Below are positions 1 to 64,000 of a DNA stretch of 64,000 nucleotides, piece after piece (positions within the stretch are counted from its first letter, which is position 1; each line of letters opens with the position of its first letter). The DNA lies in assembly GCA_029781115.1 (NCBI GenBank), contig JAKOXG010000017.1, positions 1-64,000 of the forward strand, written 5' to 3'. Below the pieces are notes generated by a model that saw nothing but the letters and a program-made list of their open reading frames with translations, had not been told where the DNA came from and did not search any database. A program made the translations under genes and the position numbers. Origin of the DNA: Candidatus Cloacimonadota bacterium. GTDB taxonomy: Bacteria > Cloacimonadota > Cloacimonadia > Cloacimonadales > Cloacimonadaceae.

Positions 1-1
1 C

Positions 2-556
2 ATTTCGAGAGATAGAACTAATTTTATCAGCTCAATGATCGTTAAACCCGATTATATCATTCTTAGCGGGAGAGAAGGGATAGTGTTGAAACTTGATTGG
101 GATGGGAATGTACTCTGGTGGTGGCTACATTATGGCTACAATAGTACCGATTATCTAATGTTCGGGACACAGTCGAAATCTGTACTGGCAGTTGATGATT
201 CAGATTGTGTTTACTGGACTTGGGCAAGTTACTCATCACAAGTGATAGTCAAGCTTCTCCCCAATGGGCAGGTTGCAAATCATGATGAAGTGCAGACTCC
301 TGCGGCAAATATGCTTACCGCCTACCCCAATCCGATGAAAAACCGGCTCTCCATCAAGACCGATCCCACGCTGCGTGGAGATAGCATAGGGGTCTACAAT
401 ATCCGGGGCGAACTGGTACGCAGGCTCAAACTGACAGACTCAGAAACGATTTGGGACGGTAAAGACAGCTCTGGGCGCAATTGTCCCAGCGGCGTTTACC
501 TCTTGAGAAGCAATAATGTGAAGAACCAAGTAAAAAAGATCAGTAAGATCAATTAG
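2..556 (+). CDS. C-terminal part of a secreted protein with a Por/type IX-style sorting domain (5' end outside window)
   Basis: The frame is open from base 2 with no stop before the first ATG at 35, so this is the 3' end of a longer gene. The visible ~184 residues begin with beta-rich sequence (repeated ILSG, VLKLDWDG, VLWWW segments, like a beta-propeller or WD-type repeat). The last ~80 residues are a typical sorting domain: YPNPMKNRLSI, then VYNIRGELVRRL, then WDGKDSSGRNCPSGVYLLR. This FlgD-like/Por-tail module is used by type IX-type secretion to export proteins and anchor them at the surface. The role of the passenger cannot be told from this fragment. A stub of a further secreted gene follows 12 bases downstream. 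Confidence 0.7.
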   Translation: MSRDRTNFISSMIVKPDYIILSGREGIVLKLDWDGNVLWWWLHYGYNSTDYLMFGTQSKSVLAVDDSDCVYWTWASYSSQVIVKLLPNGQVANHDEVQTPAANMLTAYPNPMKNRLSIKTDPTLRGDSIGVYNIRGELVRRLKLTDSETIWDGKDSSGRNCPSGVYLLRSNNVKNQVKKISKIN

Positions 557-568
557 TTGGAGGATAAG

Positions 569-631
569 ATGAAACAACTACTTACTACATTTTTTCTGAT
601 AGGACTCATTGGTTCACGTTTATACTGGTGA
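569..631 (+). pseudogene. Signal-peptide stub of a decayed secreted-protein gene
   Basis: A good ribosome binding site (TTGGAGG at about 556-563) precedes ATG 569. The frame encodes only 20 residues: a lysine, then a hydrophobic LLTTFFLIGLIG stretch, then a TGA at 629. This looks like the start of a Sec signal peptide whose mature part is lost. It lies just behind another secreted-protein gene, so it may be the remnant of a tandem surface-protein gene. It could also be a short leader peptide. Confidence 0.4.
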
Positions 632-716
632 TAAAAGTCAAGTGTTTTCTCACTCCAATCCCCCAGCTCTCCCCCGCCAAAAGGCCGTCATTTTGGCAGG
701 CTTTTCAGCAAAGAGG

Positions 717-744
717 TTGACAAAAATGCCAAGTGTAAAACAAT
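717..744 (+). promoter_or_regulatory. Probable sigma70 promoter of tRNA-Arg
   Basis: A perfect -35 TTGACA (717-722) is followed after 16 bases by AACAAT (739-744), a four-of-six match to TATAAT. The tRNA begins 12 bases further on. TTGACA followed by A-rich sequence recurs before several operons in this window. Confidence 0.4.
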
Positions 745-756
745 GACCCTCACCGT

Positions 757-833
757 GCGCCCTTAGCTCAATTGGATAGAGCATCTGACTACGGATCAGA
801 AGGTTAGGGGTTCGAATCCCTTAGGGCGTGCCA
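757..833 (+). tRNA. tRNA-Arg (anticodon ACG)
   Basis: A complete cloverleaf can be folded: acceptor GCGCCCT/AGGGCGT (one G-T pair), TAGCTC D-arm start, anticodon stem TCTGA/TCAGA around loop CTACGGA with ACG at positions 34-36, and the T-arm GGTTCGAATCC. The CCA end is encoded (831-833). The transcript is followed at once by a terminator hairpin. Confidence 0.95.
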
Positions 834-843
834 CATTTTACTT

Positions 844-867
844 GCCAGCAAATGCTGGCTTTTTTTA
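844..867 (+). terminator. Rho-independent terminator after tRNA-Arg
   Basis: Stem GCCAGC (844-849), loop AAAT, stem GCTGGC (854-859), then a run of seven or more T. It ends the tRNA transcript just ahead of the ABC transporter gene. Confidence 0.75.
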
Positions 868-879
868 TTTGTCCTCAAT

Positions 880-2793
880 ATGATGGATAAAGCTGATCTT
901 AAAAGAAAGACCAACCTCGGCCTGCTCTGGCGCATGATGCACAGGTATTGGTATTATGGCCTGGCGGGACTCGTGACGATGTTGCTTTATGCCCTGTTTA
1001 GCGGCATAAGCATCACGCTGGTGATCCCGTTGTTTGATTTTGTGTTCAAAGGACGCAGCAATCCCGTCATCTATGACACCTGGTATGGCTTTATTGCTGC
1101 GGCTTGGGATGAGGTTTTGCTCTTCTTCCAGCAGCATCGGATCACGCTCAACCCGAGCAGCTTTGAACCTTTATGGGTCAGATTGCAGGACTTGATGCGG
1201 CTCACCGATCCCCTGGCTTTGCTTTACAGCATCTGCGTCTTTGTTTTCATCATCTTCTTGCTCAAAAACGCTTTTTACTACGCCAACCGCATGTTCTTTG
1301 TCGTCTTGCGGGGACGCACCATTCGTGACTTGCGCAAGCATATGTTTGGCAGATACTTATCCCAGAGCATGGAGTTTTACAATCAACATCAGGTGGGCGA
1401 TGCCATCGTGAGGATGGTCAATGATGTAGACACGGTTTCCAACCAGTTTATCTATTCGATTTTCAATTCTATCAGGGATTTCAGCACCATCATCGTCTAC
1501 ATGGTGATTGCGATCACGCTCAACCCCAGGCTATTCCTTTATTCCATCATTGTTTTACCTCTGTTTTCGCTGACCATGAGCTTTATGGGACGCAAGATCA
1601 AGAAATATTCCCGTCGCATCCAAAGTCAGCTTTCCACCATGTTTTCCGTGGTGGAAGAGGTGCTCAACAGCATGAGGGTGGTGAAAGCCTTCCGCAAGGA
1701 AGCCGCTGAAGAAGAAGCTTTCAACAAGATCAACCGCAAACACATGAAGATGTGGCAACGTTCCATGGCTTATTCCTCTTTGAACGTGCCCATCTCGGAG
1801 ATGAATTCCGCCATCACCGGCATCCTGGTTATCATATTGGGCGGCAGCCTGATCCTGGACCCCAACGGCCATTTCAGCTTGGGCAATTTTACCGCCTTCC
1901 TCTTCGCCCTCTTTTCCATGCTGCACCCACTCAAGACGGTCACGCAGATGTATTCAGAAATCAAAAAAGCCACGGTTTCCCTGGATCGAATCGCCTTGGT
2001 CTTGAACCAGCAATCACAAGTGGTGGATGCACCCGACGCCATAACCAAGAAATCCCTGGATTCACGCATCGCACTGGAAAACGTGAGCTTCAGCTACAAT
2101 CCGGATAAAGAAGTATTGCAAAACATCAATCTTGAGATCAAAAAGGGCGAAAAGATAGCCATCGTGGGTTCCAGCGGCAGCGGCAAAACCACGCTGGCAA
2201 ACCTGCTCAACCGCATGTATGACGTCACCCAAGGCAGCATCAAGATGGATGGCGTGGATATCCGCAAGATCAAACTGGATGACCTGCGCAGTCTTTTCGG
2301 CATCGTGGGTCAGGAATCCATCCTCTTCACGCGCAGCATCAGGGACAACATCGCCTATGGCGCCTTCGGAGAAGTGAGCGATGCGGACATCAAAACCGCA
2401 GCAAAAGTGGCTCTGGCAGATGAATTTATCAATGAGCTGCCCCATGGTTATGACCAGATGCTGGAAACCAAGGGCTCAAACCTCTCAGGTGGTCAAAGAC
2501 AAAGGCTGTGCATCGCCCGCGCCATCGTGGGAAATCCACCCATTTTGATCTTTGACGAAGCCACCAGCGCCCTCGATAACATCAGCGAGAAAAAGGTGCA
2601 GGACGCCATCGATGCCGCCATGCTCGACCGCACCGTGGTCATCATCGCCCACAGGCTTTCCACCGTGATTTCATGCGACCGCATCGTGGTGCTGGAACAG
2701 GGACGAGTGCAGTGCGTGGGTACCCACAACGAGCTGTTGCAGAGCTGTAAACACTACCAGGAACTGCACCTGCATAGTGATGATTCTGAATAA
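880..2793 (+). CDS. ABC transporter, fused permease and ATPase (MsbA/lipid-exporter type)
   Basis: This 637-aa half-transporter moves a substrate, often a lipid or lipid-linked glycan, across the inner membrane and is expected to work as a homodimer. Residues ~15-350 form the six-helix exporter membrane domain. Residues ~390-630 are the nucleotide-binding domain with Walker A GSSGSGKTT, signature LSGGQRQR, Walker B ILIFDEAT and the switch histidine in IIAHRL. Length and order match MsbA-like proteins. Two adjacent ATGs (880 and 883) can serve as start. The gene is followed 2 bases later by an ATP-grasp enzyme and then a glycerophosphotransferase-like gene, so export of a surface glycolipid or polymer precursor is plausible but not shown. 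Confidence 0.9.
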   Translation: MMDKADLKRKTNLGLLWRMMHRYWYYGLAGLVTMLLYALFSGISITLVIPLFDFVFKGRSNPVIYDTWYGFIAAAWDEVLLFFQQHRITLNPSSFEPLWVRLQDLMRLTDPLALLYSICVFVFIIFLLKNAFYYANRMFFVVLRGRTIRDLRKHMFGRYLSQSMEFYNQHQVGDAIVRMVNDVDTVSNQFIYSIFNSIRDFSTIIVYMVIAITLNPRLFLYSIIVLPLFSLTMSFMGRKIKKYSRRIQSQLSTMFSVVEEVLNSMRVVKAFRKEAAEEEAFNKINRKHMKMWQRSMAYSSLNVPISEMNSAITGILVIILGGSLILDPNGHFSLGNFTAFLFALFSMLHPLKTVTQMYSEIKKATVSLDRIALVLNQQSQVVDAPDAITKKSLDSRIALENVSFSYNPDKEVLQNINLEIKKGEKIAIVGSSGSGKTTLANLLNRMYDVTQGSIKMDGVDIRKIKLDDLRSLFGIVGQESILFTRSIRDNIAYGAFGEVSDADIKTAAKVALADEFINELPHGYDQMLETKGSNLSGGQRQRLCIARAIVGNPPILIFDEATSALDNISEKKVQDAIDAAMLDRTVVIIAHRLSTVISCDRIVVLEQGRVQCVGTHNELLQSCKHYQELHLHSDDSE

Positions 2794-2795
2794 TC

Positions 2796-3842
2796 ATGAA
2801 GGCCAAAGAACTGCTGCTGATCTGCTCCGAGCCCGGCTTTTGGGGTCAGGAACGCAAGCCTTGGGTGAGCATAGACCTCCGGCTTTTTCAGAGTGAACTG
2901 CAGAAACACGGCCTTTTCGCCACCCTCACAGATATCCAATCCGTGGCTCTGGATGCCACTCAGATCGAGGGACAGTGCATCTTTTACGCCTTCAGCCAAA
3001 GAGTTCACCTGCGCCAGTATATCAAGGATGTGCTCACCTTTTTGGCAAAGCAAAACACGCTTATCCCCTCACTTGACCTGCTTTTATCCCATGAAAACAA
3101 AGGCTATGCTCAACTCTATAGCCAAAGACTGGGCTTGAATAGCCCCAAAGGCTGGTATCTCACTGATATAGCCCAAGTTAACCAGCTCAAACTCAGCTAC
3201 CCCATCGTGCTCAAAAGCATCAGCGGCACCAACGCCAAAACGGTGTGGCTCTGCCATAATGAGGCTGAAATCAGAGCCAAACTCAAGCAATTGGCCAAAA
3301 GCCCCAACTGCTTTGTAAAACTGGACTACCTCCGGCGCAAACACCTGAGAAACAAGCGCACTTACGCCGGCTATCCCCGCTTTGAACCCCGGCAGGATGC
3401 ACAGGATTGGCTGCGTTACATGACCCACGGCGCCAACTTCCTCCTGCAGGAATACATCCCCAATCTGGATTGTGACTACCGGGTCATCGCCGTGGGTAAG
3501 CGCTTTTACCTGATGCAACGCCTGGTAAATAAAGGAGATTTCAGAGCCAGCGGCACCAAGAAGTTTGTCTTTACCGTCACTCCTCCCGAGGGACTGTTGG
3601 ACTTTGCCCGCGACGTCTACCAGCGCTTTGACGCACCATATTTATCCATGGATATAGGCCACAAGGACGGCCGGAACTATCTCTTTGAATTTCAAGCCCT
3701 GCACTTTGGCACCGCCGCCATCGTGAGATCCGAAGGCTTTTGGCAGCATGAGAGTGGCCGGTGGCAATTCCAAAAGGAGGCTTCAGTCTTGGAGCCCGTC
3801 CTCGCACTTGGTTTGGCGGATTACCTGCAAGGGAAGCAGTGA
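2796..3842 (+). CDS. ATP-grasp family enzyme (RimK/YheC-like), substrate unknown
   Basis: The 348-aa protein has the layout of an ATP-grasp ligase: a variable N-terminal third, then a nucleotide-binding section with a strand-lysine motif (PIVLKSISGTNAKTVWL, ~residues 132-150), a second ATP-binding stretch (NFLLQEYIPNLDCDYRVIAVG, ~220-240), and a metal-site segment (LSMDIGHKDGRNYLFEFQ). Such enzymes join a carboxylate to an amine or similar nucleophile using ATP. The substrate cannot be told from sequence. It sits in one transcript with an exporter and a CDP-glycerol-type transferase, which suggests envelope polymer modification. Confidence 0.65.
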   Translation: MKAKELLLICSEPGFWGQERKPWVSIDLRLFQSELQKHGLFATLTDIQSVALDATQIEGQCIFYAFSQRVHLRQYIKDVLTFLAKQNTLIPSLDLLLSHENKGYAQLYSQRLGLNSPKGWYLTDIAQVNQLKLSYPIVLKSISGTNAKTVWLCHNEAEIRAKLKQLAKSPNCFVKLDYLRRKHLRNKRTYAGYPRFEPRQDAQDWLRYMTHGANFLLQEYIPNLDCDYRVIAVGKRFYLMQRLVNKGDFRASGTKKFVFTVTPPEGLLDFARDVYQRFDAPYLSMDIGHKDGRNYLFEFQALHFGTAAIVRSEGFWQHESGRWQFQKEASVLEPVLALGLADYLQGKQ

Positions 3843-3843
3843 C

Positions 3844-4899
3844 ATGGTAGTCTCAGAAATCTTTTACCGCCCCATCTATCAGCTCTTTTGGCATGCCAGC
3901 AAAGCGCTTTCCGCCACCCTGCCCCTGGCTTTCTATGCGCCGGAAGAAATCGACTTCATCGGCTTCCGTTCCGTTGCCAAGCACCTGCCACCGCTCTACT
4001 ATATCACTCAAAACAAAGACGTTAAAGCTGCTGTGCAAAAACACGGTCTCCAGTCCAAGCCCCTGTTTTCCTTTCCCGAAGTGCTGATCACCAGTCGCCA
4101 CGCCATGCACAGATTTCCCACCTCCAAGATAGTCTCCATCGGCATGCGCCATGGACCTTATCACTTCAAACGCATGACCCGTGCGGCAAACTACAACCGC
4201 TTTGACCTCTATCTCTTCAGCTCCCAAGCTGATCTCGCCGCTGCAGAAGAGAACGGCGTCAAGGTGGGCAAAGCAATCGGCTTCCCCGCTCTGGATGCCG
4301 CTTTTGATGGCAGCATCACCTCTGATGATCTGCAAGACTTAAGCGCAAAATACCAACTGCACCCCGATAAACCTTCCCTGCTCTTCACCGCCACTTGGGA
4401 TAAGGTAAATATGAGCGCCATCGATAGATGGCTGCCGTATCTGCCCCATTTGGCCGACCGCTACAACCTCATGGTAACCCTGCATCCTTGGGTGAGTCCT
4501 GCCTATTGGCAAGCCTTGGCCGCCATGCCCTGCGTGCGTATGGTTGCGCCGCTTGACCTGATCAAAAGCGTGATGTTGGCCGACGTCTGCATCGGAGACC
4601 AGAGCTCGGTTTTGGCCTATTGCTCCGCTTTGGATAAACCCATGATCACCTTTGCTTTACCCCCTGCGGCCAGGTCGCTGCCAGAGATAGACGACCTCAT
4701 CAAAAGCTTCTCCATCAGCATAGAAAGCTATCATGACCTGGAAGCCGCCATCCAGGATTGCTTAAAGAACCCCGCAGAGCTGCATCAGGCCAGAATGGAA
4801 GCCAATACGCTGATGTTTGACGCTCTGGACGGTCAAGCCGGCCTGCGCGCCGCAAATGCAATCAAAGAACTGCTTAACTCAAGAGGAATAAAATGTTAA
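3844..4899 (+). CDS. CDP-glycerol glycerophosphotransferase-like/GT-B transferase
   Basis: The start is taken as ATG 3844, one base after the previous stop and behind AAGGGAAG. The frame is open 32 codons further upstream but those codons overlap the ATP-grasp gene. The 351-aa product resembles the TagB/TagF group: a first Rossmann half with the VSIGMRHGPYHFK region, and a second half with LLFTATWDK, TLHPWVSP and GDQSSVLAYCSALDKPMITF, the usual donor-binding LHP and SS...Y pattern. Family members transfer glycerol-phosphate or sugars onto surface polymers. There is no membrane segment, so it would act at the cytoplasmic face. It overlaps the tatD-like gene by 7 bases. Confidence 0.6.
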   Translation: MVVSEIFYRPIYQLFWHASKALSATLPLAFYAPEEIDFIGFRSVAKHLPPLYYITQNKDVKAAVQKHGLQSKPLFSFPEVLITSRHAMHRFPTSKIVSIGMRHGPYHFKRMTRAANYNRFDLYLFSSQADLAAAEENGVKVGKAIGFPALDAAFDGSITSDDLQDLSAKYQLHPDKPSLLFTATWDKVNMSAIDRWLPYLPHLADRYNLMVTLHPWVSPAYWQALAAMPCVRMVAPLDLIKSVMLADVCIGDQSSVLAYCSALDKPMITFALPPAARSLPEIDDLIKSFSISIESYHDLEAAIQDCLKNPAELHQARMEANTLMFDALDGQAGLRAANAIKELLNSRGIKC

Positions 4900-5627
4900 T
4901 CGACGCCCATTGCCACCTGGCAAACCTCAGCTCAAAATATCAAATGCCCTCGCTTTTGGATGAAGCGCAAATCTACGGAGTCAACCGCTATCTCTCCAAC
5001 GCCCTCACCAACGAAGAAGTGCGCATCTATCAAGGCCTAAGCGACCCAAGGGTCAAATTCAGCGCCGGCGTGCATCCCAATTTTGAAGAATGCACCCTCC
5101 AGGTGGAAGATATTGCCCGCCTGGCAGAACAGAAGCAGATCTGGGCGGTGGGAGAAATCGGACTCGACCGCTATGGCCCGCCCCTGCCAGAGCAGCAGGC
5201 TCTCTTTGAAGAACAGCTCCAAATCGCCGCAGATTTCCAGCTCCCCGTGGTTCTGCACATCGTGGGCTATCAGACTGAAGCCTGGCAGATCATGAGAAAG
5301 TATCCCCTGCGCTATCTGCTGCATGGATATGCCGGCAGCGTGCCTGCTTTTGAGACCTTTGCCGGATGCGAAAACCTCTGGTACACCATCAGCGAACGCG
5401 TGTTGAGACTCGATAAAACCGAACTCCTGCAGGCCATGGTCGATTCCGGCAAATACCTCTTTGAGACAGATATCACCGCTCAATACGCTCAACACAACGA
5501 GCTGAATCCGCTGCTTAGACTCGTGGTGCTGGCCTCCCGCGTGGAACAATTCTCCGGCATCTCTTACGACGAACTGACACGGGTGCAGGCGGATAACTAT
5601 CTGCAACTATTGGGCGTCAGCTCATGA
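4893..5627 (+). CDS. TatD-family metal-dependent hydrolase
   Basis: The 244-aa TIM-barrel hydrolase shows the TatD metal sites in order: DAHCHL near the N-terminus, GVHPNF, AVGEIGLDRYG with the bridging glutamate, PVVLHIVGYQ, LLHGYAGS, and FETDI with the catalytic aspartate. The His/Glu/His/His/Asp ligand set is intact, although surrounding residues differ from the classic HSRDA and HCFSGS forms, so this is a divergent branch. TatD proteins are nucleases or 3'-exonucleases, with some amidohydrolase side branches. It overlaps the upstream gene by 7 bases and the downstream tcdA-like gene by 4 (ATGA), indicating translational coupling. Confidence 0.8.
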   Translation: MLIDAHCHLANLSSKYQMPSLLDEAQIYGVNRYLSNALTNEEVRIYQGLSDPRVKFSAGVHPNFEECTLQVEDIARLAEQKQIWAVGEIGLDRYGPPLPEQQALFEEQLQIAADFQLPVVLHIVGYQTEAWQIMRKYPLRYLLHGYAGSVPAFETFAGCENLWYTISERVLRLDKTELLQAMVDSGKYLFETDITAQYAQHNELNPLLRLVVLASRVEQFSGISYDELTRVQADNYLQLLGVSS

Positions 5628-6367
5628 GTATTGCCTGGCTGAACCGCAGTGAAATGCTGCTGGGGGCTGAAAACATGCAGAAGCTGCGGGAGTGCCGCGT
5701 CTGCATCATCGGCTTGGGCGGTGTGGGCTCTTACGCTACGGAAGCATTGGTGCGAGCCGGCATTGGACGCTTTGTGCTCATCGACTTTGATGATGTGGGC
5801 CTCACCAACCTCAACCGACAGATCATTGCGCTTTCCACCACCATCGGCCAAGCCAAAACTGAGGTGATGAAAGAGCGCATATTAGCTATCAATCCTCAGG
5901 CGGAAGTGACTTGCCACAAGGTATTTCTCGATAAAGAAAACCGACCTGCCCTGCTGCAAAACTGCGACTATTACATCGACGCCATCGACAGCCTGGGCCC
6001 CAAGATCGGCTTGCTGGAATATGCTATACGTAATGACCTTAAAATCATCACCGTGATGGGTGCCGGTAATAGAATCGACCCCACCCAGATCAAGCTGGGC
6101 TCACTCAATAAAAGCATCAACTGTCCCCTGGCACGCAGAGCCAGAAAAGCCCTAAGAAGAAACGGCATCAAACCAGACATTCCCGCCGTCTACTCCACCG
6201 AACTGCCCCTGCTGCCCACCCCCAACGAAGACGACAGCTTGGACGAACTCACCATCCAAAGAGGCCGGCAACGTCAACCTATCGGCTCCATCAGCTATAT
6301 GCCCGCCATTATGGGCATGATGGCCGCCAGTTGGGTAGTACGGGCGGTCGCGGAACCGCCGTGCTAA
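5624..6367 (+). CDS. tcdA: ThiF-family tRNA threonylcarbamoyladenosine dehydratase (TcdA/CsdL-like)
   Basis: The 247-aa E1-like enzyme has the nucleotide-binding GLGGVGSYATEALVRAG loop, the LIDFDDVGLTNLNRQ adenylation motif and the C-terminal RQPIGSISYMPAIMGM block typical of TcdA. TcdA uses ATP to convert t6A37 in tRNA to its cyclic form. Length fits the family (about 245-270). The start overlaps the tatD-like stop (ATGA). A ThiF/MoeB role is less likely because there is no zinc-binding CxxC pair. Confidence 0.85.
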   Translation: MSIAWLNRSEMLLGAENMQKLRECRVCIIGLGGVGSYATEALVRAGIGRFVLIDFDDVGLTNLNRQIIALSTTIGQAKTEVMKERILAINPQAEVTCHKVFLDKENRPALLQNCDYYIDAIDSLGPKIGLLEYAIRNDLKIITVMGAGNRIDPTQIKLGSLNKSINCPLARRARKALRRNGIKPDIPAVYSTELPLLPTPNEDDSLDELTIQRGRQRQPIGSISYMPAIMGMMAASWVVRAVAEPPC

Positions 6368-6440
6368 CAGCTGGCCGCCCCGCTGGCCCGATTCTCATAC
6401 TGTTTTACTGGGCATTTTTTACTTGACCTCAACCCGCCGC

Positions 6441-6660
6441 TTGCGCAAATATTGACTTTTCACATAGGCTGACCACCCTCCGCGCAACCCCTTCGCCCCC
6501 ACTTCGCTCTTCCTCCTAACTGCCTGCTTTCTTACTCGTTAGCTGATCGAGGAGCAGGAGAGCAGCAGGGAAGGGGTTGGCAAGCCGCATGAAATGGGCA
6601 TTTGAGAGGGGTCGAAAAAGGCGGTTTCTCTTGATGTTAATTCATGCAGGTGTCAAATTT
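6441..6660 (-). repeat. Dispersed intergenic element, copy A
   Basis: Read on the minus strand this ~220-bp segment matches 25811-26034 and 53889-54114. The shared core is TTTCGACCCCTCTCAAATG, then CATGCGGCTTGCCAACCCC, a variable stem region, then TTAGGAGGAAGAGC, and it ends with AAAAGTCAATATTTGCGC. It lies in the non-coding spacer 6368-7067. It carries no ORF of its own. Inverted segments in the middle can form a hairpin (CCTGCT with AGCAGG). Confidence 0.8.
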
Positions 6661-6814
6661 ACCAAAAAAGGGTGGGATTTTCTCTGTCTCGCTTAAAGTA
6701 GGTTTACTTGAAAAATCACCTCTGCTTTTTGTCTAAAAATGAGCTTAGGGCTCTTTTGTTTTTCTGGCTCGGCGGGGATATTTACCTTTGATGGTAACTT
6801 ATGACCCGCATGGC

Positions 6815-6929
6815 CAACTGCGTTGTCAGTTGCTGCAAGCTGCGCTTGCATGCGGCGCTACGGCGAGCGCCGGCTACCGAGTCAGCTTCGCTGGCACCTA
6901 TCGAGTCAAGGTTTCTCGTCATTATGACG
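6815..6929. repeat. Cluster of five micro-hairpins
   Basis: Five separate perfect or near-perfect stems occur in 115 bases: CAACTG/CAGTTG (6815-6832), GCAAGC-TGC-GCTTGC (6835-6849), CGGCGCT/AGCGCCG (6853-6872), GTCAGC-TTC-GCTGGC (6881-6895) and CGTCA-TTA-TGACG (6917-6929). Most have 3-base loops. The short open frames across it are low-complexity by-products. The rest of the 6368-7067 spacer holds element copy A and the promoter of the next gene. I see no other gene in it. Confidence 0.6.
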
Positions 6930-7011
6930 ACTTCTTCAATACAGTTTATAGAGACCTCGCCCGTGACGAAGAAATCCAAGCATAATAATCCCCCTATCCT
7001 GCAGAAACTTC

Positions 7012-7040
7012 TTGACCGAAATCAAGCCTTTGCTTAGAAT
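7012..7040 (+). promoter_or_regulatory. Sigma70-type promoter of the UPF0173 gene
   Basis: TTGACC (7012-7017), a 17-base spacer and TAGAAT (7035-7040). It is followed by AGAGAGGTG, a ribosome binding site, and ATG 7068. Confidence 0.6.
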
Positions 7041-7067
7041 GTCAGAAAACCACAAGAGAGGTGAAAT

Positions 7068-7745
7068 ATGAAACTTACATTTTTTGGACACGCAGCCTTT
7101 GGCCTTGAAACCGCAGATGGCGTGCGCATCCTGATCGATCCCTTTATCAGCAAAAACCGTTTGTCTCCGGTCAAGGTTGAGGATTTGGAGGCAGATTACA
7201 TCATTGTTACCCATGGTCATGACGATCATTTGGGAGATACTCTTCAGATTGCCGACAAGGAAAAGACCCTGATCATCACCGTGTTGGAGCTGGCTCACAT
7301 CTTGGCCAAGAAAGGCTATCGGACAGAAGCAATGCAGATCGGTGGAGCCTACAACTTTGAATTTGGCAGGCTCAAGTTTGTCATGGCTCTGCATGGATCT
7401 GCCACGCCAGATGGTCAATATGCCGGCCTTGCTTCCGGTGTGGTTTTGACCATCGAAGGCAAAACCATTTATCACCCTGGCGACACCGGGCTTTTCTACG
7501 ATATGAAGCTGATCGGCGAGATGAACAAGATAGACTATATGTTTGTGCCCATCGGTGGCTACTTTACCATGGACATCACGGATGGCGTGAAAGCAGCAGA
7601 ACTGGTGCAACCCAGATGTGCCATCCCCATGCACTACGATACCTTTGACCTGATCAATGCTGATCCCAAGGAGTATGTGGAAAAGGTGAAAAAGTTGGGG
7701 ATTGACAGCATGATCCTCAAGCCCGGGGAAAGCATTACCTGGTAA
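7068..7745 (+). CDS. UPF0173-family metal-dependent hydrolase (metallo-beta-lactamase fold)
   Basis: The 225-aa cytoplasmic protein has the UPF0173 arrangement: FFGHAAFGLE at the N-terminus, ILIDPFIS, the metal-binding HGHDDHLGD motif (~residues 52-60), YHPGDTGLFYDM and a late PMHYDTF histidine. Proteins of this group are short MBL-fold hydrolases whose natural substrate is mostly unknown. It is a single-gene unit between its own promoter and a bidirectional terminator. Confidence 0.85.
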   Translation: MKLTFFGHAAFGLETADGVRILIDPFISKNRLSPVKVEDLEADYIIVTHGHDDHLGDTLQIADKEKTLIITVLELAHILAKKGYRTEAMQIGGAYNFEFGRLKFVMALHGSATPDGQYAGLASGVVLTIEGKTIYHPGDTGLFYDMKLIGEMNKIDYMFVPIGGYFTMDITDGVKAAELVQPRCAIPMHYDTFDLINADPKEYVEKVKKLGIDSMILKPGESITW

Positions 7746-7778
7746 ACCAAGGCTCCTTTAACTACACAGGATAAAGCA

Positions 7779-7807
7779 AAGACGGCTCCCAAATGTGGAG
7801 CCGTCTT
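7779..7807. terminator. Bidirectional terminator hairpin
   Basis: An 11-bp perfect stem, AAGACGGCTCC (7779-7789) and GGAGCCGTCTT (7797-7807), with a 7-base loop. It sits between two convergent genes and has T-rich flanks on both strands. Confidence 0.8.
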
Positions 7808-7825
7808 CTTTATGGAGAGAGATAT

Positions 7826-9520
7826 TTACATTCGTTGCACTTTGGGAGGCGGGGTGTGGTGGTACTTTTCGTAGGTGTAGACAAACTTCTGGCTTCCCGC
7901 CTCGGTGATGTTGATGAGCTTGGCGGCGGCCAATTCCACCACGTCTAGATAGTCGATGGTATTCAAACCGCCGGCTGCATCGCATTCTCCGTTTTGGATC
8001 TGATTGAGGATGCCCTGTCGCAGTCTTTCGTAATCCTCCACAATTATGGCTTCCCGCTTTTGAATCTCAGTAGCTATGTCCGGGTCGAGGTGGTCGAGGT
8101 AATCCAGAGCCAGTTCGATCATGCCCTGGAGTTGGTTGTGCATGGCGGTGATAGTAGCCTTAAAATCATCTGACAAGGGAGCTCCCTGGTCCATGATCTG
8201 GTAGTTGAGGATCTGGTTTATCTCCAAGGTGTAATCACCTAACTTCTCGATGTCGTTCACCGTGTGCAAGAGAGCGGGAATCTTGATGATGATGTCCTCG
8301 GAATTGGTCTTTTCGTTCACCGCCACCAAGTAGAGGGTAATCTCCTTTTGCAGTTGGTCGATAGCCGATTCGACGCGTGAAACGCGCACCTGCTTTTTGT
8401 AGTTTCTATCCTTGAAAGCTTCGTAGGAAATCTCTTGTCCCAATTGCACCAGGCGCAGCATTTCCTTCATCTCTTTGATGCTCTGCTTGATGGCCAGATA
8501 TGAGTCGCTGACCATGGTATAATTGAGGTGTTTGGGCTCACCCATGCTGGCTTCATCTTCTTCATCATCCGGGATAATCCTGGTGGCCAGTTTGGCCAGA
8601 TGGCCGCTAAAAGGCAGAAAGACTATGGTATTCAGGACGTTGAAGAAAGTATGTCCATTGGCGATGTGGCGGGCTACGTTTTCACCCTGGAAGACGTCGC
8701 CTGTGGTGATCAGATTGATAAACTGGGTGTAGATGCCCAAGTAGGTCAAAGTGCCGATGACGATGGTGCCAAAGACATTGAAAAGGGTGTGCACAAGTGC
8801 TACCTGCCGGGCGGAACTGCCGGAATTGAGGCAGGCCAGCCAGGCGGTGATGGTGGTGCCGATATTGTCTCCATAGACGAGGAAGAGGGCACCCTGGAAG
8901 GTGATGAGACCATTGGCTGCCAAGACAATCACAATACCCACAGAAGCTGAAGAGCTTTGGATGAGCATAGTGAAGACGGCTCCAGCCAAAATAGCCAAGA
9001 AAGGATTTGTGGAGAGCTTCATCATGACGTCTCTGGCATAGGCGGAATTCTGGAGGCCGGTCACAGATGCGGACATGATATTGAGCCCCAGGAAAAGCAC
9101 ACCAAAGCCGATCAGGATCAGACTCCAATTTTCCATGGCTCTGCTTTTACGCAACAGCAGCATCATCATGCCGATGGCCACAAACACCAAGGCATAATCA
9201 CCGATATTGAAGGCGATCAATTGGGCGGTGACCGTGGTGCCAATATTGGAGCCCATCACCACGCCCACAGCCTGCTTGAGGGTCAATAAACCAGCATTTA
9301 CAAAGCCCACCAACATCACCGTGGTGGCAGAACTGCTCTGGATCAAGGCGGTGATGCCCAAACCTACAAGCACACCGCGCAAAGGCGTATGGGTAAGCCG
9401 CCTGAGAATACGACGCATCTGGGCTCCAGCAACCAATTGGATGTTGTTGCTCATCTTGGTCATCCCAAAAACAAAGAGCGCCAAACCTCCGATGAAGTTG
9501 ATGATGTCTAAGATATTCAA
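7826..9520 (-). CDS. Na/phosphate symporter family protein with PhoU-like tail
   Basis: The start is taken as TTG 9520 because TGGAG sits 5-8 bases before it and the protein then begins like other NptA proteins (NILDIINFIGGLALFVFGM). An ATG at 9616 would add a polar, non-homologous 32-residue leader. The 564-aa product has about eight membrane helices with the duplicated QSSSATT / QSSSASV motifs and GSNIGTT / GDNIGTT, which form the sodium and phosphate sites of PF02690 transporters. A cytoplasmic PhoU-like helical domain (~residues 350-550) follows. It imports phosphate driven by sodium. A terminator faces the next gene downstream. Confidence 0.9.
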   Translation of the reverse strand: MNILDIINFIGGLALFVFGMTKMSNNIQLVAGAQMRRILRRLTHTPLRGVLVGLGITALIQSSSATTVMLVGFVNAGLLTLKQAVGVVMGSNIGTTVTAQLIAFNIGDYALVFVAIGMMMLLLRKSRAMENWSLILIGFGVLFLGLNIMSASVTGLQNSAYARDVMMKLSTNPFLAILAGAVFTMLIQSSSASVGIVIVLAANGLITFQGALFLVYGDNIGTTITAWLACLNSGSSARQVALVHTLFNVFGTIVIGTLTYLGIYTQFINLITTGDVFQGENVARHIANGHTFFNVLNTIVFLPFSGHLAKLATRIIPDDEEDEASMGEPKHLNYTMVSDSYLAIKQSIKEMKEMLRLVQLGQEISYEAFKDRNYKKQVRVSRVESAIDQLQKEITLYLVAVNEKTNSEDIIIKIPALLHTVNDIEKLGDYTLEINQILNYQIMDQGAPLSDDFKATITAMHNQLQGMIELALDYLDHLDPDIATEIQKREAIIVEDYERLRQGILNQIQNGECDAAGGLNTIDYLDVVELAAAKLINITEAGSQKFVYTYEKYHHTPPPKVQRM

Positions 9521-9875
9521 AATAACTCCAACGATGTGGTATTTTGGGGGATTGTCGGCTGGTGGCTGCTTGCAAAGTGACACAAAGCAGGAGCCTGAGG
9601 CTGGACTATGCTCCAACCCCTTGTATCTAAATTTGTTAAGTGTGCTATAAGGGTCATTATTATTGATGGCCTGATTTAGTGTCGAAACGACGGTCGCATT
9701 GTTTTGTATAGGGCTATCCTGTCAAGGCTTTTCGGTTTAAAATCCGGACAGATATAGCGGCCAACCCATGGGTCGACAGATGGTTACAGCAATTTCAGAA
9801 TTGTTAAGATTGTATAAGGAAGCGGTTAAGATGGTTCTGGACATTGCATCTGTTTCACTGAGGGAAACTTTCAGA
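9521..9875. other. Spacer upstream of the symporter, no gene seen
   Basis: This ~350-base stretch holds the likely control region of the symporter gene and the far side of the terminator of the 9962 gene. No open frame with a ribosome binding site, tRNA or conserved RNA was recognised. Confidence 0.4.
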
Positions 9876-9877
9876 AA

Positions 9878-9921
9878 AAGCGAAAGGATACTCAAGCACG
9901 CCTGAGCATCCTTCCGCTTTT
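9878..9921 (-). terminator. Terminator of the 9962-12556 operon
   Basis: A long stem with two mismatches: AAGCGaAAGGATaCTCA pairs with TGAGcATCCTTcCGCTT. On the minus strand it is followed by CTTTTTCTG. A second perfect 8-bp hairpin, GGCTTGAA-AAG-TTCAAGCC, lies next to it at 9924-9942. Confidence 0.7.
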
Positions 9922-9961
9922 CGGGCTTGAAAAGTTCAAGCCATAAGGAGATTGATATTAT

Positions 9962-10243
9962 TTACATAAAGAAGAATAGTTTCACTGCGATGGCGATCAG
10001 GATGGCGGAATTGATGCCCAGCCACCACATGAGGCGCAGTTGAAAGACGCGTGTTTTTTCTCTCTGGTCTTTGACGTTCTTTTCCAGTTTGACTACCAGG
10101 TGTTCGATGGTGGAAAGCTTTTCCTGGCTTTTATCAAACTTCTTGATGTTTCTGTCGTGGGCGCTGTCGCGTCTGAAGTGGCGTAAAACCTCAAACATCA
10201 GCGGGATGAAGGTAGGGATAAAACGTTTGAATTTGCTTGCCAT
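9962..10243 (-). CDS. Small membrane protein with a coiled coil, unknown function
   Basis: The start is ATG 10243, 7 bases behind AAAGGAG. An upstream ATG at 10249 is too close to that site. The 93 residues have a basic N-terminus, a charged heptad-like coiled coil (~35-65, KFDKSQEKLSTIEHLVVKLE) and one C-terminal membrane helix (LGINSAILIAIAVKLFFFM). No family is recognised. It lies 13 bases after the PorV-like gene and probably shares its transcript, so a role in outer-membrane or secretion assembly is possible. Confidence 0.6.
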   Translation of the reverse strand: MASKFKRFIPTFIPLMFEVLRHFRRDSAHDRNIKKFDKSQEKLSTIEHLVVKLEKNVKDQREKTRVFQLRLMWWLGINSAILIAIAVKLFFFM

Positions 10244-10255
10244 ATACATACTCCT

Positions 10256-11101
10256 TTAGAATTTGTATCCCAGATTGAGGTGGGAGGTTGAGGGTAGGAC
10301 ATTGTGAAAGCTGTAGGAATAGTCTATCTCTACGCCGCGGATGTTGAGACCGAGACCGAGGTTGTAAAGAGCGGGGTTGTGATGGATGCCGAGACGCAGG
10401 GTGAGGGGTTCAAAAATCCTGGCTTCCACGCCGCCCATAAACTCTGTTTCCTTGGCAAAATCCTTCTTCAATTCGATGGAGGTGGTCACCCCGTCATAGG
10501 GTTGATAGGCGATGCCGAGAGCGAGTTTGGAGGGGAGGTCGTTTTGGTTTTCATTGCCCATGCTGGCCTGGAAGAGGTTGGTGACGGCAAAGCCAAAGCG
10601 GGTGCGTCCATGCAGGATGGCGTTTGCGCCCAAGTCGAGGGAAATCGCTGAATCTGTGTCATCTTCATCATCAAAGGCGAGGCGATGGTAGTTGCCCGTG
10701 TAGCCAAAGCTGATGGTGGAGTGGATGTCATGTTGCAGCACAAAGCCGTGGCTGAGGCTGAAAGTCTGCTCGCTGAGCAGGTCTGCATCTTCAAAAGAGA
10801 CGCCAAAGAAGCGGGCTCCGAGACCTATTCTGCCCCACTTTTTGGGGAGTTTGATCGCTGCTGCGGCAGTGCCATGCTCGGCGAACTTCTGGTTGTAGAG
10901 CTGGGTAAATCCGATCTGCACATGGTTGTCGCTTTGGGACAAGCCGGCGGGGTTGAAGAAGATAGAGGTAGCATCATCGGCCACAGCGGTGAAGGCTCCG
11001 CCCATGCCTCTGGCGCGGGCAGAAGGGATGTAGTCATCAAACACAGCGCACAAAAGAGCTGCCTGCAAGAATAGGATGGTGATAAGTATGTATTTTTTCA
11101 T
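10256..11101 (-). CDS. PorV/PorQ-like outer-membrane beta-barrel protein
   Basis: The 281-aa protein has a signal peptide (residues 1-19) and then the hallmark of the UPF0164/PorV/PorQ group: SARARGMGGAFTAVADDATSIFFNPAGL. The rest is alternating beta sequence with repeated GLGARFFGVSF, SISFGYTG and LDLGANAIL strands, and it ends in phenylalanine (LNLGYKF) as outer-membrane barrels do. PorV shuttles type IX substrates to the surface in Bacteroidetes. The presence of several sorting-domain proteins here fits such a role, but related FadL-like barrels have other roles. The next gene upstream encodes a sorting-domain protein. Confidence 0.75.
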   Translation of the reverse strand: MKKYILITILFLQAALLCAVFDDYIPSARARGMGGAFTAVADDATSIFFNPAGLSQSDNHVQIGFTQLYNQKFAEHGTAAAAIKLPKKWGRIGLGARFFGVSFEDADLLSEQTFSLSHGFVLQHDIHSTISFGYTGNYHRLAFDDEDDTDSAISLDLGANAILHGRTRFGFAVTNLFQASMGNENQNDLPSKLALGIAYQPYDGVTTSIELKKDFAKETEFMGGVEARIFEPLTLRLGIHHNPALYNLGLGLNIRGVEIDYSYSFHNVLPSTSHLNLGYKF

Positions 11102-11116
11102 GGTTCTTTACTCCGC

Positions 11117-12556
11117 TTATTTGAGCTTGGATTTGATCACGATGGGTTGCACGGTTTTGAGGGTGCCGCCACCGGCTCTATCTATCAGCTCCAAATGGCA
11201 ATAATACAGGCCAATGGGTAGAAGTCTCATATTGTTGTCACGGCCATCCCAGGTGACTTTTTCGATTCCCAGGGAGCTGGCGATGTTGGTGTTTACCGGT
11301 GTGGCCACCAAGCGACCCTGCGCATCGTAAATGCGCACCACAGCTTTGGTATTGACGCCCATGGCGCCGGATTTGCAGCCATATTCGATGGTGATCTTTT
11401 GGTTCATGCTGGGGTCGAAGATGTTTTTGCCATCGGTTTCATTGCCGATGTTCAGGTAAGCGATTTCTTTGGCTATCTTGGTGAGCACCTTGCCACCGAA
11501 GATCGTGGCGATGTTGGTGTTGTCGTAGCGGAAGCTTTCTATATTGATCACCGCTTCACCATAAACTTTGGGTTCGAGGGTCAGGTAAAAGAGCGGCAAG
11601 TCGTTATCGGCAGAAGTGATGGGCTCTTGTGCCATATATTCGATGGTGATCGTATCGCCGGCAGCCGAGACGGTGACCTGTGGGTCAACAGGTGTGATCG
11701 TGTTGGCATCCGTCTTGACGCCCTGGAAAAGTATCTTGCTCCTGTCTATGGTAATCACAGCTTTGTAGCTGGAGATGCCCCACGCTGCATCCAGACGGGA
11801 AGTATTGACCGGCACATCCACCAAGCTGTTGAGTTCAGCATTGATCGAGGGGATAGAGATGATGGAATTTGCAACGCCGGCTTCCGTCATCACGTCTTCC
11901 ATGCTTCTGGGGTTGATGGCAAATTTGCTGAATGAATAGTCCACCACGCCGCGGATGAGCGCAAACTGCTTGCCGATGGTTATCCCCGACCAGGTATGGC
12001 TGCCGGGGCTGAAGCATTGGTCGTCAATCTGGCATTCTGCGGTGCTGTTGTTTACGTAAAATTCGTTGTAGTTATTGGGCGTTTGGGTCACGGTGACGTT
12101 TTCCACTTGGACATATACGCTTTCCCACTTTTCGCCTGCGTTTTGGCTGGCCAGCTCGTCGGTGGTGATGGTGCTGGGCGGAGGCAATGGGTTGTTGCTG
12201 GAGAGGATCTGAAAGCTGTTGACGTTGGTCAGCTCAGTAAAATTGTAATACTCCGTGATCTTGCCGGTCACCTGCACCAAGTCTCCCCTGGCAGGATTGT
12301 TGCGGTTGTCAAATACAAAAAGTCCGCTCCAGGGACCTCCTTCGGGATCACTGATCATGTAGCCACGGTTGGTATCACTGCTGCCAGACCAGTATTTTTC
12401 TGCCACGACAATACCCTGCACGGTCACGGTTTGACCGTTATAGTCCGAATCGCCGTTGGCGTTTTCTGTTTCTTGGATTTCCCTACAGGTGAGCACCTGT
12501 GCGGTCAAGCCCGTCAGCAGCAAAAGCGAGATTGCTATGAGAAGGGACTTTTTCAT
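11117..12556 (-). CDS. Secreted protein with OB-fold, cohesin-like domain and C-terminal sorting domain
   Basis: The 479-aa product has a signal peptide (1-20). Residues ~25-215 resemble the OB-fold found next to secreted nucleases (YNGQTVTVQGIVVA, GDLVQVTGKITEY, ESVYVQVENVTV, KQFALIRGVV). Residues ~230-370 look like a cohesin-type beta-sandwich (LVDVPVNTSRL, DTITIEYMAQEP, VYGEAVINIESF). A FlgD-like sorting module ends the protein (VTWDGRDNNMRLLPIGLYYCHLE). No nuclease catalytic motif is present, so it is probably a binding or scaffold protein at the surface. The ribosome binding site is AAGGAG. It is followed 15 bases later by the PorV-like gene. Confidence 0.65.
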   Translation of the reverse strand: MKKSLLIAISLLLLTGLTAQVLTCREIQETENANGDSDYNGQTVTVQGIVVAEKYWSGSSDTNRGYMISDPEGGPWSGLFVFDNRNNPARGDLVQVTGKITEYYNFTELTNVNSFQILSSNNPLPPPSTITTDELASQNAGEKWESVYVQVENVTVTQTPNNYNEFYVNNSTAECQIDDQCFSPGSHTWSGITIGKQFALIRGVVDYSFSKFAINPRSMEDVMTEAGVANSIISIPSINAELNSLVDVPVNTSRLDAAWGISSYKAVITIDRSKILFQGVKTDANTITPVDPQVTVSAAGDTITIEYMAQEPITSADNDLPLFYLTLEPKVYGEAVINIESFRYDNTNIATIFGGKVLTKIAKEIAYLNIGNETDGKNIFDPSMNQKITIEYGCKSGAMGVNTKAVVRIYDAQGRLVATPVNTNIASSLGIEKVTWDGRDNNMRLLPIGLYYCHLELIDRAGGGTLKTVQPIVIKSKLK

Positions 12557-12572
12557 CTATAACTCCTTGTAA

Positions 12573-13139
12573 TCAAATTTGATGGGTTGATTCTTCTGTT
12601 TGGGAAGCAGCAGGGACATCGCTGGATGCCTCCACGCTCTGAGTGTGAGCCTTCTGCCTTCCACTGATGAAAAGTATATCTATGATCAGCAACACCATGC
12701 CGATGAAGATGGCACTATCGGCCACATTGAACACGGGAAAGCGTTGCATGCCAAACATATCCGGGATGTCAAAATCTACAAAGTCGGTGACCCCACCCAG
12801 GATTATCCTGTCGATAAGATTGCCCAAAGCTCCACCCAGAACGAGCCCAAAGGCCCATACTTGCAGTTTGTGGGTAGCCTTGAATAGTAGATAGATGATC
12901 AAAACTATGGCCAACAGTGTGGTGACGATGAAGAAGATGCGGTTGTAGCTTGCATTTGGCAAAGACAGGCTGAAGGCAGCACCCGTGTTTTGCAGGTGGG
13001 TAAAGCGCAAAAAGCTGCCCCAAATATCTACGGATTCGCCCAATGCCAAGTGGGCACGGGTCAGAGCCTTGGTGATCTGATCCAAAGCGATGATCACCAC
13101 CATCACAATCCAGGCCGGAAGCGTGTTTATCTTCTTCAA
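12573..13139 (-). CDS. lspA: Lipoprotein signal peptidase (signal peptidase II)
   Basis: LspA removes signal peptides from diacylated prolipoproteins in the inner membrane. The four helices and conserved blocks are present: IALDQITKALT, LQNTGAAFSL, GGALGNLIDRI with the first catalytic Asp, and FPVFNVADSAIFIG with the second. The start is a TTG at 13139, because the first ATG would lie inside the first helix. A 25-residue polar tail after the last helix is longer than usual. It lies 13 bases behind the DksA-type gene. Substrates are plentiful here, for example the FGE-fold lipoproteins. Confidence 0.92.
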   Translation of the reverse strand: MKKINTLPAWIVMVVIIALDQITKALTRAHLALGESVDIWGSFLRFTHLQNTGAAFSLSLPNASYNRIFFIVTTLLAIVLIIYLLFKATHKLQVWAFGLVLGGALGNLIDRIILGGVTDFVDFDIPDMFGMQRFPVFNVADSAIFIGMVLLIIDILFISGRQKAHTQSVEASSDVPAASQTEESTHQI

Positions 13140-13152
13140 AAGTGGGTGATCC

Positions 13153-13554
13153 TTAGCGTCTCTGACGACGTTTCTTGTCTTCCATTTTCTCTTTGCAAGC
13201 GATGCAATAGGTGGAATAGGGAAGCATCTCCAGGCGCGCTTCAGAGATCAGCTCTCCACACATTTCACAGTTGCCATAGTGACCATCGTAAAGACGGCGC
13301 AAGGCATCATTGAGCTTGCGGATCTTCTTGCGCTCTTCTTCCATGAGCATCACGTTTTGTTCCATCTGGTTGGTGTCCGAACCTTGGTCTGCCTGATGGA
13401 AGGCATAGCTCGAAAGATCGCCGCTGTTTTCCCGCGCACCTTTGCTCTGGATGTTGCTGATGTCTTCCAGGTAGGCGATGCTTTCCTTAAGTTCTTTTTG
13501 GATAAGCTCTTCAAAGTATTTGAGCTTCTCTTCTGAGTACTTTTGTTTGGCCAT
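13153..13554 (-). CDS. TraR/DksA-type zinc-finger protein
   Basis: The start is ATG 13554 with AAGGAG 6 bases before it. The 133-aa protein has a long helical N-terminal half (coiled coil, ~5-85) and a C4 zinc finger CEMCGELISEARLEMLPYSTYCIACKEK near the C-terminus, the DksA/TraR/YteA layout. These proteins reach into the RNA polymerase secondary channel, or act as general-stress proteins. The acidic DxxDxA coiled-coil tip of true DksA is not obvious, so a YteA-like assignment is equally possible. It is co-transcribed with lspA. Confidence 0.8.
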   Translation of the reverse strand: MAKQKYSEEKLKYFEELIQKELKESIAYLEDISNIQSKGARENSGDLSSYAFHQADQGSDTNQMEQNVMLMEEERKKIRKLNDALRRLYDGHYGNCEMCGELISEARLEMLPYSTYCIACKEKMEDKKRRQRR

Positions 13555-13638
13555 TTTCCGCTCCTTGGCTATCACATTTTTCTACTCATGCCACTGAATA
13601 ACAAGGGGCATAGGTGTCAACAAAAAAGATTGTTAAGC

Positions 13639-14460
13639 TCACAAATCGCTCACTAAATGGTGTAAAATCGTCTTGAGGTGACCGGATGATTTGGCTGCAT
13701 TGGCTTGGATTTCCGCTTGCGAATGCTGCTCGTCGTGGAAGAGGTTGCTGTAGTTTGTCACGATGGAAAATGCGGCTACCCTCATGCCGGCGTGACGGGC
13801 GGCGATCACCTCAGGAACGGTGGACATGCCCACCAAGTCCGCTCCCCAGGAGGCAAAAGCGGCACATTCGGCCTTGGTTTCCAGGCTGGGGCCGGTCACA
13901 GCCAAATATATCCCTTGATGCAGGGTGATGTTCTTTGCCTTGGCAATCTCTTGGCAACGCCGGATGAATGCGGGATCATAGGCCAGGTTCATGGAAGGGA
14001 ATCTCTCGCCCAGCTCCTCGATATTGGGGCCGATCAGGGGATTGGTGCCCATGTGGTTGATGTGGTCATAGATCTGCACCAAAGCACCGGGAGCCAGCTC
14101 TTTGCGCAAACTGCCGGCGGCGTTGGTCACGATCAGGTTGGGGATGCCCATCCGGCTCATCACTCTCGTGGGGAAAACCACAGCGTGCATGGGATGGCCT
14201 TCATAAAAGTGGAAGCGCCCTTGCATCACGAGTACCGGCTTGCCGTTCAGGATCGCCAGCACCACGTTGCCCTTGTGAGACGGGGCGGTGCTTTCCACGA
14301 AGCCGGGGACCTCGGAATAGGGAATGGTGCACAGCACTTCCATGTCATCCGTGAAGCTATTTAAACCCGTTCCCAGGATCAAGCCTGCTACGGGTTGGCT
14401 CTTGAGCCTGTCCTTCAACCAAGCGGCGGTTTTGGTAAAATCTGCCTTCATCGCTCTCAT
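13639..14460 (-). CDS. Purine nucleoside phosphorylase (trimeric, class II type)
   Basis: The 273-aa enzyme cleaves purine nucleosides with phosphate to give free base and ribose-1-phosphate. Family blocks seen are LILGTGLNSF (phosphate site), GRFHFYEGHPM, TNAAGSL, INHMGTNPLIGPN, the GPSLETKAEC site, GMSTVPEVIAARHAGM and the base-binding Asn in FSIVTNYSN, which favours 6-oxopurines. Its ATG overlaps the stop of the DivIVA gene (ATGA). The nearby tdk suggests a nucleoside-salvage set. Confidence 0.9.
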   Translation of the reverse strand: MRAMKADFTKTAAWLKDRLKSQPVAGLILGTGLNSFTDDMEVLCTIPYSEVPGFVESTAPSHKGNVVLAILNGKPVLVMQGRFHFYEGHPMHAVVFPTRVMSRMGIPNLIVTNAAGSLRKELAPGALVQIYDHINHMGTNPLIGPNIEELGERFPSMNLAYDPAFIRRCQEIAKAKNITLHQGIYLAVTGPSLETKAECAAFASWGADLVGMSTVPEVIAARHAGMRVAAFSIVTNYSNLFHDEQHSQAEIQANAAKSSGHLKTILHHLVSDL

Positions 14461-15041
14461 TCCTTGGGGTTTGCAGGCTGGGCGTTAGCCTCAGATTTGG
14501 GGTTGATTTCTTCCTTGATCTGCTTAAACTCGCTATCCATGACCTTTTCGGTTTCGATGGTGAGCAGAGGATCTTTGCTGATGCGCTCTTGGAAGGTCTG
14601 CAACTCGGAGCTGAACTGCATCAAAAACTGACGCTTCTGCTCCTTGAGATGCAGGTATTGATGCTCCATGGCGGCCAGGTATTGCTTGGCTTCCTGGATA
14701 GCGCGCTTGGCCTTGAGCTCAGCTTCATGGATGATGTTTTCAGCTTCCTTGCGGGCGTTGGCGATGATGTCTGCCTTGGTCTTTTCCGCAAAGACGAGGG
14801 TGCGGCTGATCAGCTCTTCCCTGCGCTTGAGGTCTTCCACGGCAGAGCTGGCCTGAACCGCCTCCTGTCTCACCTCATTTTGCATCTGCTCTCTGCGGGC
14901 AATCTCACGAGCCTGCGCCTTTTGCGCATCTTCCATCTCGGTGGCAAGCTGATCCAGAAAAGCCCGCACTTCTTTCTTTTTGTAGCCGCCAAATGAGCCA
15001 CTAAACTCTTGATGACGTACGTCCAATGGTGTTAAAGCCAT
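14457..15041 (-). CDS. DivIVA-domain coiled-coil protein
   Basis: The 194-aa protein begins with the DivIVA signature (ALTPLDVRHQEFSGSFGGYKKKEVRAFLDQLA), the membrane-curvature-binding N-domain, followed by ~110 residues of coiled coil and a loose acidic tail. DivIVA proteins sit at division sites and poles and recruit partners. In a diderm like this one the role is less clear. It lies between yggT (16 bases upstream) and the pnp gene (4-base overlap). The ribosome binding site is AGGT. Confidence 0.85.
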   Translation of the reverse strand: MALTPLDVRHQEFSGSFGGYKKKEVRAFLDQLATEMEDAQKAQAREIARREQMQNEVRQEAVQASSAVEDLKRREELISRTLVFAEKTKADIIANARKEAENIIHEAELKAKRAIQEAKQYLAAMEHQYLHLKEQKRQFLMQFSSELQTFQERISKDPLLTIETEKVMDSEFKQIKEEINPKSEANAQPANPKE

Positions 15042-15056
15042 GTTTTTACCTCACTT

Positions 15057-15323
15057 TTACTGCACAAAACCGTATAATAAGCCGCTGATGAGCCTGAGCA
15101 CCAAGAAAAGGATGATGGGCGAAATATCCAAGCCCATCGCAGGCAGAATCCTGCGGATAGGCGCCAAGAGCGGTTCGGTTATGCCATATAGAAATTGATA
15201 AAGCCTGTTGTCGGGGTTTTGGATGATCCAGCTCAGCAAGACTCTGGCCAGAAGCAACCAATAATAGACCTCGATCAGCCTGATTATAAAAATGATTATC
15301 ACTTGGAAGGGTGTGTAATACAT
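15057..15323 (-). CDS. YggT-family membrane protein
   Basis: The start is ATG 15323, one base after the tdk stop. The longer open frame upstream overlaps tdk and is not used. The 88 residues give two to three hydrophobic helices with the YggT pattern (VLLSWIIQNPDNRLYQFLYGITEPLLAPIRRILP), length typical of the family. YggT proteins are tied to envelope/division clusters, and its neighbour divIVA is a common partner gene. Confidence 0.85.
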   Translation of the reverse strand: MYYTPFQVIIIFIIRLIEVYYWLLLARVLLSWIIQNPDNRLYQFLYGITEPLLAPIRRILPAMGLDISPIILFLVLRLISGLLYGFVQ

Positions 15324-15324
15324 C

Positions 15325-15885
15325 CTAATCCAAAACCTCGTGACAGTTACGGCAGCGGGCTTCATAGGCCTCGGTACTGCCCACCAGGATCTGTTCACCC
15401 TTAGCGATGGTGCGCTGCGTCCTATTGGCCGGATTGCCGCATTTGACGCAGATGGCCAAGTTTTTGGTCACATATTCCGCCACCGCCATCAGCTGCGGGA
15501 TGCTGCCGAAGGGCTCGCCCCGATAGTCCTGATCCAAACCGGCGACGATCACCCTGAATCCCTTATCTGCCAAAGCGTTTACCACTTTCACGATAGAGGG
15601 CGGGAAAAACTGCGCTTCGTCGATGGCAATGATGCGCACTTCTTCATCCAAGTGCTCAAATATCTCTTCCGGATCATTGATGCAGATCGATGCCGCCTTC
15701 ATCTGGGAATGGCTTACGATGCTGTTTGCATCATAGCGGTCGTCAATGGCTGGCTTGAAAACCAACACCTTCTGCTTGGCATATTCGGCTCTGCGGATTC
15801 TGCGAATCAGCTCTTCCGTCTTGCCGCTGAACATGCTGCCACAGATCACCTCAATCCAGCCGGTCTTTTGGTTTATGATATTCAC
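15325..15885 (-). CDS. tdk: Thymidine kinase
   Basis: The enzyme phosphorylates thymidine to dTMP with ATP. The 186-aa protein has the P-loop [14 protein letters not shown] (~17-30), the Walker-B-like [10 protein letters not shown], the [10 protein letters not shown] lasso region and the structural zinc site (CVKCGNPA and CRNCHE). Length is normal. The start is a GTG (15885) near a weak AAGGTGA site. It leads the tdk-yggT-divIVA-pnp transcript. Confidence 0.95.
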
Positions 15886-15990
15886 AATCCTGTCTCACCT
15901 TATCATTTTAATACAGATTACAATGCAAATAAAAGGGCTGTTTTTGTCAAACACAATTCACCGTTTGACGGAGCAAATATGAAAGAGGCA

Positions 15991-16743
15991 TCACAACTCA
16001 TACAAATGATGCGCAATTATCCCTGCGGCAACAGACACATTGATGGATTCACTCTCCGGAAGCATCTCAATGCTAAGTGTCTGATGGCAGCGACGCTTGA
16101 CCTCCTCGCTGAGGCCATGCGCTTCCGAACCCAGCACGATGAGCGTGCTCTCACCCTCTGACAGGCTAAAGCTGCGCAGCCGGAGTTTCGCCGCTGCCTC
16201 CGTGCCCACGATGCGCCAACTCTCTGCATCCAGTTCACTTGGAAGCACATAGCTGAAAGGCAGGCTATACACAGCTCCCAAGGAAGCACGGATCACCTTT
16301 GGCGAGCCAAGCTCTGCGCAACCCTCATTGAGCAGGATGGCATCCATGCCAAAGGCCTTACTGAGGCGGAAGATGGTGCCCAGATTGCCGGGATCAGCGA
16401 TCCTGTCCAGATAGAAGGCTTTGCGGAAAGCCACCTTGGACGCTGTGGGCAGAGGATAGAGACCCGCCACTTTGGGTGGGCTGTCTGTATCACAAAAGCG
16501 CTTGAGCTGGAAATCCTTGCACTCATAAGAGGGCACTGCCTCTGCTACCTTCAGGCTGCCAAGTTCAAAGCCCGCCACGTGAAATATCTCTTCAGGATAT
16601 ACGCCGTAGATGGCCAACTGGTTCATCAAGCGCACTCCTTCCAGGATCACTTTGCCGGAGGATTCCCTGCCCTTTTTGTCCTTGAGAGCAGCCAAGCTCT
16701 GGGCTCTGTTTTTACTCAAAATCTCAACTGTTTTTTTAGACAT
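15991..16743 (-). CDS. TrmH/SpoU-family RNA 2'-O-methyltransferase
   Basis: The 250-aa SPOUT enzyme has the three SpoU motifs: DRIADPGNLGTIFRLSKAFG, LIVLGSEAHGLSEE and LPESESINVSVAAGIIAHHL. The N-terminal ~90 residues are the substrate-binding domain (ILEGVRLMNQLAIYGV). Methylation of 23S rRNA or tRNA ribose is expected, but the exact nucleotide is not determined by these motifs. It stands alone. Its start faces the DnaA-box cluster. Confidence 0.9.
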   Translation of the reverse strand: MSKKTVEILSKNRAQSLAALKDKKGRESSGKVILEGVRLMNQLAIYGVYPEEIFHVAGFELGSLKVAEAVPSYECKDFQLKRFCDTDSPPKVAGLYPLPTASKVAFRKAFYLDRIADPGNLGTIFRLSKAFGMDAILLNEGCAELGSPKVIRASLGAVYSLPFSYVLPSELDAESWRIVGTEAAAKLRLRSFSLSEGESTLIVLGSEAHGLSEEVKRRCHQTLSIEMLPESESINVSVAAGIIAHHLYEL

Positions 16744-16777
16744 TCCTAAGCCCTTATTCTTTCATGTATCTACAAAG

Positions 16778-16884
16778 TTATCCACACAAACTGTGGACAA
16801 GTCCACCTTTGCAACTCCATTCATTATCAACGTGTTACAAAAACACCTTAAGTTAGCCAAAAAGTTATCCACAGCTTATCCACA
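16778..16884. other. Cluster of four DnaA boxes (possible replication origin or DnaA-titration site)
   Basis: Three perfect TTATCCACA boxes lie on the plus strand at 16778-16786, 16865-16873 and 16876-16884. A TTGTCCACA variant lies on the minus strand at 16792-16800. They sit in a 162-base non-coding gap that is otherwise AT-rich (16803-16862). No dnaA, dnaN or gidA gene is in the window. Confidence 0.6.
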
Positions 16885-16905
16885 AGAGGGTTAAGGCCTG
16901 ATCAC

Positions 16906-18651
16906 TCATAGAATTGTAAGCTTTCCTTCACAATTCTTGCGCCCGACTTTGAGGCGGATTTGGTAGACGCCGGAGGGTAATTTCCTGAGCAGCGACCAAC
17001 TGGGAAAAGGCAAGCATCCTTCCAGCTCTGACACGGTGCCGAGGTCGTAGCTGCCCAGTTTCTGCCCTTTTATATTGAAGAGCTCCAGCCTGGCAGGGCC
17101 GGAAAGACCTTCGGGGACATACCAGCGCAGCACCGCACCCGCTCTGTTGCGCACCGGATTGGGATGCGCCTGCAAGCTCAGCACAGCCTTGGGAGCTTCC
17201 AGCTCCAGCTCCAATGGGGAAGAGTTGTAGCCCCCGTGTCCCAACCTGACAATCTTGACTTGAGCATCGCCTTTGAGGGGTATCCGGATGCTGATCTGCT
17301 TTTGCATCCAAGCGACGTCATAATCGTAGGTAAGAATCTCATCATCATACTGCACAATGGCTTGCAGCGGCGTTACATCAGGATAATCCGGCAGTTCCAG
17401 CTTCACCACCACCGAGCCCAGGGAGTAGTTTGTGGAAACCAAAGTCGGCGGAAGCATTTGCAGATCTCCATCCCAGGGAAAGGCATGACAAAGCAGGCTG
17501 ATCCAGCGATACTGGGCAAAATCCAGCTTATAGTAATAAGTCCAGAATGCCTCAAAATACTGCCAATCCCAAGGCAACCACAGCGCCGCTCCACCCACAT
17601 CTGCTACATAGGTCAGGTTGTTTTTGCGCACGACCACATTCTCCCAGGCAGCCAGCACAGCCCGGGCATCGTTTTGCAGCTCCAGATCTGCCGTTCCCGT
17701 GCTTACCTTGCCAAAGAATTCATAGATATCCACATCGCAAAAGCCGTGATTCATCTCATGACACCCGAGCCTGAGGGCAAGCAGCTCAGATGCGCGGAAG
17801 CGATACTTGATGCTAAAGCTTTTCAGCTCTTGCAGGAAGGATTCAAAATCTTGCATCCTGATCGCCGAGCAGGTGACCGGAACGGGATACTGCCCCGGGT
17901 TTTGGCTGCCATAGAGATCGTAAGAAGCGATGTAAGCATCCACAATCTGGCTGCAGATGGCTTCAGGTGCGACATTGCCATCAAACCAAGCCATCATCTC
18001 CCGATAGGGAAAGCCCCGATAAGGCACCTCATCTTCAGAGCCGATCACATAGTCCGCCACGCTTTTGATCTCCGTAAGCACCTCCACACTCTGCATGCTA
18101 CAGGCATCCAGAATCAGGATGTCCAGATGCGGCAAACCCTGCAATGCAGCCTTGAACTGGCCATTGGAGACGTTGATCTGGCTCTGCTGTCCATCATCCG
18201 GACAGATCCACTTACTGCCCTGATCTTTGAACCAGTTATTGCCATGTCCCCAGATGACAAGCGCCTTCCTTTGCGATGGATAGCGCTTGAAACCCCAAGA
18301 GGCAAAATCGTAAAGAGTGCGAGGATCGCCACTATTGACAGGCCCCAGATTCTGGACTACGGGAGAAGTGATCTGCGGTGAATTGTCCGCTCTGATAAGC
18401 CGTCTTTGTCCGCCCGGATAAGGTGAATCTTCCGGCAGGTCGCTCTGCACCACCAGCTTGAGATTGGCCGGCAATGCGGCAGCTTCCATATCGTTGATGT
18501 TTTGGATGGCTGCTTCGCTGAGGTTGTTATCGCCGGCGATATAGACCAGCACCGTCCAGCTATCTGCCCCATTTGCATACAGGTGCAGGGCAAACAGGAA
18601 AAGCAGCCAAGCGATGATGCCTGGCTTGCTTTTCACACTAAAAGAAGGCAT
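16906..18651 (-). CDS. Secreted clostripain-type (C11) cysteine protease with C-terminal sorting domain
   Basis: The start is ATG 18651. The frame runs 83 codons further upstream into the kinase gene with low-complexity sequence that is not protein-like. The 581-aa product has a signal peptide (~1-27), WTVLVYIAGDNNLSEAA (the C11 opening block), catalytic His136 in WGHGNNW and Cys184 in LDACSM. Clostripains cleave after Arg or Lys. The last ~90 residues are a type IX-style tail (HPNPVRNRAG, LFNIKGQKLGSY, LPSGVYQIRLK). It is expected at the cell surface or outside, where it would release peptides for amino-acid fermentation. It lies 14 bases after buk. Confidence 0.85.
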   Translation of the reverse strand: MPSFSVKSKPGIIAWLLFLFALHLYANGADSWTVLVYIAGDNNLSEAAIQNINDMEAAALPANLKLVVQSDLPEDSPYPGGQRRLIRADNSPQITSPVVQNLGPVNSGDPRTLYDFASWGFKRYPSQRKALVIWGHGNNWFKDQGSKWICPDDGQQSQINVSNGQFKAALQGLPHLDILILDACSMQSVEVLTEIKSVADYVIGSEDEVPYRGFPYREMMAWFDGNVAPEAICSQIVDAYIASYDLYGSQNPGQYPVPVTCSAIRMQDFESFLQELKSFSIKYRFRASELLALRLGCHEMNHGFCDVDIYEFFGKVSTGTADLELQNDARAVLAAWENVVVRKNNLTYVADVGGAALWLPWDWQYFEAFWTYYYKLDFAQYRWISLLCHAFPWDGDLQMLPPTLVSTNYSLGSVVVKLELPDYPDVTPLQAIVQYDDEILTYDYDVAWMQKQISIRIPLKGDAQVKIVRLGHGGYNSSPLELELEAPKAVLSLQAHPNPVRNRAGAVLRWYVPEGLSGPARLELFNIKGQKLGSYDLGTVSELEGCLPFPSWSLLRKLPSGVYQIRLKVGRKNCEGKLTIL

Positions 18652-18665
18652 ATTCGGGATGAGGA

Positions 18666-19739
18666 TTAATAGTCTTGAGCTTCTTCCAAGCCTTCCAAGA
18701 CGCGCACGCCGCCCATGGCGAGTGCCTCCATCTCTTTTTCGCCGGGGAAGAGCTTGATGGGAGCGATGAATTCCACTCTTTCGCGCACTGTCTGCACGAT
18801 GAGATCGTTGTAGACCAAGCCACCGCTCATGCTGATGCAATCCACCTTGCCTTTGAGCACCGTAGCGCAGGCGCCGATCTCTTTGGCCACCTGATAGCAC
18901 ATGGCGTCTTGGATGAGCTTGGCTTTGGCGTCGCCAGCCTGGATGCGTCTGCTCACCTCGATGCCGTCATCTGTGCCCAGATAGGCCATCCAGCCGGCGG
19001 TTTTGCTGAGGTGATGAGTGAGCTCAGCCTTGGTATATTTACCGCTGTAGGCGAGGTCCAAGAGGTCGCCGATGGGTAGAGCACCGGCTCTTTGCGGCGA
19101 GAAGGAACCCATGCCCAAGAGGGCGTTGTTGACGTCCACGATGCGGCCATTCAGAATGGCTGCCACCGAGATGCCGCCACCCATATGCACACCGATCTGA
19201 TTGGTGTGTTCCAAGGGTTTGCCCAGTTCTTTGGCACACAATCTGGCGATATAGCGCAGATTCAGCGCATGCATCAGGGATTTGCGTTCGATCTCCGGAA
19301 TGCCGGAAATGCGGGCGATGTCGTCAAATTCATCTACCACCACCGGGTCTACGATAAAAGCGGGAATATTGAGTTCTTTGCTGATGGCGTCTGCGATAAA
19401 GGCACCCAGGTTTGAGGCGTGGATACGTCCCCAACGTGTTGGATCCTTCAAGTCCTCCAGCATCTGAGGCGTAATCTTCCAAGAGCCACCGGGAACCGGA
19501 CGCACCAATCCACCCCGACCCACCACACAATCCAGGCTGTCCAAAGGCACATTGTGCTTGGTCATGGCATTTAACACCAAATCTTTGCGAAATTCATACT
19601 GTTCGATGATTCCGGGGAAAGGAGCCAGCTCTTCCGGAGTGTGACGCAACACCTCTTCAAAGACCGGTGTCTCCGAATCATAAACGGCAATCTTTGTGGA
19701 TGTGGATCCAGGGTTGATAGCGAGAACGCGATAAGACAT
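18666..19739 (-). CDS. buk: Butyrate kinase
   Basis: The 357-aa ASKHA-fold kinase converts acyl-phosphate plus ADP to acid plus ATP, giving substrate-level ATP from butyryl- or a branched acyl-phosphate. The N-terminal NPGSTSTKIAVYD, the GRGGLVRPVPGG block and IGVHMGGGISVAAILNGR are typical of butyrate kinases, and the first separates it from acetate kinase. A phosphate acyltransferase (ptb) is not next to it. The ribosome binding site AAGGAGG is strong. It is transcribed ahead of the secreted protease. Confidence 0.93.
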   Translation of the reverse strand: MSYRVLAINPGSTSTKIAVYDSETPVFEEVLRHTPEELAPFPGIIEQYEFRKDLVLNAMTKHNVPLDSLDCVVGRGGLVRPVPGGSWKITPQMLEDLKDPTRWGRIHASNLGAFIADAISKELNIPAFIVDPVVVDEFDDIARISGIPEIERKSLMHALNLRYIARLCAKELGKPLEHTNQIGVHMGGGISVAAILNGRIVDVNNALLGMGSFSPQRAGALPIGDLLDLAYSGKYTKAELTHHLSKTAGWMAYLGTDDGIEVSRRIQAGDAKAKLIQDAMCYQVAKEIGACATVLKGKVDCISMSGGLVYNDLIVQTVRERVEFIAPIKLFPGEKEMEALAMGGVRVLEGLEEAQDY

Positions 19740-19759
19740 AAATCCTCCTTAGGATTCAA

Positions 19760-19790
19760 TTTATATGATTTATGCAAGGCTTGCAGTCAA
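19760..19790 (-). promoter_or_regulatory. Probable promoter of buk
   Basis: On the minus strand TTGACT (19785-19790) is followed after 18-19 bases by ATATAA/TATAAA (19760-19766), then the AAGGAGG site and ATG 19739. A second TTGACA lies just upstream. Confidence 0.4.
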
Positions 19791-20013
19791 GGCTCTTTTG
19801 TCAATGAGAAAGTGACGCACCTTGAGATTTCACCCGAGATAATGCAGTATATTCAAGCTCCAATCCAAATAAAGCGGCAAAGGCCATTGCACTTAAAGAG
19901 GACGGTTCGGCAAGCGCCGGCCACCGGAGAAGGGGTCGCTTTGGCAAGCGACCATACTTGCCCCCATCCGTAGAAAAATAAACCGCCGTTAGCCCGCCCT
20001 AATTCTTGGGAAA
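19791..20013. other. Spacer between buk and hydA with hairpins, no gene seen
   Basis: The gap contains a perfect 8-bp hairpin GGTCGCTT-TGGC-AAGCGACC (19934-19953) and CCGG-CCA-CCGG (19917-19927). A CATCCGTAGAAAAAT segment follows (about 19976) that recurs, in varied form, in the hairpin clusters near 24943 and 26142. No coding frame is supported. Confidence 0.4.
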
Positions 20014-20020
20014 GAAAAAA

Positions 20021-20049
20021 GCCCCGGATCGTGCAGACCCAGGGCCGGG
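20021..20049 (-). terminator. Probable terminator of the hydrogenase operon
   Basis: On the minus strand CCCGG ... CCGGG forms a GC-rich stem followed by GCTTTTTTC. It lies 27 bases after the hydA stop. Confidence 0.5.
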
Positions 20050-20075
20050 ATTGTCATGAAAAAGCCATTAGGCTA

Positions 20076-21857
20076 TCAGTGTTTATGAGTTGCTTCCTTC
20101 ACCACTTTTCCGGTATTTACGTTACGCTCGAAATAGAAGGTGTGAAGCAGCTTGAGAGCTTTCGGGGAAAGAGGTTCTCCCAGGAACTCTTTATAGACTT
20201 TCTGCACTTCGGGGTTGTGATGTGATTTGCGAACGGGCAGCTCTCTATCTTCTTTGTAAAGAGCCTGGCCTCTGCGTGCTCTGTCAGCGATGTCGTTTCC
20301 GAAGGGTTGTCCACCGCCGCCCACGCAACCACCGGGGCAAGCCATGATTTCGATGAAGTGCCAGGGAGATTCGCCTGTGGTGGTCAAACCTTCACGCACC
20401 TGATCCATCACCTTGCGGGCGTTGGAGAGACCGTGAGCCACAGCCACTTTCAGATCGCCAAATCCGGGGATGGGAACAGTGGCTTGTTTCACGCCATCCA
20501 GACCGCGCACTGCTTCAATATCTATGTTTTCCAGCTCTTCGCCAGTTACCAGGGTGTAGGCAGAGCGGATAGCGGCTTCCATCACGCCACCGGTAGCACC
20601 AAAGATGGTTCCGGCGCCGGTGTAGAAGCTCATTCCTTCATCTGCATCTTCTTCCGGGATGTTGGCAAAGTCGATGCCGGCTTCCTTGATCATGCGGATA
20701 AATTCACGTGTGGTGAGCACGTAGTCTGTATCCTGGAATCCGGAATCTCTGAGCTCGGGACGTCTGGCCTCAAACTTCTTTGCGGTGCAGGGCATGATCG
20801 CCACGCTCACGATCTTGGCGGGGTCGATGTTGTTCTGCTCGGCATAATAGGTCTTGGACAGCGCACCAAACATGCTCATGGGTGATTTTGCCGTGGAGAC
20901 ACAATCTGCCAGATCAGGGTAATATGTTTCCATAAATTTGATCCAGCCGGGCGAGCAGGAGGTGATGAGGGGGCGTTTGCTGCCGGATTTGAGTTTGGCA
21001 ACGCATTCGCTTCCTTCTTCCATGATGGTGAGGTCAGCGGTGAAGTTTGTATCCATCACGCTATCGAAGCCGATCTTACGCAGAGCGGCATACATCTTCT
21101 TGGGAGTCACAGAGCCCATCGGCATGCCAAATTCGTCGCCCAAAGAGGCGCGGATGGCGGGTGCTTCCTGCACGATCACGTGCTTTTCGGGATCCAGAAT
21201 AGCTTCCCAGACTGCGTTTACTTCGCTGTTTTCACGCAGGGCACCGGTAGGGCAGTAAACTGTGCATTGACCGCAGTTTACACAGGCGCTGTTGCCTATT
21301 CCATGCTCGAAAGCCACGGATGGATAGGATTCAAAGCCGCGCTCGGTCATGGTGAGGGCATAGACGGTCTGTGTTTCGTTACAGACGGTGATGCATCTGC
21401 CGCAACCTATGCACTTGTTTGGGTCTCTGATGATTGAGGGAGAGCTGTCATCTATAGGTTTCTTTTCCAACAGGGTTGGCAGGGCGTTAGCTTCGATGCC
21501 CAGGTTGTTTGCCAAGGACTGAAGCTCGCATTTGTTGTTTGCCGCACAGGTGGGGCAGACAACCTCGTGGTTTGAGAGTATCATTTCCACCAGGGTTCTT
21601 CTGTAGGCACGCAGTTTTTTGCTATTGGTGGTGATCTTCATCCCTTCTTCGCAAGGCGTGCTGCAGGCACGTTTGGGGACGGGCATTCTCTCGATTTCGA
21701 CCACACAGACGCCGCAGTTGGCGGTGGGTGGAAGATCCGGATGGTAGCACAAACGGGGGATGTAAAAGCCGTGTTTATCGGCGGCTTGTATGATGGTCAT
21801 CCCTTCCGGAACTTCCAGTTGGTGACCATCGATCCAGACGTTGACTGTTTTAGCCAT
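20076..21857 (-). CDS. hydA: [FeFe]-hydrogenase catalytic subunit of an NADH-linked trimeric enzyme
   Basis: This subunit makes or consumes H2, probably by electron confurcation from NADH and reduced ferredoxin together with HydB and HydC. The 593-aa order is: N-terminal [2Fe-2S] plant-type domain (Cys37, 48, 51, 65), a His-Cys3 [4Fe-4S] segment (HEVVCPTCAANNKC), two [4Fe-4S] motifs (CIGCGRCITVC, CVNCGQCTVYCPTG), then H-cluster motifs TSCSPGW, MPCTAKKFE and MACPGGCVGGGG. All cluster ligands are present. It is the last gene of hydC-hydB-hydA. Such enzymes let fermenters dispose of electrons as H2, typical of syntrophic Cloacimonadota. The bifurcating mode is inferred from the gene set. Confidence 0.95.
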   Translation of the reverse strand: MAKTVNVWIDGHQLEVPEGMTIIQAADKHGFYIPRLCYHPDLPPTANCGVCVVEIERMPVPKRACSTPCEEGMKITTNSKKLRAYRRTLVEMILSNHEVVCPTCAANNKCELQSLANNLGIEANALPTLLEKKPIDDSSPSIIRDPNKCIGCGRCITVCNETQTVYALTMTERGFESYPSVAFEHGIGNSACVNCGQCTVYCPTGALRENSEVNAVWEAILDPEKHVIVQEAPAIRASLGDEFGMPMGSVTPKKMYAALRKIGFDSVMDTNFTADLTIMEEGSECVAKLKSGSKRPLITSCSPGWIKFMETYYPDLADCVSTAKSPMSMFGALSKTYYAEQNNIDPAKIVSVAIMPCTAKKFEARRPELRDSGFQDTDYVLTTREFIRMIKEAGIDFANIPEEDADEGMSFYTGAGTIFGATGGVMEAAIRSAYTLVTGEELENIDIEAVRGLDGVKQATVPIPGFGDLKVAVAHGLSNARKVMDQVREGLTTTGESPWHFIEIMACPGGCVGGGGQPFGNDIADRARRGQALYKEDRELPVRKSHHNPEVQKVYKEFLGEPLSPKALKLLHTFYFERNVNTGKVVKEATHKH

Positions 21858-22003
21858 AATTATCTTTCCTTTTTTATCTTACTTTTTTATTATATCTTTC
21901 ACAGCACTGCGGGAGAGCGACCCATATCTCATCCAAGACTCGATTCAGGTCGTTCCAAGCAGGCTGATACCCAGAGAATATCTCTTTGTACATTCAATTT
22001 CCC

Positions 22004-23857
22004 TTAGAAAGGCTCACCAGGTTTGCGCACGGCGGCGCGACCTTTTTTACCGGTTAAGTCTTCATGGACTCCAGGAATTTTATCAATGGCTTTCACAGGG
22101 CAGACGTCAAAGCAGTTGCCGCATTTGATGCATTCAACCTGATTGATGGTGTATTTCTCTTCTTTTGAACCGCTGATGCAACCTGTGGGGCACTTGCGTG
22201 AGCAGAGTGAGCAGCCGATGCATTTGTCCTTATCGATCTCAAAGTGCATCAGATCGAGGCAGACGTTGGCCTTACAGGTCTTGTCACGGATGTGGGATTC
22301 ATATTCATCGCGGAAATAGCGGATGGTGGAAAGCACGGGGTTGGGAGCGGTTTGACCGAGGCCGCAGAGTGAGAGATTGCGCACGGTTTCTCCCAAGCGC
22401 AACAGCTCTTCGATATCTCCTTCTTTGCCTTTGCCAGAGGTGATGCGTTCCATGATGTGGAGCATCTGCTTGAGTCCGATACGGCAGGGAGAGCATTTTC
22501 CGCAGGATTCTTCCACGCAAAATTCGATGAAGAACTTGGCCACGTTGACCATGCACTTACGCTCGTCCATCACGATCACGCCACCGGAACCCATCATGGC
22601 TCCGCGGGCTTTGAGGCTTTCATAGTCCACGCCCACGTCAAGGTGTTCGGCGGTCAAGCAGCCACCGGAGGGGCCGCCCAGTTGCACGGCTTTAAACTTG
22701 CGATCATCGATGATGCCGCCACCCACTTCAAAGATCAATTCTTTGAGGGTGGTGCCCATGGGCACTTCCACGAGACCGGTATTGCGCACATCACCTGTGA
22801 GGGCAAACACTTTGGTTCCCTTGGAGGTCTCGGTTCCCATGCCGGCAAACCAATCAGCTCCCTTCACAAAGATGCTGGGAATATTGGCAAAAGTTTCCAC
22901 GTTGTTCACCACGGTGGGTTTGCCCCAGAGGCCTTGCACGGCGGGATAAGGAGGCTTGGGTGTGGGGTTTCCACGCTCGCCTTCGACGGAGTGGATGAGA
23001 GCCATCTCTTCACCGCACACAAAAGCTCCGGCTCCGGTGCGCACTTCAGCTTCAAAGCAGAAGTCTGTGCCAAAAATGTTCTTACCAATCATGCCCTTGC
23101 TGCGGGCTTGTTCGATCGCCTGGCGGATGCGTTTGATAGCCAGGGGATATTCGGCACGGATGTAGAAGAAACCTTGGCTGGCTCCGATGCTGTAGGCAGC
23201 GATCATCATGCCTTCCAGCACCCTGTGCGGATCGCCTTCCAATACGGAACGATCCATGAAAGCACCGGGGTCACCTTCGTCACCGTTGCAGATGATATAC
23301 TTTTCTTCTTCCGGTCTGTCGTGCACCATCTGCCATTTTCTGTAGGTGGGGAATCCGGCACCGCCGCGTCCTCTCAAACCGGAGGCTTTGACGACGTCGA
23401 TGGCACCCTGGGAACCCATCTTGAGCGCCATTTCCAGAGCCTTATAACCGCCGCGGGCGATGTATTCTTCCATGCTTTCGGGGTCGATCTCGCCGCAGTT
23501 TTCCAGTGCCACTTTGATCTGCTTATTGTAAAAGGGCACTTCTTCTTTCATCTTGATAGTCTTCTCATCATCCTGCACCAAAAGACGTTCCACGATGCGT
23601 CCATTGATGATGTGCTCTTCCACGATCTCGTTGACGTCTTCGATTGCCACGTTTTTGTAGAAGATTCCTTCGGGATTAACCACTAAAAGCGGCCCAAAGG
23701 AGCAAGGCCCCATACAGCCGGTTCCGATGATGTTGACTTCGTTTGTCAGCTCTTTTTCATCGATTGCTTTTTGTAAAGCTTCTTTGAGTTTCAAGGCACC
23801 TGCTGAGATGCAGCTTGAGCCGCAGCAAACCAGCAGATCTATTCTTTTAAGAGACAT
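22004..23857 (-). CDS. hydB: NuoF-like flavin/iron-sulfur subunit of the NADH-linked hydrogenase
   Basis: The start is ATG 23857, 6 bases behind AAGGAGG. The ATG at 23863 abuts that site and is too close. The 617-aa protein has an N-terminal thioredoxin-like [2Fe-2S] domain (CCGSSCISAG, GTGCMGPCSFGP), the NuoF core with the FMN/NADH site (GRGGAGFPTYRKW, GDEGDPGAFMDRS), a [4Fe-4S] site (CGKCSPCRIG) and a C-terminal two-cluster ferredoxin domain (CIGCSLCSRKC, CIKCGNCFDVC). It oxidises or reduces NAD(H) and is the expected bifurcation site. A 146-base gap with no recognisable feature separates it from hydA. Confidence 0.95.
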   Translation of the reverse strand: MSLKRIDLLVCCGSSCISAGALKLKEALQKAIDEKELTNEVNIIGTGCMGPCSFGPLLVVNPEGIFYKNVAIEDVNEIVEEHIINGRIVERLLVQDDEKTIKMKEEVPFYNKQIKVALENCGEIDPESMEEYIARGGYKALEMALKMGSQGAIDVVKASGLRGRGGAGFPTYRKWQMVHDRPEEEKYIICNGDEGDPGAFMDRSVLEGDPHRVLEGMMIAAYSIGASQGFFYIRAEYPLAIKRIRQAIEQARSKGMIGKNIFGTDFCFEAEVRTGAGAFVCGEEMALIHSVEGERGNPTPKPPYPAVQGLWGKPTVVNNVETFANIPSIFVKGADWFAGMGTETSKGTKVFALTGDVRNTGLVEVPMGTTLKELIFEVGGGIIDDRKFKAVQLGGPSGGCLTAEHLDVGVDYESLKARGAMMGSGGVIVMDERKCMVNVAKFFIEFCVEESCGKCSPCRIGLKQMLHIMERITSGKGKEGDIEELLRLGETVRNLSLCGLGQTAPNPVLSTIRYFRDEYESHIRDKTCKANVCLDLMHFEIDKDKCIGCSLCSRKCPTGCISGSKEEKYTINQVECIKCGNCFDVCPVKAIDKIPGVHEDLTGKKGRAAVRKPGEPF

Positions 23858-23871
23858 TGTCATCCTCCTTC

Positions 23872-23991
23872 CTAATTACCTTTCGCCGCTAAATATTCAG
23901 AGACGATTTTGATTCGTGTATCTGACCCGCGCAGCTTCATCTCTTCCTTCGCTTTGTCGCGGATCTCCTTAAGGTCGGCAAGTGTCTTCAT
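23872..23991 (-). CDS. 39-residue remnant of a hydrogenase-associated [2Fe-2S] ferredoxin (HndB-like N-terminus)
   Basis: ATG 23991 has GGAGG 7 bases before it, and the frame ends at TAG 23872, just before the hydB ribosome binding site. The sequence (MKTLADLKEIRDKAKEEMKL ... TRIKIV) matches the start of the small thioredoxin-like ferredoxins usually encoded between hydC and hydB. It stops where the first cysteine-containing segment (VGMATCG-type) would begin. No cysteine is left, so it cannot bind a cluster. It may be a decayed gene or a retained helix peptide that docks to the complex. The intact reading frame and ribosome binding site favour translation. Confidence 0.6.
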   Translation of the reverse strand: MKTLADLKEIRDKAKEEMKLRGSDTRIKIVSEYLAAKGN

Positions 23992-24088
23992 CAGACAACC
24001 TCCATGTTTGTATTTTTTAAATTACTTCGTTTTAAAGCGTGATCGGTGTATTTGATCACATTGGGACAAATCTTGCATGCGTGCCAGC

Positions 24089-24568
24089 TTATTTATACTG
24101 GGCTAAGACTTTCTCTACCTGGTCTTTGGTCTCAACGCGGCCAAAGGTGTCCTCGCCGATCACAAACACCGGAGCAAGCGAACATGCTCCCACGCAGCGA
24201 ACTGCGCTCAGAGTGAAACGACCATCTTCGGTGGTCTCACCCATGGGGGTATCCAAAACGTCCGAAATCATCTGAGCCAACTTGGGCGCACCTTTCACAT
24301 AGCAGGCGGTGCCCATGCAAATGTTGAGGGTGTATTTGCCACGTGGCTTCATGGAGAAGAAGTTGTAAAAGGTAACCACTCCATAGATCTTGCTCACCGG
24401 GATATTCATCTCGGCAGCGATAAACTCTTGTACCTCGATGGGTAGATAGCCAAAGATCTCTTGAGCAATGCGGAGAATCTCAATCAGGGGATTGCGAAGA
24501 TTTTTCCTCTCTTCAATTACTTCTCTGAGCCTTTGGTAAGGTTGCTTTAACTGGGTATCGGGAGACAT
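24089..24568 (-). CDS. hydC: NuoE-like [2Fe-2S] subunit of the NADH-linked hydrogenase
   Basis: The start is ATG 24568, preceded by AAGGAGGAGTG. A GTG just upstream overlaps the spacing. The 159-aa protein has the NuoE helical N-domain (LIEILRIAQEIFGYLP, VYGVVTFYNFF pattern) and a thioredoxin-like [2Fe-2S] domain with cysteines in CMGTACYVKG and CVGACSLAP. It passes electrons within HydABC. It is the first gene of the operon. Confidence 0.93.
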   Translation of the reverse strand: MSPDTQLKQPYQRLREVIEERKNLRNPLIEILRIAQEIFGYLPIEVQEFIAAEMNIPVSKIYGVVTFYNFFSMKPRGKYTLNICMGTACYVKGAPKLAQMISDVLDTPMGETTEDGRFTLSAVRCVGACSLAPVFVIGEDTFGRVETKDQVEKVLAQYK

Positions 24569-24833
24569 CACTCCTCCTTTCTATCATATTTTGTTCGTTC
24601 TTTTCGGTTGGGTTTTCGCCTTCAACGATCAAGAAACCAAGCTCGGAAATATCATCAATTTCGCCGATAACAGCTTGATCTTCCAAGCAATAAGGAGAGG
24701 ATATAAAAGCACACTTAGCCCTTGTGTCAAGCCCCAGACCAGGGTTCAGAAACTCGCCTTCTAAATTGGTTTTCTCGTCGTTTAAGATCATTCCTTCTAT
24801 ACCTATAATAGTAGTATAGTGACAGCCCAACAA

Positions 24834-25079
24834 AAGTGGCTAAAAAGTCAAGCAAAAAGTAGACAAACTTTATTTTGGATAAGTTTGAAAGGAGAAAACC
24901 CTGTATACAAGCCGGCTCGGGGACAAGCTCCGCTTGCTGCCTCATCCGTGGAAAACCAAAAGCTCTGAAGCCACACCCATCCCAGTAGCAAACGCGTGCA
25001 TCCCCGATACGGGCGTCAGCGACTGACGACTGACTACTGACTACTTGCAAGCGCAGCTTGCGCCGACGCAGTCGGCAAC
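24834..25079. repeat. Intergenic micro-hairpin and heptamer-repeat cluster, copy 1
   Basis: The spacer holds CAAGC-TCC-GCTTG (24924-24936) and three perfect 15-base hairpins: CGTCAG-CGA-CTGACG (25014-25028), GCAAGC-GCA-GCTTGC (25047-25061) and GCCGAC-GCA-GTCGGC (25062-25076). Between them lies a heptamer run CTGACGA, CTGACTA, CTGACTA (25023-25043). A matching arrangement with the same lead-in (CATCCGTGGAAAA) lies at 26142-26287. The region 24572-24833 just upstream of hydC carries its control region. No gene is supported there. Confidence 0.6.
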
Positions 25080-25616
25080 TTACTTCGGGTCTGTAAAGAT
25101 CTCACTCCAATCAGGTTCTACCGCCTGATCCACCCCAAAACCGTGATACTGGTTGTCTTTGGCATCAAACCACATTTTAACACCCGTTTTCAAGGGGTTT
25201 TTATCTTTGGCAACCGCCATAATCATCTTGTAAGGCGCAACATACACATATTTGCCATCGCTCAGATCATTGAGCTTGTCCATCATCTCTTTGGTGTAGA
25301 TATCGGTGGGCTTCCAGGCAATCACAAACTGCCATTTCTCCTGCACACCTTTCTTGATCTTGGCAGCACTCAAGGCTTCGCTCATCGAAAATCCGCCGCC
25401 GCCATCATGCTCTTTCCAATAATCATCCACCTCTTGCTTCAAAGATTCCATGGCGGTCATGATCTCGGCCGCTCTCTTCTTGGCGAGGCTGGCCTGGATG
25501 CGCGGAACCACAAAGATCCACACCGCCAAAACCACCAATACTATGATGATCACTATGCCCCAAAACTTTGTCTTACCGCTGATCCTGCTCTCTTTTTTGC
25601 CTTCTGTATTTTCCAA
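25080..25616 (-). CDS. Membrane-anchored protein of unknown function
   Basis: The start is TTG 25616, 7 bases behind AAAGGAG. The longer frame upstream (to 25688) lacks such a site. The 178-aa product has a lysine-rich N-terminus, one membrane helix (~17-38, FWGIVIIIVLVVLAVWIFVV), a helical stretch like that of pseudopilins (KKRAAEIMTAMESLKQEVDD), and a beta-rich C-terminal part with GKYVYVAPYKMIMAV. The prepilin peptidase motif is missing, so it is not a clear pilin. It is monocistronic, facing the repeat-rich spacer. Confidence 0.6.
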   Translation of the reverse strand: MENTEGKKESRISGKTKFWGIVIIIVLVVLAVWIFVVPRIQASLAKKRAAEIMTAMESLKQEVDDYWKEHDGGGGFSMSEALSAAKIKKGVQEKWQFVIAWKPTDIYTKEMMDKLNDLSDGKYVYVAPYKMIMAVAKDKNPLKTGVKMWFDAKDNQYHGFGVDQAVEPDWSEIFTDPK

Positions 25617-25810
25617 TCTATTCTCCTTTTGAAAGCCCTTGGGCCTCCCGTTTTTAGGTAATATAACCCAAATGGCAGGCCAGGACAAGACGTAATTTCA
25701 CCGCCACCCACCCGCCAGTTCCCGGGGAGTTTAAACCCGTTTTTCTACACTTTTTTGCTCCGAAAAATGAGCCACATCTCCCCCACTCTCCACCCTGAAA
25801 AAGCAGGCCT

Positions 25811-26034
25811 AAAATCAATATTTGGCATCTGTATATAATTTGCTCAGGCAATTCCCACTTTTTCGACCCCTCTCAAATGCCCATTTCATGCGGCTTGCCA
25901 ACCCCGCCCCTACTACCCTCCTGCTCATCGAGTAAGCAAGTAGCAGGAAAGCAGTAGCTTAGGAGGAAGAGCGAAAGGGAGAAAAATCGTCCTGCGGAAA
26001 GTGGTCAGCCTGGGCTGAAAAGCAATATTTGCAC
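25811..26034 (+). repeat. Dispersed intergenic element, copy B
   Basis: This ~224-bp unit is flanked by two direct repeats, AAAATCAATATTTGGC on the left (25811-25826) and AAAAGCAATATTTGC on the right (about 26018-26032). The conserved core TTTCGACCCCTCTCAAATG starts at 25859. The central stem CCTGCT ... AGCAGG has the same position in copy C, where it is CTTACT ... AGTAAG. No ORF is present. Confidence 0.8.
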
Positions 26035-26141
26035 AAACAACGGATGTGGGTCAAATAAAATAAAGCCCTCTAAAATGGTAGGAGAATTGGGCCAGCGGAG
26101 CCCTGACACCTAAAACCTTGCCGAAGGCACCTATTCGTGTG

Positions 26142-26287
26142 CATCTGTGGGAAAAACAAAGAGCCCCAGAACCATCAGGATTGCCACCAAAAGCATGCGC
26201 ATTTTCGCCACCTGCGTCAGCGACTGACTACTGACAACTGACGACTGACAACTGGCCGACCCCGTCGGCTCCAGCGTCAGAGCTGAC
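26142..26287. repeat. Intergenic micro-hairpin and heptamer-repeat cluster, copy 2
   Basis: It holds GTCAG-CGA-CTGAC (26216-26228), GCCGAC-CCC-GTCGGC (26255-26269) and GTCAG-AG-CTGAC (26276-26287). There are four uninterrupted heptamers, CTGACTA, CTGACAA, CTGACGA, CTGACAA (26224-26251), in which only the sixth base varies. It shares its lead-in (CATCTGTGGGAAAAA) and order with 24943-25076. It lies just upstream of the riboswitch promoter. Confidence 0.6.
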
Positions 26288-26311
26288 ACCTAACCCCTAA
26301 CACTTTTCTCA

Positions 26312-26339
26312 TTGACAGCTTTGCGCATCAAATTATCAT
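26312..26339 (+). promoter_or_regulatory. Promoter of the riboswitch-controlled gene
   Basis: TTGACA (26312-26317), 16-base spacer, TATCAT (26334-26339). Transcription would begin near 26346, where the cobalamin aptamer starts. Confidence 0.55.
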
Positions 26340-26347
26340 GGCGTTCA

Positions 26348-26515
26348 AACAGTTGGTGCTACTAAATAGGTAAAAGGGAATCTCGTGCAAAGCGAGAGCG
26401 GTAACCGCCACTGTGAGCGACCATTGCAAGGCTTGGCCCTGTCACTGAGTTGACAATCGCTTGGGAAGGCAGGGTTATATACAGATAGCCGTCGCGAGCC
26501 AGGAAACCTGCCACC
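26348..26515 (+). ncRNA. Cobalamin (AdoCbl-type) riboswitch
   Basis: The conserved blocks occur in the right order: GGTGCTACTAAATAGG lead, TAAAAGGGAA, GAGCGGT, CCGCCACTGT (the B12 box region), a P6-type stem AGCGA/TCGCT, GGGAAGGC, and the terminal AGCCAGGAAACCTGCC. A hairpin with outer stem GCTTTC/GAAAGC and inner GCCATA/TGTGGC follows (26520-26558) and could act as expression platform. AAGGAG and ATG 26603 come next. B12 binding normally lowers expression of the downstream gene. Confidence 0.9.
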
Positions 26516-26602
26516 GGAAGCTTTCTGATGCCATACGGTTTTATGTGGCTGAAAGCAAAGTAGTTCCCTCGAAAAAACCAATATTCAAGGAGAACTAAAG
26601 TC

Positions 26603-27841
26603 ATGACAAACAAAAGACTTTTCCTCACGTTGCTGGGCTTGTTTTTGATGTTTCAGCTCAGCGCAGCACTTATTTATGTGGTGAATTCTGGATCCCGCAC
26701 CCTCTCGCGGATCGACACCGAAACCAATGAAGTCAACAACAGCTTTGCCCAATTGGGCATCACCGCCAATACAATGGCAATCGATGAGGATCACATCTGG
26801 GTGGTCTGCAGCGGTGACAACGCCATTTTGGAGCTCGACCGCCATACCGGCGCTCAAATCCGTTACATGGAAGTGGAGGCCTCATCAAATCCTTACGACG
26901 TGCTCAAAATCGGCGAATACCTTTATGTGACCGGTCTTTTCTCGGATAAGGTCTACAAGATCAGCCTTGCAGATGGCAATGTGGCCGCATTTCTGGATGT
27001 GCCCGTCTCACCACAGGGCTTGGCCACCGACGGAGAATACCTCTATGTGGCCGTTACAGGAGGTTATCACATGAACTATGCGGATTCACGCGTCTGTGTG
27101 ATCAACCTGAGCGATTTTACCATCGAGACCAGTATTAATGTGTGGACAAACCCCCAATTTGTCGTTGTTCATAATGGCAAACTGCACGTCTCCTCCGCGG
27201 GAAATTGGCAAAACATCACTGGAAAGGTGCAAATCATCGACATCCCCAGTTGGGAGATCGAAGCCACGGTGGAATTGGGCGGACAACCCGGCTCCCTCTG
27301 GATCGCAAACGATGAGAGAGCACTGGTGGGAGATGCCTATGGAGCGGGCTTCTATATGTATATGGCAGATACTTATCAGATACTGAATGGCTATGGCAAC
27401 CTCATGCAACCGGGAGGCTATGTTGTTGATGGAACCGATAATGAGATTGCCGTGCTCCAGTATATCTATGAGCAAGACTGCATAGTCTATCTGCTGAACT
27501 ATGACCTCAGCATCAAGACACAATACAGCACAGCTATTTCGAGCTCAGACCTCAAGTTTTACACATCACCCACCAGCAATGACGACCTGGTTCTGCAACC
27601 CAAACTCAACGTGTATCCCAATCCTGTTGTGAAAAACGGAGTGCTGAACTTTGAGAGTGAGAGCAAATCACCCATGAAGGTGAGCCTCTACGACATCAGG
27701 GGACGCAAGGTGTTGGAAACCCAGAGCCTGGGCGGGAATGTGTCGCTGGATCTGGCCGGTAAAGCTTTGAGCTCCGGCATGTATCTGTATAAAATTCAGC
27801 AAAGAGACAGGATCAAGACAGGCAAGATTATCGCCATGTAA
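26603..27841 (+). CDS. Secreted YVTN-type beta-propeller with C-terminal sorting domain; candidate surface cobalamin-binding protein (BtuG-like)
   Basis: The 412-aa protein has a signal peptide (~1-22). About seven propeller-type repeats follow (IYVVNSGSRTLSRIDTET, DEDHIWVVCSGDNAILELD, IGEYLYVTGLFSDKVYKI, DGEYLYVAVTG and so on, ~23-330). A type IX-style tail closes it (YPNPVVKNGVLNFES, LYDIRGRKVLETQ, LSSGMYLYKI). The cobalamin riboswitch immediately upstream ties it to B12. In Bacteroides the B12-binding surface protein BtuG is also a beta-propeller under cobalamin control, so a capture role is the best inference. It is not a lipoprotein, unlike BtuG. The ribosome binding site is AAGGAG. No btuB is in the window. 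Confidence 0.75.
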   Translation: MTNKRLFLTLLGLFLMFQLSAALIYVVNSGSRTLSRIDTETNEVNNSFAQLGITANTMAIDEDHIWVVCSGDNAILELDRHTGAQIRYMEVEASSNPYDVLKIGEYLYVTGLFSDKVYKISLADGNVAAFLDVPVSPQGLATDGEYLYVAVTGGYHMNYADSRVCVINLSDFTIETSINVWTNPQFVVVHNGKLHVSSAGNWQNITGKVQIIDIPSWEIEATVELGGQPGSLWIANDERALVGDAYGAGFYMYMADTYQILNGYGNLMQPGGYVVDGTDNEIAVLQYIYEQDCIVYLLNYDLSIKTQYSTAISSSDLKFYTSPTSNDDLVLQPKLNVYPNPVVKNGVLNFESESKSPMKVSLYDIRGRKVLETQSLGGNVSLDLAGKALSSGMYLYKIQQRDRIKTGKIIAM

Positions 27842-28100
27842 ACCCCTTTTATAAACGATAATTATGGGGAGATTGCTTGGCTGCAGGTGGCCTGATGAAG
27901 TGCCATCATACCTCTGTTTGGAGTCGATCCACCAGAGGCCGCCTTTCTCCTTCGGCAAGCTCAGGCTGTCTCCCCTCCTTGAATAAATGAATTGACGTAT
28001 TTGGGTAGTCGTTTATCTTGACCCGAATGGGTAGTGTGGCCTTCTTGTGACCCCTATCCACCGATTATCATTATAAATAAACGCCTCAGGAGATTTTGAG

Positions 28101-29591
28101 ATGAAAGCAATATTTACTATCGATGTGGAAGACTATTTCCACACTGTGGAAGGAGAAAACGTTCCCACGCTCAAAGATTGGGATTCACTGGAACACCGGG
28201 TGGTGAAAGACACTCAGAAACTCCTGGATATTTTGGATGACTATGGTGTGCATGCCACCTTTTTCATCCTGGGTTATGTGGCTCAACATCATCCCGAACT
28301 GGTCAAGGAGATCAGCGCCCGAGGTCATGAGGTGGCTTCGCATGGAATGTATCACAAAAATGTTTCCCAGATGACCCGTGAAGAGTTTGCCCAGGATGTG
28401 GCCTCCTGCAAAGCCCTGCTTGAAGACATCTGCGGTCAGGAAGTTATCGGCTACCGCAGCCCGGGCTTCTCGCATTCGGAAGACCTCTCCTGGATGATGG
28501 ATGTGCTCTATGATCAGGGCTTCAGGTTCGATTCATCCGTCTTCCCCGGCCTCAGGTTTGATAGTGGAATCGAGAGTGATGAGCTCAATCCGCATTGGAT
28601 CGAAACCACCAACGGCCGCATCTTTGAGATTCCCATCTCCGTCACACCCGTAGCAGGCAAGAATATCTGCTTCTTTGGGGGCGGCTATTTGAGGCTGTTT
28701 CCACAATGGCTGATCCTGAAGATGGTCGAGAGGCTGAAGAGTCAGCATCAGACACCGCTTTTCTACATCCATCCCCGAGAGATAGACCCCCAGCACCCCC
28801 GCTTCAAGATGAAGCCGGTAAACTACTTCCGCTCCTATGTCAATCTGGACACCGTGGAGAGCAAGATCCGCGCCATCCTCTCGCAAAACAGCTTTGTAAC
28901 CTGCGGGGAATATATGCGTTTGTTTGAAACGGACAGGGAAAAGCTCTTTATGGAGGACAAGACGGCCGGCTTTTTCGATGGTTATGCCTCCGGATTTGAC
29001 TCCATCTATGGCTCCAAAAACAATGCCTTCTGGCGCTTTATCAACAAGCATTTCCGCAAAGCCATGCTCTATAGATTTCAAGAAGTAATCAACTCCTGCG
29101 ATGCAGGCGAAGATAAAACGGCTCTGGACGTGGGCTGCGGACCGGGACAATATATGGTAGCCCTGGCTCAGAAAGGCCTCGCGCACATTCACGGCTTGGA
29201 TTTTGCGCCCCTGATGATTGACTTAGCCAAGGAAAACGTAGCCAAAGCGCAGGTGCAGGATAGATGCAGCTTTGAGGTGGGCGACTTTTTGACCTACAAG
29301 GATGACAAGCAATACAACTACGTGATCTGCATGGGATTTATGGACTATATCAAGGAGCCTGAGTTGGTGATCAACAAGGCTTTGGAGCTGGCTTCGGAGA
29401 AGGCAATGTTCAGTTTCCCCAAGTCTGGCGGTCTCTTGGCTGCTCAGAGACAGCTCAGATACAAGTTCAAGTGTCCCCTATACTTATACAGCGACGCCCA
29501 GGTGCACAAGCTCTTCGGCAACCGTCCCGGCTGGAAATACATCTTCAAGGATTGTGACCGGGATTTCTTTGTGACTATGCAGCGTTTGTAA
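28101..29591 (+). CDS. Polysaccharide deacetylase fused to a SAM-dependent methyltransferase
   Basis: This is a single 496-aa frame with two enzyme domains. Residues ~1-270 are a NodB-type deacetylase of the XrtA/DUF3473 group: TIDVEDYFH at the start, HATFFILGYVA, GHEVASHGMYH (metal-binding His pair), GYRSPGFSH and the FYIHPREIDP block. Residues ~295-496 form a class I methyltransferase with motif I ALDVGCGPGQYMVAL (~340-354) and a following GLDFAPLMIDLA. Together they could deacetylate and methylate one extracellular or lipid-linked glycan. The ribosome binding site is AGGAG. The gene is monocistronic. There is no frameshift at the joint, around residue 290. Confidence 0.8.
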   Translation: MKAIFTIDVEDYFHTVEGENVPTLKDWDSLEHRVVKDTQKLLDILDDYGVHATFFILGYVAQHHPELVKEISARGHEVASHGMYHKNVSQMTREEFAQDVASCKALLEDICGQEVIGYRSPGFSHSEDLSWMMDVLYDQGFRFDSSVFPGLRFDSGIESDELNPHWIETTNGRIFEIPISVTPVAGKNICFFGGGYLRLFPQWLILKMVERLKSQHQTPLFYIHPREIDPQHPRFKMKPVNYFRSYVNLDTVESKIRAILSQNSFVTCGEYMRLFETDREKLFMEDKTAGFFDGYASGFDSIYGSKNNAFWRFINKHFRKAMLYRFQEVINSCDAGEDKTALDVGCGPGQYMVALAQKGLAHIHGLDFAPLMIDLAKENVAKAQVQDRCSFEVGDFLTYKDDKQYNYVICMGFMDYIKEPELVINKALELASEKAMFSFPKSGGLLAAQRQLRYKFKCPLYLYSDAQVHKLFGNRPGWKYIFKDCDRDFFVTMQRL

Positions 29592-29738
29592 ACGACATCA
29601 GTATCCCGCAAAAGGCGCGGAACTTAGGCTCTTTTCGGGAGTTGCGGCTTCCCCGTAGAGCATTTTTAACTTTTTGTGGTTGACAAAAATCACAATTCCG
29701 TGGGGGGTGTTTATATAAACATCTAAATATGAGGTAAA

Positions 29739-32700
29739 ATGGCTCGTCTATTCAGCAAAGACTACCATGAACGCTCGACGTCCTGGTATTTCAATCATGC
29801 GATCATCGCTTTGGAGGCTGGCAACTTGGAGTTCTGGCACTCTGTGGATGAGAAGGGAAATTATCACATCCGCTTTTTCCCTGTTGAAGCTGTGCGCAGC
29901 CATTTTTCTGAACGTTTGGATATCGTTTTTGATCCCAAAACCGAGCGCGTGCTCAGCCATGACTGCTCGGAGTGCGGTACTTCAGAGGATTGCCGGCACT
30001 ACCTCTCCATATTGCGCTATGCCTACCATAATCTCAACACGGATGACTTCGACGTCCCCGCTGTAGAAACGCTTATCCGCCACGACCTCAGGACCAGCGA
30101 CAATTGGAGCAAAGCGCTGCGCGAAGCCAAGCTGGATTTGGAGGGACTTTACGATCCCAAAGCTGACAAAGTGCGGCTTTACTACCACGACTTTGCTTTC
30201 CTGAATATCAACCAACTGATCAGCCAGCTCAAGAAAGAGCCCGAAAAGCCGCATGTAGACATGGATCTCTATGCTTTAAACAGAGATGCGCTCAGCCTGC
30301 CCAAGGTTCGCTTGCTGCTCTGGTTGAGCAAAAACAGAGCCGCTCAGAGCACGGTAAACAAGTTCTTTTCCGTGGATAAGGTCTTGCTGCCGCAGCTCAT
30401 GCAGTATATTGCCGGCTGCGAAGACTTTGTGCGCATCCGGGAAAGCGGCGATGTGCTCAACTTCCACACCAAGCCCTATCCCATGAGCTTGCGCATCGAA
30501 AGAGCCGGCAGGAACAACTTTGTGGTCAAGCCCGTGATTGTGGAAGAGCTTTCCACCTACGTGGTGGGCTTTCCGCTTTGGCTCTTCTTCCGCAATGAAG
30601 TCTACCGCGTGCATCTGCCCCTGGCCGACGATGTGATCGCCAAACTGATGCAGCACAACCTGATCATCGCCCAAAAGGACTTGGTCTACTACCGCACCGT
30701 GGTGCATAAGGAACTGAAAAAGCGGGACATCTACCTGGATTTTGACCCTGATATCGCCCTGCCTGAAATCGTGGACGATGATCCCAAGATCCGCTTGGAG
30801 CTCAAGCGTTTGGGCGAAATGTATCTGATCGAGGGAACCTTGAAGTATCCCGGCGGACACACCATCCCGCTCTTTGTGACACGTTTCAATTGCTCCTTGG
30901 TACGCTGTGACTACGATCTGGATGGCCAGAGCGGCAATGCCTGGTTTTATCTGCCACCGCGGGTCTTTGCCGCTGTGGATAAGCTCTTGGAGCTCTTCCC
31001 TGATGCGGATAGGAACCGCGTGCAGCAGTATTCGCAGATCAGCTTTAGCGGCGAGGATGTATTGACCAAGCTGCGGGATCGCGTCTTTGCCATGGGAGGT
31101 GAGGATTGGGAGCTGATCATTGCCGATGATCTGGGTCACCTCTTTGTGCAAAAGGTGCCGCTCAGCGTGAGGATCGAAGCATATCAGGGTGAACAGCAGG
31201 ATTGGTTCAGCTACACCGTAAGCTATAACTACCAAGACCTTAGCTTTACGCATGAGGAGCTGAAGAAGTTTTTTAAGAGCGAAGAGGAGTTTCTCCACAC
31301 CGAGGATGGACGCCTGATCTTCATCAGCAATCCTCAGGTTTACGATGAGACGCAACGCCTGATTGAGCGCAGCGAAGCGCACAAGGATGGCGTCTATTCT
31401 GCCCGGCTGAACGAGCTGCCCTACTATCAAAAGCTGATGCGGCAAAACCCCGCCATCCAGCTCATGCAGGACGAATGGCTCAATCAGCTCTCCATCGACC
31501 TGCAGCGGCGTAGCTTAGGCCAGCCGGCTGTCTTGCCCGCAAACCTGCAAAGCATCCTGCGCGGCTATCAAAAAGCGGGCGTTGCCTGGCTGCAAATGCT
31601 GCGTCACTACGGCCTTAACGGCATCCTGGCAGACGAGATGGGCTTGGGCAAGACCATCCAGGCACTCAGCGTTTTGCAAGGCACACCGGAAGGCCGCATC
31701 TCGCTGCTGATCTGCCCCAAAACCCTGCTCTACAACTGGGTGGCGGAGATCGACAAGTTTCATACCAACATCCCGCATCTGGTGGTGGAAGGCGACAAGC
31801 TCACCCGTGAAGAGCTGCTCAGCCAGCCCAACGTCAAGCTGCTGCTCATCTCATACAGCCTGGTTTTGAACGATCTGGAACTGCTGCGGGAATTTGACTT
31901 TTACTACATCGTCTTAGACGAAGCGCAAAACATCAAAAACACCTCCGCCCAACGCACCGCCGCTATCAAGAAGCTCAAGAGTGAGAACCGCCTGGCGCTC
32001 TCCGGAACGCCGATCGAGAACAGGCTCACCGAGCTTTGGAGCATCTTTGATTTCCTCATGCCGGGCTACCTCCGCAGCCTGAAAAACTTTAAAGACACCT
32101 ACGAAAAAGCGGAAGATCAGGAGCTGGCACAACAGCGTCTGCAACGCATGGTGGCACCCTTCATCCTGCGCAGGATCAAGAAGGAAGTGCTATTGGAACT
32201 GCCGGATAAACAGGAGCAGATCTCCTGGTGCAAGCTGGGTACGGTGCAGGAAAAGGCCTACTTGCAGGTGCTGGAAAACGTCAAAAAACAGCTCTTCCCT
32301 GCAGAAAGCACCGGCGCCATCAGCTATATGCACATCCTTTCGGCGCTCACCAAGCTGCGCCAAATCTGCAACCATCCCCACCTGATCAATCCCGATATCA
32401 AGCCGGAACCGGCGGCCAGTTCCAAGCTGGAACAGCTCTTGCACCTGCTGGAGGAATCCTTGGAGGGTGGGCATAAGGTGCTGGTATTCTCGCAGTTTGT
32501 GCAGATGCTCACCATCATCCGCAGGGCTATCGAAGACTGCGGCTGGGACTACTGCTACCTGGATGGGCGCACCAAAAACCGCATGCAGGTGGTCAATGAA
32601 TTTGAGCACAATCCGGATAAGCGTATCTTTCTGATCAGCCTCAAAGCGGGTGGTACGGGCTTGAATCTCACCGTGGCGGATACAGTCATCCTCTTTGATC

Positions 32701-32927
32701 CCTGGTGGAATCCCATGGTGGAAAACCAGGCTATCGACCGCGCCCACCGTATCGGCCAAACCAATAAAGTGCAGGTGGTTAGGCTCATCTCCAAAGGCAC
32801 GGTGGAGGAGAAGATCATCGCTCTGCAGCAGAGCAAGCTCGCCATGTTTGAAAACATCGTTTCCGGTGACAGACAGGTGCTCAGCTCGCTCAGCACCGAA
32901 GATATAAAGGCACTATTTGAATATTAA
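29739..32927 (+). CDS. SNF2-family DNA helicase/ATPase with SWIM-like zinc finger
   Basis: The 1062-aa protein uses ATP to move along duplex DNA and remodel DNA-protein complexes. Its N-terminal ~590 residues include a SWIM-like CxxC..CxH cluster (CSECGTSEDCRH, ~75-88) and the bacterial SNF2-associated region. The motor domain has motif I DEMGLGKT (~630), motif II DEAQ, motif III SGTPIENRLTELW, and in lobe two GGTGLNLT, DPWWNP and AHRIGQ. All are intact, with no frameshift. It resembles the HepA/RapA-like SNF2 group of bacteria, but the exact partner is unknown. The M28 peptidase gene follows after 12 bases. Confidence 0.92.
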   Translation: MARLFSKDYHERSTSWYFNHAIIALEAGNLEFWHSVDEKGNYHIRFFPVEAVRSHFSERLDIVFDPKTERVLSHDCSECGTSEDCRHYLSILRYAYHNLNTDDFDVPAVETLIRHDLRTSDNWSKALREAKLDLEGLYDPKADKVRLYYHDFAFLNINQLISQLKKEPEKPHVDMDLYALNRDALSLPKVRLLLWLSKNRAAQSTVNKFFSVDKVLLPQLMQYIAGCEDFVRIRESGDVLNFHTKPYPMSLRIERAGRNNFVVKPVIVEELSTYVVGFPLWLFFRNEVYRVHLPLADDVIAKLMQHNLIIAQKDLVYYRTVVHKELKKRDIYLDFDPDIALPEIVDDDPKIRLELKRLGEMYLIEGTLKYPGGHTIPLFVTRFNCSLVRCDYDLDGQSGNAWFYLPPRVFAAVDKLLELFPDADRNRVQQYSQISFSGEDVLTKLRDRVFAMGGEDWELIIADDLGHLFVQKVPLSVRIEAYQGEQQDWFSYTVSYNYQDLSFTHEELKKFFKSEEEFLHTEDGRLIFISNPQVYDETQRLIERSEAHKDGVYSARLNELPYYQKLMRQNPAIQLMQDEWLNQLSIDLQRRSLGQPAVLPANLQSILRGYQKAGVAWLQMLRHYGLNGILADEMGLGKTIQALSVLQGTPEGRISLLICPKTLLYNWVAEIDKFHTNIPHLVVEGDKLTREELLSQPNVKLLLISYSLVLNDLELLREFDFYYIVLDEAQNIKNTSAQRTAAIKKLKSENRLALSGTPIENRLTELWSIFDFLMPGYLRSLKNFKDTYEKAEDQELAQQRLQRMVAPFILRRIKKEVLLELPDKQEQISWCKLGTVQEKAYLQVLENVKKQLFPAESTGAISYMHILSALTKLRQICNHPHLINPDIKPEPAASSKLEQLLHLLEESLEGGHKVLVFSQFVQMLTIIRRAIEDCGWDYCYLDGRTKNRMQVVNEFEHNPDKRIFLISLKAGGTGLNLTVADTVILFDPWWNPMVENQAIDRAHRIGQTNKVQVVRLISKGTVEEKIIALQQSKLAMFENIVSGDRQVLSSLSTEDIKALFEY

Positions 32928-32939
32928 AAGGAGCATATC

Positions 32940-34190
32940 ATGAAGCTTTATCCCATGTTGAAATCCCTCGATTTTGAGAGGATGACCGGCACCCCGGGCG
33001 AAGAAAAAGGCATGCAGGTGATCATGGGTCATCTGAACAAAATGGGCTTTGAGCCGGAAGTGGAAACATTTGAATTTGAGGGCTTTGACCCTGGCACAGC
33101 CACCATCTCCAATGGCGAAAAGAGCTACGAAGCCACGCCCTACGGCCTCTGCCCCGACGTCAGCGTCTCAGGCAAGCTGGTCTACCTGGAAAATCTGGAC
33201 GCCATCAAGTATAACCCCGGCGTCTATGATGATACCATCGTGCTGTTCTTCCACAGCGACAGCCGGCTCTACTCCTTGAGTAAACTGGCCAAGGTGAAGG
33301 CCTTTATCGGCATTTCTGCGCCCTTTAAATCTGCATATTCCTTTTCACACCGGCAAAACCTGCCCGCCGAAGAGAGCTTCCCCATCGCCATGATGCGCTA
33401 TGACGATGCGGAAAAGCTGATCAAAGACGCCGGCAAAACCATCAGCCTCACCATTAAACAAAAGGTGGAAAAGCGCCTCGGACACAACATCGTGCTGGAT
33501 ATCAAGGGCAGCGGTAAAGACGACGCCCTCACCCTCTTGGTGGGACATTACGACACCGTAGCACGCTCGCATGGCGCCTGTGACAACGCCGCCGGCAGCG
33601 TGTGCATGATCAAAGCGATTGAGCAATTTAAGAAAAAGCCACCCCTCAGAGACCTGCGCGTGATCTGGTTCAGCGGTGAGGAATTGGGCTTACTTGGCAG
33701 CTATGCCTACGTGAAGCAGCACGAAGAAGAGCTCAAAGAACGCTGTAAGCTGGTGGTCAACGTGGACTTAGCCGGCGATCCCATCGGTCGTAACGTGCTG
33801 TTTTGCCTGGGCACCAAAGAGCTGAAAGGCTATGCCGGCGGCATCCTCAAGGAAGCAGGACTGCTCTTCAGCGACAAACTCAGCCTCTATTCCAGCGACT
33901 GCATCCCCTTCAGCGTGCATGAGATACCTTCCCTCAACCTGGCCCGCGTGGGTGGGAAAGCCCTCTATCACGGTCACACCGACCAGGACGTCGCCAAACA
34001 CTGCAGCGAACAGGGGCTCACGGATGTCTATCTGGCCACCAAGACCATCTTGGACAGAGTGCTGAATGCAGAGATGTATCCCGTGGCGGAAGGCATAGAC
34101 GACTCTCTGCGTGAGAACCTGGAAAGATACCTCTGGCACTCCACCTTGGAGAAGCCCGAGCTCAAGTGGACGGAAAAGTATAAGAAGTAG
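32940..34190 (+). CDS. M28-family zinc aminopeptidase
   Basis: The 416-aa peptidase has no signal peptide. It shows the M28 metal site: GHYDTVARS (His ~202), CDNAAGSVCM (bridging Asp), WFSGEELGLLGS (catalytic Glu pair), NVDLAGD and a late YHGHTDQD histidine. A PA-like insert lies in the first half. The family releases N-terminal residues from peptides, in line with an amino-acid-fermenting lifestyle. The ribosome binding site AAAAGGAG is strong. It is probably cotranscribed with the helicase gene. Confidence 0.88.
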   Translation: MKLYPMLKSLDFERMTGTPGEEKGMQVIMGHLNKMGFEPEVETFEFEGFDPGTATISNGEKSYEATPYGLCPDVSVSGKLVYLENLDAIKYNPGVYDDTIVLFFHSDSRLYSLSKLAKVKAFIGISAPFKSAYSFSHRQNLPAEESFPIAMMRYDDAEKLIKDAGKTISLTIKQKVEKRLGHNIVLDIKGSGKDDALTLLVGHYDTVARSHGACDNAAGSVCMIKAIEQFKKKPPLRDLRVIWFSGEELGLLGSYAYVKQHEEELKERCKLVVNVDLAGDPIGRNVLFCLGTKELKGYAGGILKEAGLLFSDKLSLYSSDCIPFSVHEIPSLNLARVGGKALYHGHTDQDVAKHCSEQGLTDVYLATKTILDRVLNAEMYPVAEGIDDSLRENLERYLWHSTLEKPELKWTEKYKK

Positions 34191-34230
34191 ACTGGGCAGC
34201 TTTATACTCACCTCTTCCTTACTATACCGC

Positions 34231-34287
34231 CCGGCGATCCCTCGGTGATACTCGGGTTTTTCCCGAGAGGCTCCGAGTAATCACCGG
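34231..34287. other. Three-tier hairpin in the spacer after the M28 gene
   Basis: Nested stems can be read: CCGGCGAT (34231-34238) with ATCACCGG (34280-34287), CTCGG (34241-34245) with CCGAG (34273-34277), and CTCGGG-TTTTT-CCCGAG (34251-34267). There is no U-tract after it, so it is not a normal terminator. The CGAGTAA ... AAGTAGC ... AGGA stretch right after it resembles the middle of the 225-bp element. Confidence 0.5.
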
Positions 34288-34382
34288 CTGCTAAGTAGCC
34301 AGGAAGCAGTGCCTTAGTGACAGCCATTTGCGGGAAGCTGCCAATGATGCGGATTCTCGGGTATTTCTGTTTCCACAGAATG

Positions 34383-34512
34383 GCATCAATATTTGGCTGT
34401 ATTGTATAGCACTTCCTGGCAGGCAGTTACGCACCTGACTTCCCCGGTTTTTTGAGGTCTCAGCAGCATCGTCAGTGTATATAGTGAGAGCATGTTTTTC
34501 CAAAGTCACTTT
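34383..34512 (+). repeat. Second dispersed repeat family, copy 1
   Basis: From TCAATATTTGGC to AAAGTCACTTTTG the segment matches the minus strand of about 62690-62812. The best block is ATCGTCAGTGTATATAGTGA followed by GCATGTTTTT. It opens with the CAATATTTG module that also bounds the 225-bp element. The remainder of the 34191-34702 spacer shows no gene. Confidence 0.6.
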
Positions 34513-34702
34513 TGCAAAAGCGGTGATGGATTTGCTCATGGCAGAGTTGTGCATTCTGATCCACCGAAGCGGCTTGCGTGGTGCTGATGGCTGAACCCAG
34601 CCCGCCCCAAGGGACAACTCCCCCACCCCCAAAAGATTTCCCTTGACGCACAGAGCCCTTTTCTTTTGAATGACCCTATCAAAGATTGTTGAGGTTTATA
34701 GC

Positions 34703-35185
34703 ATGGAACTTAAGCTTGAGAGACTCACCTTTCCCTCAGATTGCAACATCATCCTGGGTCAGAGCCACTTTATCAAGACGGTGGAAGACCTCTATGAAGC
34801 AATGGTAAACAGCGTTCCGGGGATCAAATTTGGGCTGGCCTTTTGCGAGGCTTCGGGGCCTTGTTTGATCCGCAAAGATGGCACAGACAACGAGCTGATC
34901 GAGCTCGCAGTCAAGAATATGCGCACCATCGCCGCAGGACACAGCTTCATCATCATCATGCGTGACGCCTTCCCCATCAATGTTTTACCCGCAGTCAAAG
35001 ATTGCCGTGAAGTGGTCAATATCTTCTGTGCCACTGCCAATCCCGTGGAAGTGATCATCGCACAAAGCGAGCAGGGAAGAGGCATTTTGGGCGTGATCGA
35101 TGGCTCCTCTCCGCAAGGGATAGAGCTGGATACAGACATCACCCACCGCAAGAAATTCCTCCTGGACATCGGGTACAAGCGCTAA
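34703..35185 (+). CDS. Adenosine-specific kinase-family protein (PF04008)
   Basis: The start is ATG 34703, 9 bases behind TTGAGG. An upstream ATG at 34670 has no such site. The 160-aa length and conserved blocks (KFGLAFCEASGPCLIRKDGTD, AAGHSFIIIMRDAFPINVL, VNIFCATANPVEVI and GRGILGVIDGSSPQGIE) match the archaeal/bacterial family named for an adenosine-specific kinase. The biochemical role is poorly established, and adenosine or a related small molecule may be the ligand. It starts a transcript with thpR, recA and recX. Confidence 0.8.
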   Translation: MELKLERLTFPSDCNIILGQSHFIKTVEDLYEAMVNSVPGIKFGLAFCEASGPCLIRKDGTDNELIELAVKNMRTIAAGHSFIIIMRDAFPINVLPAVKDCREVVNIFCATANPVEVIIAQSEQGRGILGVIDGSSPQGIELDTDITHRKKFLLDIGYKR

Positions 35186-35737
35186 ATGAGTTGGCGAGGT
35201 TTTTACGCCTTGGAAGTGGCAGAGCCGCTGGCCAAAGAGCTGAAGCTGTATCTGAAGCGATTTGCCAAGATCCCGGGCGTGAACTGGGTAAACGAGCGCA
35301 ACCTGCATCTCACGCTGCTTTTCATGGCGGAAGCTCCTTTTGAAAAGATGCAGGAGATGAAGCAGCTTTGCCTGGATTTGAGTGAGGAATTTGAACCCGT
35401 GACGCTGAAATGCCAAGGCATAGAGCTCTTTCCCGCACGTGATCCCCGCCTGGTGTGGGTGAAGCTGGAGGATGAATCCGGCGGCATCCAGCAGCTGCAT
35501 AAAACCTTGCAGAAGCGCTGTAAGCACATGGATTTGGACTTTGACAAAAAGCCGCTCAAGCTGCATATCACCTTGGGACGCATCAAGAAGCAGATCCCCG
35601 TCCACTTGGAAAGAGAAATCATGCAGACCGAGCTGGATGGCGAAGCTTTAGTCTATGATACCATCACCTTATACCGCAGTCAATTGAGCCCGCAGGGGCC
35701 AAAATATACCATCTTAGAACAAAGCAAATTACAATAA
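35186..35737 (+). CDS. thpR: RNA 2',3'-cyclic phosphodiesterase
   Basis: This 2H-phosphoesterase opens 2',3'-cyclic phosphate ends of RNA. The 183-aa protein has both HxTL catalytic motifs, LHLTLLF (~45) and LHITLGRI (~128), in the usual two-lobed layout. The start is ATG 35186, right after the stop of the kinase-like gene. recA follows 10 bases later. The thpR-recA neighbourhood is common in bacteria. Confidence 0.9.
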
Positions 35738-35747
35738 CGGAGGTAAA

Positions 35748-36791
35748 ATGCTGGACAGAAATAAAGAAAGTGCCCTCAAATCGGCAGTTAATCAGCTGGA
35801 GAAGAAGTTTGGAGTTGGCACGATTATGCGCCTGGGAGACAAACCGGACATCGACGTGCAAGTGATACCCACAGGTGCCTTTAACCTCGATATCGCCCTG
35901 GGAATCGGTGGCATCCCCAAAGGCAGAATCACCGAAATCTACGGCGCAGAAGCCAGTGGCAAGACCACGCTCGCACTTCATATCGCCGCTGAAGCGCAAA
36001 AGCAAGGCGGCATCGTGGCTTTCGTGGATGCCGAGCATGCCCTGGACATCCAATATGCCAAGCGTTTGGGAGTGCAGATCGAAGACTTGCTGATGTCTCA
36101 ACCCGACAGCGGCGAACAGGCTCTGGAAGTGGTGGAGACTTTGGTGCGCAGTTCCGCAGTGGACTTGGTTGTCGTGGACAGCGTCGCTGCCCTGGTGCCC
36201 AAACAGGAGATAGAAGGCGATATGGGCGATACGCACGTGGGCTTGCAAGCCCGCCTGATGAGTCAAGCCCTCAGAAAGCTCACCGCCATAGTTTCAAAAT
36301 CCAACACCGCCGTGATCTTCATCAACCAAACGCGCATGAAGATTGGCGTTCCCGCTTTTGTAAACCCCGAAACCACCACCGGTGGCGTAGCGCTCAAGTT
36401 TTACTCTTCAGTGCGCTTGGAAGTCCGCTTTGCCGGCTCGATCAAGCTTTCCGCAGATTCCGACGTGATCGGCGCCAAAACCCGCGTCAAAGTGGTGAAA
36501 AACAAGTTTGCCCCGCCCTTCAAGACGGTGACCTTCCCCATCATTTTCGGAGAAGGAATCAGCAATCTGGACATCCTCGTCGACATGGGCGTGGAGATGG
36601 GAATCATCAAAAAGAGCGGCTCCTGGTTCTCCTACGAGGACATGAAACTGGGACAGGGCGTGGAAAAATCCAAGGACTTCCTGAGGGAAAATCCCGAAGT
36701 CCTGGCTGAGATAGAAACCAAAATAAGAGACCAAGTCGACCCCGACGTGCTCGCCCGCATGGATGAAGCTAAAGACGATACGGAAGACTGA
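35748..36791 (+). CDS. recA: RecA recombinase
   Basis: RecA binds single-stranded DNA, drives strand exchange and triggers the SOS response. The 347-aa protein has Walker [10 protein letters not shown] (~66-74), the DAEHALD region, [15 protein letters not shown]-binding loops L1 ([20 protein letters not shown]) and L2 ([21 protein letters not shown]), and an acidic C-terminal tail. The ribosome binding site CGGAGG is good. recX overlaps its 3' end by 29 bases. Confidence 0.98.
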
Positions 36792-37377
36792 GAAAAGTAG
36801 AGACGTAACTCTCTATTTGGATGATAAAAGTGTGGGAACCTTGCCAATCAAGGTTCTCCCTCTTTTTGTGCGCCCGGACCAGGAGCAGGAGATCGGCAAA
36901 GACGAGGCCGACGAGCTCTGGCCGCTGCTCAAAAGCCACGCACGCAACCTGCTGCTGGACTACTTGGCCAAAGCGGAACACAGCGAGCATCAGAGCCGTG
37001 AACTCTTAAGGAAAAGACGCTTTGATGCCGCCATCATCGATGAGCTGATAGACTATTGCAAGCAGAAGAGATTCATAGACGATGCCCGCTATAGCGAGAT
37101 CTACATCCGCAGCTGGCTCAAGCGCGGCATCGGACTCAAGCTACTGAGAAACAAACTGAGAGAGCAGCGGATTGCGCAGGCAATCTGGGAGCCGCTTCTG
37201 GAAGAAATGTATGAGCCCGAAGACGGCTTTGATACCCTCAAAAACCAGATGCATAAATACATCTCCCGCCAGAAGGAAATGCCCTACCACAAGCTGAAAG
37301 ACAAGACCTTCGGCTATTTTGTGAACAAGGGCTTTGATCTGGATATGATCGCCGGGGCGTGGCGGGCTTTACAGTAG
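36763..37377 (+). CDS. recX: RecX regulatory protein
   Basis: RecX binds RecA filaments and limits their activity. The 204-aa protein has three-helix repeats typical of RecX, with [46 protein letters not shown] as the diagnostic region, and a basic N-terminal portion. It overlaps recA by 29 bases, a common arrangement that keeps RecX low. It is the last gene of the operon, convergent with the acyl-CoA synthetase gene. Confidence 0.88.
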
Positions 37378-37422
37378 CTACCCCGCCGCTTGTCACACCG
37401 CCGCATGCCAGGTGCGCAGGGC

Positions 37423-39090
37423 TCAGCTATATAGGAATCTCTTGATCTTCTGTGTAGGCGTCTTTTCAAAGGGCTCCTTTTGCTCGGTCAAGCGGTGGAT
37501 ACGGGCAAAGGAGGCCACATTTGCATTCACATGCTCTCTTAAGTTTTGCAGATAGTTTTGGATGAAAGCCTCAGATTGAGCGAGCCCCATCTTCCTCAGA
37601 TTGTGTTTGGTTTGAAAGAGTTCCGCATTTAGATACACGCGACCTATGATCTTGCCATCTGATTCATAGACCATGGATTCCAGCACGCCCTCATTCTCAT
37701 TGAGCTTGGCTTCCAGCTCTTCTGGATAGACGTTTTCACCCGTGGGAGAAAGGATCATGTTTTTGCTTCTACCCTTGATGTAGAGGTAGTCATTGTTGAA
37801 CATGCCCAGGTCGCCAGTCTTGAAATATCCATCCTCGGTATGGGCATCCCTGGTGCGCTGTTTATCCTTGTAATAACCCATCATCACGGTGCCGCCTTTG
37901 ATCTCGATCTCGCCTATGCCCGTCTTGGGATCAGGATTAGCGATGCGCACCTGCAGCGTTTCCAACACATTGCCTGTGGAGCGGAATTTGATCTTTGACG
38001 CCGTGCAAGCTGCGATCAGGGGTGAAGTCTCCGTGAGTCCATAACCGATGGTGTAAGGGAAGCCGGCTTCATAGAGGAAGCGTTCCACCTCTTCACTGAG
38101 CAGTGCGCCTCCAATGGCAAAGAGATGAAGCGCACCACCAAAGGTTTTCAGCAGCTTCCGGCCGGCATACCTGTGCAGCATCTTGCGTCCCGGAACCGTG
38201 TTGTAGAGCTTGCGCATGACCAGGCGGCGTGTGAGCTGCGGATACACCTGAAGCTTGAATATCTTTTCGATGATGAGAGGCACGGTGAGCATGATGGTGG
38301 GACGCACCTTCTGCATGGCGGGGATCAGCACCCTGGCTGTGGGCGGCTTGTCCAGATAATAGACGCAAGCGCCTTTGTGCATGGGAGTCAGGAAGCCAAC
38401 CGTGCATTCGTAGGCATGAGGAAGCGGTAAAATGCTCATTAATCTGTCATATTGATGCACTTTCTGGAATCCGCAGGTGAGATGGACGTTCAGAGTCAGG
38501 TTTTTGTGGGAGAGCATCACACCCTTGGAATACCCCGAGGTACCGGAGGTGTAGATCAGGGCAGCGAGGTCATCTTCTTTGGGTTCTTCACCGATCCGCT
38601 TAGACGCTTTACGAGCCCCACCTTTCAGGATGTTAAAGTGTTTGAATCTGCCCTTGAGCTTGTCCTTGCTCAGAGGCTCTTTTACCGGTTCAAAGTTGTC
38701 CAAGATCACCAATTGTGGCATGGGCTTGAGGTCTTCATAACCTATCTTCGGGTAATGCAGCGAGGAGACAAAGACCAGCTTGGCTTCTGCATGCTTGATG
38801 ATGTGCAAGATGTCCGTCACATGAAAATCCACCAAGATGGGCACTACCACGGCTCCCATGGAGGTGATGGCCAAATAGGCTACGCCCCAGGTGGGCATGT
38901 TTTGGCTCAAGATGGCGACCCGGTCGCCTTTGCGTATACCATGCTCTCTCATGAGGGCGATTACATGATCGATCTGCTGGCGCAATTGCCCATAAGTAAT
39001 GGGCTCACCATCCACATTTGACAAGGCCGGACGCTCAGCGTAGAGCTCGCAGCTCCGGTCTATCATAGCTTTCAGCGTAAACTTCTGCAT
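37423..39090 (-). CDS. AMP-dependent acyl-CoA/long-chain fatty-acid ligase
   Basis: The 555-aa ANL-family enzyme activates a fatty or other carboxylic acid to its CoA or protein-bound form through an acyl-adenylate. Conserved motifs are LIYTSGTSGYSKGVMLSH (AMP-binding P-loop), GYGLTETSP, the TGDLGMF motif and a late catalytic lysine (PTQKIKRFL). It lacks the N-terminal extension of mammalian-type enzymes and resembles bacterial FadD-like ligases. The actual acid is unknown. It lies 5 bases after leuS. Confidence 0.88.
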   Translation of the reverse strand: MQKFTLKAMIDRSCELYAERPALSNVDGEPITYGQLRQQIDHVIALMREHGIRKGDRVAILSQNMPTWGVAYLAITSMGAVVVPILVDFHVTDILHIIKHAEAKLVFVSSLHYPKIGYEDLKPMPQLVILDNFEPVKEPLSKDKLKGRFKHFNILKGGARKASKRIGEEPKEDDLAALIYTSGTSGYSKGVMLSHKNLTLNVHLTCGFQKVHQYDRLMSILPLPHAYECTVGFLTPMHKGACVYYLDKPPTARVLIPAMQKVRPTIMLTVPLIIEKIFKLQVYPQLTRRLVMRKLYNTVPGRKMLHRYAGRKLLKTFGGALHLFAIGGALLSEEVERFLYEAGFPYTIGYGLTETSPLIAACTASKIKFRSTGNVLETLQVRIANPDPKTGIGEIEIKGGTVMMGYYKDKQRTRDAHTEDGYFKTGDLGMFNNDYLYIKGRSKNMILSPTGENVYPEELEAKLNENEGVLESMVYESDGKIIGRVYLNAELFQTKHNLRKMGLAQSEAFIQNYLQNLREHVNANVASFARIHRLTEQKEPFEKTPTQKIKRFLYS

Positions 39091-39095
39091 ATATT

Positions 39096-41585
39096 CTACT
39101 TGGCCGCCACGCTCACCATTTTGTCTTTGATGACGATCACCTTCTTGATCTGCTTGCCTTCCAGGAACCTTTCCACGTTGGGCAGAGCCAGGGCTTGCTT
39201 TTTCAGCTCTTCTTCATCTATATCGACCGGCACGTCCAGCTTCCCACGCAGCTTGCCATTCACTTGCACCACGTAGGTAACCTCGTCTCGCACCAAGTAT
39301 TTATCTTCATATTGAGGCAGACCGCTCAGGTGGATAAAATCCTCATAGCCCAGCATCTCCCAAAGCTCTTCAGCGATGTGCGGCGCAAAGGGATAGAGCA
39401 TCTGCGGAATCACCTTGCAGGCTTGGGCAAAGACCCATCTTTCAGCCTCGTTCAGCTTGTCATGCTCTTTGACGCTGGTCACGTTGTTGAGATGCTCCAT
39501 CACCGCAGCGATGGCTGTGTTGTATTGCTGACGGGCAAGGCAGTCGTCATGCCACTTCTTCACCGCAGCATGCGTGCTGTAAAGGGCTTCCTTGACCTCG
39601 TCATTCAGAGCATCCAATTTGAGCTCTTTGGCGGGAGCATTAAGAGCTTCGCGGATAAGCTGCTGATGTTCGCTGATCAATCTATAGACGCGGTTCAGGA
39701 ACCTGAAGGCGCCCATGATGCCGTCGTCGCTCCATTCCACGTCCTTTTCCGGAGGTGAGGCAAAGAGCAGGAAAGTCCTCAGCGTATCCGCTCCAAAGCG
39801 ATCCACGATGTAGTCAGGGTTCACCGCATTGCCTTTGGACTTGCTCATCTTGTTACCGTCTTTGATCACCATGCCCTGGGTGAGCAGGCGCAGGAAGGGT
39901 TCATCACACTTGAGCCAGCCCAAATCACGCATCACTTTGCCGATAAAGCGGGCATAAAGCAAGTGCATGCAGGCGTGTTCGATGCCACCGATGTATTGAT
40001 CCACGGGCATCCAATAGTCCGCTTTTGCGGGATCGAAGGGCAGTTTATCATTGTGCGCATCGGTGTAGCGGGCATAATACCAGGAGCTGTCCACGAAGGT
40101 ATCCATGGTGTCCGTCTCGCGCTTGGCTGCTGCGCCGCACTGGGGACAGCTTACGTTGATCCAGCTCTCCACCGAAAGCAGCGGGTTGGAAGTGGTTTTG
40201 CCCACCTGAACTTCATCCGGCAACAGCACGGGCAAATCTTCATCCGGAACCAGCACCACACCGCATTTGGGGCAGTGGATGATGGGGATGGGGGTGCCCC
40301 AATAACGCTGACGGGAAATGCCCCAGTCTCTCAATCTATAGGTGACGGCAATCTCGCCAAAGCCTTGCTCCTCAATGTGTTTGGAGATGGCGGACATAGC
40401 AGCCACGCTCTCCATGCCATCAAAGGGAGCACTGTTGACGATGATGCCGGGCTCGATGTAGGCTTCTTCCATCTCCTCCAAGACCAGGCTGTGATCCGGC
40501 TTTTGGATCACGATCTTGATGGGGATGTCATACTTTTTGGCAAAGTCAAAGTCACGCTGATCATGCGCCGGAACCGCCATCACGGCACCTGTTCCGTAGT
40601 CCATGAGCACGTAGTTTGTGATCCAGATCTGCACCTTCGCACCGTTCAAGGGGTTGATGCAATAGCGTCCGCTGAAAATGCCTTCCTTGACCGTATCTTC
40701 AGCACTGCGACTGATCTTGTCTTCATTGATCACCTTCTCGCAAAACGCTCTAAGTTCACTGTCCTCAGGCTCCTGCTTCAACCAATCCTGCACCAAAGGA
40801 TGCTCCGGCGGCAGTGCCATAAAAGTAACGCCGTAGATGGTATCCGGACGTGTAGTAAACACGCTGATGGGCGTATTGTCGCCTTCTAACAGGAAGTCGA
40901 TGCGTGTGCCTTCACTCCTGCCGATCCAGTGTTTTTGCATCTGCAACACCCGTTCCGGCCAGTCGATCAGTCCCGAGTGATCCAGCAGCTCTTCAGCGTA
41001 ATCCGTGATGCGGAAATACCACTGTTCCAGCTCCTTTTGCTTCACTTCAGAGTGACATCTCCAGCAGCGCCCTTCCTCCACCTGCTCGTTGGCAAGCACG
41101 GTCTGACAGGTGTCGCACCAGTTTTGGAAGGAGCGTTTGCGATAGACCAAACCCATCTCATACATCTTCTTAAACAGATATTGACCCCAGTGATAGTAGT
41201 CCGGACGGCAGGTGCTCACTTCCCTTTCCCAGTCAAAGCTAAAGCCCATATTGTCGAACTGTTTGCGCATAAAGGCGATGTTTTCCTCAGTGGTGATGCG
41301 GGGGTGGGAATTGTGCTGAATGGCAAAGTTTTCCGCCGGCATCCCGAAGGAATCATAGCCCATGGGTTGCATCACGCTGAAGCCTTCCATCAGTTTGAGG
41401 CGTGTAATTGCTTCACCGATAAAGTAGTTGGACGCATGCCCAACGTGCAACACGCCGCTGGGATAAGGGAACATGGAAAGCACATAGTATTTGGGTTTAT
41501 CTCCACAATCTGGTGGATTGAAGACCTTCGCTTCTTTCCAACGCTTTTGCCACTTGGGCTCCAAAGTCTCAAAAGGATATTCCAT
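39096..41585 (-). CDS. leuS: Leucyl-tRNA synthetase
   Basis: LeuRS charges tRNA-Leu and edits mischarged products. The start is ATG 41585, 9 bases after GGAG. The 829-aa protein has the HIGH-type PYPSGVLHVGHASNY motif, the CP1 editing domain with TTRPDTIYGVTFMALPPEHP, GNKMSKSKGNAVNPD as KMSKS, and the C-terminal tRNA-binding section (YVVQVNGKLRGKL). Length and order are those of bacterial LeuRS. It leads a two-gene operon with the ligase gene. Confidence 0.97.
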   Translation of the reverse strand: MEYPFETLEPKWQKRWKEAKVFNPPDCGDKPKYYVLSMFPYPSGVLHVGHASNYFIGEAITRLKLMEGFSVMQPMGYDSFGMPAENFAIQHNSHPRITTEENIAFMRKQFDNMGFSFDWEREVSTCRPDYYHWGQYLFKKMYEMGLVYRKRSFQNWCDTCQTVLANEQVEEGRCWRCHSEVKQKELEQWYFRITDYAEELLDHSGLIDWPERVLQMQKHWIGRSEGTRIDFLLEGDNTPISVFTTRPDTIYGVTFMALPPEHPLVQDWLKQEPEDSELRAFCEKVINEDKISRSAEDTVKEGIFSGRYCINPLNGAKVQIWITNYVLMDYGTGAVMAVPAHDQRDFDFAKKYDIPIKIVIQKPDHSLVLEEMEEAYIEPGIIVNSAPFDGMESVAAMSAISKHIEEQGFGEIAVTYRLRDWGISRQRYWGTPIPIIHCPKCGVVLVPDEDLPVLLPDEVQVGKTTSNPLLSVESWINVSCPQCGAAAKRETDTMDTFVDSSWYYARYTDAHNDKLPFDPAKADYWMPVDQYIGGIEHACMHLLYARFIGKVMRDLGWLKCDEPFLRLLTQGMVIKDGNKMSKSKGNAVNPDYIVDRFGADTLRTFLLFASPPEKDVEWSDDGIMGAFRFLNRVYRLISEHQQLIREALNAPAKELKLDALNDEVKEALYSTHAAVKKWHDDCLARQQYNTAIAAVMEHLNNVTSVKEHDKLNEAERWVFAQACKVIPQMLYPFAPHIAEELWEMLGYEDFIHLSGLPQYEDKYLVRDEVTYVVQVNGKLRGKLDVPVDIDEEELKKQALALPNVERFLEGKQIKKVIVIKDKMVSVAAK

Positions 41586-41690
41586 CTGTTTTATCTCCAA
41601 TGTATTGATAGGCTCAAGGCTCTATCTTTGCATATATTCTGGTATTCTGACCCATTTTCAGCAAGGGCTCAGGCTGTCAAGAAAAGAATT

Positions 41691-41714
41691 AAAGCCCCGC
41701 CTCAGCAGGGCTTT
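41691..41714 (-). terminator. Terminator of the caspase-FGE operon
   Basis: On the minus strand AAAGCCC-(TGCTGAGGCG)-GGGCTTT is followed by AATTCTTTTC. It lies about 90 bases after the stop of the last FGE-fold gene. Confidence 0.55.
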
Positions 41715-41801
41715 GGAACGTCTATAAGCAAAGGCCATGACAGGAGACTAAGCAACTGCCTTGGACTTCGGCTGCGCTTTCTGTCCGATTACAAGAATCA
41801 A

Positions 41802-43922
41802 TCAATTTGCAACCCTGCAAAGGCGAAAGCCGTAGCTGCAGTAGTAGCCTGAGTACGGATTGTAGTGGAAACGGTAAGACACACGGCAGTAAGGAAAATG
41901 TTCGCCCCAGCAACCGCCACGCCACAGACGACTACTGCCACTTGACGGACCTCTCGGATTGTTCTGGGGGCTGCTCGCGTAGTAAGATTCATCATACCTG
42001 TCCCAGCACCATTCCCAGACGTTGCCACTCATGTCGTAAGTGCCGATGCCATTGGGGGCCTTGGTCCCCACAGGGTGGGTGGTAAATCCCGAATTGCTCC
42101 CATACCAGGCCACCGCATTGATATCGTCAGAGCCGGAGTAGAGATAATCTGGATTATTGGTGCGACCGCGGGCAGCGTATTCCCATTCCGCCTCGGTGGG
42201 CAGTCTATAACCGTTGGCCTGCCAGTTACAGATCGCCGCATCCCAAGTAGAGTTTTGGGAATTTGGCACAGCTCCCCAATTGGCAGGATTGGTACTGCCA
42301 CCAATCGTGTAACAAGGAGTGAGCCCCTCCGCCATGCTACGCAGGTTGCAGTATTTGATGGCGGCGTACCAGGTGACATTATAGGCAGGATAATTAGCTC
42401 CAAGGCCATAATCGCTTACCCAGCCTGGGTCGGGCATCAATATAGAATACTCAGCTTGGGTTACCTCGTATTTGCCGATGTAAAAAGAATTGAGTGTGAC
42501 CGTGTGGCTTGGCAGTTCATCCGGATATCCCTGCCCTCTTGTATCACCCATAGTGAATGATCCCCCTGGGACGTAGATCATCTGGATGGGAGGAACTTCG
42601 ATAACATTGTAAGTGGCAGAAGCTGTGCTGCTGGGTGTCCAGCCATTCTTGAAGCCCTTAGCCCTGAGGGTGGTTGTGGAGGACACATTGATCGGATTAC
42701 TGTAAATGGAAGAGTTTTGTGTAGGCTCCGTGCCGTTGGTAGTGTAGCGGATTGTTGCTCCGCTCGTTGCACAAGAGATCTGTACAGTTTGGGCTGAGTT
42801 ATAAGTCCCTCCAGGCAGACTGAAAGTGGGAGTGGCAACGGTTTGCGGTATGTTTATAGTATATGCTGCAGACGCAATTTGGCTGTCCGGCAAGCCTGAT
42901 TTGGTCGCTTTGGCTTTCAAATTTGTCGTGGATGCTATGTAGACAGGCCCTGTATATCGGGTGGAAGGTGTGGATCCATCGGTTGAGTAGTAGATCGTGG
43001 CTCCGGATGTGGAGCAGGATATGGTGACATTCTGCGCTGAGGTGAAAATTCCTCCGGGTGGCCTGAAAGTGGGGGTGGCTACGGTTGGTATGTGTATAGT
43101 ATATACTGCAGATGCGATTTGGCTGTCCGTCCAGCCTGATTTGGTTGCCTTGGCTTTCAAAGTCGCTGTTGACGCTATGTTGACAGGCCCCGTGTATCGG
43201 GTGGAGGGTGTCGATCCGTCTGTGGAGTAGTAGATCGTGGCTCCGGATGTGGAGCAGGATATGGTCACATTTTGGGCTGAGGTGTAGGTCCCACCCTGTG
43301 GACTGAAAGTGGGAGAAGACACGTTGAAAGTGTAGCTTGCTGCTGCTGTGCTGCTGGGTGTCCAGCCTGACTTGAAGCACTTGGCTTTGAGGGTGGTGTT
43401 TTCACTCACGCTGAGTGGCTTCGTGTATTGAGTTGAACTCTCTGTGGGCTCACTGCCATTGGTGGTATATCTGATAGTGGCACCGGGGGTTGAACAGGTG
43501 ATGGAGACCGTTTGGGTAGAAGTATAGGAGCCGCCGGAGGGATTTAAAGTAGGAGTGGACACATTGAAAGTGTAGCTTGCTGTTGCTGTGCTGCTGGGCG
43601 TCCAACCTGACTTGAAGCTCTTGGCTTTGAGGGTCGTGTTTTCACTCACGCTGAGTGGCGTCGTGTATTGAGTTGAACTCTCGGTGGGCTCACTGCCATT
43701 GGTGGTATATCTGATGGTGGCACCGGGGGTTGAACAGGTGATGGAAACAGTTTGGTCAGCAGTATAAGCACCGCCGGGCGGGTTGAAGACCGGAGTGGCC
43801 GGTTTAACGGAGCCGTCGGTTGGATCGAAAGGACTGTTCAGATCGCGCTCCATACAACTGCCAAACAGCAGGGTAACGAGCATCAGGGCAGCCAGAGTGG
43901 CGTATTGTAGAGTTTTGTTCAT
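41802..43922 (-). CDS. Lipoprotein with five chitobiase-C-like repeats and a C-terminal FGE/C-type-lectin domain (DGR-type variable end)
   Basis: The start is ATG 43922, where the signal peptide begins and GAGGAT precedes it. The open frame runs upstream but over low-complexity spacer. The 706-aa product has a lipobox LFGSC (Cys23), the ERDLNSPFDPTDGSV linker, five ~80-residue beta repeats of the CHB_HEX_C type (~41-443, TVSITCSTPGATIRYTTNGS in each), then an FGE-sulfatase domain (~445-706: YVPGGSFTMGD, YEVTQAEYS, RLPTEAEWEYAARG, DMSGNVWEWCWD, GFRLCR). The last ~40 codons differ sharply from the tandem paralogue in a DGR-like pattern. The metal/cofactor cysteines of true FGE are not evident, so it is likely a ligand-binding scaffold at the cell surface. 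Confidence 0.85.
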   Translation of the reverse strand: MNKTLQYATLAALMLVTLLFGSCMERDLNSPFDPTDGSVKPATPVFNPPGGAYTADQTVSITCSTPGATIRYTTNGSEPTESSTQYTTPLSVSENTTLKAKSFKSGWTPSSTATASYTFNVSTPTLNPSGGSYTSTQTVSITCSTPGATIRYTTNGSEPTESSTQYTKPLSVSENTTLKAKCFKSGWTPSSTAAASYTFNVSSPTFSPQGGTYTSAQNVTISCSTSGATIYYSTDGSTPSTRYTGPVNIASTATLKAKATKSGWTDSQIASAVYTIHIPTVATPTFRPPGGIFTSAQNVTISCSTSGATIYYSTDGSTPSTRYTGPVYIASTTNLKAKATKSGLPDSQIASAAYTINIPQTVATPTFSLPGGTYNSAQTVQISCATSGATIRYTTNGTEPTQNSSIYSNPINVSSTTTLRAKGFKNGWTPSSTASATYNVIEVPPIQMIYVPGGSFTMGDTRGQGYPDELPSHTVTLNSFYIGKYEVTQAEYSILMPDPGWVSDYGLGANYPAYNVTWYAAIKYCNLRSMAEGLTPCYTIGGSTNPANWGAVPNSQNSTWDAAICNWQANGYRLPTEAEWEYAARGRTNNPDYLYSGSDDINAVAWYGSNSGFTTHPVGTKAPNGIGTYDMSGNVWEWCWDRYDESYYASSPQNNPRGPSSGSSRLWRGGCWGEHFPYCRVSYRFHYNPYSGYYCSYGFRLCRVAN
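41832..41912 (-). other. DGR-like variable region of the downstream FGE-fold lipoprotein
   Basis: Codons 4-30 of the final 40 (from RGGCW to the base before GFRLCR). Against the paralogue at 44130-44210, 17 codons change amino acid over about 27. In 15 of these the third base is C or T in both copies, and in 12 it is the same. Flanks (RGG and GFRLCR) are conserved. Confidence 0.55.
42594..43802 (-). repeat. Five tandem in-frame coding repeats (~240 bp each) in the FGE-fold lipoprotein
   Basis: Units span residues ~41-121, 122-201, 202-281, 282-362 and 363-443. Units 1-2 are close to each other, and so are units 3-4 (GATIYYSTDGSTPSTRYTGP in both). This suggests recent unequal crossing-over. 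The upstream paralogue has only two such units. Confidence 0.75.
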
Positions 43923-44099
43923 GAGTTTATCCTCGAATTCATTTCTGTATTTAGCCGGCTGCTCGCTTTCAGGTTGCTCAGGAGTTTGCCCTAACAATTG
44001 AGCAGCTTGTAAAAATCGTTTATTCTCTTGAGCTCTTTCATCATTTCGCCCGGCTACGCCGGAATTGCCAAAATCCAAGCACCAAGAACCAAGAATCAA

Positions 44100-45485
44100 T
44101 CAGTTTGCAGTCCTGCAGAGACGAAAACCAACACTGAGGTTGAGGCGGATGTACGGATCGTGGACACAACGGTTAGCAACACGGCAGTAAGAAGTATCGC
44201 TACTCCAGCTACCACCACGCAACACACGTGAATAACCGCTCGCTGGGCCTGTGGGATTGTGCTGCGGGCTGCTGCTGTAGTACGAGTTGGAAAACCAGTC
44301 CCAGCACCACTCCCAGAGGTTGCCACTCATGTCGTAAGTGCCGATGCCGTTAGGGGCCTTAGTCCCCACAGGGTGGGAGGTATCCCCCGAATTGCTGTTA
44401 TACCAGGCCACGGCACTAATATCGTCAGAGCCGGAGTAGAGATAATCTGGATTATTGGTGGCACCGCGGGCTGCGTATTCCCATTCCGCTTCGGTGAGCA
44501 ATCTGTAGCCATTGGCACTCCAATTGCAGATCACCGCATCCCAAGTAGCGTTGTTGTCCTCTGTGGGCACAGCTCCCCAATTAGCAGGATTGGTGCTGCC
44601 GCCAATCGTGTAACAGGGTGTGAACCCCTCTGCCATACTGCGCAGATTGCAGTATTTGACGGCGGCGTACCAGGAGACATAATAGGCGGGGTAATTAGGA
44701 CCCAGGCCTCTGTTACTTGTCCAGCCTGGGTTGGGCATATATTGGGAATACTCAGCTTGGGTGAGCTCGTATTTGCCAATGTAAAAAGAATTGAGTGTAA
44801 CCGTGTGGGTTGGGAGTTCATCCGAAGATCCCTGCTCTCTTATATCACCCATAGTGAAGCTACCACCGGGCACAAAAATCATCGTGTTGATAGTGTAGGT
44901 GGCAGAAGCGGGGCTGCTGGGCGTCCAGCCTGACTTGAAGCACTTGGCTTTTAGGGTGGTGTTTTCAGTCACGCTGAGCGGCGTCGTGCATTGAGTTGAA
45001 CTCTCCGTGGGCTCACTGCCATTGGTGGTATATCTGATGGTGGCACCGGGAGTTGAACAGGTGATCGTGACAGTTTGGGCAGAAGCATAGGTACCGCCGG
45101 GGGGATCAAAGGTAGGAGTGGACACGTTGATAGTGTAGTTTGCTGTCGCCGTGCTGCTAGGCGTCCAGCCTGACCTGTAGCTCTTGGCTTTGAGGGTAGT
45201 GTTTTCACTCACGCTGAGTGGCTTCGTGTATTGAGTTGAATTCTCAGTAGGCTCACTGCCATTGGTGGTATATCTGATGGTGGCACCGGTAGTTGAACAG
45301 GTGATGGACACAGTTTGGGCAGTGGTATAAGTGCCAGCAGGCGGGTTGAAGACCGGAGTAGCCGGTTTAACGGAGCCGTCGGTAGGATCGAAAGGACTGT
45401 TCAGATCGCGCTCCATACAACTGGCAAGCAGCAGTGTTATGAGCATCAGGGCAGCCAGGGTAGCATGTTGTAGAGTTTTGTTCAT
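44100..45485 (-). CDS. Lipoprotein with two chitobiase-C-like repeats and a C-terminal FGE/C-type-lectin domain (DGR-type variable end)
   Basis: The start ATG 45485 overlaps the TGA of the caspase gene (ATGA), so translation is coupled. The 461-aa protein has a lipobox LLASC (Cys23), the same linker as its paralogue, two CHB_HEX_C-like repeats (~41-201) and an FGE-type domain (~202-461) of about 80% identity to the paralogue. Over the last 40 codons identity drops. The sequence fits the DGR target layout RGGSW-(variable)-CR-(variable)-NR-(variable)-GFRL. The two genes share their 5' leader and 3' end sequence, so they arose by tandem duplication. A surface-bound binding protein is inferred. 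A catalytic formylglycine-generating role is unlikely. Confidence 0.85.
   Translation of the reverse strand: MNKTLQHATLAALMLITLLLASCMERDLNSPFDPTDGSVKPATPVFNPPAGTYTTAQTVSITCSTTGATIRYTTNGSEPTENSTQYTKPLSVSENTTLKAKSYRSGWTPSSTATANYTINVSTPTFDPPGGTYASAQTVTITCSTPGATIRYTTNGSEPTESSTQCTTPLSVTENTTLKAKCFKSGWTPSSPASATYTINTMIFVPGGSFTMGDIREQGSSDELPTHTVTLNSFYIGKYELTQAEYSQYMPNPGWTSNRGLGPNYPAYYVSWYAAVKYCNLRSMAEGFTPCYTIGGSTNPANWGAVPTEDNNATWDAVICNWSANGYRLLTEAEWEYAARGATNNPDYLYSGSDDISAVAWYNSNSGDTSHPVGTKAPNGIGTYDMSGNLWEWCWDWFSNSYYSSSPQHNPTGPASGYSRVLRGGSWSSDTSYCRVANRCVHDPYIRLNLSVGFRLCRTAN
44130..44210 (-). other. DGR-like variable region of the upstream FGE-fold lipoprotein
   Basis: This is the equivalent of 41832-41912. 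Nearly every variable codon ends in C or T (TGT, GTC, CAC, GAT, TAC, ATC, CGC, CTC, AAC, CTC, AGT, GTT), as expected when AAC/AAT codons of a template are mutated only at adenines. Confidence 0.55.
44883..45365 (-). repeat. Two tandem in-frame coding repeats in the upstream FGE-fold lipoprotein
   Basis: Residues ~41-121 and 122-201. They match units 1-2 of the neighbouring gene, with the same IRYTTNGSEPTE core. Confidence 0.7.
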
Positions 45486-47833
45486 GGGTTTATCCTCGCA
45501 TTCATTTCTGTTTCGATCCGGCTGCTCGCTTTCTGGTTGTTCAGTGTTGACCAAGCAAACCAGGCAGTAGACACCAGGTCGACACTGAGACCAATATAGT
45601 AATTGCGCCGATTGGCCAGATATTTGTTCCTATAGATTGACACCTTGTCTGGATCAGTCTCCTCCAGATAAGCGTCGTAGGCAGAGTCTGCAGCATTATG
45701 GAACAGCACTGAAGCACCGATACCCAGGGCCAGAGTGGCGAGCGAGCTATACTGGTTGATGCGCCAGGTTTTTTGTCTGCGGATGAGTTCCTGGGGGATT
45801 GGCATTAGGTTCACAAAGACATCATGAGACTTGCCCTCGTCGATCTTGACCGTTCTTTGATAATTGTAAAAGCCCCATTTGGATGCAGTGAGGGTGTAAG
45901 TGCCCGGATAGGCATTACCCCTGCCGTAGATGGTCGTACCTGCCCCGCCGTCCTGGGGGGTTAGAGTAAATTTGACATCGGCCTGATCGGCCTTGATCAC
46001 GATATTCCCCTGTTCCGGGACCATGTCTATATCGAGGGACTTGATTTCATCCACGGAAAGCACGAAGGAGTCTTTGTATTCCTGATAGGGAACGTTGCTT
46101 CCAGCTTGGGGTTTCACAGTTACTTTGTTTATCCCAGGCCTGACCTTGAGTTTGGTCTCCTGGGTAATGGTTATGGGAGGGTCGCTGTTGAGATAGACTT
46201 CGGCTGGGTAATAATCGGTTTTCAGCAAGATATAGGCTGCCAGCTCGGACAGTTCAAAGTGTTCAGTGGCGTTCTGGTTCGCCTTTATCTCAATCGTCCT
46301 GCTGATGGGTCTGAAATTCTGGTCACTGTGCTTAAGTTCCAGAGAATAAGACCCCGGTTTCAAGCCCTTGGTCTCACCCGAGAGCTGCAGGGGCGTCTTG
46401 CCCTGCATTTTACCATTGATAAAGACCTCGCAGCCAGTGGGCTCGGAGGTGATGGACAGATTTCCAAACAGTGCGTCCAAACGCTCAGTGGATTCCAGCT
46501 TGGCAGAAGGGGAGCTTGTAAAGGAGGTGGTTTTACTTTGATATCGGGGCAGGGAAAGAGTAACTTCATATTGGGTGGCTTCCGGATCGTAGAATGAAAA
46601 GGGGGTTTGACCGGTGTAGCCCTCATAGCCGTCAATCGTAATCTTCGCTCCTTGGGGATCGCTGTTGAGGGTATACCTGGCAGCATTCCTCATCCTTGAC
46701 TGCATCGTTTTTGCTGTCCAGTCGATAATGGTAGTTTGGCCATCTTTAATGTAGGCCAGCTCACCCAGTTTAGCGTTAGCGGTGAAGAGCTCAACCAAAT
46801 GCTTGCCCACGGAGAGACCTTTGATCACCATGGCGAAACTGGGTTTAACCTTGCCCTTGGGAACCCGGTCTACATAAACTTCAGTTTCAAAGTCGGAGGT
46901 GATCCTCAATTCCCCGCTCAGCCACTCCATCTCCGTCACTTGCGGTTGAGGCTTGGATACGCTTGGCTTGGCAGGTGTGACCGTTTTTTCCTCAATCTGG
47001 GGGGCAAGTGCAAAGACGAAGTCGCCTCGGTCCAGTTTGCCGTTGTTGATCTTGCCATATTTAGGGTGCTGGAGTCCCCGCGAGTAGTTGACGACATAGT
47101 CCTCCAAATACAAGCCCAACTCCTCGCCGGTTACATAACCGTCATGGTTCAGGTCGGCAAAGCCTTCTCCCAGGCCTTTTAACAGGGTGCTTTTGAACAC
47201 GCTCTCGTCCGGCACGGCCTCGTCGGCGGCCCCAGCGGTAATGAACTGGCGCACCGGCTGGGTGGTCTTTTCGGTGATGATCTGAGGGGCAGCGCGGCGG
47301 ACTGTGAACAGGGTGCCGGAAAAGCAACTGTCGAAGAGCATCAGAACGTGCTTGGATTTCACCAATGTCGCATATTCGTCGATCGTAGTCATGGATACGG
47401 ATTTGTTGCGGAACTCGCTGCTGTTGCGCTCATACGGGGGAGCATCCACCGGCACAATGTAGCCCAGGTCAGTTCCATCCGCTCTCTTTTCGGTGAAGCC
47501 GTGACCGGCGTAGTAAAAGATCAAAGCCCGGTTGGGTGCTCTTCCCTCTTTGTCGATGAAGTCGTTCAGGGCTTTATGCATCTGAGCCCCGGTCTGGTTT
47601 TCCAAAACCTGGGTCCTGATCCCGAGTTTTTCAAACATGGCCTTCACGTCCTGAACATCCCGCTTAACTCCCCTGAGCTTTGGAAAATAATGGTAGTCGC
47701 TGTTGCCAATGATCAGGGCGTAATAATCCGAGTAGAGCTGTACCCGCGAGCCGTTGTCCAGCCGCAGCTCCAAGCCGGCGAACAATCCGGCCGCAAGGGT
47801 CAACAAAATAACTATTAAACCGATTCTTTTCAC
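45482..47833 (-). CDS. Exported caspase-fold (C14) peptidase with PEGA domains
   Basis: The 783-aa product begins with a signal peptide (1-19). The GTG start follows GTGGGAG. Residues ~35-265 are a caspase-like domain with YYALIIGNSDY, catalytic His111 in YYAGHG and Cys170 in LFDSCFSG, both intact. An EF-hand-like loop (DLNHDGYVTGEE, ~228-239) may bind calcium. Residues ~300-620 hold three or more PEGA beta units (ITSDFETEVYVDRVPKG, LNSDPQGAKITIDGYEG, ITSEPTGCEVFINGKMQG). Weakly hydrophobic helices lie near the C-terminus. The stop overlaps the FGE-lipoprotein start (ATGA). It would act in the periplasm or at the surface, perhaps cleaving or processing the partner lipoproteins. Confidence 0.85.
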   Translation of the reverse strand: MKRIGLIVILLTLAAGLFAGLELRLDNGSRVQLYSDYYALIIGNSDYHYFPKLRGVKRDVQDVKAMFEKLGIRTQVLENQTGAQMHKALNDFIDKEGRAPNRALIFYYAGHGFTEKRADGTDLGYIVPVDAPPYERNSSEFRNKSVSMTTIDEYATLVKSKHVLMLFDSCFSGTLFTVRRAAPQIITEKTTQPVRQFITAGAADEAVPDESVFKSTLLKGLGEGFADLNHDGYVTGEELGLYLEDYVVNYSRGLQHPKYGKINNGKLDRGDFVFALAPQIEEKTVTPAKPSVSKPQPQVTEMEWLSGELRITSDFETEVYVDRVPKGKVKPSFAMVIKGLSVGKHLVELFTANAKLGELAYIKDGQTTIIDWTAKTMQSRMRNAARYTLNSDPQGAKITIDGYEGYTGQTPFSFYDPEATQYEVTLSLPRYQSKTTSFTSSPSAKLESTERLDALFGNLSITSEPTGCEVFINGKMQGKTPLQLSGETKGLKPGSYSLELKHSDQNFRPISRTIEIKANQNATEHFELSELAAYILLKTDYYPAEVYLNSDPPITITQETKLKVRPGINKVTVKPQAGSNVPYQEYKDSFVLSVDEIKSLDIDMVPEQGNIVIKADQADVKFTLTPQDGGAGTTIYGRGNAYPGTYTLTASKWGFYNYQRTVKIDEGKSHDVFVNLMPIPQELIRRQKTWRINQYSSLATLALGIGASVLFHNAADSAYDAYLEETDPDKVSIYRNKYLANRRNYYIGLSVDLVSTAWFAWSTLNNQKASSRIETEMNARINP

Positions 47834-47863
47834 AGTCTCCCACCTGTTACTTATTCCGAGTTC

Positions 47864-47892
47864 ATCTTTTGCAGGTTCCGGTTTTATGTCAA
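47864..47892 (-). promoter_or_regulatory. Promoter of the caspase-FGE operon
   Basis: On the minus strand a perfect TTGACA (47887-47892), a 17-base spacer and AAAGAT (47864-47869). The GTG start is 31 bases further on. Confidence 0.45.
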
Positions 47893-47978
47893 GTCTTTAA
47901 TTACCAATGCCGTTCCCATTGTTAAAACAGCCGTATTTCCATCCACGCTGATGGGCCTATCTTCTTTTGGCAAAGCAA

Positions 47979-48018
47979 AGCCCGTATCACGAGACTATCA
48001 CATCCCATGACACGGGCT
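47979..48018 (-). terminator. Terminator-like hairpin after the TPR/thioredoxin gene
   Basis: AGCCCGT (47979-47985) and ACGGGCT (48012-48018) form a 7-bp stem around a 26-base loop. On the minus strand TTGCTTTGCC follows. Confidence 0.5.
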
Positions 48019-48034
48019 AATAAGCTAAAACTCT

Positions 48035-50347
48035 TTACTTAAGTGCGTTTACCCACTCGGTGAGCTTATCTTTCAGATCCGGACTGAAGCCCACCTCGGT
48101 AAAGCGCACCATGCCTTCAGCGTCGATCACTGCGATGAAGGGTATGCCTTCCACACCGTATTCTGAAGCTGTATCTCCTTCACCAAAGAGCAGTTTCATC
48201 TCAAACTGGTTGTCGGTCATGTATTGGATGGCGCCCTCGATGTCCTGTTCCCACACGTTGATGGAAAAGACCTTCACGCCTTCTGGCATCTGCGTTTTCA
48301 TCCATTCGTTGATCAGAGGCATGGAGCGCTGGCAGGGTCCGCACCAGGTAGCCCAAAAGTCCAGGATCACGATCTGCCCCCGATAATCCGAGAGCGTGAT
48401 CAGGTTTCCTTCCGCATCCGGCAGGCTCCAGTTCGGTGCTTCAAAGGGCTCGCTAACTTCCCCCGGCTCTTCCGGTTCTTCCAGATCTACCTTCTTGGCT
48501 TGCGGCTTTTCGCCCTCCTCATCCCGCTTGTTAGCCGCAAATTCCATCAACTGAGCCCAGCCTTCCTGCTCTGCCACGGGCGTTTCCTGGAGGCCTTCCA
48601 ATATCTCGTAGCCCACCGTGCCCTTCTCCACCATAAAGTGCAGCAGGCCAATGACCTCGGCGTAGTTGCCCAGGTGGTAGTTTGCGTTTACCGTCATGAG
48701 TTGGATGTCTTCATATTCCATCCATTCCGGATGCGCCTCCACGGTGGAAACCAGCTCTGTAAACAGCATTGAGGAGTAAAGCGCAGAGGTGTAGGCGATG
48801 GCTTTATACTCCTGCTTATCCTCCTCGCTCAGGATGCCCTCTTTGATCATATGATCGATAAAGATGCCCTTCACATCCCACAGAAGGTCATACATCTCCT
48901 CGTCTATGACAAACTTATCCACCAGCTTGGCCACCTCCGAGAAGGGATACTTTTCCACGATGATGCCATAAAACTTCTTCACGCTCTCGGTGTTGCCATC
49001 CAAAAGCCTGGAAAACAGGACGGTTATCTGCGCCCTGATATCTTCAGGACAGCGCACGTAGTAGGAGCTGAAGTTGCTCTTGTCCTGCTTGAATTCGTTT
49101 ATCCACTTCCCGCGCTCGGCATCGCCTTTGTCTATGGTGCCGAAGAGCTCTAAGTAAATCTCACTCAAAAGCTGATAGCCAATGCTTTCCCGCGGCTTTT
49201 CCCTCACCATCTGACGCGCTATCTGCAGGGATTGGGCAGTATCCTCATTCAACATCGCCAGCAGGTAGCGGGATTGGACGTCCTGACGCTCTGACAGAGC
49301 CGCTTGATACACCTCTTGGGCGCTGTCTCCATCAAACTCCAGCCATGCCCTGAGGAAGACCACGGAGTCGTCCAAATCATCCTCTGTAACCAAAACATCG
49401 TAGAGCGGTTGCAGCTCGTGGTTGTGATAGTAGCTATTGGCGAGGATAAACCTGAGGTAGTAGTTTTCAAAGGCGTCCGGATTGCCGGCCAGAATGTTGA
49501 CCACGCGGTCATATTGCTGCGCTTCTTCATAGTAATAGGCAGCCAGTTCAGCAGCCACATCAGCGAGGCTGTCAGGGTCATACTGTTCGGCCTCATCTTG
49601 TTGCAACAGCATCAGATAGGCATAGATCAGCTCATGCCACATCTCAACGGGCTGGACACGCGCCACATCCACAAGCTGAAGCCAATACGCCTTATTTCTA
49701 CAGGCATTTTCCAAGATCTGCACTGCAACCGGCATCTGATCGGTATAAGCATGGTAAAAAATCCCGGCCACATCATGGTAGTCATCTGTTTGAAAGCGCT
49801 GATAATAGGTGTTGAAGAAGGGCAGATCCTGCTCCATCATCTCGATCACGGTCTCGTAATCTTCAAAATAGTCCTCCGGAGGATAGTTTTCAAAGTAAGC
49901 TTTGGCCATCAGACGATACCCAAACACTTGATCGGGATAATCTTGCGCCAGTTTACGACCGGCATTGATGCGCGAAAGCTGATCGCTGGCATCATCAAAC
50001 CACAGATAAAAGTATTTCAGGGGAGAACTGGCATCAGAAGTGGCGTTCTCGATCCAATCGTTGTAGCGCTCGGGAGCGTATTCCCTCCACAGGTAAGCAG
50101 CATCCTCCAAAAGCGTGAGGTCTTCACATTCGCTCAAAAACTGGATAAAGTAGGCATCGCCCTGCTCCAATGATGCATCCGTTGCCGGTTTCGTCACGGT
50201 TTCAACGCCGTCCTTGGTTTTCTGCCGCATCTCCACATCGCCAAAAAAGCGGTGTGCCTGCTCTTTGAGCTCATCAAAAGTGATTGCACTGGCGAGAGTT
50301 ACGGTCAACAACAAGCCCAAGGTAATGATGTAGTGTCTGAGTGTCAT
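48035..50347 (-). CDS. Exported TPR-like protein with C-terminal thioredoxin (TlpA/AhpC-TSA) domain
   Basis: The 770-aa protein has a signal peptide (1-21), a long helical solenoid (~25-600) of TPR-like repeats rich in Tyr and acidic residues, a linker with many Glu/Pro, and a TlpA/ResA-type thioredoxin domain (~630-770: WSLPDAEGNLITLSDYRGQ, ILDFWATWCGPC, GIPFIAVIDAEG). The CxxC pair is intact, so a periplasmic thiol-disulfide role is expected, with the repeats possibly holding the client protein. The ribosome binding site is GGAGG. A single-gene unit. Confidence 0.85.
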   Translation of the reverse strand: MTLRHYIITLGLLLTVTLASAITFDELKEQAHRFFGDVEMRQKTKDGVETVTKPATDASLEQGDAYFIQFLSECEDLTLLEDAAYLWREYAPERYNDWIENATSDASSPLKYFYLWFDDASDQLSRINAGRKLAQDYPDQVFGYRLMAKAYFENYPPEDYFEDYETVIEMMEQDLPFFNTYYQRFQTDDYHDVAGIFYHAYTDQMPVAVQILENACRNKAYWLQLVDVARVQPVEMWHELIYAYLMLLQQDEAEQYDPDSLADVAAELAAYYYEEAQQYDRVVNILAGNPDAFENYYLRFILANSYYHNHELQPLYDVLVTEDDLDDSVVFLRAWLEFDGDSAQEVYQAALSERQDVQSRYLLAMLNEDTAQSLQIARQMVREKPRESIGYQLLSEIYLELFGTIDKGDAERGKWINEFKQDKSNFSSYYVRCPEDIRAQITVLFSRLLDGNTESVKKFYGIIVEKYPFSEVAKLVDKFVIDEEMYDLLWDVKGIFIDHMIKEGILSEEDKQEYKAIAYTSALYSSMLFTELVSTVEAHPEWMEYEDIQLMTVNANYHLGNYAEVIGLLHFMVEKGTVGYEILEGLQETPVAEQEGWAQLMEFAANKRDEEGEKPQAKKVDLEEPEEPGEVSEPFEAPNWSLPDAEGNLITLSDYRGQIVILDFWATWCGPCQRSMPLINEWMKTQMPEGVKVFSINVWEQDIEGAIQYMTDNQFEMKLLFGEGDTASEYGVEGIPFIAVIDAEGMVRFTEVGFSPDLKDKLTEWVNALK

Positions 50348-50385
50348 CTTGTTCCTCCATGATCACGGGTATCTAACTACAGGAT

Positions 50386-50413
50386 AGTATAATGGTTTTA
50401 TCGCATTGCACAA
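50386..50413 (-). promoter_or_regulatory. Probable promoter of the TPR/thioredoxin gene
   Basis: On the minus strand TTGTGC (50408-50413), a 16-base spacer and TATACT (50386-50391). Confidence 0.4.
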
Positions 50414-50523
50414 CGGCTTTTTGTGTTAGTTTTCAGTTAGGGTCAAACAGCCCCGCCTGAGCATAAATGTTGAAAACTCTTGACCAAAATGCAGCCTTGC
50501 CAAATCATGCGCTCATGGAATCT

Positions 50524-51378
50524 ATGAAAAAACTTACTGCGTCAATGCTCATTATGATCAGCCTTTGGGGGCTGTTTGGCTGTGCCTTGGTCAGAGCTCC
50601 GAGCCTGAACCAATACACGCTGGATACACTTGAGCTCATGGAAGCCTCCGGTTTGGCGGCCAGCCAAAAATCGCCCGGCATCCTTTACACGCACAACGAT
50701 TCCGGCGATAAAGCAACCGTCTATGTGATCAATTCCAAAGCCATGTTGGCTGCCAGAATCAACCTCGAGGGCGCCAAAAACCACGACTGGGAAGACATCG
50801 CCGTGGCTCCCCATGGTAGAGAGAAAACCAGCTGCATCTTCGTGGCAGACATTGGGGACAACAGCGCCAAACGCAAATTTGTAACCGTTTACCGCTTTGA
50901 AGAACCGGCGCTGCTGGACACCCTGATCCAGGTCACAAATTACGAGCAAATCAAGATAGAATATGAAGATGGAGCGCGTGATGCAGAGGCAATGTTTGTG
51001 GATCCCCTAAACGGCGACATCTACATCGTCAGCAAGCGTGAGGAAAACGTGGGCGTCTACCGCGTCGCCTACCCTTACTCCTTGCAAGACATCAATATAG
51101 CCACCAAGGAAATGACCCTGCCCCTCAGCTATGTGACCGCAGCTGACATCTCGCCCGATGGCCGCAAAATCCTCATCAAGACCTATACCTCCATCTACCA
51201 ATACAAGCGCAAGAAAAGCCAGAGCGTTGTGAAAGCCCTAAGCGGCAAATCCAAACAGCTACCCTACTATCTGGAACCTCAAGGCGAGGCAGTCGCCTGG
51301 GATGCCAAAGGCAAGAGCTATTTCACCATAAGCGAAAGCGTTAACGATCAGCCACCCATCCTCTACCACTATCGATGA
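50524..51378 (+). CDS. Lipoprotein, beta-propeller-like, unknown function
   Basis: The start is taken as ATG 50524 because it opens a lipoprotein signal (MKKLTASMLIMISLWGLFGC). Upstream ATGs at 50467 and 50515 are possible and would add up to 19 residues. The ~284-aa mature part is beta-rich with propeller-like repeats (ILYTHNDSGDKATVYVINS, IFVADIGDNSAKRKFVTVYRF, MFVDPLNGDIYIVSKREENVGVYRV). It overlaps the transpeptidase-like gene by 4 bases (ATGA) and leads an operon with BtuF/BtuC-type genes. A ligand-binding surface role is possible. Confidence 0.6.
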   Translation: MKKLTASMLIMISLWGLFGCALVRAPSLNQYTLDTLELMEASGLAASQKSPGILYTHNDSGDKATVYVINSKAMLAARINLEGAKNHDWEDIAVAPHGREKTSCIFVADIGDNSAKRKFVTVYRFEEPALLDTLIQVTNYEQIKIEYEDGARDAEAMFVDPLNGDIYIVSKREENVGVYRVAYPYSLQDINIATKEMTLPLSYVTAADISPDGRKILIKTYTSIYQYKRKKSQSVVKALSGKSKQLPYYLEPQGEAVAWDAKGKSYFTISESVNDQPPILYHYR

Positions 51379-52037
51379 AACTGCAGACTATCCTCTTTAT
51401 CCTCATGTTGTTAGCTGCCTTGGCGGTCACAGCGTTCAACTTTCTGCCCCAATCCATCTGGCAGAGGGCAGCATTAACGCCGGAACCTCCTGTAACAGTG
51501 GTAGATAGCCTGGAGCAACCCACCGAGCCTGAAATCCCGGCAGAGAGAGCCGAGCCGCCCTTGCAACCGCCTCAGCAAAGGGAAACCACCAACGCTGAGC
51601 TGCTGCGGCGAGACCGGGACCTCTCCCCCTTCACCATCGAGGTGAGTAAAAGCAGCTATCAACTGCGGCTTTTTCAGGGTGATTCGCTGGTAACCAGCTA
51701 CAGCGTGGCATTGGGAAATGAGCGGGCTGACAAGCTGGCTAAGGACGACCCCATCACGCCTTTGGGCAATTTCTACATCGTGAGCATAGAAAACACCTCC
51801 CTGCGCCATCCTGAGGAAGGCCCCTGGTTTATTCGCTTGCACACGGGTCATTTCGACACCGCCAGCGGCAGAGCCTTCAGCGGCATCGGCATCAAAGGTG
51901 GAGCTGCGCCCCGAGAGCTGGGCAAAAGCCTCCACACAGACTGTATCATCATGCAAAACAAAGACATAATAGATTTGAAAGGACACATACAATATGACTA
52001 CAAACAAGTTCGCCTGCCGGTTATCATCCGGCCTTAA
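51375..52037 (+). CDS. YkuD/L,D-transpeptidase-like protein with altered active site
   Basis: The 220-aa protein has an N-terminal membrane anchor (~5-25), a proline-rich spacer and a YkuD-type domain (FTIEVSKSSYQLRLFQGDSLV, VALGNERADKLAKDDPITPLGNFYIV). L,D-transpeptidases cross-link peptidoglycan or attach lipoproteins. At the catalytic site the usual HG..SHGC motif reads IKGG...SLHTDC: the Cys remains, but the catalytic His is Lys and the SHG triad is changed. It may be inactive or use another arrangement. Its start overlaps the lipoprotein gene (ATGA). Confidence 0.6.
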   Translation: MKLQTILFILMLLAALAVTAFNFLPQSIWQRAALTPEPPVTVVDSLEQPTEPEIPAERAEPPLQPPQQRETTNAELLRRDRDLSPFTIEVSKSSYQLRLFQGDSLVTSYSVALGNERADKLAKDDPITPLGNFYIVSIENTSLRHPEEGPWFIRLHTGHFDTASGRAFSGIGIKGGAAPRELGKSLHTDCIIMQNKDIIDLKGHIQYDYKQVRLPVIIRP

Positions 52038-52884
52038 AACCCTTCTGATCATAGCGAGTATCGCCATGTTAATGCTCATCAGCTCCTGCAAACCCAAAGA
52101 GACTCCCAAGGAAGAGCGCTATGTGGTGCTTTCTCCGGAAGTGGCGGAAATCATGGCCGCACTGAATCTTACAGACAAAATCGTGGGTCTCACCGCCGAG
52201 TGCAATTACCCGGCTGAACTTGCCTCCATCCCCAAGGTAGGCCGGTTTGGCGCAGTCCGCAAGGAAGCGATGCTCAAGCTGGAGCCAACTGTCGTGTTTG
52301 TGGCCGGCCTGGAACAGGAGGCTATCGCGGAAGAGCTGGAGAAGCTAAACATCAAGGTGGTAACCGTTTACCCTCAATCCATAGATGAATTGTATGCCGC
52401 CATCACCAATATCGGCCAGATCACCGGCACGCAGCAACGCGCCAAAACGCTGATCGAGGAGCTGAAAGCCGCAATCGCCGCCATCCAAAGAAAGACAGAC
52501 AAGCTCATCAAACCCAGGGTTTACCTGGAAATCAACCGCGATCCCCTGATGAGTGTTTCCGATGAATCCTTCGTGGGGCGAATTCTCGAACTTGCAGGCG
52601 GAGACAACATCTTCCCCACCCTCGAACGTGAATATGCCCGTGTGAAGCCCGAAGACGTGATCAACGCTGCGCCGGACATCATTATCTGCTACTCGCGCGA
52701 CAGCATAAGCAACATCATCAACCGCAAGGGCTGGCAAGATATCCCCGCCATCAAAAACGGATATATCTACACCCACAAAGACGTCGATCCGGACATCATC
52801 CTCAGAGCCGGACCACGTATCCACTTAGGCCTCAAAAGGTTGCAAGACCTCTACTTGGCTTGGGAGAAAGACCAAAGACCATGA
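51994..52884 (+). CDS. ABC transporter substrate-binding lipoprotein (BtuF/FepB type)
   Basis: The 296-aa protein has a lipobox LISSC (Cys32) and the class III binding-protein fold: VVLSPEVAEIMAALNL, DKIVGLTAECNYPAELASIPKVG, LEPTVVFVAG, an inter-lobe helix, PRVYLEINRDPLMSV and GPRIHLGLKRL. The ECNYPAEL..PKVG segment is typical of cobalamin/iron-complex binders. The ligand could be B12, haem or a siderophore. It overlaps the upstream gene by 44 bases and the permease gene by 4. Confidence 0.75.
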   Translation: MTTNKFACRLSSGLKTLLIIASIAMLMLISSCKPKETPKEERYVVLSPEVAEIMAALNLTDKIVGLTAECNYPAELASIPKVGRFGAVRKEAMLKLEPTVVFVAGLEQEAIAEELEKLNIKVVTVYPQSIDELYAAITNIGQITGTQQRAKTLIEELKAAIAAIQRKTDKLIKPRVYLEINRDPLMSVSDESFVGRILELAGGDNIFPTLEREYARVKPEDVINAAPDIIICYSRDSISNIINRKGWQDIPAIKNGYIYTHKDVDPDIILRAGPRIHLGLKRLQDLYLAWEKDQRP

Positions 52885-53798
52885 AAACCTTTAGGCTGAT
52901 CCTGCTCGTAATAGCAGCTATCGGCATGGGTATCATATACTTAACCTGGGGAAGTCCATCACATTTGATCCTGACTCAGGTGAGGCTCCCGCGCCTCCTG
53001 CTCACCGTGCTTACCGGCATGATTTTGGGCGGCGTGGGCAGCGTCTATCAACTGATGCTAAGTAACCCCCTGGCAGAGCCTTACATCTTGGGCATCTCGT
53101 CCGGTTCTGCCTTCGGATCCATCCTCATGGGCGTGCTGGGACTCAGCCTGCTTATGCCCGTGGGAGGCTTTGCCGGTGCGATGGTGACCATGTTTTTGGT
53201 GTGGGGCTTAGCCGGTAGAAAGGGGAGCTTTGATCGCAGCAGATTGCTGATCGGAGGCGTGATCACGGGAATGTTTTTTGCTGCGGGAATCTCGCTGCTC
53301 ATGTATCTCTTTCTCAAGGATACCGTGATCATCATGGGCACTTTGATGGGCAATCTGGGGCGCATCTTCACCGTCGGGGAGTATCGTGTCTTTTTGGCTC
53401 TGGGAGGCGTGTCTTTGCTGCTCCTCTTCTGGCTTTACAGCCAAAGCAGCACCCTGGACATCATGAGCGGAAGCGACCTCTACGCCGGCTCCGTGGGCAT
53501 CAAAGTGAGCAGCCTGCGCAAGCGCATCTTTGTGCTCAGCTCAATCCTGATCGGCATCACGGTGGCCTATGCGGGGATCATCGGCTTTGTGGGGCTCATC
53601 GTGCCGCATATCGCCAGATACTACGTGGGGCCCTCCCAAAAGAAAGTCTATCCCCTGAGCCTCTTTATCGGCGCTTTCTTCCTGCTCGCCTGCGATTTCG
53701 TCGCCCAAAATATCACCGTGCTGGAACTCCCCGTGGGCGTGATCACCTCCGCCATCGGCTGCCCCTTCTTCATGTGGCTGATGCTGAAAAAGAGCTGA
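52881..53798 (+). CDS. FecCD/BtuC-type ABC transporter permease
   Basis: The start is ATG 52881 (ATGA overlap with the binding-protein stop). A TTG 21 bases upstream is not needed. The 305-aa protein has 9-10 membrane helices and the family blocks LPRLLLTVLTGMILGGVGSVYQ, NPLAEPYILGISSGSAFG and YAGIIGFVGLIVPHIAR. It would pair with the upstream binding lipoprotein for cobalamin or an iron complex. No ATPase gene follows. The next 400 bases hold element copy C. The ATPase must be supplied from elsewhere. Confidence 0.85.
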   Translation: MKTFRLILLVIAAIGMGIIYLTWGSPSHLILTQVRLPRLLLTVLTGMILGGVGSVYQLMLSNPLAEPYILGISSGSAFGSILMGVLGLSLLMPVGGFAGAMVTMFLVWGLAGRKGSFDRSRLLIGGVITGMFFAAGISLLMYLFLKDTVIIMGTLMGNLGRIFTVGEYRVFLALGGVSLLLLFWLYSQSSTLDIMSGSDLYAGSVGIKVSSLRKRIFVLSSILIGITVAYAGIIGFVGLIVPHIARYYVGPSQKKVYPLSLFIGAFFLLACDFVAQNITVLELPVGVITSAIGCPFFMWLMLKKS

Positions 53799-53888
53799 AG
53801 ATAGTATTTGGAAACCAACCACCGATAAAACACCTACCAATTTAGTAGGGATTCATTTCTGAGAACTGGAGCTGCGACAAGCAAAGCG

Positions 53889-54114
53889 AAAATCAACATT
53901 TGACCTCAGTATATTAGTTTGTAACCCAATACCGCCTCTTTCGACCCCTCTCAAATGCCCATTCCATGCGGCTTGCCAACCCCGCCCCTACTACCCTCTT
54001 ACTCCTCTAACAAGTAAGCAGTAAGAAAGCAGTAAGTTAGGAGGAAGAGCCAAGCAGGGACGAAGGCACTTTTATACGGGTGGTCATCCGATGCTAAAAG
54101 TCAATATTTGCGCC
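53889..54114 (+). repeat. Dispersed intergenic element, copy C
   Basis: Left end AAAATCAACATTTGACC (53889), core TCGACCCCTCTCAAATGCCC (53941), right end AAAAGTCAATATTTGCG. The central stem is CTTACT ... AGTAAG where copies A and B have CCTGCT ... AGCAGG. It fills most of the gap between btuC-like and the membrane-protein gene. Confidence 0.8.
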
Positions 54115-54145
54115 AACACCCATTTAACGCAAGCAAATTAAACCC

Positions 54146-54175
54146 AAAAAAGAGCCGATTTCTCAGCTCTTTTTT
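54146..54175. terminator. Bidirectional terminator
   Basis: AAAAAAGAGC (54146-54155) and GCTCTTTTTT (54166-54175) form a 10-bp stem with U-tracts on both strands, between convergent transcripts. Confidence 0.75.
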
Positions 54176-54203
54176 CAGGATTTAAATAGTATTCGGAGGG
54201 GTG

Positions 54204-54827
54204 TCAGTCCTTCCACTCAAACAGGTTTTCGCAGATATCTACAGCCCGTCCCACCTTGGGGATGGTAAGTTGTTGGGCTGCGTCCTTTACTTGGGCATTG
54301 AAAGCTGCGGTGGGGATGCTGATGGTGCAGGAGCCATGTCCTTTAACGGTGCCGATAACATTGCCTCTTTCAAAGTTAGGCTCCGGTAACCACTCCACTT
54401 TGAGGTTGTTGAATCTGAACTCGATATCGCCCGCTTCGGTATTCACTTTCAGCGTTTCTCCTTCGATGCAGGCTTTTGGGTGAGGCGAGCGGAGCTCTGG
54501 CGTATCGAGGAAAATCCTGGTGATATTGATCACGGTAACTTCTTCATTTTGACGGGCGTAGCGCAGTCTACCCTGGATGGGTGAAACAAACATGTCGGCA
54601 TCCGGCACGGGTATCTTGTTTTTATAGCGGTGTGCCATGCCTGAAATCAGGAATACGCCCACACCAAAACCCACGATCACGGAAGAAAGTGTGTTCATTC
54701 TGGTGAGCATACCCAGGATAAAGCCTATGGCTATTATCACCACGCTAATGCCTTGCCAGATATATTGATAGAGCTTTATCTGTTTGAGTGCTTGGGGGTC
54801 TGAGAGTATATATTTCTTTTGTTCCAT
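54204..54827 (-). CDS. Membrane protein with C-terminal beta domain, unknown function
   Basis: The 207-aa protein has a cytoplasmic N-terminus, two membrane helices (~22-68) and a soluble part with MFVSPIQGRLRYARQNEEVTVINI and NVIGTVKGHGSCTISIP, which resembles the sandwich-barrel of lipoyl/PSD-like proteins. No catalytic serine motif of PSD (LGST) is seen. The function is not known. The gene lies after a hairpin CCGGCTGG ... CCAGCCGG (54838-54871) in its 5' leader and is the last of the 54204-55330 pair. Confidence 0.55.
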   Translation of the reverse strand: MEQKKYILSDPQALKQIKLYQYIWQGISVVIIAIGFILGMLTRMNTLSSVIVGFGVGVFLISGMAHRYKNKIPVPDADMFVSPIQGRLRYARQNEEVTVINITRIFLDTPELRSPHPKACIEGETLKVNTEAGDIEFRFNNLKVEWLPEPNFERGNVIGTVKGHGSCTISIPTAAFNAQVKDAAQQLTIPKVGRAVDICENLFEWKD

Positions 54828-54886
54828 AATTCTCTTCCGGCTGGATTCTCAAGCTATGAAGAACCCAGCCGGTAGCTTATCATTAT

Positions 54887-55330
54887 TTATTTGGCGCGTG
54901 TCCAAGTGTTGGTTTTTCCGAGCACGGACACACCCACGAATCCGCGCAGTTTGAGGGTATTGACGTTGGGCATTTCTACCTTACAGTTGTAAGTCTTTCC
55001 GTCATCGGGATTGTAGATTTTGCCACCTTCGTAGCTTGCTTTCTTTTTGTATTCAAGACCGGTGATGATGACCATATTCATCAAGGGACGGTTGCGCAGC
55101 TTTTTATCAGGGTTGTTCTTGTCTACTATGGGTTTGCCGTCCTTATCAATTGCTTCTTTGATCCACACGAGTTTGCCATTATAGCTTCCAGCCTCAGTCT
55201 TGAATATTTGGATAATGGAGTCCTTTTTTTCGGTGTACCATTTGCCGGTGATGTCGTCTTTGCTTACTTTTTGTGCCACCAGAGGCAGGCAAAGGACGAG
55301 AATGAGGGCGATGCTTAAGAGGTGTTTCAT
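54887..55330 (-). CDS. DUF2147-family exported protein
   Basis: The 147-aa protein has a signal peptide (1-19) and the DUF2147 fold: ITGKWYTEKKDSIIQIFK, NGKLVWIKEAIDKDGKP, KLRNRPLMNMVIITGLEY, GKIYNPDDGKTYNCKVEM and LRGFVGVSVLGKTNTW. The family is periplasmic with an unknown role and is often linked to stress. The ribosome binding site is AAGGAG. Confidence 0.85.
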   Translation of the reverse strand: MKHLLSIALILVLCLPLVAQKVSKDDITGKWYTEKKDSIIQIFKTEAGSYNGKLVWIKEAIDKDGKPIVDKNNPDKKLRNRPLMNMVIITGLEYKKKASYEGGKIYNPDDGKTYNCKVEMPNVNTLKLRGFVGVSVLGKTNTWTRAK

Positions 55331-55348
55331 GCTTTTCTCCTTGTGGGA

Positions 55349-56644
55349 TCATTTGATCCCGCATCTTTGATAAATGTAATCCACGTGACGCAAGTAGCGT
55401 TTCAGATCGAAGATATCGTGGATTTCGGCTTTGGGTATGATATTGGTAATACGCTCATCGGCAAGCACCTTGTCCAGCAAGGGCTTACCGCTCTCCCAGC
55501 AGCTCATGGCATTTTCCTGTACCAGGGAATATGCTTCCTCGCGGGTCAAGCCTGCATCGGTGAGTTTGAGCAGCAGGGCTTGGGAAAAGACCAAGCCGTT
55601 GGTGATCTCTACATTGGCCTTCATATTGTCTGGATATATGACAAGATTGGCCACTAACTTTATGCTGCGCTCTAACATATAGTGGATGAGGATGCAGGAA
55701 TCCGGCAGGATGATCCTCTCCACACTGGAATGAGAAATGTCACGTTCATGCCAGAGGGCATTGTTTTCCATTGCGGCGTGGGCGTTGGAGCGCAGCACTC
55801 TTGCCAGGCCGCAAAGTTGTTCACTGACGATGGGGTTACGTTTGTGGGGCATGGCGGAACTGCCTTTTTGCCCCTTGGTAAAGTTTTCTTCGGCCTCCAA
55901 CACTTCGGTGCGCTGCAGATGGCGGATTTCCAGGGCTATCTTTTCCAAAAGCGAGCCGATCATGGCGATAGCGTGTAAAAAGTGTGCGTGCAGATCCCTT
56001 TGGATCACTTGGGTGGCGATATTGACGGGTTCGAGGTCTAAATAACGACAGGCCAGCACTTCCAATTGGGGATCCAGATGCGCATAATTGCCCACCGCAC
56101 CGGAAAATTTGCCAACGCTGATGTCTTTGATAGCAGCTTCCAAGCGGGTGATGTTGCGGTTTGTTTCATCCAACCAGAGGGCAAACTTGAGCCCGAAGCT
56201 GGTGGGTTCGGCATGAATGCCATGCGAGCGACCCATGCAGACGGTGTTGCGGTTTGCCTTTGCTTGCAGTTTGAGGTTTTCGGCTAAGCGTTGCAATTGG
56301 GTGAGGATCAGCTCGCCTGCTTGGCGCAATTGCAGCGCGGTAGCGGTATCCAGCACGTCTGAAGAGGTCATTCCATAATGAATCCATCTGGATGCGGGAC
56401 CCACATATTCCGCAACGTTGGTGAGAAAAGCGATGACGTCGTGCTTGGTGACCTGTTCGATCTCGTCAATGCGGTCACAATTGAAGTCAGCCTTTTCGGC
56501 GATTTGCTGATAGTCGTCATCGGGGATGATGCCCATCTCGTTGAGGGCACGGGCGGCGGCAAGCTCCACTTCCAGCCAGCATTGATAGCGGTTTTCAGTG
56601 GTCCAAACCCGCTCCATTTCAGGCAAAGTGTATCTGCTGATCAT
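55349..56644 (-). CDS. purB: Adenylosuccinate lyase
   Basis: PurB cleaves SAICAR and adenylosuccinate in purine synthesis. The 431-aa protein has the fumarase-superfamily signature GSSAMPHKRNPIVSEQ, the catalytic-His TSSDVLDTA segment and the GRSHGIHAEPTSFGLK block. Length matches the short bacterial form. The ATG overlaps the upstream stop by one base (TAATG). Confidence 0.95.
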   Translation of the reverse strand: MISRYTLPEMERVWTTENRYQCWLEVELAAARALNEMGIIPDDDYQQIAEKADFNCDRIDEIEQVTKHDVIAFLTNVAEYVGPASRWIHYGMTSSDVLDTATALQLRQAGELILTQLQRLAENLKLQAKANRNTVCMGRSHGIHAEPTSFGLKFALWLDETNRNITRLEAAIKDISVGKFSGAVGNYAHLDPQLEVLACRYLDLEPVNIATQVIQRDLHAHFLHAIAMIGSLLEKIALEIRHLQRTEVLEAEENFTKGQKGSSAMPHKRNPIVSEQLCGLARVLRSNAHAAMENNALWHERDISHSSVERIILPDSCILIHYMLERSIKLVANLVIYPDNMKANVEITNGLVFSQALLLKLTDAGLTREEAYSLVQENAMSCWESGKPLLDKVLADERITNIIPKAEIHDIFDLKRYLRHVDYIYQRCGIK

Positions 56645-57369
56645 TATTCCCCTCCAGGTGCCAGGATGTCTTCCAGATTCATCAGCCCACCCTGCAACAA
56701 GTCCATGAGCCCTTGGCCGGTGTCCATGGGAGGAAGCGCCTTCACCTTGGCGTTGCCGTATTTGACCTTGTCAAAGAGCAGCTCGATCGATGCGCTCTTG
56801 ATCTTGAAAACGATGGCGTCCGGCTCGCCTTTCTTGGTGTAAGTAAAGACGGCGCTGAGCTTGTTCTTGGCGTCTTTCACGCTGTCCAACTGCATCTTGG
56901 GCGTGAAATTGATCTCCAAGCTCTCGCGTGAGATCTTGCCGGTGTCGACGATCTCGTCCACATAGCTATCCACAAGGCTGAGCAGTCCCTGCACGTCTCC
57001 CATGTCAAACTTCTTGCCCATCATTGCAGCAGCCATCAGCGCCAGACGGGGCTGAAAGTCTGAATTGATGCTGAAGTAATCACCCAAATAGAGGGAAATC
57101 AGGGGAGTGGCAGCTGAGCCGAATATGCCTCCGTCAAGCACGTCAAAGCGCAGTTCTTCAGGCGTCTTGCCCACAACGAAGTTCTTCCTGAGTGCCAAGC
57201 CTTTGTAGCTGATTTCTGCTATGCCATGGGCTTGGAAGTTTGACCAGCGGTTCAGCTCCGATCTCAAGAGAGATTTCTTTGCTTCCCGGGAAAGGGGCTT
57301 TTTGCCACCGGCACAACCGGTCAAAATCAAGACCACAGCCAGCAGCAGGATTATTGCAGTTCGTTTCAT
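56644..57369 (-). CDS. Lipoprotein of LolA/DUF4292-like beta fold
   Basis: The 241-aa protein has a lipobox LILTGC (Cys19) and then a beta-rich domain (FQAHGIAEISYKGLALRKNFVVGKTPEELRFDVL, LEINFTPKMQLDSVKDAKNKLSAVFTY) like lipoprotein-carrier or DUF4292 proteins. It is likely at the periplasmic face of a membrane and may handle lipids. No catalytic residues are seen. It overlaps lgt upstream (ATGA) and abuts purB downstream. Confidence 0.65.
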   Translation of the reverse strand: MKRTAIILLLAVVLILTGCAGGKKPLSREAKKSLLRSELNRWSNFQAHGIAEISYKGLALRKNFVVGKTPEELRFDVLDGGIFGSAATPLISLYLGDYFSINSDFQPRLALMAAAMMGKKFDMGDVQGLLSLVDSYVDEIVDTGKISRESLEINFTPKMQLDSVKDAKNKLSAVFTYTKKGEPDAIVFKIKSASIELLFDKVKYGNAKVKALPPMDTGQGLMDLLQGGLMNLEDILAPGGE

Positions 57370-58190
57370 ATCTGCTCTCCTTGTTGTCGATTGGCTCTTC
57401 TGTAAATCAGGATTATGGCAACTACGCCCACGATCACCATCATCATGCTCAGGAATTGGCCAATGGACATAAAGCCAAAGAAATAGCCATAATCTTCATA
57501 GACTTGCAGTCTGTCCGGCTCGCGCACAAACTCGATCAGGAACCTGAACAGTCCGTAGAGGGCAAACCAGATCCAAAAGACCACGCCGGGTGTCTTGATC
57601 TTCTTGAGCAGAGTGAAGGTAACGATAAAGAGCACAATGCCTTCCAAGAACATCTCATAGAGCTGGGAAGGGTGTCTGGGCAGGTCTCCCGCTTCAGGAA
57701 AAACCATGCCCCAAGGGAGGGTGGTGGGTCTGCCCCACAGCTCGCCATTGATGAAGTTTCCAATGCGCCCCAAGCCTAAACCCACGCTGATCAGAGGCGT
57801 GATGGCATCCGCCATGGCTCCAAAGCTGAGCTTGTGCTTTCTTGTGAAGATGTAGCCGGCGATCATCACGCCCAGAGCACCTCCATGAAAGCTCATCCCG
57901 CCTTCCCAAACGGCGAATATCTGTAGTGGATGAGAAAGATAGTAGGGAAGGTTGTAAAAGAGCACGTAGCCCAGCCTTCCGCCCAAGATCACTCCCAACA
58001 TGATGGCAAAGATGATGGATTCATACTGATCGCGGTCAAGCTCGATCTGCCGGTATTTGAGCAGTTTGCGGTAGAAAATCCAGGCCAGGATAAAGCTCAG
58101 CACATAAAACAAGCCATACCAACGGATGCTGAGATGCATGCCGCCAAGCTCAAAGCCAACTATTTCGGGGTTGATATTGGGAAATCTCAT
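57366..58190 (-). CDS. lgt: Prolipoprotein diacylglyceryl transferase
   Basis: Lgt adds diacylglycerol to the lipobox cysteine of prolipoproteins, the step before LspA. The 274-aa membrane protein has ~7 helices and the hallmark GRIGNFINGELWGRPTTLPWGMVFP, HPSQLYEMFLEG and FRFLIEFVREPD. The conserved N and R residues are present. Its stop overlaps the start of a lipoprotein gene. It lies 15 bases after etfB. Confidence 0.95.
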   Translation of the reverse strand: MRFPNINPEIVGFELGGMHLSIRWYGLFYVLSFILAWIFYRKLLKYRQIELDRDQYESIIFAIMLGVILGGRLGYVLFYNLPYYLSHPLQIFAVWEGGMSFHGGALGVMIAGYIFTRKHKLSFGAMADAITPLISVGLGLGRIGNFINGELWGRPTTLPWGMVFPEAGDLPRHPSQLYEMFLEGIVLFIVTFTLLKKIKTPGVVFWIWFALYGLFRFLIEFVREPDRLQVYEDYGYFFGFMSIGQFLSMMMVIVGVVAIILIYRRANRQQGEQI

Positions 58191-58205
58191 CTTTTCACAC
58201 CTTGC

Positions 58206-58988
58206 TTATTTGACCAATTGATGCAGCTGGCTGACTATCTTTTCCACAGCCTCATCTGCATCGCCTTCAAACTTCTCCGTGAGCTTATCATGCTGCGGGG
58301 TAAAGATCTTCATCACTTGGGTAGGTGAGCCGTTGAGGCCGGTATCCTTCTCGTCCAAGCCGAGGTCTTCACGTCCCCACACTGTCAGCTCTGCGTTTTT
58401 GGCGTTTCTTTTGCCTCTGAGGGAGGGCAAGCGAGGCTCGTTGATCTCTTTTACCACGGAGATCAGCGCAGGCAGCTTCATCTGCACCCTGTCGTAGCCG
58501 TCTTCCATGAGGCGCTGCAGGGTGATCTGGCCGGGTTTTACCTCTTCAATGCGACGCACGAAGCAGGTCTGAGGCAGGTTTAGATGTGCCGCGATTCCGG
58601 GACCCACCTGGGCGGTGTCCCCGTCTATGGCTTGCTGGCCCACCAGGATGAGATCAAAATCCCCCACCTTCTTGATGGCAGCAGCAAGGGTGAGCGAGGT
58701 GGCCAAAGTATCGGCTCCGGCAAAAGCACGGTCTGAAAGCAGGATGATGTCATCCGCTCCGAGGGATACAGCTTCCCTGAGCGTAGGTTCTGCTTGCGGG
58801 GGCCCCATGCTGATCACGGTGATGTGACCGCCATGCTGCTCCTTCAAGCGCACTGCTTCTTCGATGGCATAGGCATCAAAGGGGTTGAGGATGCTTTCCA
58901 CACCCTCGCGCACCAAGGTGTTTGTCACTGGATCTATCTTGATCTCGGTGGTGTTTGGAACCTGTTTTACGCAAACGATCAATTTCAT
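58206..58988 (-). CDS. etfB: Electron transfer flavoprotein beta subunit
   Basis: EtfB holds AMP or a second flavin and, with EtfA, passes electrons from acyl-CoA dehydrogenases. The 260-aa protein has VCVKQVPNTTEIKIDP, NPFDAYAIEEAVRLKE, LILVGQQAIDGDTAQVGPGIAAHL and LPALISVVKEINEPRLPSLRG. No etfA is beside it. The next genes are lgt (downstream) and a DegT gene (upstream). The ribosome binding site is AGGAG. Confidence 0.92.
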   Translation of the reverse strand: MKLIVCVKQVPNTTEIKIDPVTNTLVREGVESILNPFDAYAIEEAVRLKEQHGGHITVISMGPPQAEPTLREAVSLGADDIILLSDRAFAGADTLATSLTLAAAIKKVGDFDLILVGQQAIDGDTAQVGPGIAAHLNLPQTCFVRRIEEVKPGQITLQRLMEDGYDRVQMKLPALISVVKEINEPRLPSLRGKRNAKNAELTVWGREDLGLDEKDTGLNGSPTQVMKIFTPQHDKLTEKFEGDADEAVEKIVSQLHQLVK

Positions 58989-58997
58989 AGTTAACTC

Positions 58998-60101
58998 CTA
59001 TTGATAGTAGGATTTGATGGTCTGACACACATACTCTTTCTGAGCATCGGTCAGCTCCGGATAAATGGGGATGGACAGCACTTGCTTGGCGAGTTTCTCG
59101 CTATTTGGCATGTCCCCTTCCTTATATTCTAACTCTTTGAAGCATTCCTGCAGATGAAGTGGGAGAGGATAGTAAACGGCACAGCCTATCTCGTGCTCTT
59201 TCAGATGATTAAGCAATCCGTCTCTGTCTTCGCAGATGAGGGTGTATTGGTTGTAACAGCTCACGGCACGGGAATCGATTTGCGGGGTGAGAACCTGAGG
59301 GATGCCGGCGAGATGCTTGTCATAATATGCTGCATTGGCACGTCTGGCTTCGCTCCAAGCGGCTAGGTGGTCATATTTGACCTTGAGGATGGCGGCCTGC
59401 ACGGTGTCCATGCGGCTGTTGAGTCCCACCCATTTGTGGAAGTATTTGGGGTTTTCGCCATGCAAGCGCAATTGTCTCAGAGACTTGGCCAGTTCGTCAT
59501 CATTGGTGAGACACATGCCTGCATCGCCCATGGCGCCCAGGTTTTTGCTGGGGAAGAAGCTGAGCGTGCCGATGTCTCCAAAGGAGCAGCTCATCCTGCC
59601 ATCCCAGGTGCTGCCGATGCCTTGGGCATTGTCCTCGATCACGTAGAGGTTATGCATTCTGGCAATCTCCATGATGGCGGTCATATCGCAGCATTGGCCA
59701 AAGAGATGCACGGGCATGATGGCTTTGGTGCGGGGTGTGATCGCAGCTTCGATCAGGTTGGGATCGAGGTTGAAGCTGCGGTAGCCGATGTCCACAAAGC
59801 GGGGACGTGCGTTGTTTCTCCAGATGGAGCTGGCGGTGGCAAAGAAGGTAAAGGGAGTGGTGATCACTTCGTCACCTTCGCCGATACCCAAGGCTTTGAT
59901 GGCCAATACGAGCGCATCAGTTCCCGAAGAGCAGGCAATCGCATGGGCAATGCCCAGGTCTGAGGCGACCTTCTCTTCAAACTCCTTAACTTCAGGACCC
60001 ATGATGTATTTATGGGTCTTAAACACGTTTTCAAGCGCTGCCTTAATATCATCCATCAAGGGATCATACTGGGCATGTAAATCTAACATTGGTACTTTCA
60101 T
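58998..60101 (-). CDS. DegT/DnrJ/EryC1-family sugar aminotransferase
   Basis: This PLP enzyme transaminates nucleotide-linked keto sugars for surface polysaccharides. The 367-aa protein has the fold-type I layout, with AIACSSGTDALVLAIKALG, TPFTFFATASSIWRNNARP, VIEDNAQGIGSTWDGRM and the PLP lysine in LSFFPSKNLGAMGDAGM. It is followed by etfB at 9 bases and preceded by an SLBB export gene at 10 bases, so it probably belongs to the polysaccharide cluster. Confidence 0.9.
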   Translation of the reverse strand: MKVPMLDLHAQYDPLMDDIKAALENVFKTHKYIMGPEVKEFEEKVASDLGIAHAIACSSGTDALVLAIKALGIGEGDEVITTPFTFFATASSIWRNNARPRFVDIGYRSFNLDPNLIEAAITPRTKAIMPVHLFGQCCDMTAIMEIARMHNLYVIEDNAQGIGSTWDGRMSCSFGDIGTLSFFPSKNLGAMGDAGMCLTNDDELAKSLRQLRLHGENPKYFHKWVGLNSRMDTVQAAILKVKYDHLAAWSEARRANAAYYDKHLAGIPQVLTPQIDSRAVSCYNQYTLICEDRDGLLNHLKEHEIGCAVYYPLPLHLQECFKELEYKEGDMPNSEKLAKQVLSIPIYPELTDAQKEYVCQTIKSYYQ

Positions 60102-60111
60102 TTATGGACTC

Positions 60112-61461
60112 CTAATTGTTTAAAACTAATATCCTCACACTCATCACGATAGACAAGATCTGCGTGGCCAATAGAGCCACATCCTTCAAATCCAACCAGC
60201 GGTCTCTATCCGACTTCTCGGGCACGAAAACCATATCACCGGGACACAGCGGAACCTTCTTGCCGGGTTTGACCCAGCTGCCGTCACTGTCTCTAATGAT
60301 GCGGATGCCGCCCAGGGTGCGGTTGTTGGTATAGCCGCCACAAGCCTCGATGTAATGCTTGTAGCTTTTGCCTTCCTCCCAAGGAACCAGACCAGGCCTG
60401 AGCACCTGCCCACTGACTGCGACAAAATCAAAGGTCTCCGGCACAAAGATGTAGTCTCCATCCTGCAAGACAGGGTTGGAGCTCTCGCCTTCGCTCTCCC
60501 AGGTGTCCTTGAGATCAAGGCTGTATTTGCCTTTGAGCTGACGCATGGAATTGCGCAGATAGCTGTATTCTAAGGGTGTCATCTGAGTCATGCCATGGAC
60601 GGAAAGACGCTCCAGATCAGGGTTCAGCTTCTCGCTGTAAGGGCCATTGATGAGCACAGCATTGCTGAGGTCGCCTTTGTCTGAAGGGCCGCCGCACTGC
60701 TTCAAGATGTCATATAGACGGGTGTTTTCACCTATCCAAAACTCGCCGGGGATGTTGACTGCACCTTCCACCTTGACCTTGCGCGCTAGAGGCGAATTGG
60801 CGTCACGTCCCACGATGATCCTGTCTCTGGCTTGCAGGGGATAAGTGACCGACTGCAAGTCTGCAAAGGAGCTGATGTCCTGCCGGAGGACGTCAAAGTC
60901 TTTGGTACCGCTCATTGCGCGGTAGACCAACACCTGAGCCCTGTCTGCATCGGGAGCCAGGCCTTGCGCCAAACGCAGGATGAGCCCCAGGTCATCACCT
61001 TCCACAAACTGGATATCAGAGGGCATATTCACGCAGCCGCTCACCGCAACAAAGCTCTCCTTGGCGGGCACCCAGATCAGGTCTCCGTCTTTCAAAAGGG
61101 GATTGTGCTCTATCTCTCCCAGGATCATAAAGCGCAGCAGGTCATACTCCTGCGTATCGCCCGAGCGGGTCAGCTTGATCTTGCGCAAACCCTGCTGATT
61201 GGCATAGAGGGAATCCTGCTCCAGCATCTTCCTTTCGGTGACGCTTAGCAAGAGGGGATCGGTCACATCCGGCAGGGTCACTTCCGTAGCCTTGATAGCG
61301 TCTGAAAGCCTGGCTGTGACGGGCAAAGGATAGCTGCCGGGATTGGGCACAAAGCCTGTGACGCTCACGTTGATGGGCACCACATTGGTCAGGGAACTGA
61401 TCTGTGCGCCCAAATAGACGGCACAGAGCAGAAACAGGATGGTAAAAAGCTTATTTTTCAT
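60112..61461 (-). CDS. SLBB-domain polysaccharide export protein (Wza-like)
   Basis: The 449-aa protein has a signal peptide (1-19) and at least three or four SLBB/soluble-ligand-binding units, each with a strand-turn pattern (NVSVTGFVPNPGSYPLP, VAVSGCVNMPSDIQFVEGD, VKVEGAVNIPGEFWIGENT, VAVSGQVLRPGLVPWEEGK), and a C-terminal hydrophobic helix (LLATQILSIVMSVRILVL). Such proteins form outer-membrane channels or partners for exopolysaccharide export. The classical PES N-terminal domain is not obvious. It overlaps the epimerase gene by 11 bases. Confidence 0.8.
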   Translation of the reverse strand: MKNKLFTILFLLCAVYLGAQISSLTNVVPINVSVTGFVPNPGSYPLPVTARLSDAIKATEVTLPDVTDPLLLSVTERKMLEQDSLYANQQGLRKIKLTRSGDTQEYDLLRFMILGEIEHNPLLKDGDLIWVPAKESFVAVSGCVNMPSDIQFVEGDDLGLILRLAQGLAPDADRAQVLVYRAMSGTKDFDVLRQDISSFADLQSVTYPLQARDRIIVGRDANSPLARKVKVEGAVNIPGEFWIGENTRLYDILKQCGGPSDKGDLSNAVLINGPYSEKLNPDLERLSVHGMTQMTPLEYSYLRNSMRQLKGKYSLDLKDTWESEGESSNPVLQDGDYIFVPETFDFVAVSGQVLRPGLVPWEEGKSYKHYIEACGGYTNNRTLGGIRIIRDSDGSWVKPGKKVPLCPGDMVFVPEKSDRDRWLDLKDVALLATQILSIVMSVRILVLNN

Positions 61462-62410
61462 AATATCGGATCATGTCTGAGATGATTTCGTCCAGGCATT
61501 TTTGGGGTTCGTAACCGATGTATTTCTTGATTTTATCCAAGCTGGGGATGCGGTTCATCATGTCTTCAAAACCCTCTTCAAAGGCTTCTTCGTAGCTGAT
61601 ATAGTCGATGCGGGAATTGCTGTTGCACATGCTGCGCACCTTATGCGCCAGATCCTCGATGCTGATCGCTTCCATGGTGCCCAGGTTGAAGATCTCACCT
61701 TCGCATTCCGGCGTGTTCATCAGCTTGATCAGGGCGCCCACGACGTCTGACACATCGGCAAAGCATCTGACCTGCTTGCCGGAGCCAAAGACGGTGATCG
61801 GCCTATCCATCAGAGCCGCCTTGATAAACTTGGGCAAGACCATGCCATATTGCCCTATCTGACGCGGGCCTACGGTGTTGAACAGCCTGACGATCACCAC
61901 GGGCAGCTTCTTTTCCCTGAAATAGGCCAAAGCCAGAAATTCATCGATGGCTTTGCTGCAACTGTAGCCCCATCTGCTGATGCTGGTGGTGCCCAAAAGC
62001 CGGTCATCCTGCTCGCTAAAAGGAACATTCTCGTTTTTGCCATAGATCTCAGAGGTAGATGTGATCAGCACTTTGGTCTTGTATTTATTGGCCAATTCCA
62101 ACACGTTGTCCGTTCCCACGATATTGGTCTTCAGCGAAAGCAAGGGGTTTTCGATGATGTATTTCACGCCCACGGCAGCGGCCAAGTGATACACCTGATC
62201 CACTTTGCTGATCAGCTTTTTGAGTGCATCGAAGTTGAGCACGCTGTCTATTGTCAGTTTAAACTCGGGATGATCCTTGAAACTGGCAATATTGTCCAAT
62301 CTGCCGGTGGAAAGGTTGTCTATCACATGCACGTGATTGCCTTCTGCCAACAAACGTTCGGCAAGGTGAGAACCGATAAAACCGGCTCCACCCGTGATAA
62401 GTATCTTCAT
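61451..62410 (-). CDS. NAD-dependent nucleotide-sugar epimerase/dehydratase
   Basis: The 319-aa extended SDR protein has ILITGGAGFIGSHLAERL (NAD site), YHLAAAVGVKYIIENP, and the catalytic YSCSK (Tyr-xxx-Lys) motif in RWGYSCSKAIDEF. It resembles GalE/WbpP-like UDP-sugar epimerases. The exact sugar is not set by sequence alone. It begins the surface-polysaccharide operon after GGAG, and the SLBB gene overlaps its end. Confidence 0.88.
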   Translation of the reverse strand: MKILITGGAGFIGSHLAERLLAEGNHVHVIDNLSTGRLDNIASFKDHPEFKLTIDSVLNFDALKKLISKVDQVYHLAAAVGVKYIIENPLLSLKTNIVGTDNVLELANKYKTKVLITSTSEIYGKNENVPFSEQDDRLLGTTSISRWGYSCSKAIDEFLALAYFREKKLPVVIVRLFNTVGPRQIGQYGMVLPKFIKAALMDRPITVFGSGKQVRCFADVSDVVGALIKLMNTPECEGEIFNLGTMEAISIEDLAHKVRSMCNSNSRIDYISYEEAFEEGFEDMMNRIPSLDKIKKYIGYEPQKCLDEIISDMIRYYEK

Positions 62411-62689
62411 TTATACTCCATATTTATGATGAACTTAGCTGCGATTAGCTTACTAATCGGGTTGATGCTACATGAAAATTGAAGAGGCCGATTTTGTCAA
62501 GTGAGAAGTCCGCAATTGTTGCTTCCCTATATCAGGCTGCTCTCACTTTTGGATCAGATTCGTTTACGATGGGTCTGCTTTTGAGCAGCTCTGAATCAAC
62601 GGCACCAAAAACCGGACAAGAATCTTTGGATGAAGCGCAGCCTGCGAAAGTAGTCCCAGCACAGCTGCAACATCTGGGGAAAACCCAAA
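62411..62689. other. Spacer upstream of the epimerase gene, no gene seen
   Basis: It includes CTTGACAAAAT on the minus strand (about 62495-62505), which could be the -35 of the epimerase operon. A short open frame (62532-62819) lies over the repeat and has no ribosome binding site. Confidence 0.3.
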
Positions 62690-62812
62690 ACTCACTTTCC
62701 AAAAACATGCCTTCACTATATACACTGACGATCTCACTCTGAGGGAAATAATCCACAAAATAAAGCCCGTAACCGCCCGACAGGAATAGAGATACGAATC
62801 GGTCAAATATTA
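62690..62812 (-). repeat. Second dispersed repeat family, copy 2
   Basis: On the minus strand the block ATCGTCAGTGTATATAGTGA, then GCATGTTTTT and AAAGTGAGTTTTG, matches 34383-34512. AATATTTG and TTCCTGTCGGGC at its start match too. The rest of the 62411-62932 spacer has no gene. Confidence 0.6.
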
Positions 62813-62932
62813 AGCCCAACCGGCGGATATTAAAATACCGACTCCGGCCGCATCAACAGCAGCTTCTTCATTTTACCACCTCGCTAAGCCATGACCGGGG
62901 AGGCAGTTAGCCCACTCCCACTGAACATGAGC

Positions 62933-64000
62933 TTACATAATGTAGCCCTTGTGTTTCTCCAGCTCCAAAGCCACTGCTTCCAAGCCCATTTCTTGCAGCT
63001 TTTGCGACAGATAAGCCACCACAGGATACTCGGTGAAGAAGTGTCCCGCATCGATGAGCGGCAACCCGGCTTCCAGAATCTGGTGATAGCTGAAGTCACC
63101 GCTGATATAGAGTTCTGCCTTCCTGCCGGCCACCGGAATCAGGGAGCCGCCCGAGCCGCCACAGACGGCTATTCTCTCGGGGATATAGTCTGCATCCTTG
63201 CCCAGCAGATACAATCTGGGTGCGGGGTTATGCAGCTTTTCTCTACACAGATTCTGCAGCCCTGAGAGACTGAGCCCGGCATCATTCTTACACACCAAAC
63301 CCAAGCCATAGGCAGGATTCTGATTACTCACCGGATAGTGATAAAAAGCGGGCGTCTCATATGGATGTGCGTTCTTGATAGCTTCAATGGTAGCGCCCAA
63401 ACGGCTGCCATCCACCATAAACTCCAGCTCACACTCCTCCACCGATGCCAAACCTTCGCTCTTGATAAAGGGGTCACTTCCCTCCAAAGCCCGGAAGGTT
63501 CCCCGCACTTGATGGCTCTGCGAACAGCTGTCATAGAGCCCGATCAAACCCGCACCGGCTGCGAAGATAGCCTCACGAACCGGCTCTAAATGATCCACCG
63601 GCACGGTGAGGCTGAATCGATGCCAGCTTTCGCCCGTTTCCTGGCTGAGGTGCTCGATCACCGTTAGCCCCAAAGTCTCTGCCAACACATGATTCACGCT
63701 CTTGGGCGCCACATCCAGATTGGTGTGCAAGCTGATCACGGCAATCTTGTGCTCAATCAGCTTCAAGAGCAGTGGATCGGTGATTTTATTGATCGCCCTG
63801 AAGATCAAAGGATGGTGGCTCACGATCAGCTCTGCACCTATCTCTATGGCTTTATTCACGGCATTTTCGTCCACATCCAGACAAGTCACCGCCTTATTCA
63901 CTTCTCTTTGGGCGTCACCCAGCAGCAGCCCCACGTTGTCCCAGCTCATCGCCAAGCCCAGTGGCGCAAATCCCTCTACCTTACGCATTATATCTTTGAC
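62933..64000 (-). CDS. Nif3-like dinuclear metal protein (5' end cut by window)
   Basis: The frame stays open past ATG 63988 to the window edge (VKDIM), and family members begin a few codons earlier, so the 5' end is missing. About 355 residues are seen. The N-terminal and C-terminal lobes carry the metal-site motifs SWDNVGLLLGD, VSHHPLIF, SLHTNLD and GHFFTEYP. A middle insert of ~100 residues (YqfO/CutA-like) is present. The family is GTP cyclohydrolase I type 2/NIF3, with an unclear substrate. Confidence 0.88.
   Translation of the reverse strand, partial: VKDIMRKVEGFAPLGLAMSWDNVGLLLGDAQREVNKAVTCLDVDENAVNKAIEIGAELIVSHHPLIFRAINKITDPLLLKLIEHKIAVISLHTNLDVAPKSVNHVLAETLGLTVIEHLSQETGESWHRFSLTVPVDHLEPVREAIFAAGAGLIGLYDSCSQSHQVRGTFRALEGSDPFIKSEGLASVEECELEFMVDGSRLGATIEAIKNAHPYETPAFYHYPVSNQNPAYGLGLVCKNDAGLSLSGLQNLCREKLHNPAPRLYLLGKDADYIPERIAVCGGSGGSLIPVAGRKAELYISGDFSYHQILEAGLPLIDAGHFFTEYPVVAYLSQKLQEMGLEAVALELEKHKGYIM

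Follow-up and report, generated by a model that had tools for sequence, protein, structure and literature searches.

We propose that a gene in a 64,000-nucleotide stretch of Cloacimonadota DNA (hereafter the window, meaning the whole stretch analysed) encodes a BtuG-like β-propeller that would capture corrinoids as a partner of BtuB, would be exported by the type IX secretion system (T9SS) and would be repressed by vitamin B12; we put the probability of this reading at roughly 0.78. Corrinoid binding, a complex with BtuB, surface location and the direction of the switch are inferred in it. What we computed is a cobalamin riboswitch, a hairpin over the ribosome-binding site, a T9SS tail together with T9SS core proteins, a fold relationship to BtuG, a linkage to BtuB-like and BtuFCD genes, the presence of AdoCbl enzymes and the absence of CbiC. 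The features of the window on which the argument draws are as follows.

26312–26339, plus strand: sigma-70-type promoter-like sequence TTGACA-16-TATCAT, matching 11 of 12 consensus positions
26337–26529, plus strand: cobalamin riboswitch aptamer (RF00174), by covariance model, 81.4 bits (gathering score 31.5)
26530–26549, plus strand: hairpin GCCATACGGTTTTATGTGGC 3' of the aptamer, its contact with the L5 region predicted by complementarity only
26561–26597, plus strand: predicted hairpin sequestering the ribosome-binding site, by folding (z −2.2)
26587–26592, plus strand: ribosome-binding site AAGGAG, 5' of the propeller open reading frame and inside the preceding hairpin
26603–27841, plus strand: open reading frame with ATG start for the 412-residue BtuG-like secreted propeller with T9SS tail
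26603–26665, plus strand: signal peptide, residues 1–21, without lipobox, by inspection
26666–27577, plus strand: β-propeller domain, about residues 22–325, by AlphaFold2 model and Foldseek
27611–27832, plus strand: Por_Secre_tail / TIGR04183 sorting domain, residues 337–410, above curated cut-offs
51994–52884, plus strand: BtuF-like substrate-binding protein, a probable downstream partner, with no riboswitch before the gene
52860–53798, plus strand: BtuC-like FecCD permease, best NCBIfam model BtuC, below cut-off

The sequence-only reading of this DNA had named a cobalamin riboswitch and had offered the Rfam covariance model as the check on it, which the element passes with a full-length match (model positions 1–189, E 1.7e-18). 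It is the sole copy in a genome of 2.25 Mb that is 99% complete, and it lies 74 nt 5' of the propeller gene. The promoter of that reading, said to end where the aptamer starts, is also there and is the best of five candidates in the region, with the aptamer starting at its end; a match to consensus alone is weak evidence. The hairpin immediately 3' of the aptamer has the loop CGGTT, and the L5 region holds its complement AACCG (GGTAACCG, 26400–26407), which resembles the L5–L13 kissing loop that is a known feature of the cobalamin riboswitch class, the pairing in the window being only predicted from complementarity.

Downstream of these elements the leader holds an expression platform able to hide the ribosome-binding site. 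We folded, as single sequences, the leaders of 14 riboswitch-led homologues and those of four riboswitch-less homologues as controls. A hairpin covering the ribosome-binding site is present in all 14, frequently in the form GTTCAxCC...GGTGAAC, with mean paired probabilities of 0.57–1.0, while the four controls gave 0.08, 0.09, 0.46 (locus L049) and 0.81 (locus L058). We infer that the riboswitch controls translation and is OFF with B12 bound; neither cobalamin binding nor the switch direction has been shown. In four near-complete genomes of one genus (G001, G003, G004 and G009, with loci L058, L049, L050 and L052) the propeller is kept and the cobalamin riboswitch is absent, and two of these four propeller leaders lack the hairpin over the ribosome-binding site.

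All that the sequence-only reading had seen is found where it had been placed. The encoded protein has the architecture that had been read from the sequence, a signal-peptide propeller with a Por-type tail: residues 337–410 score 43.3 bits against Pfam PF18962 (cut-off 27) and 51 bits against TIGR04183 (cut-off 23), and the N-terminus, MTNKRLFLTLLGLFLMFQLSA, appears by inspection to be an ordinary signal peptide in which the cysteine of a lipobox is missing. The propeller carries a net charge of −25 over residues 22–330; for BtuG2, a charge of −18e is reported, with cobalamin drawn in electrostatically (PMC10404256). Compared with two congeners, dN/dS is about 0.19–0.22, with propeller and tail both constrained, and we conclude from this that the gene is under purifying selection. 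No second propeller of the same family was found in the window genome, and none of the viral contigs that we searched yielded a relative.

An AlphaFold2 model built on an alignment of 41 homologues is an all-β propeller with a mean pLDDT of 93.6 and a pTM of 0.77. The structural comparison with BtuG that had been suggested for this protein comes out in favour of the likeness, as BtuG1, BtuG2 and BtuG3 account for 16 of the top 17 matches in a Foldseek search of the PDB (ranks 2–17, many with cobalamin bound); their target-normalised TM-scores are mostly 0.74–0.81 and the rmsd is about 3 Å for most, against TM-scores of only 0.67–0.68 and an rmsd above 10 Å for E. coli YncE. Rank 1 is held by 1L0Q, an archaeal (Methanosarcina) YVTN S-layer propeller, which also leads a profile search of PDB sequences (4e-29, compared with 6e-22 to 3e-15 for BtuG and 3e-5 for YncE). 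Since 1L0Q scores at least as well as BtuG, part of the signal is generic to YVTN proteins. Identity to BtuG in the structural alignments is low, at about 17%, the residues of the BtuG2 pocket could not be mapped one by one, the shared conserved columns of the alignment being unassigned to it, and there are no binding data; these points limit the BtuG-like reading. Also weighing against it are changes at five near-invariant positions in the window's own copy, a receptor that scores under the NCBIfam BtuB cut-offs and is encoded on a different contig with no riboswitch, and relatives in which the propeller gene lacks a riboswitch. Membership in BtuG proper was tested and rejected because the lipobox is absent, and we therefore write BtuG-like. 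All indirect evidence is that the propeller works like BtuG, with binding inferred only.

Among 125 genomes of the phylum, 106 contain the propeller and 101 a cobalamin riboswitch. Within the window's family, 36 of the 45 propeller-bearing genomes have the riboswitch 71–148 nt upstream of the propeller gene, and three more have it farther upstream on the same strand. For one site placed at random, the probability of landing in the correct orientation no more than 400 nt before a particular gene is about 9e-5, and because the arrangement recurs across the phylum we do not regard it as accidental. In 41 of 46 propeller-bearing genomes from other families of the same order, and in 11 of 12 from sister families, the gene immediately before that of the propeller encodes a BtuB-like TonB receptor. 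Where contigs are long, the full order is riboswitch, BtuF-like, BtuC-like, (divergent Rrf2, NifS, NifU), BtuD-like ATPase, BtuB-like receptor, propeller. In some genomes (loci L072, L073, L102) receptor and propeller are each preceded by a riboswitch of their own. The divergent trio of Rrf2 regulator, NifS and NifU occurs within the btu locus or next to it across the phylum (L062, L063, L066, L067, L091, L092, L103, L104). On the other side of the propeller gene in the window, 28101–29591 encodes an XrtA-type polysaccharide deacetylase (TIGR03006 just under cut-off) fused to a SAM-dependent methyltransferase; a role for the propeller in polysaccharide metabolism by way of this downstream deacetylase gene was rejected, given the 260-nt gap and a synteny restricted to the genus.

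A profile of the propeller alone, with the tail removed, was run on 296 Bacteroidota genomes and matched in 90 of them at 1e-15 or better. We examined 20 of these loci, mainly the top scorers and long frames likely to bear a tail, and a cobalamin riboswitch was present in every one, nearly always directly before a TonB receptor and the propeller. As the propeller profile contains no riboswitch information, we take this result as an independent check. Several of the loci adjoin a B12-dependent ribonucleotide reductase, and NrdJ was confirmed by model in one of them (L192). Eleven negative-control loci had been intended, of which L205 and L208 were removed as being themselves BtuG-type loci; none of the remaining nine, which are weaker, generic propeller matches, has a cobalamin riboswitch. 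Approached from BtuG instead, in genomes whose BtuG was found with the BtuG1 sequence, the best match of the Cloacimonadota-type profile was that same BtuG in 12 of 15, and in the other three it was a paralogue that follows a TonB receptor or lies within a receptor locus.

Of the Bacteroidota relatives, 13 carry a T9SS tail without a lipobox, 40 a lipobox without a tail, and 10 carry neither; the lipobox was scored by a simple pattern, and some of the last group are visibly lipoproteins. As far as sequence motifs can tell, tail and lipobox are thus mutually exclusive among these relatives. Four Bacteroidota loci (L186, L188, L190, L191) hold a lipoprotein BtuG beside a T9SS-tailed propeller in one riboswitch locus, and there the two delivery routes may be working together. 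In a phylogenetic tree, the sequences from the window's phylum cluster together with a support of 90, and this cluster adjoins T9SS-tailed Bacteroidota sequences. The tree comes from a quick search only and has several long branches, and which sequences are truly sister to the Cloacimonadota-type clade is uncertain.

In the window genome the btu parts are dispersed. A BtuB-like receptor and a BtuD-like ATPase are encoded at the end of contig C7, separate from the contig of the propeller, and the receptor, a partner that the sequence-only reading had not mentioned, has no riboswitch of its own; it matches BtuB1 best in the PDB and TonB-B12 best among NCBIfam models, where it falls under the cut-off, as it does under the NCBIfam cut-offs for BtuB. 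The BtuC-like permease is the sole FecCD protein in the genome. It and the BtuF-like protein are encoded by overlapping genes (51994–53798) 24 kb downstream of the propeller, with no riboswitch. Two AdoCbl enzymes, methylmalonyl-CoA mutase and lysine 5,6-aminomutase (its β subunit), are also encoded in the genome, whereas CbiC was not found in any of 21 genomes searched (the window's own and 20 relatives), with control genomes proving that the search works. From the AdoCbl enzymes and the lack of CbiC we conclude that cobalamin is required by the organism, which very probably makes no corrin ring. Elsewhere in the window, three minus-strand genes at 20076–24571 look like those for a trimeric NADH-dependent [FeFe]-hydrogenase of the HydABC type, as reported for Cloacimonadota. 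This hydrogenase, together with a T9SS and an FCB-type lineage, led us to infer Cloacimonadota as the phylum.

Published work has proposed that Cloacimonadota possess a T9SS (PMC11285876), and in this genome the core components SprA (contig C14) and PorU (contig C7) are both found above cut-off. With the core encoded and the lipobox lacking, the T9SS is most likely the export route of the propeller, although export and surface location remain inferences; delivery by a sorting domain in place of lipidation, as earlier surmised, is thus supported. A further observation is a clostripain-family (C11) peptidase encoded on the minus strand at 16906–18900, with a C-terminus that looks, to the eye, like a T9SS tail, and with no such domain detected by Pfam.

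Taken together, we hypothesize the following course of events. The signal peptide would take the propeller across the inner membrane, and the T9SS would recognise the C-terminal sorting domain and carry the protein across the outer membrane. At the surface, the acidic face of the propeller may bind cobalamin or other corrinoids and pass them to the BtuB-like TonB-dependent receptor, after which BtuF and BtuCD would carry them inward. With plentiful B12 inside the cell, the riboswitch would bind it and the hairpin would hide the ribosome-binding site, such that the protein would be made only when B12 is scarce. A variant that we regard as possible, though doubtful, has the propeller of the window's family uncoupled from the receptor both genetically and physically, and acting, once released by the T9SS or loosely bound to the surface, as a diffusible corrinoid scavenger in the manner of a siderophore and not as a fixed lid on BtuB.

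Other explanations dispense with capture by the propeller altogether. The protein might be a generic YVTN surface propeller, be it an adhesin, an S-layer component or a scaffold, that is under B12 control and binds no corrinoid, and the standing of 1L0Q as top match in both sequence and fold, along with the common and functionally loose nature of the YVTN repeat, is what commends such a view. We think it unlikely, as only BtuG structures occupy the 16 fold ranks that follow, the same profile leads to riboswitch–BtuB–propeller loci in a second phylum (with the riboswitch in 20 of 20 examined), the cobalamin riboswitch occurs in none of the nine weaker-match propeller loci, and the linkage to BtuB is seen across the sister lineages.

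Nor do we see much room for a purely structural lid or docking partner that gates the BtuB-like receptor and leaves ligand binding to it, even though BtuG2 does cap BtuB2 as a lid (PMC10404256) and the BtuB–propeller gene order is conserved: all BtuG proteins studied bind cobalamin (PMC6143338, PMC12751083), the propeller is strongly acidic, like BtuG2, and in the window's family the riboswitch usually stays with the propeller and not with the receptor, an indication that regulation acts on capture. It is harder still to credit that the gene is a remnant, left with its riboswitch and losing its function here after an ancestral btu locus broke up. An open reading frame, signal peptide, tail, promoter and ribosome-binding-site hairpin that are all intact, a dN/dS of about 0.2 and a single-gene arrangement common to most of the family speak against decay, and outweigh, in our judgement, the encoding of the receptor and BtuFC elsewhere in the genome and the departure of the window's copy from the family at five near-invariant positions (Q76L, G134P, C198S, T199A, N292D). 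We therefore retain the T9SS-exported, BtuG-like capture protein as the best explanation.

Published work confines BtuG to Bacteroidetes and assigns it a conserved lipobox cysteine (PMC6143338), and in the open-access literature that we searched we found no paper joining the T9SS and BtuG-type proteins and no description of B12 uptake in Cloacimonadota. What is new is a BtuG-like protein outside Bacteroidota that bears a T9SS tail, the published BtuG being only a Bacteroidetes lipoprotein. The suggestion that this may be a new B12-capture protein outside Bacteroidetes thus holds as regards the host, which, judged by how the searched genomes are grouped, does not belong to Bacteroidota, but the sorting-domain route extends beyond the window's phylum, since T9SS-tailed relatives were found in cobalamin-riboswitch loci of several Bacteroidota. 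If the BtuG-like reading is true, capture of the BtuG type extends over two or more FCB-group phyla with two interchangeable routes to the surface, and the T9SS delivers part of a vitamin-uptake system, which we did not find among its roles in the literature searched. Cloacimonadota are thought to oxidise propionate syntrophically in digesters by way of a mutase step (PMC13082233, with B12 unmentioned in the text searched). Given the lack of CbiC and the dependence of the mutase on B12, corrinoid capture would be a testable dependency of syntrophic propionate oxidation.

Among known systems, T9SS type A cargo (TIGR04183/PF18962) shares with the window protein an N-terminal signal peptide, a sorting domain above cut-offs and a host with SprA and PorU, yet the cargo described in the literature searched includes no partner of BtuB under the control of a B12 riboswitch. 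The B12-binding lipoproteins DUF4465 and BtuH/BtuJ (PMC13398666, PMC8941943, PMC12751083) have in common with it accessory B12 capture and riboswitch loci, but they are not propellers, have unrelated folds and are lipid-anchored in Bacteroides. YncE (3VGZ) and 1L0Q are, like it, seven-bladed propellers of the YVTN type; YncE is clearly farther than BtuG from the window protein in both sequence profile and fold, and the weaker-match control loci that serve for this comparison have neither a cobalamin riboswitch nor linkage to a receptor. BtuG1, BtuG2 and BtuG3 of Bacteroides thetaiotaomicron (PMC6143338, PMC10404256) share the seven-bladed propeller, riboswitch control, acidity and partner BtuFCD genes, and a position beside the gene for a BtuB-like TonB receptor is shared only by relatives of the window genome. 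The two differ in phylum, with low sequence identity between them, and in how they are delivered: BtuG is a lipoprotein with a lipobox and LES, whereas the window protein combines a plain signal peptide with a T9SS C-terminal domain, and its gene is a single riboswitch-led unit situated away from btuB.
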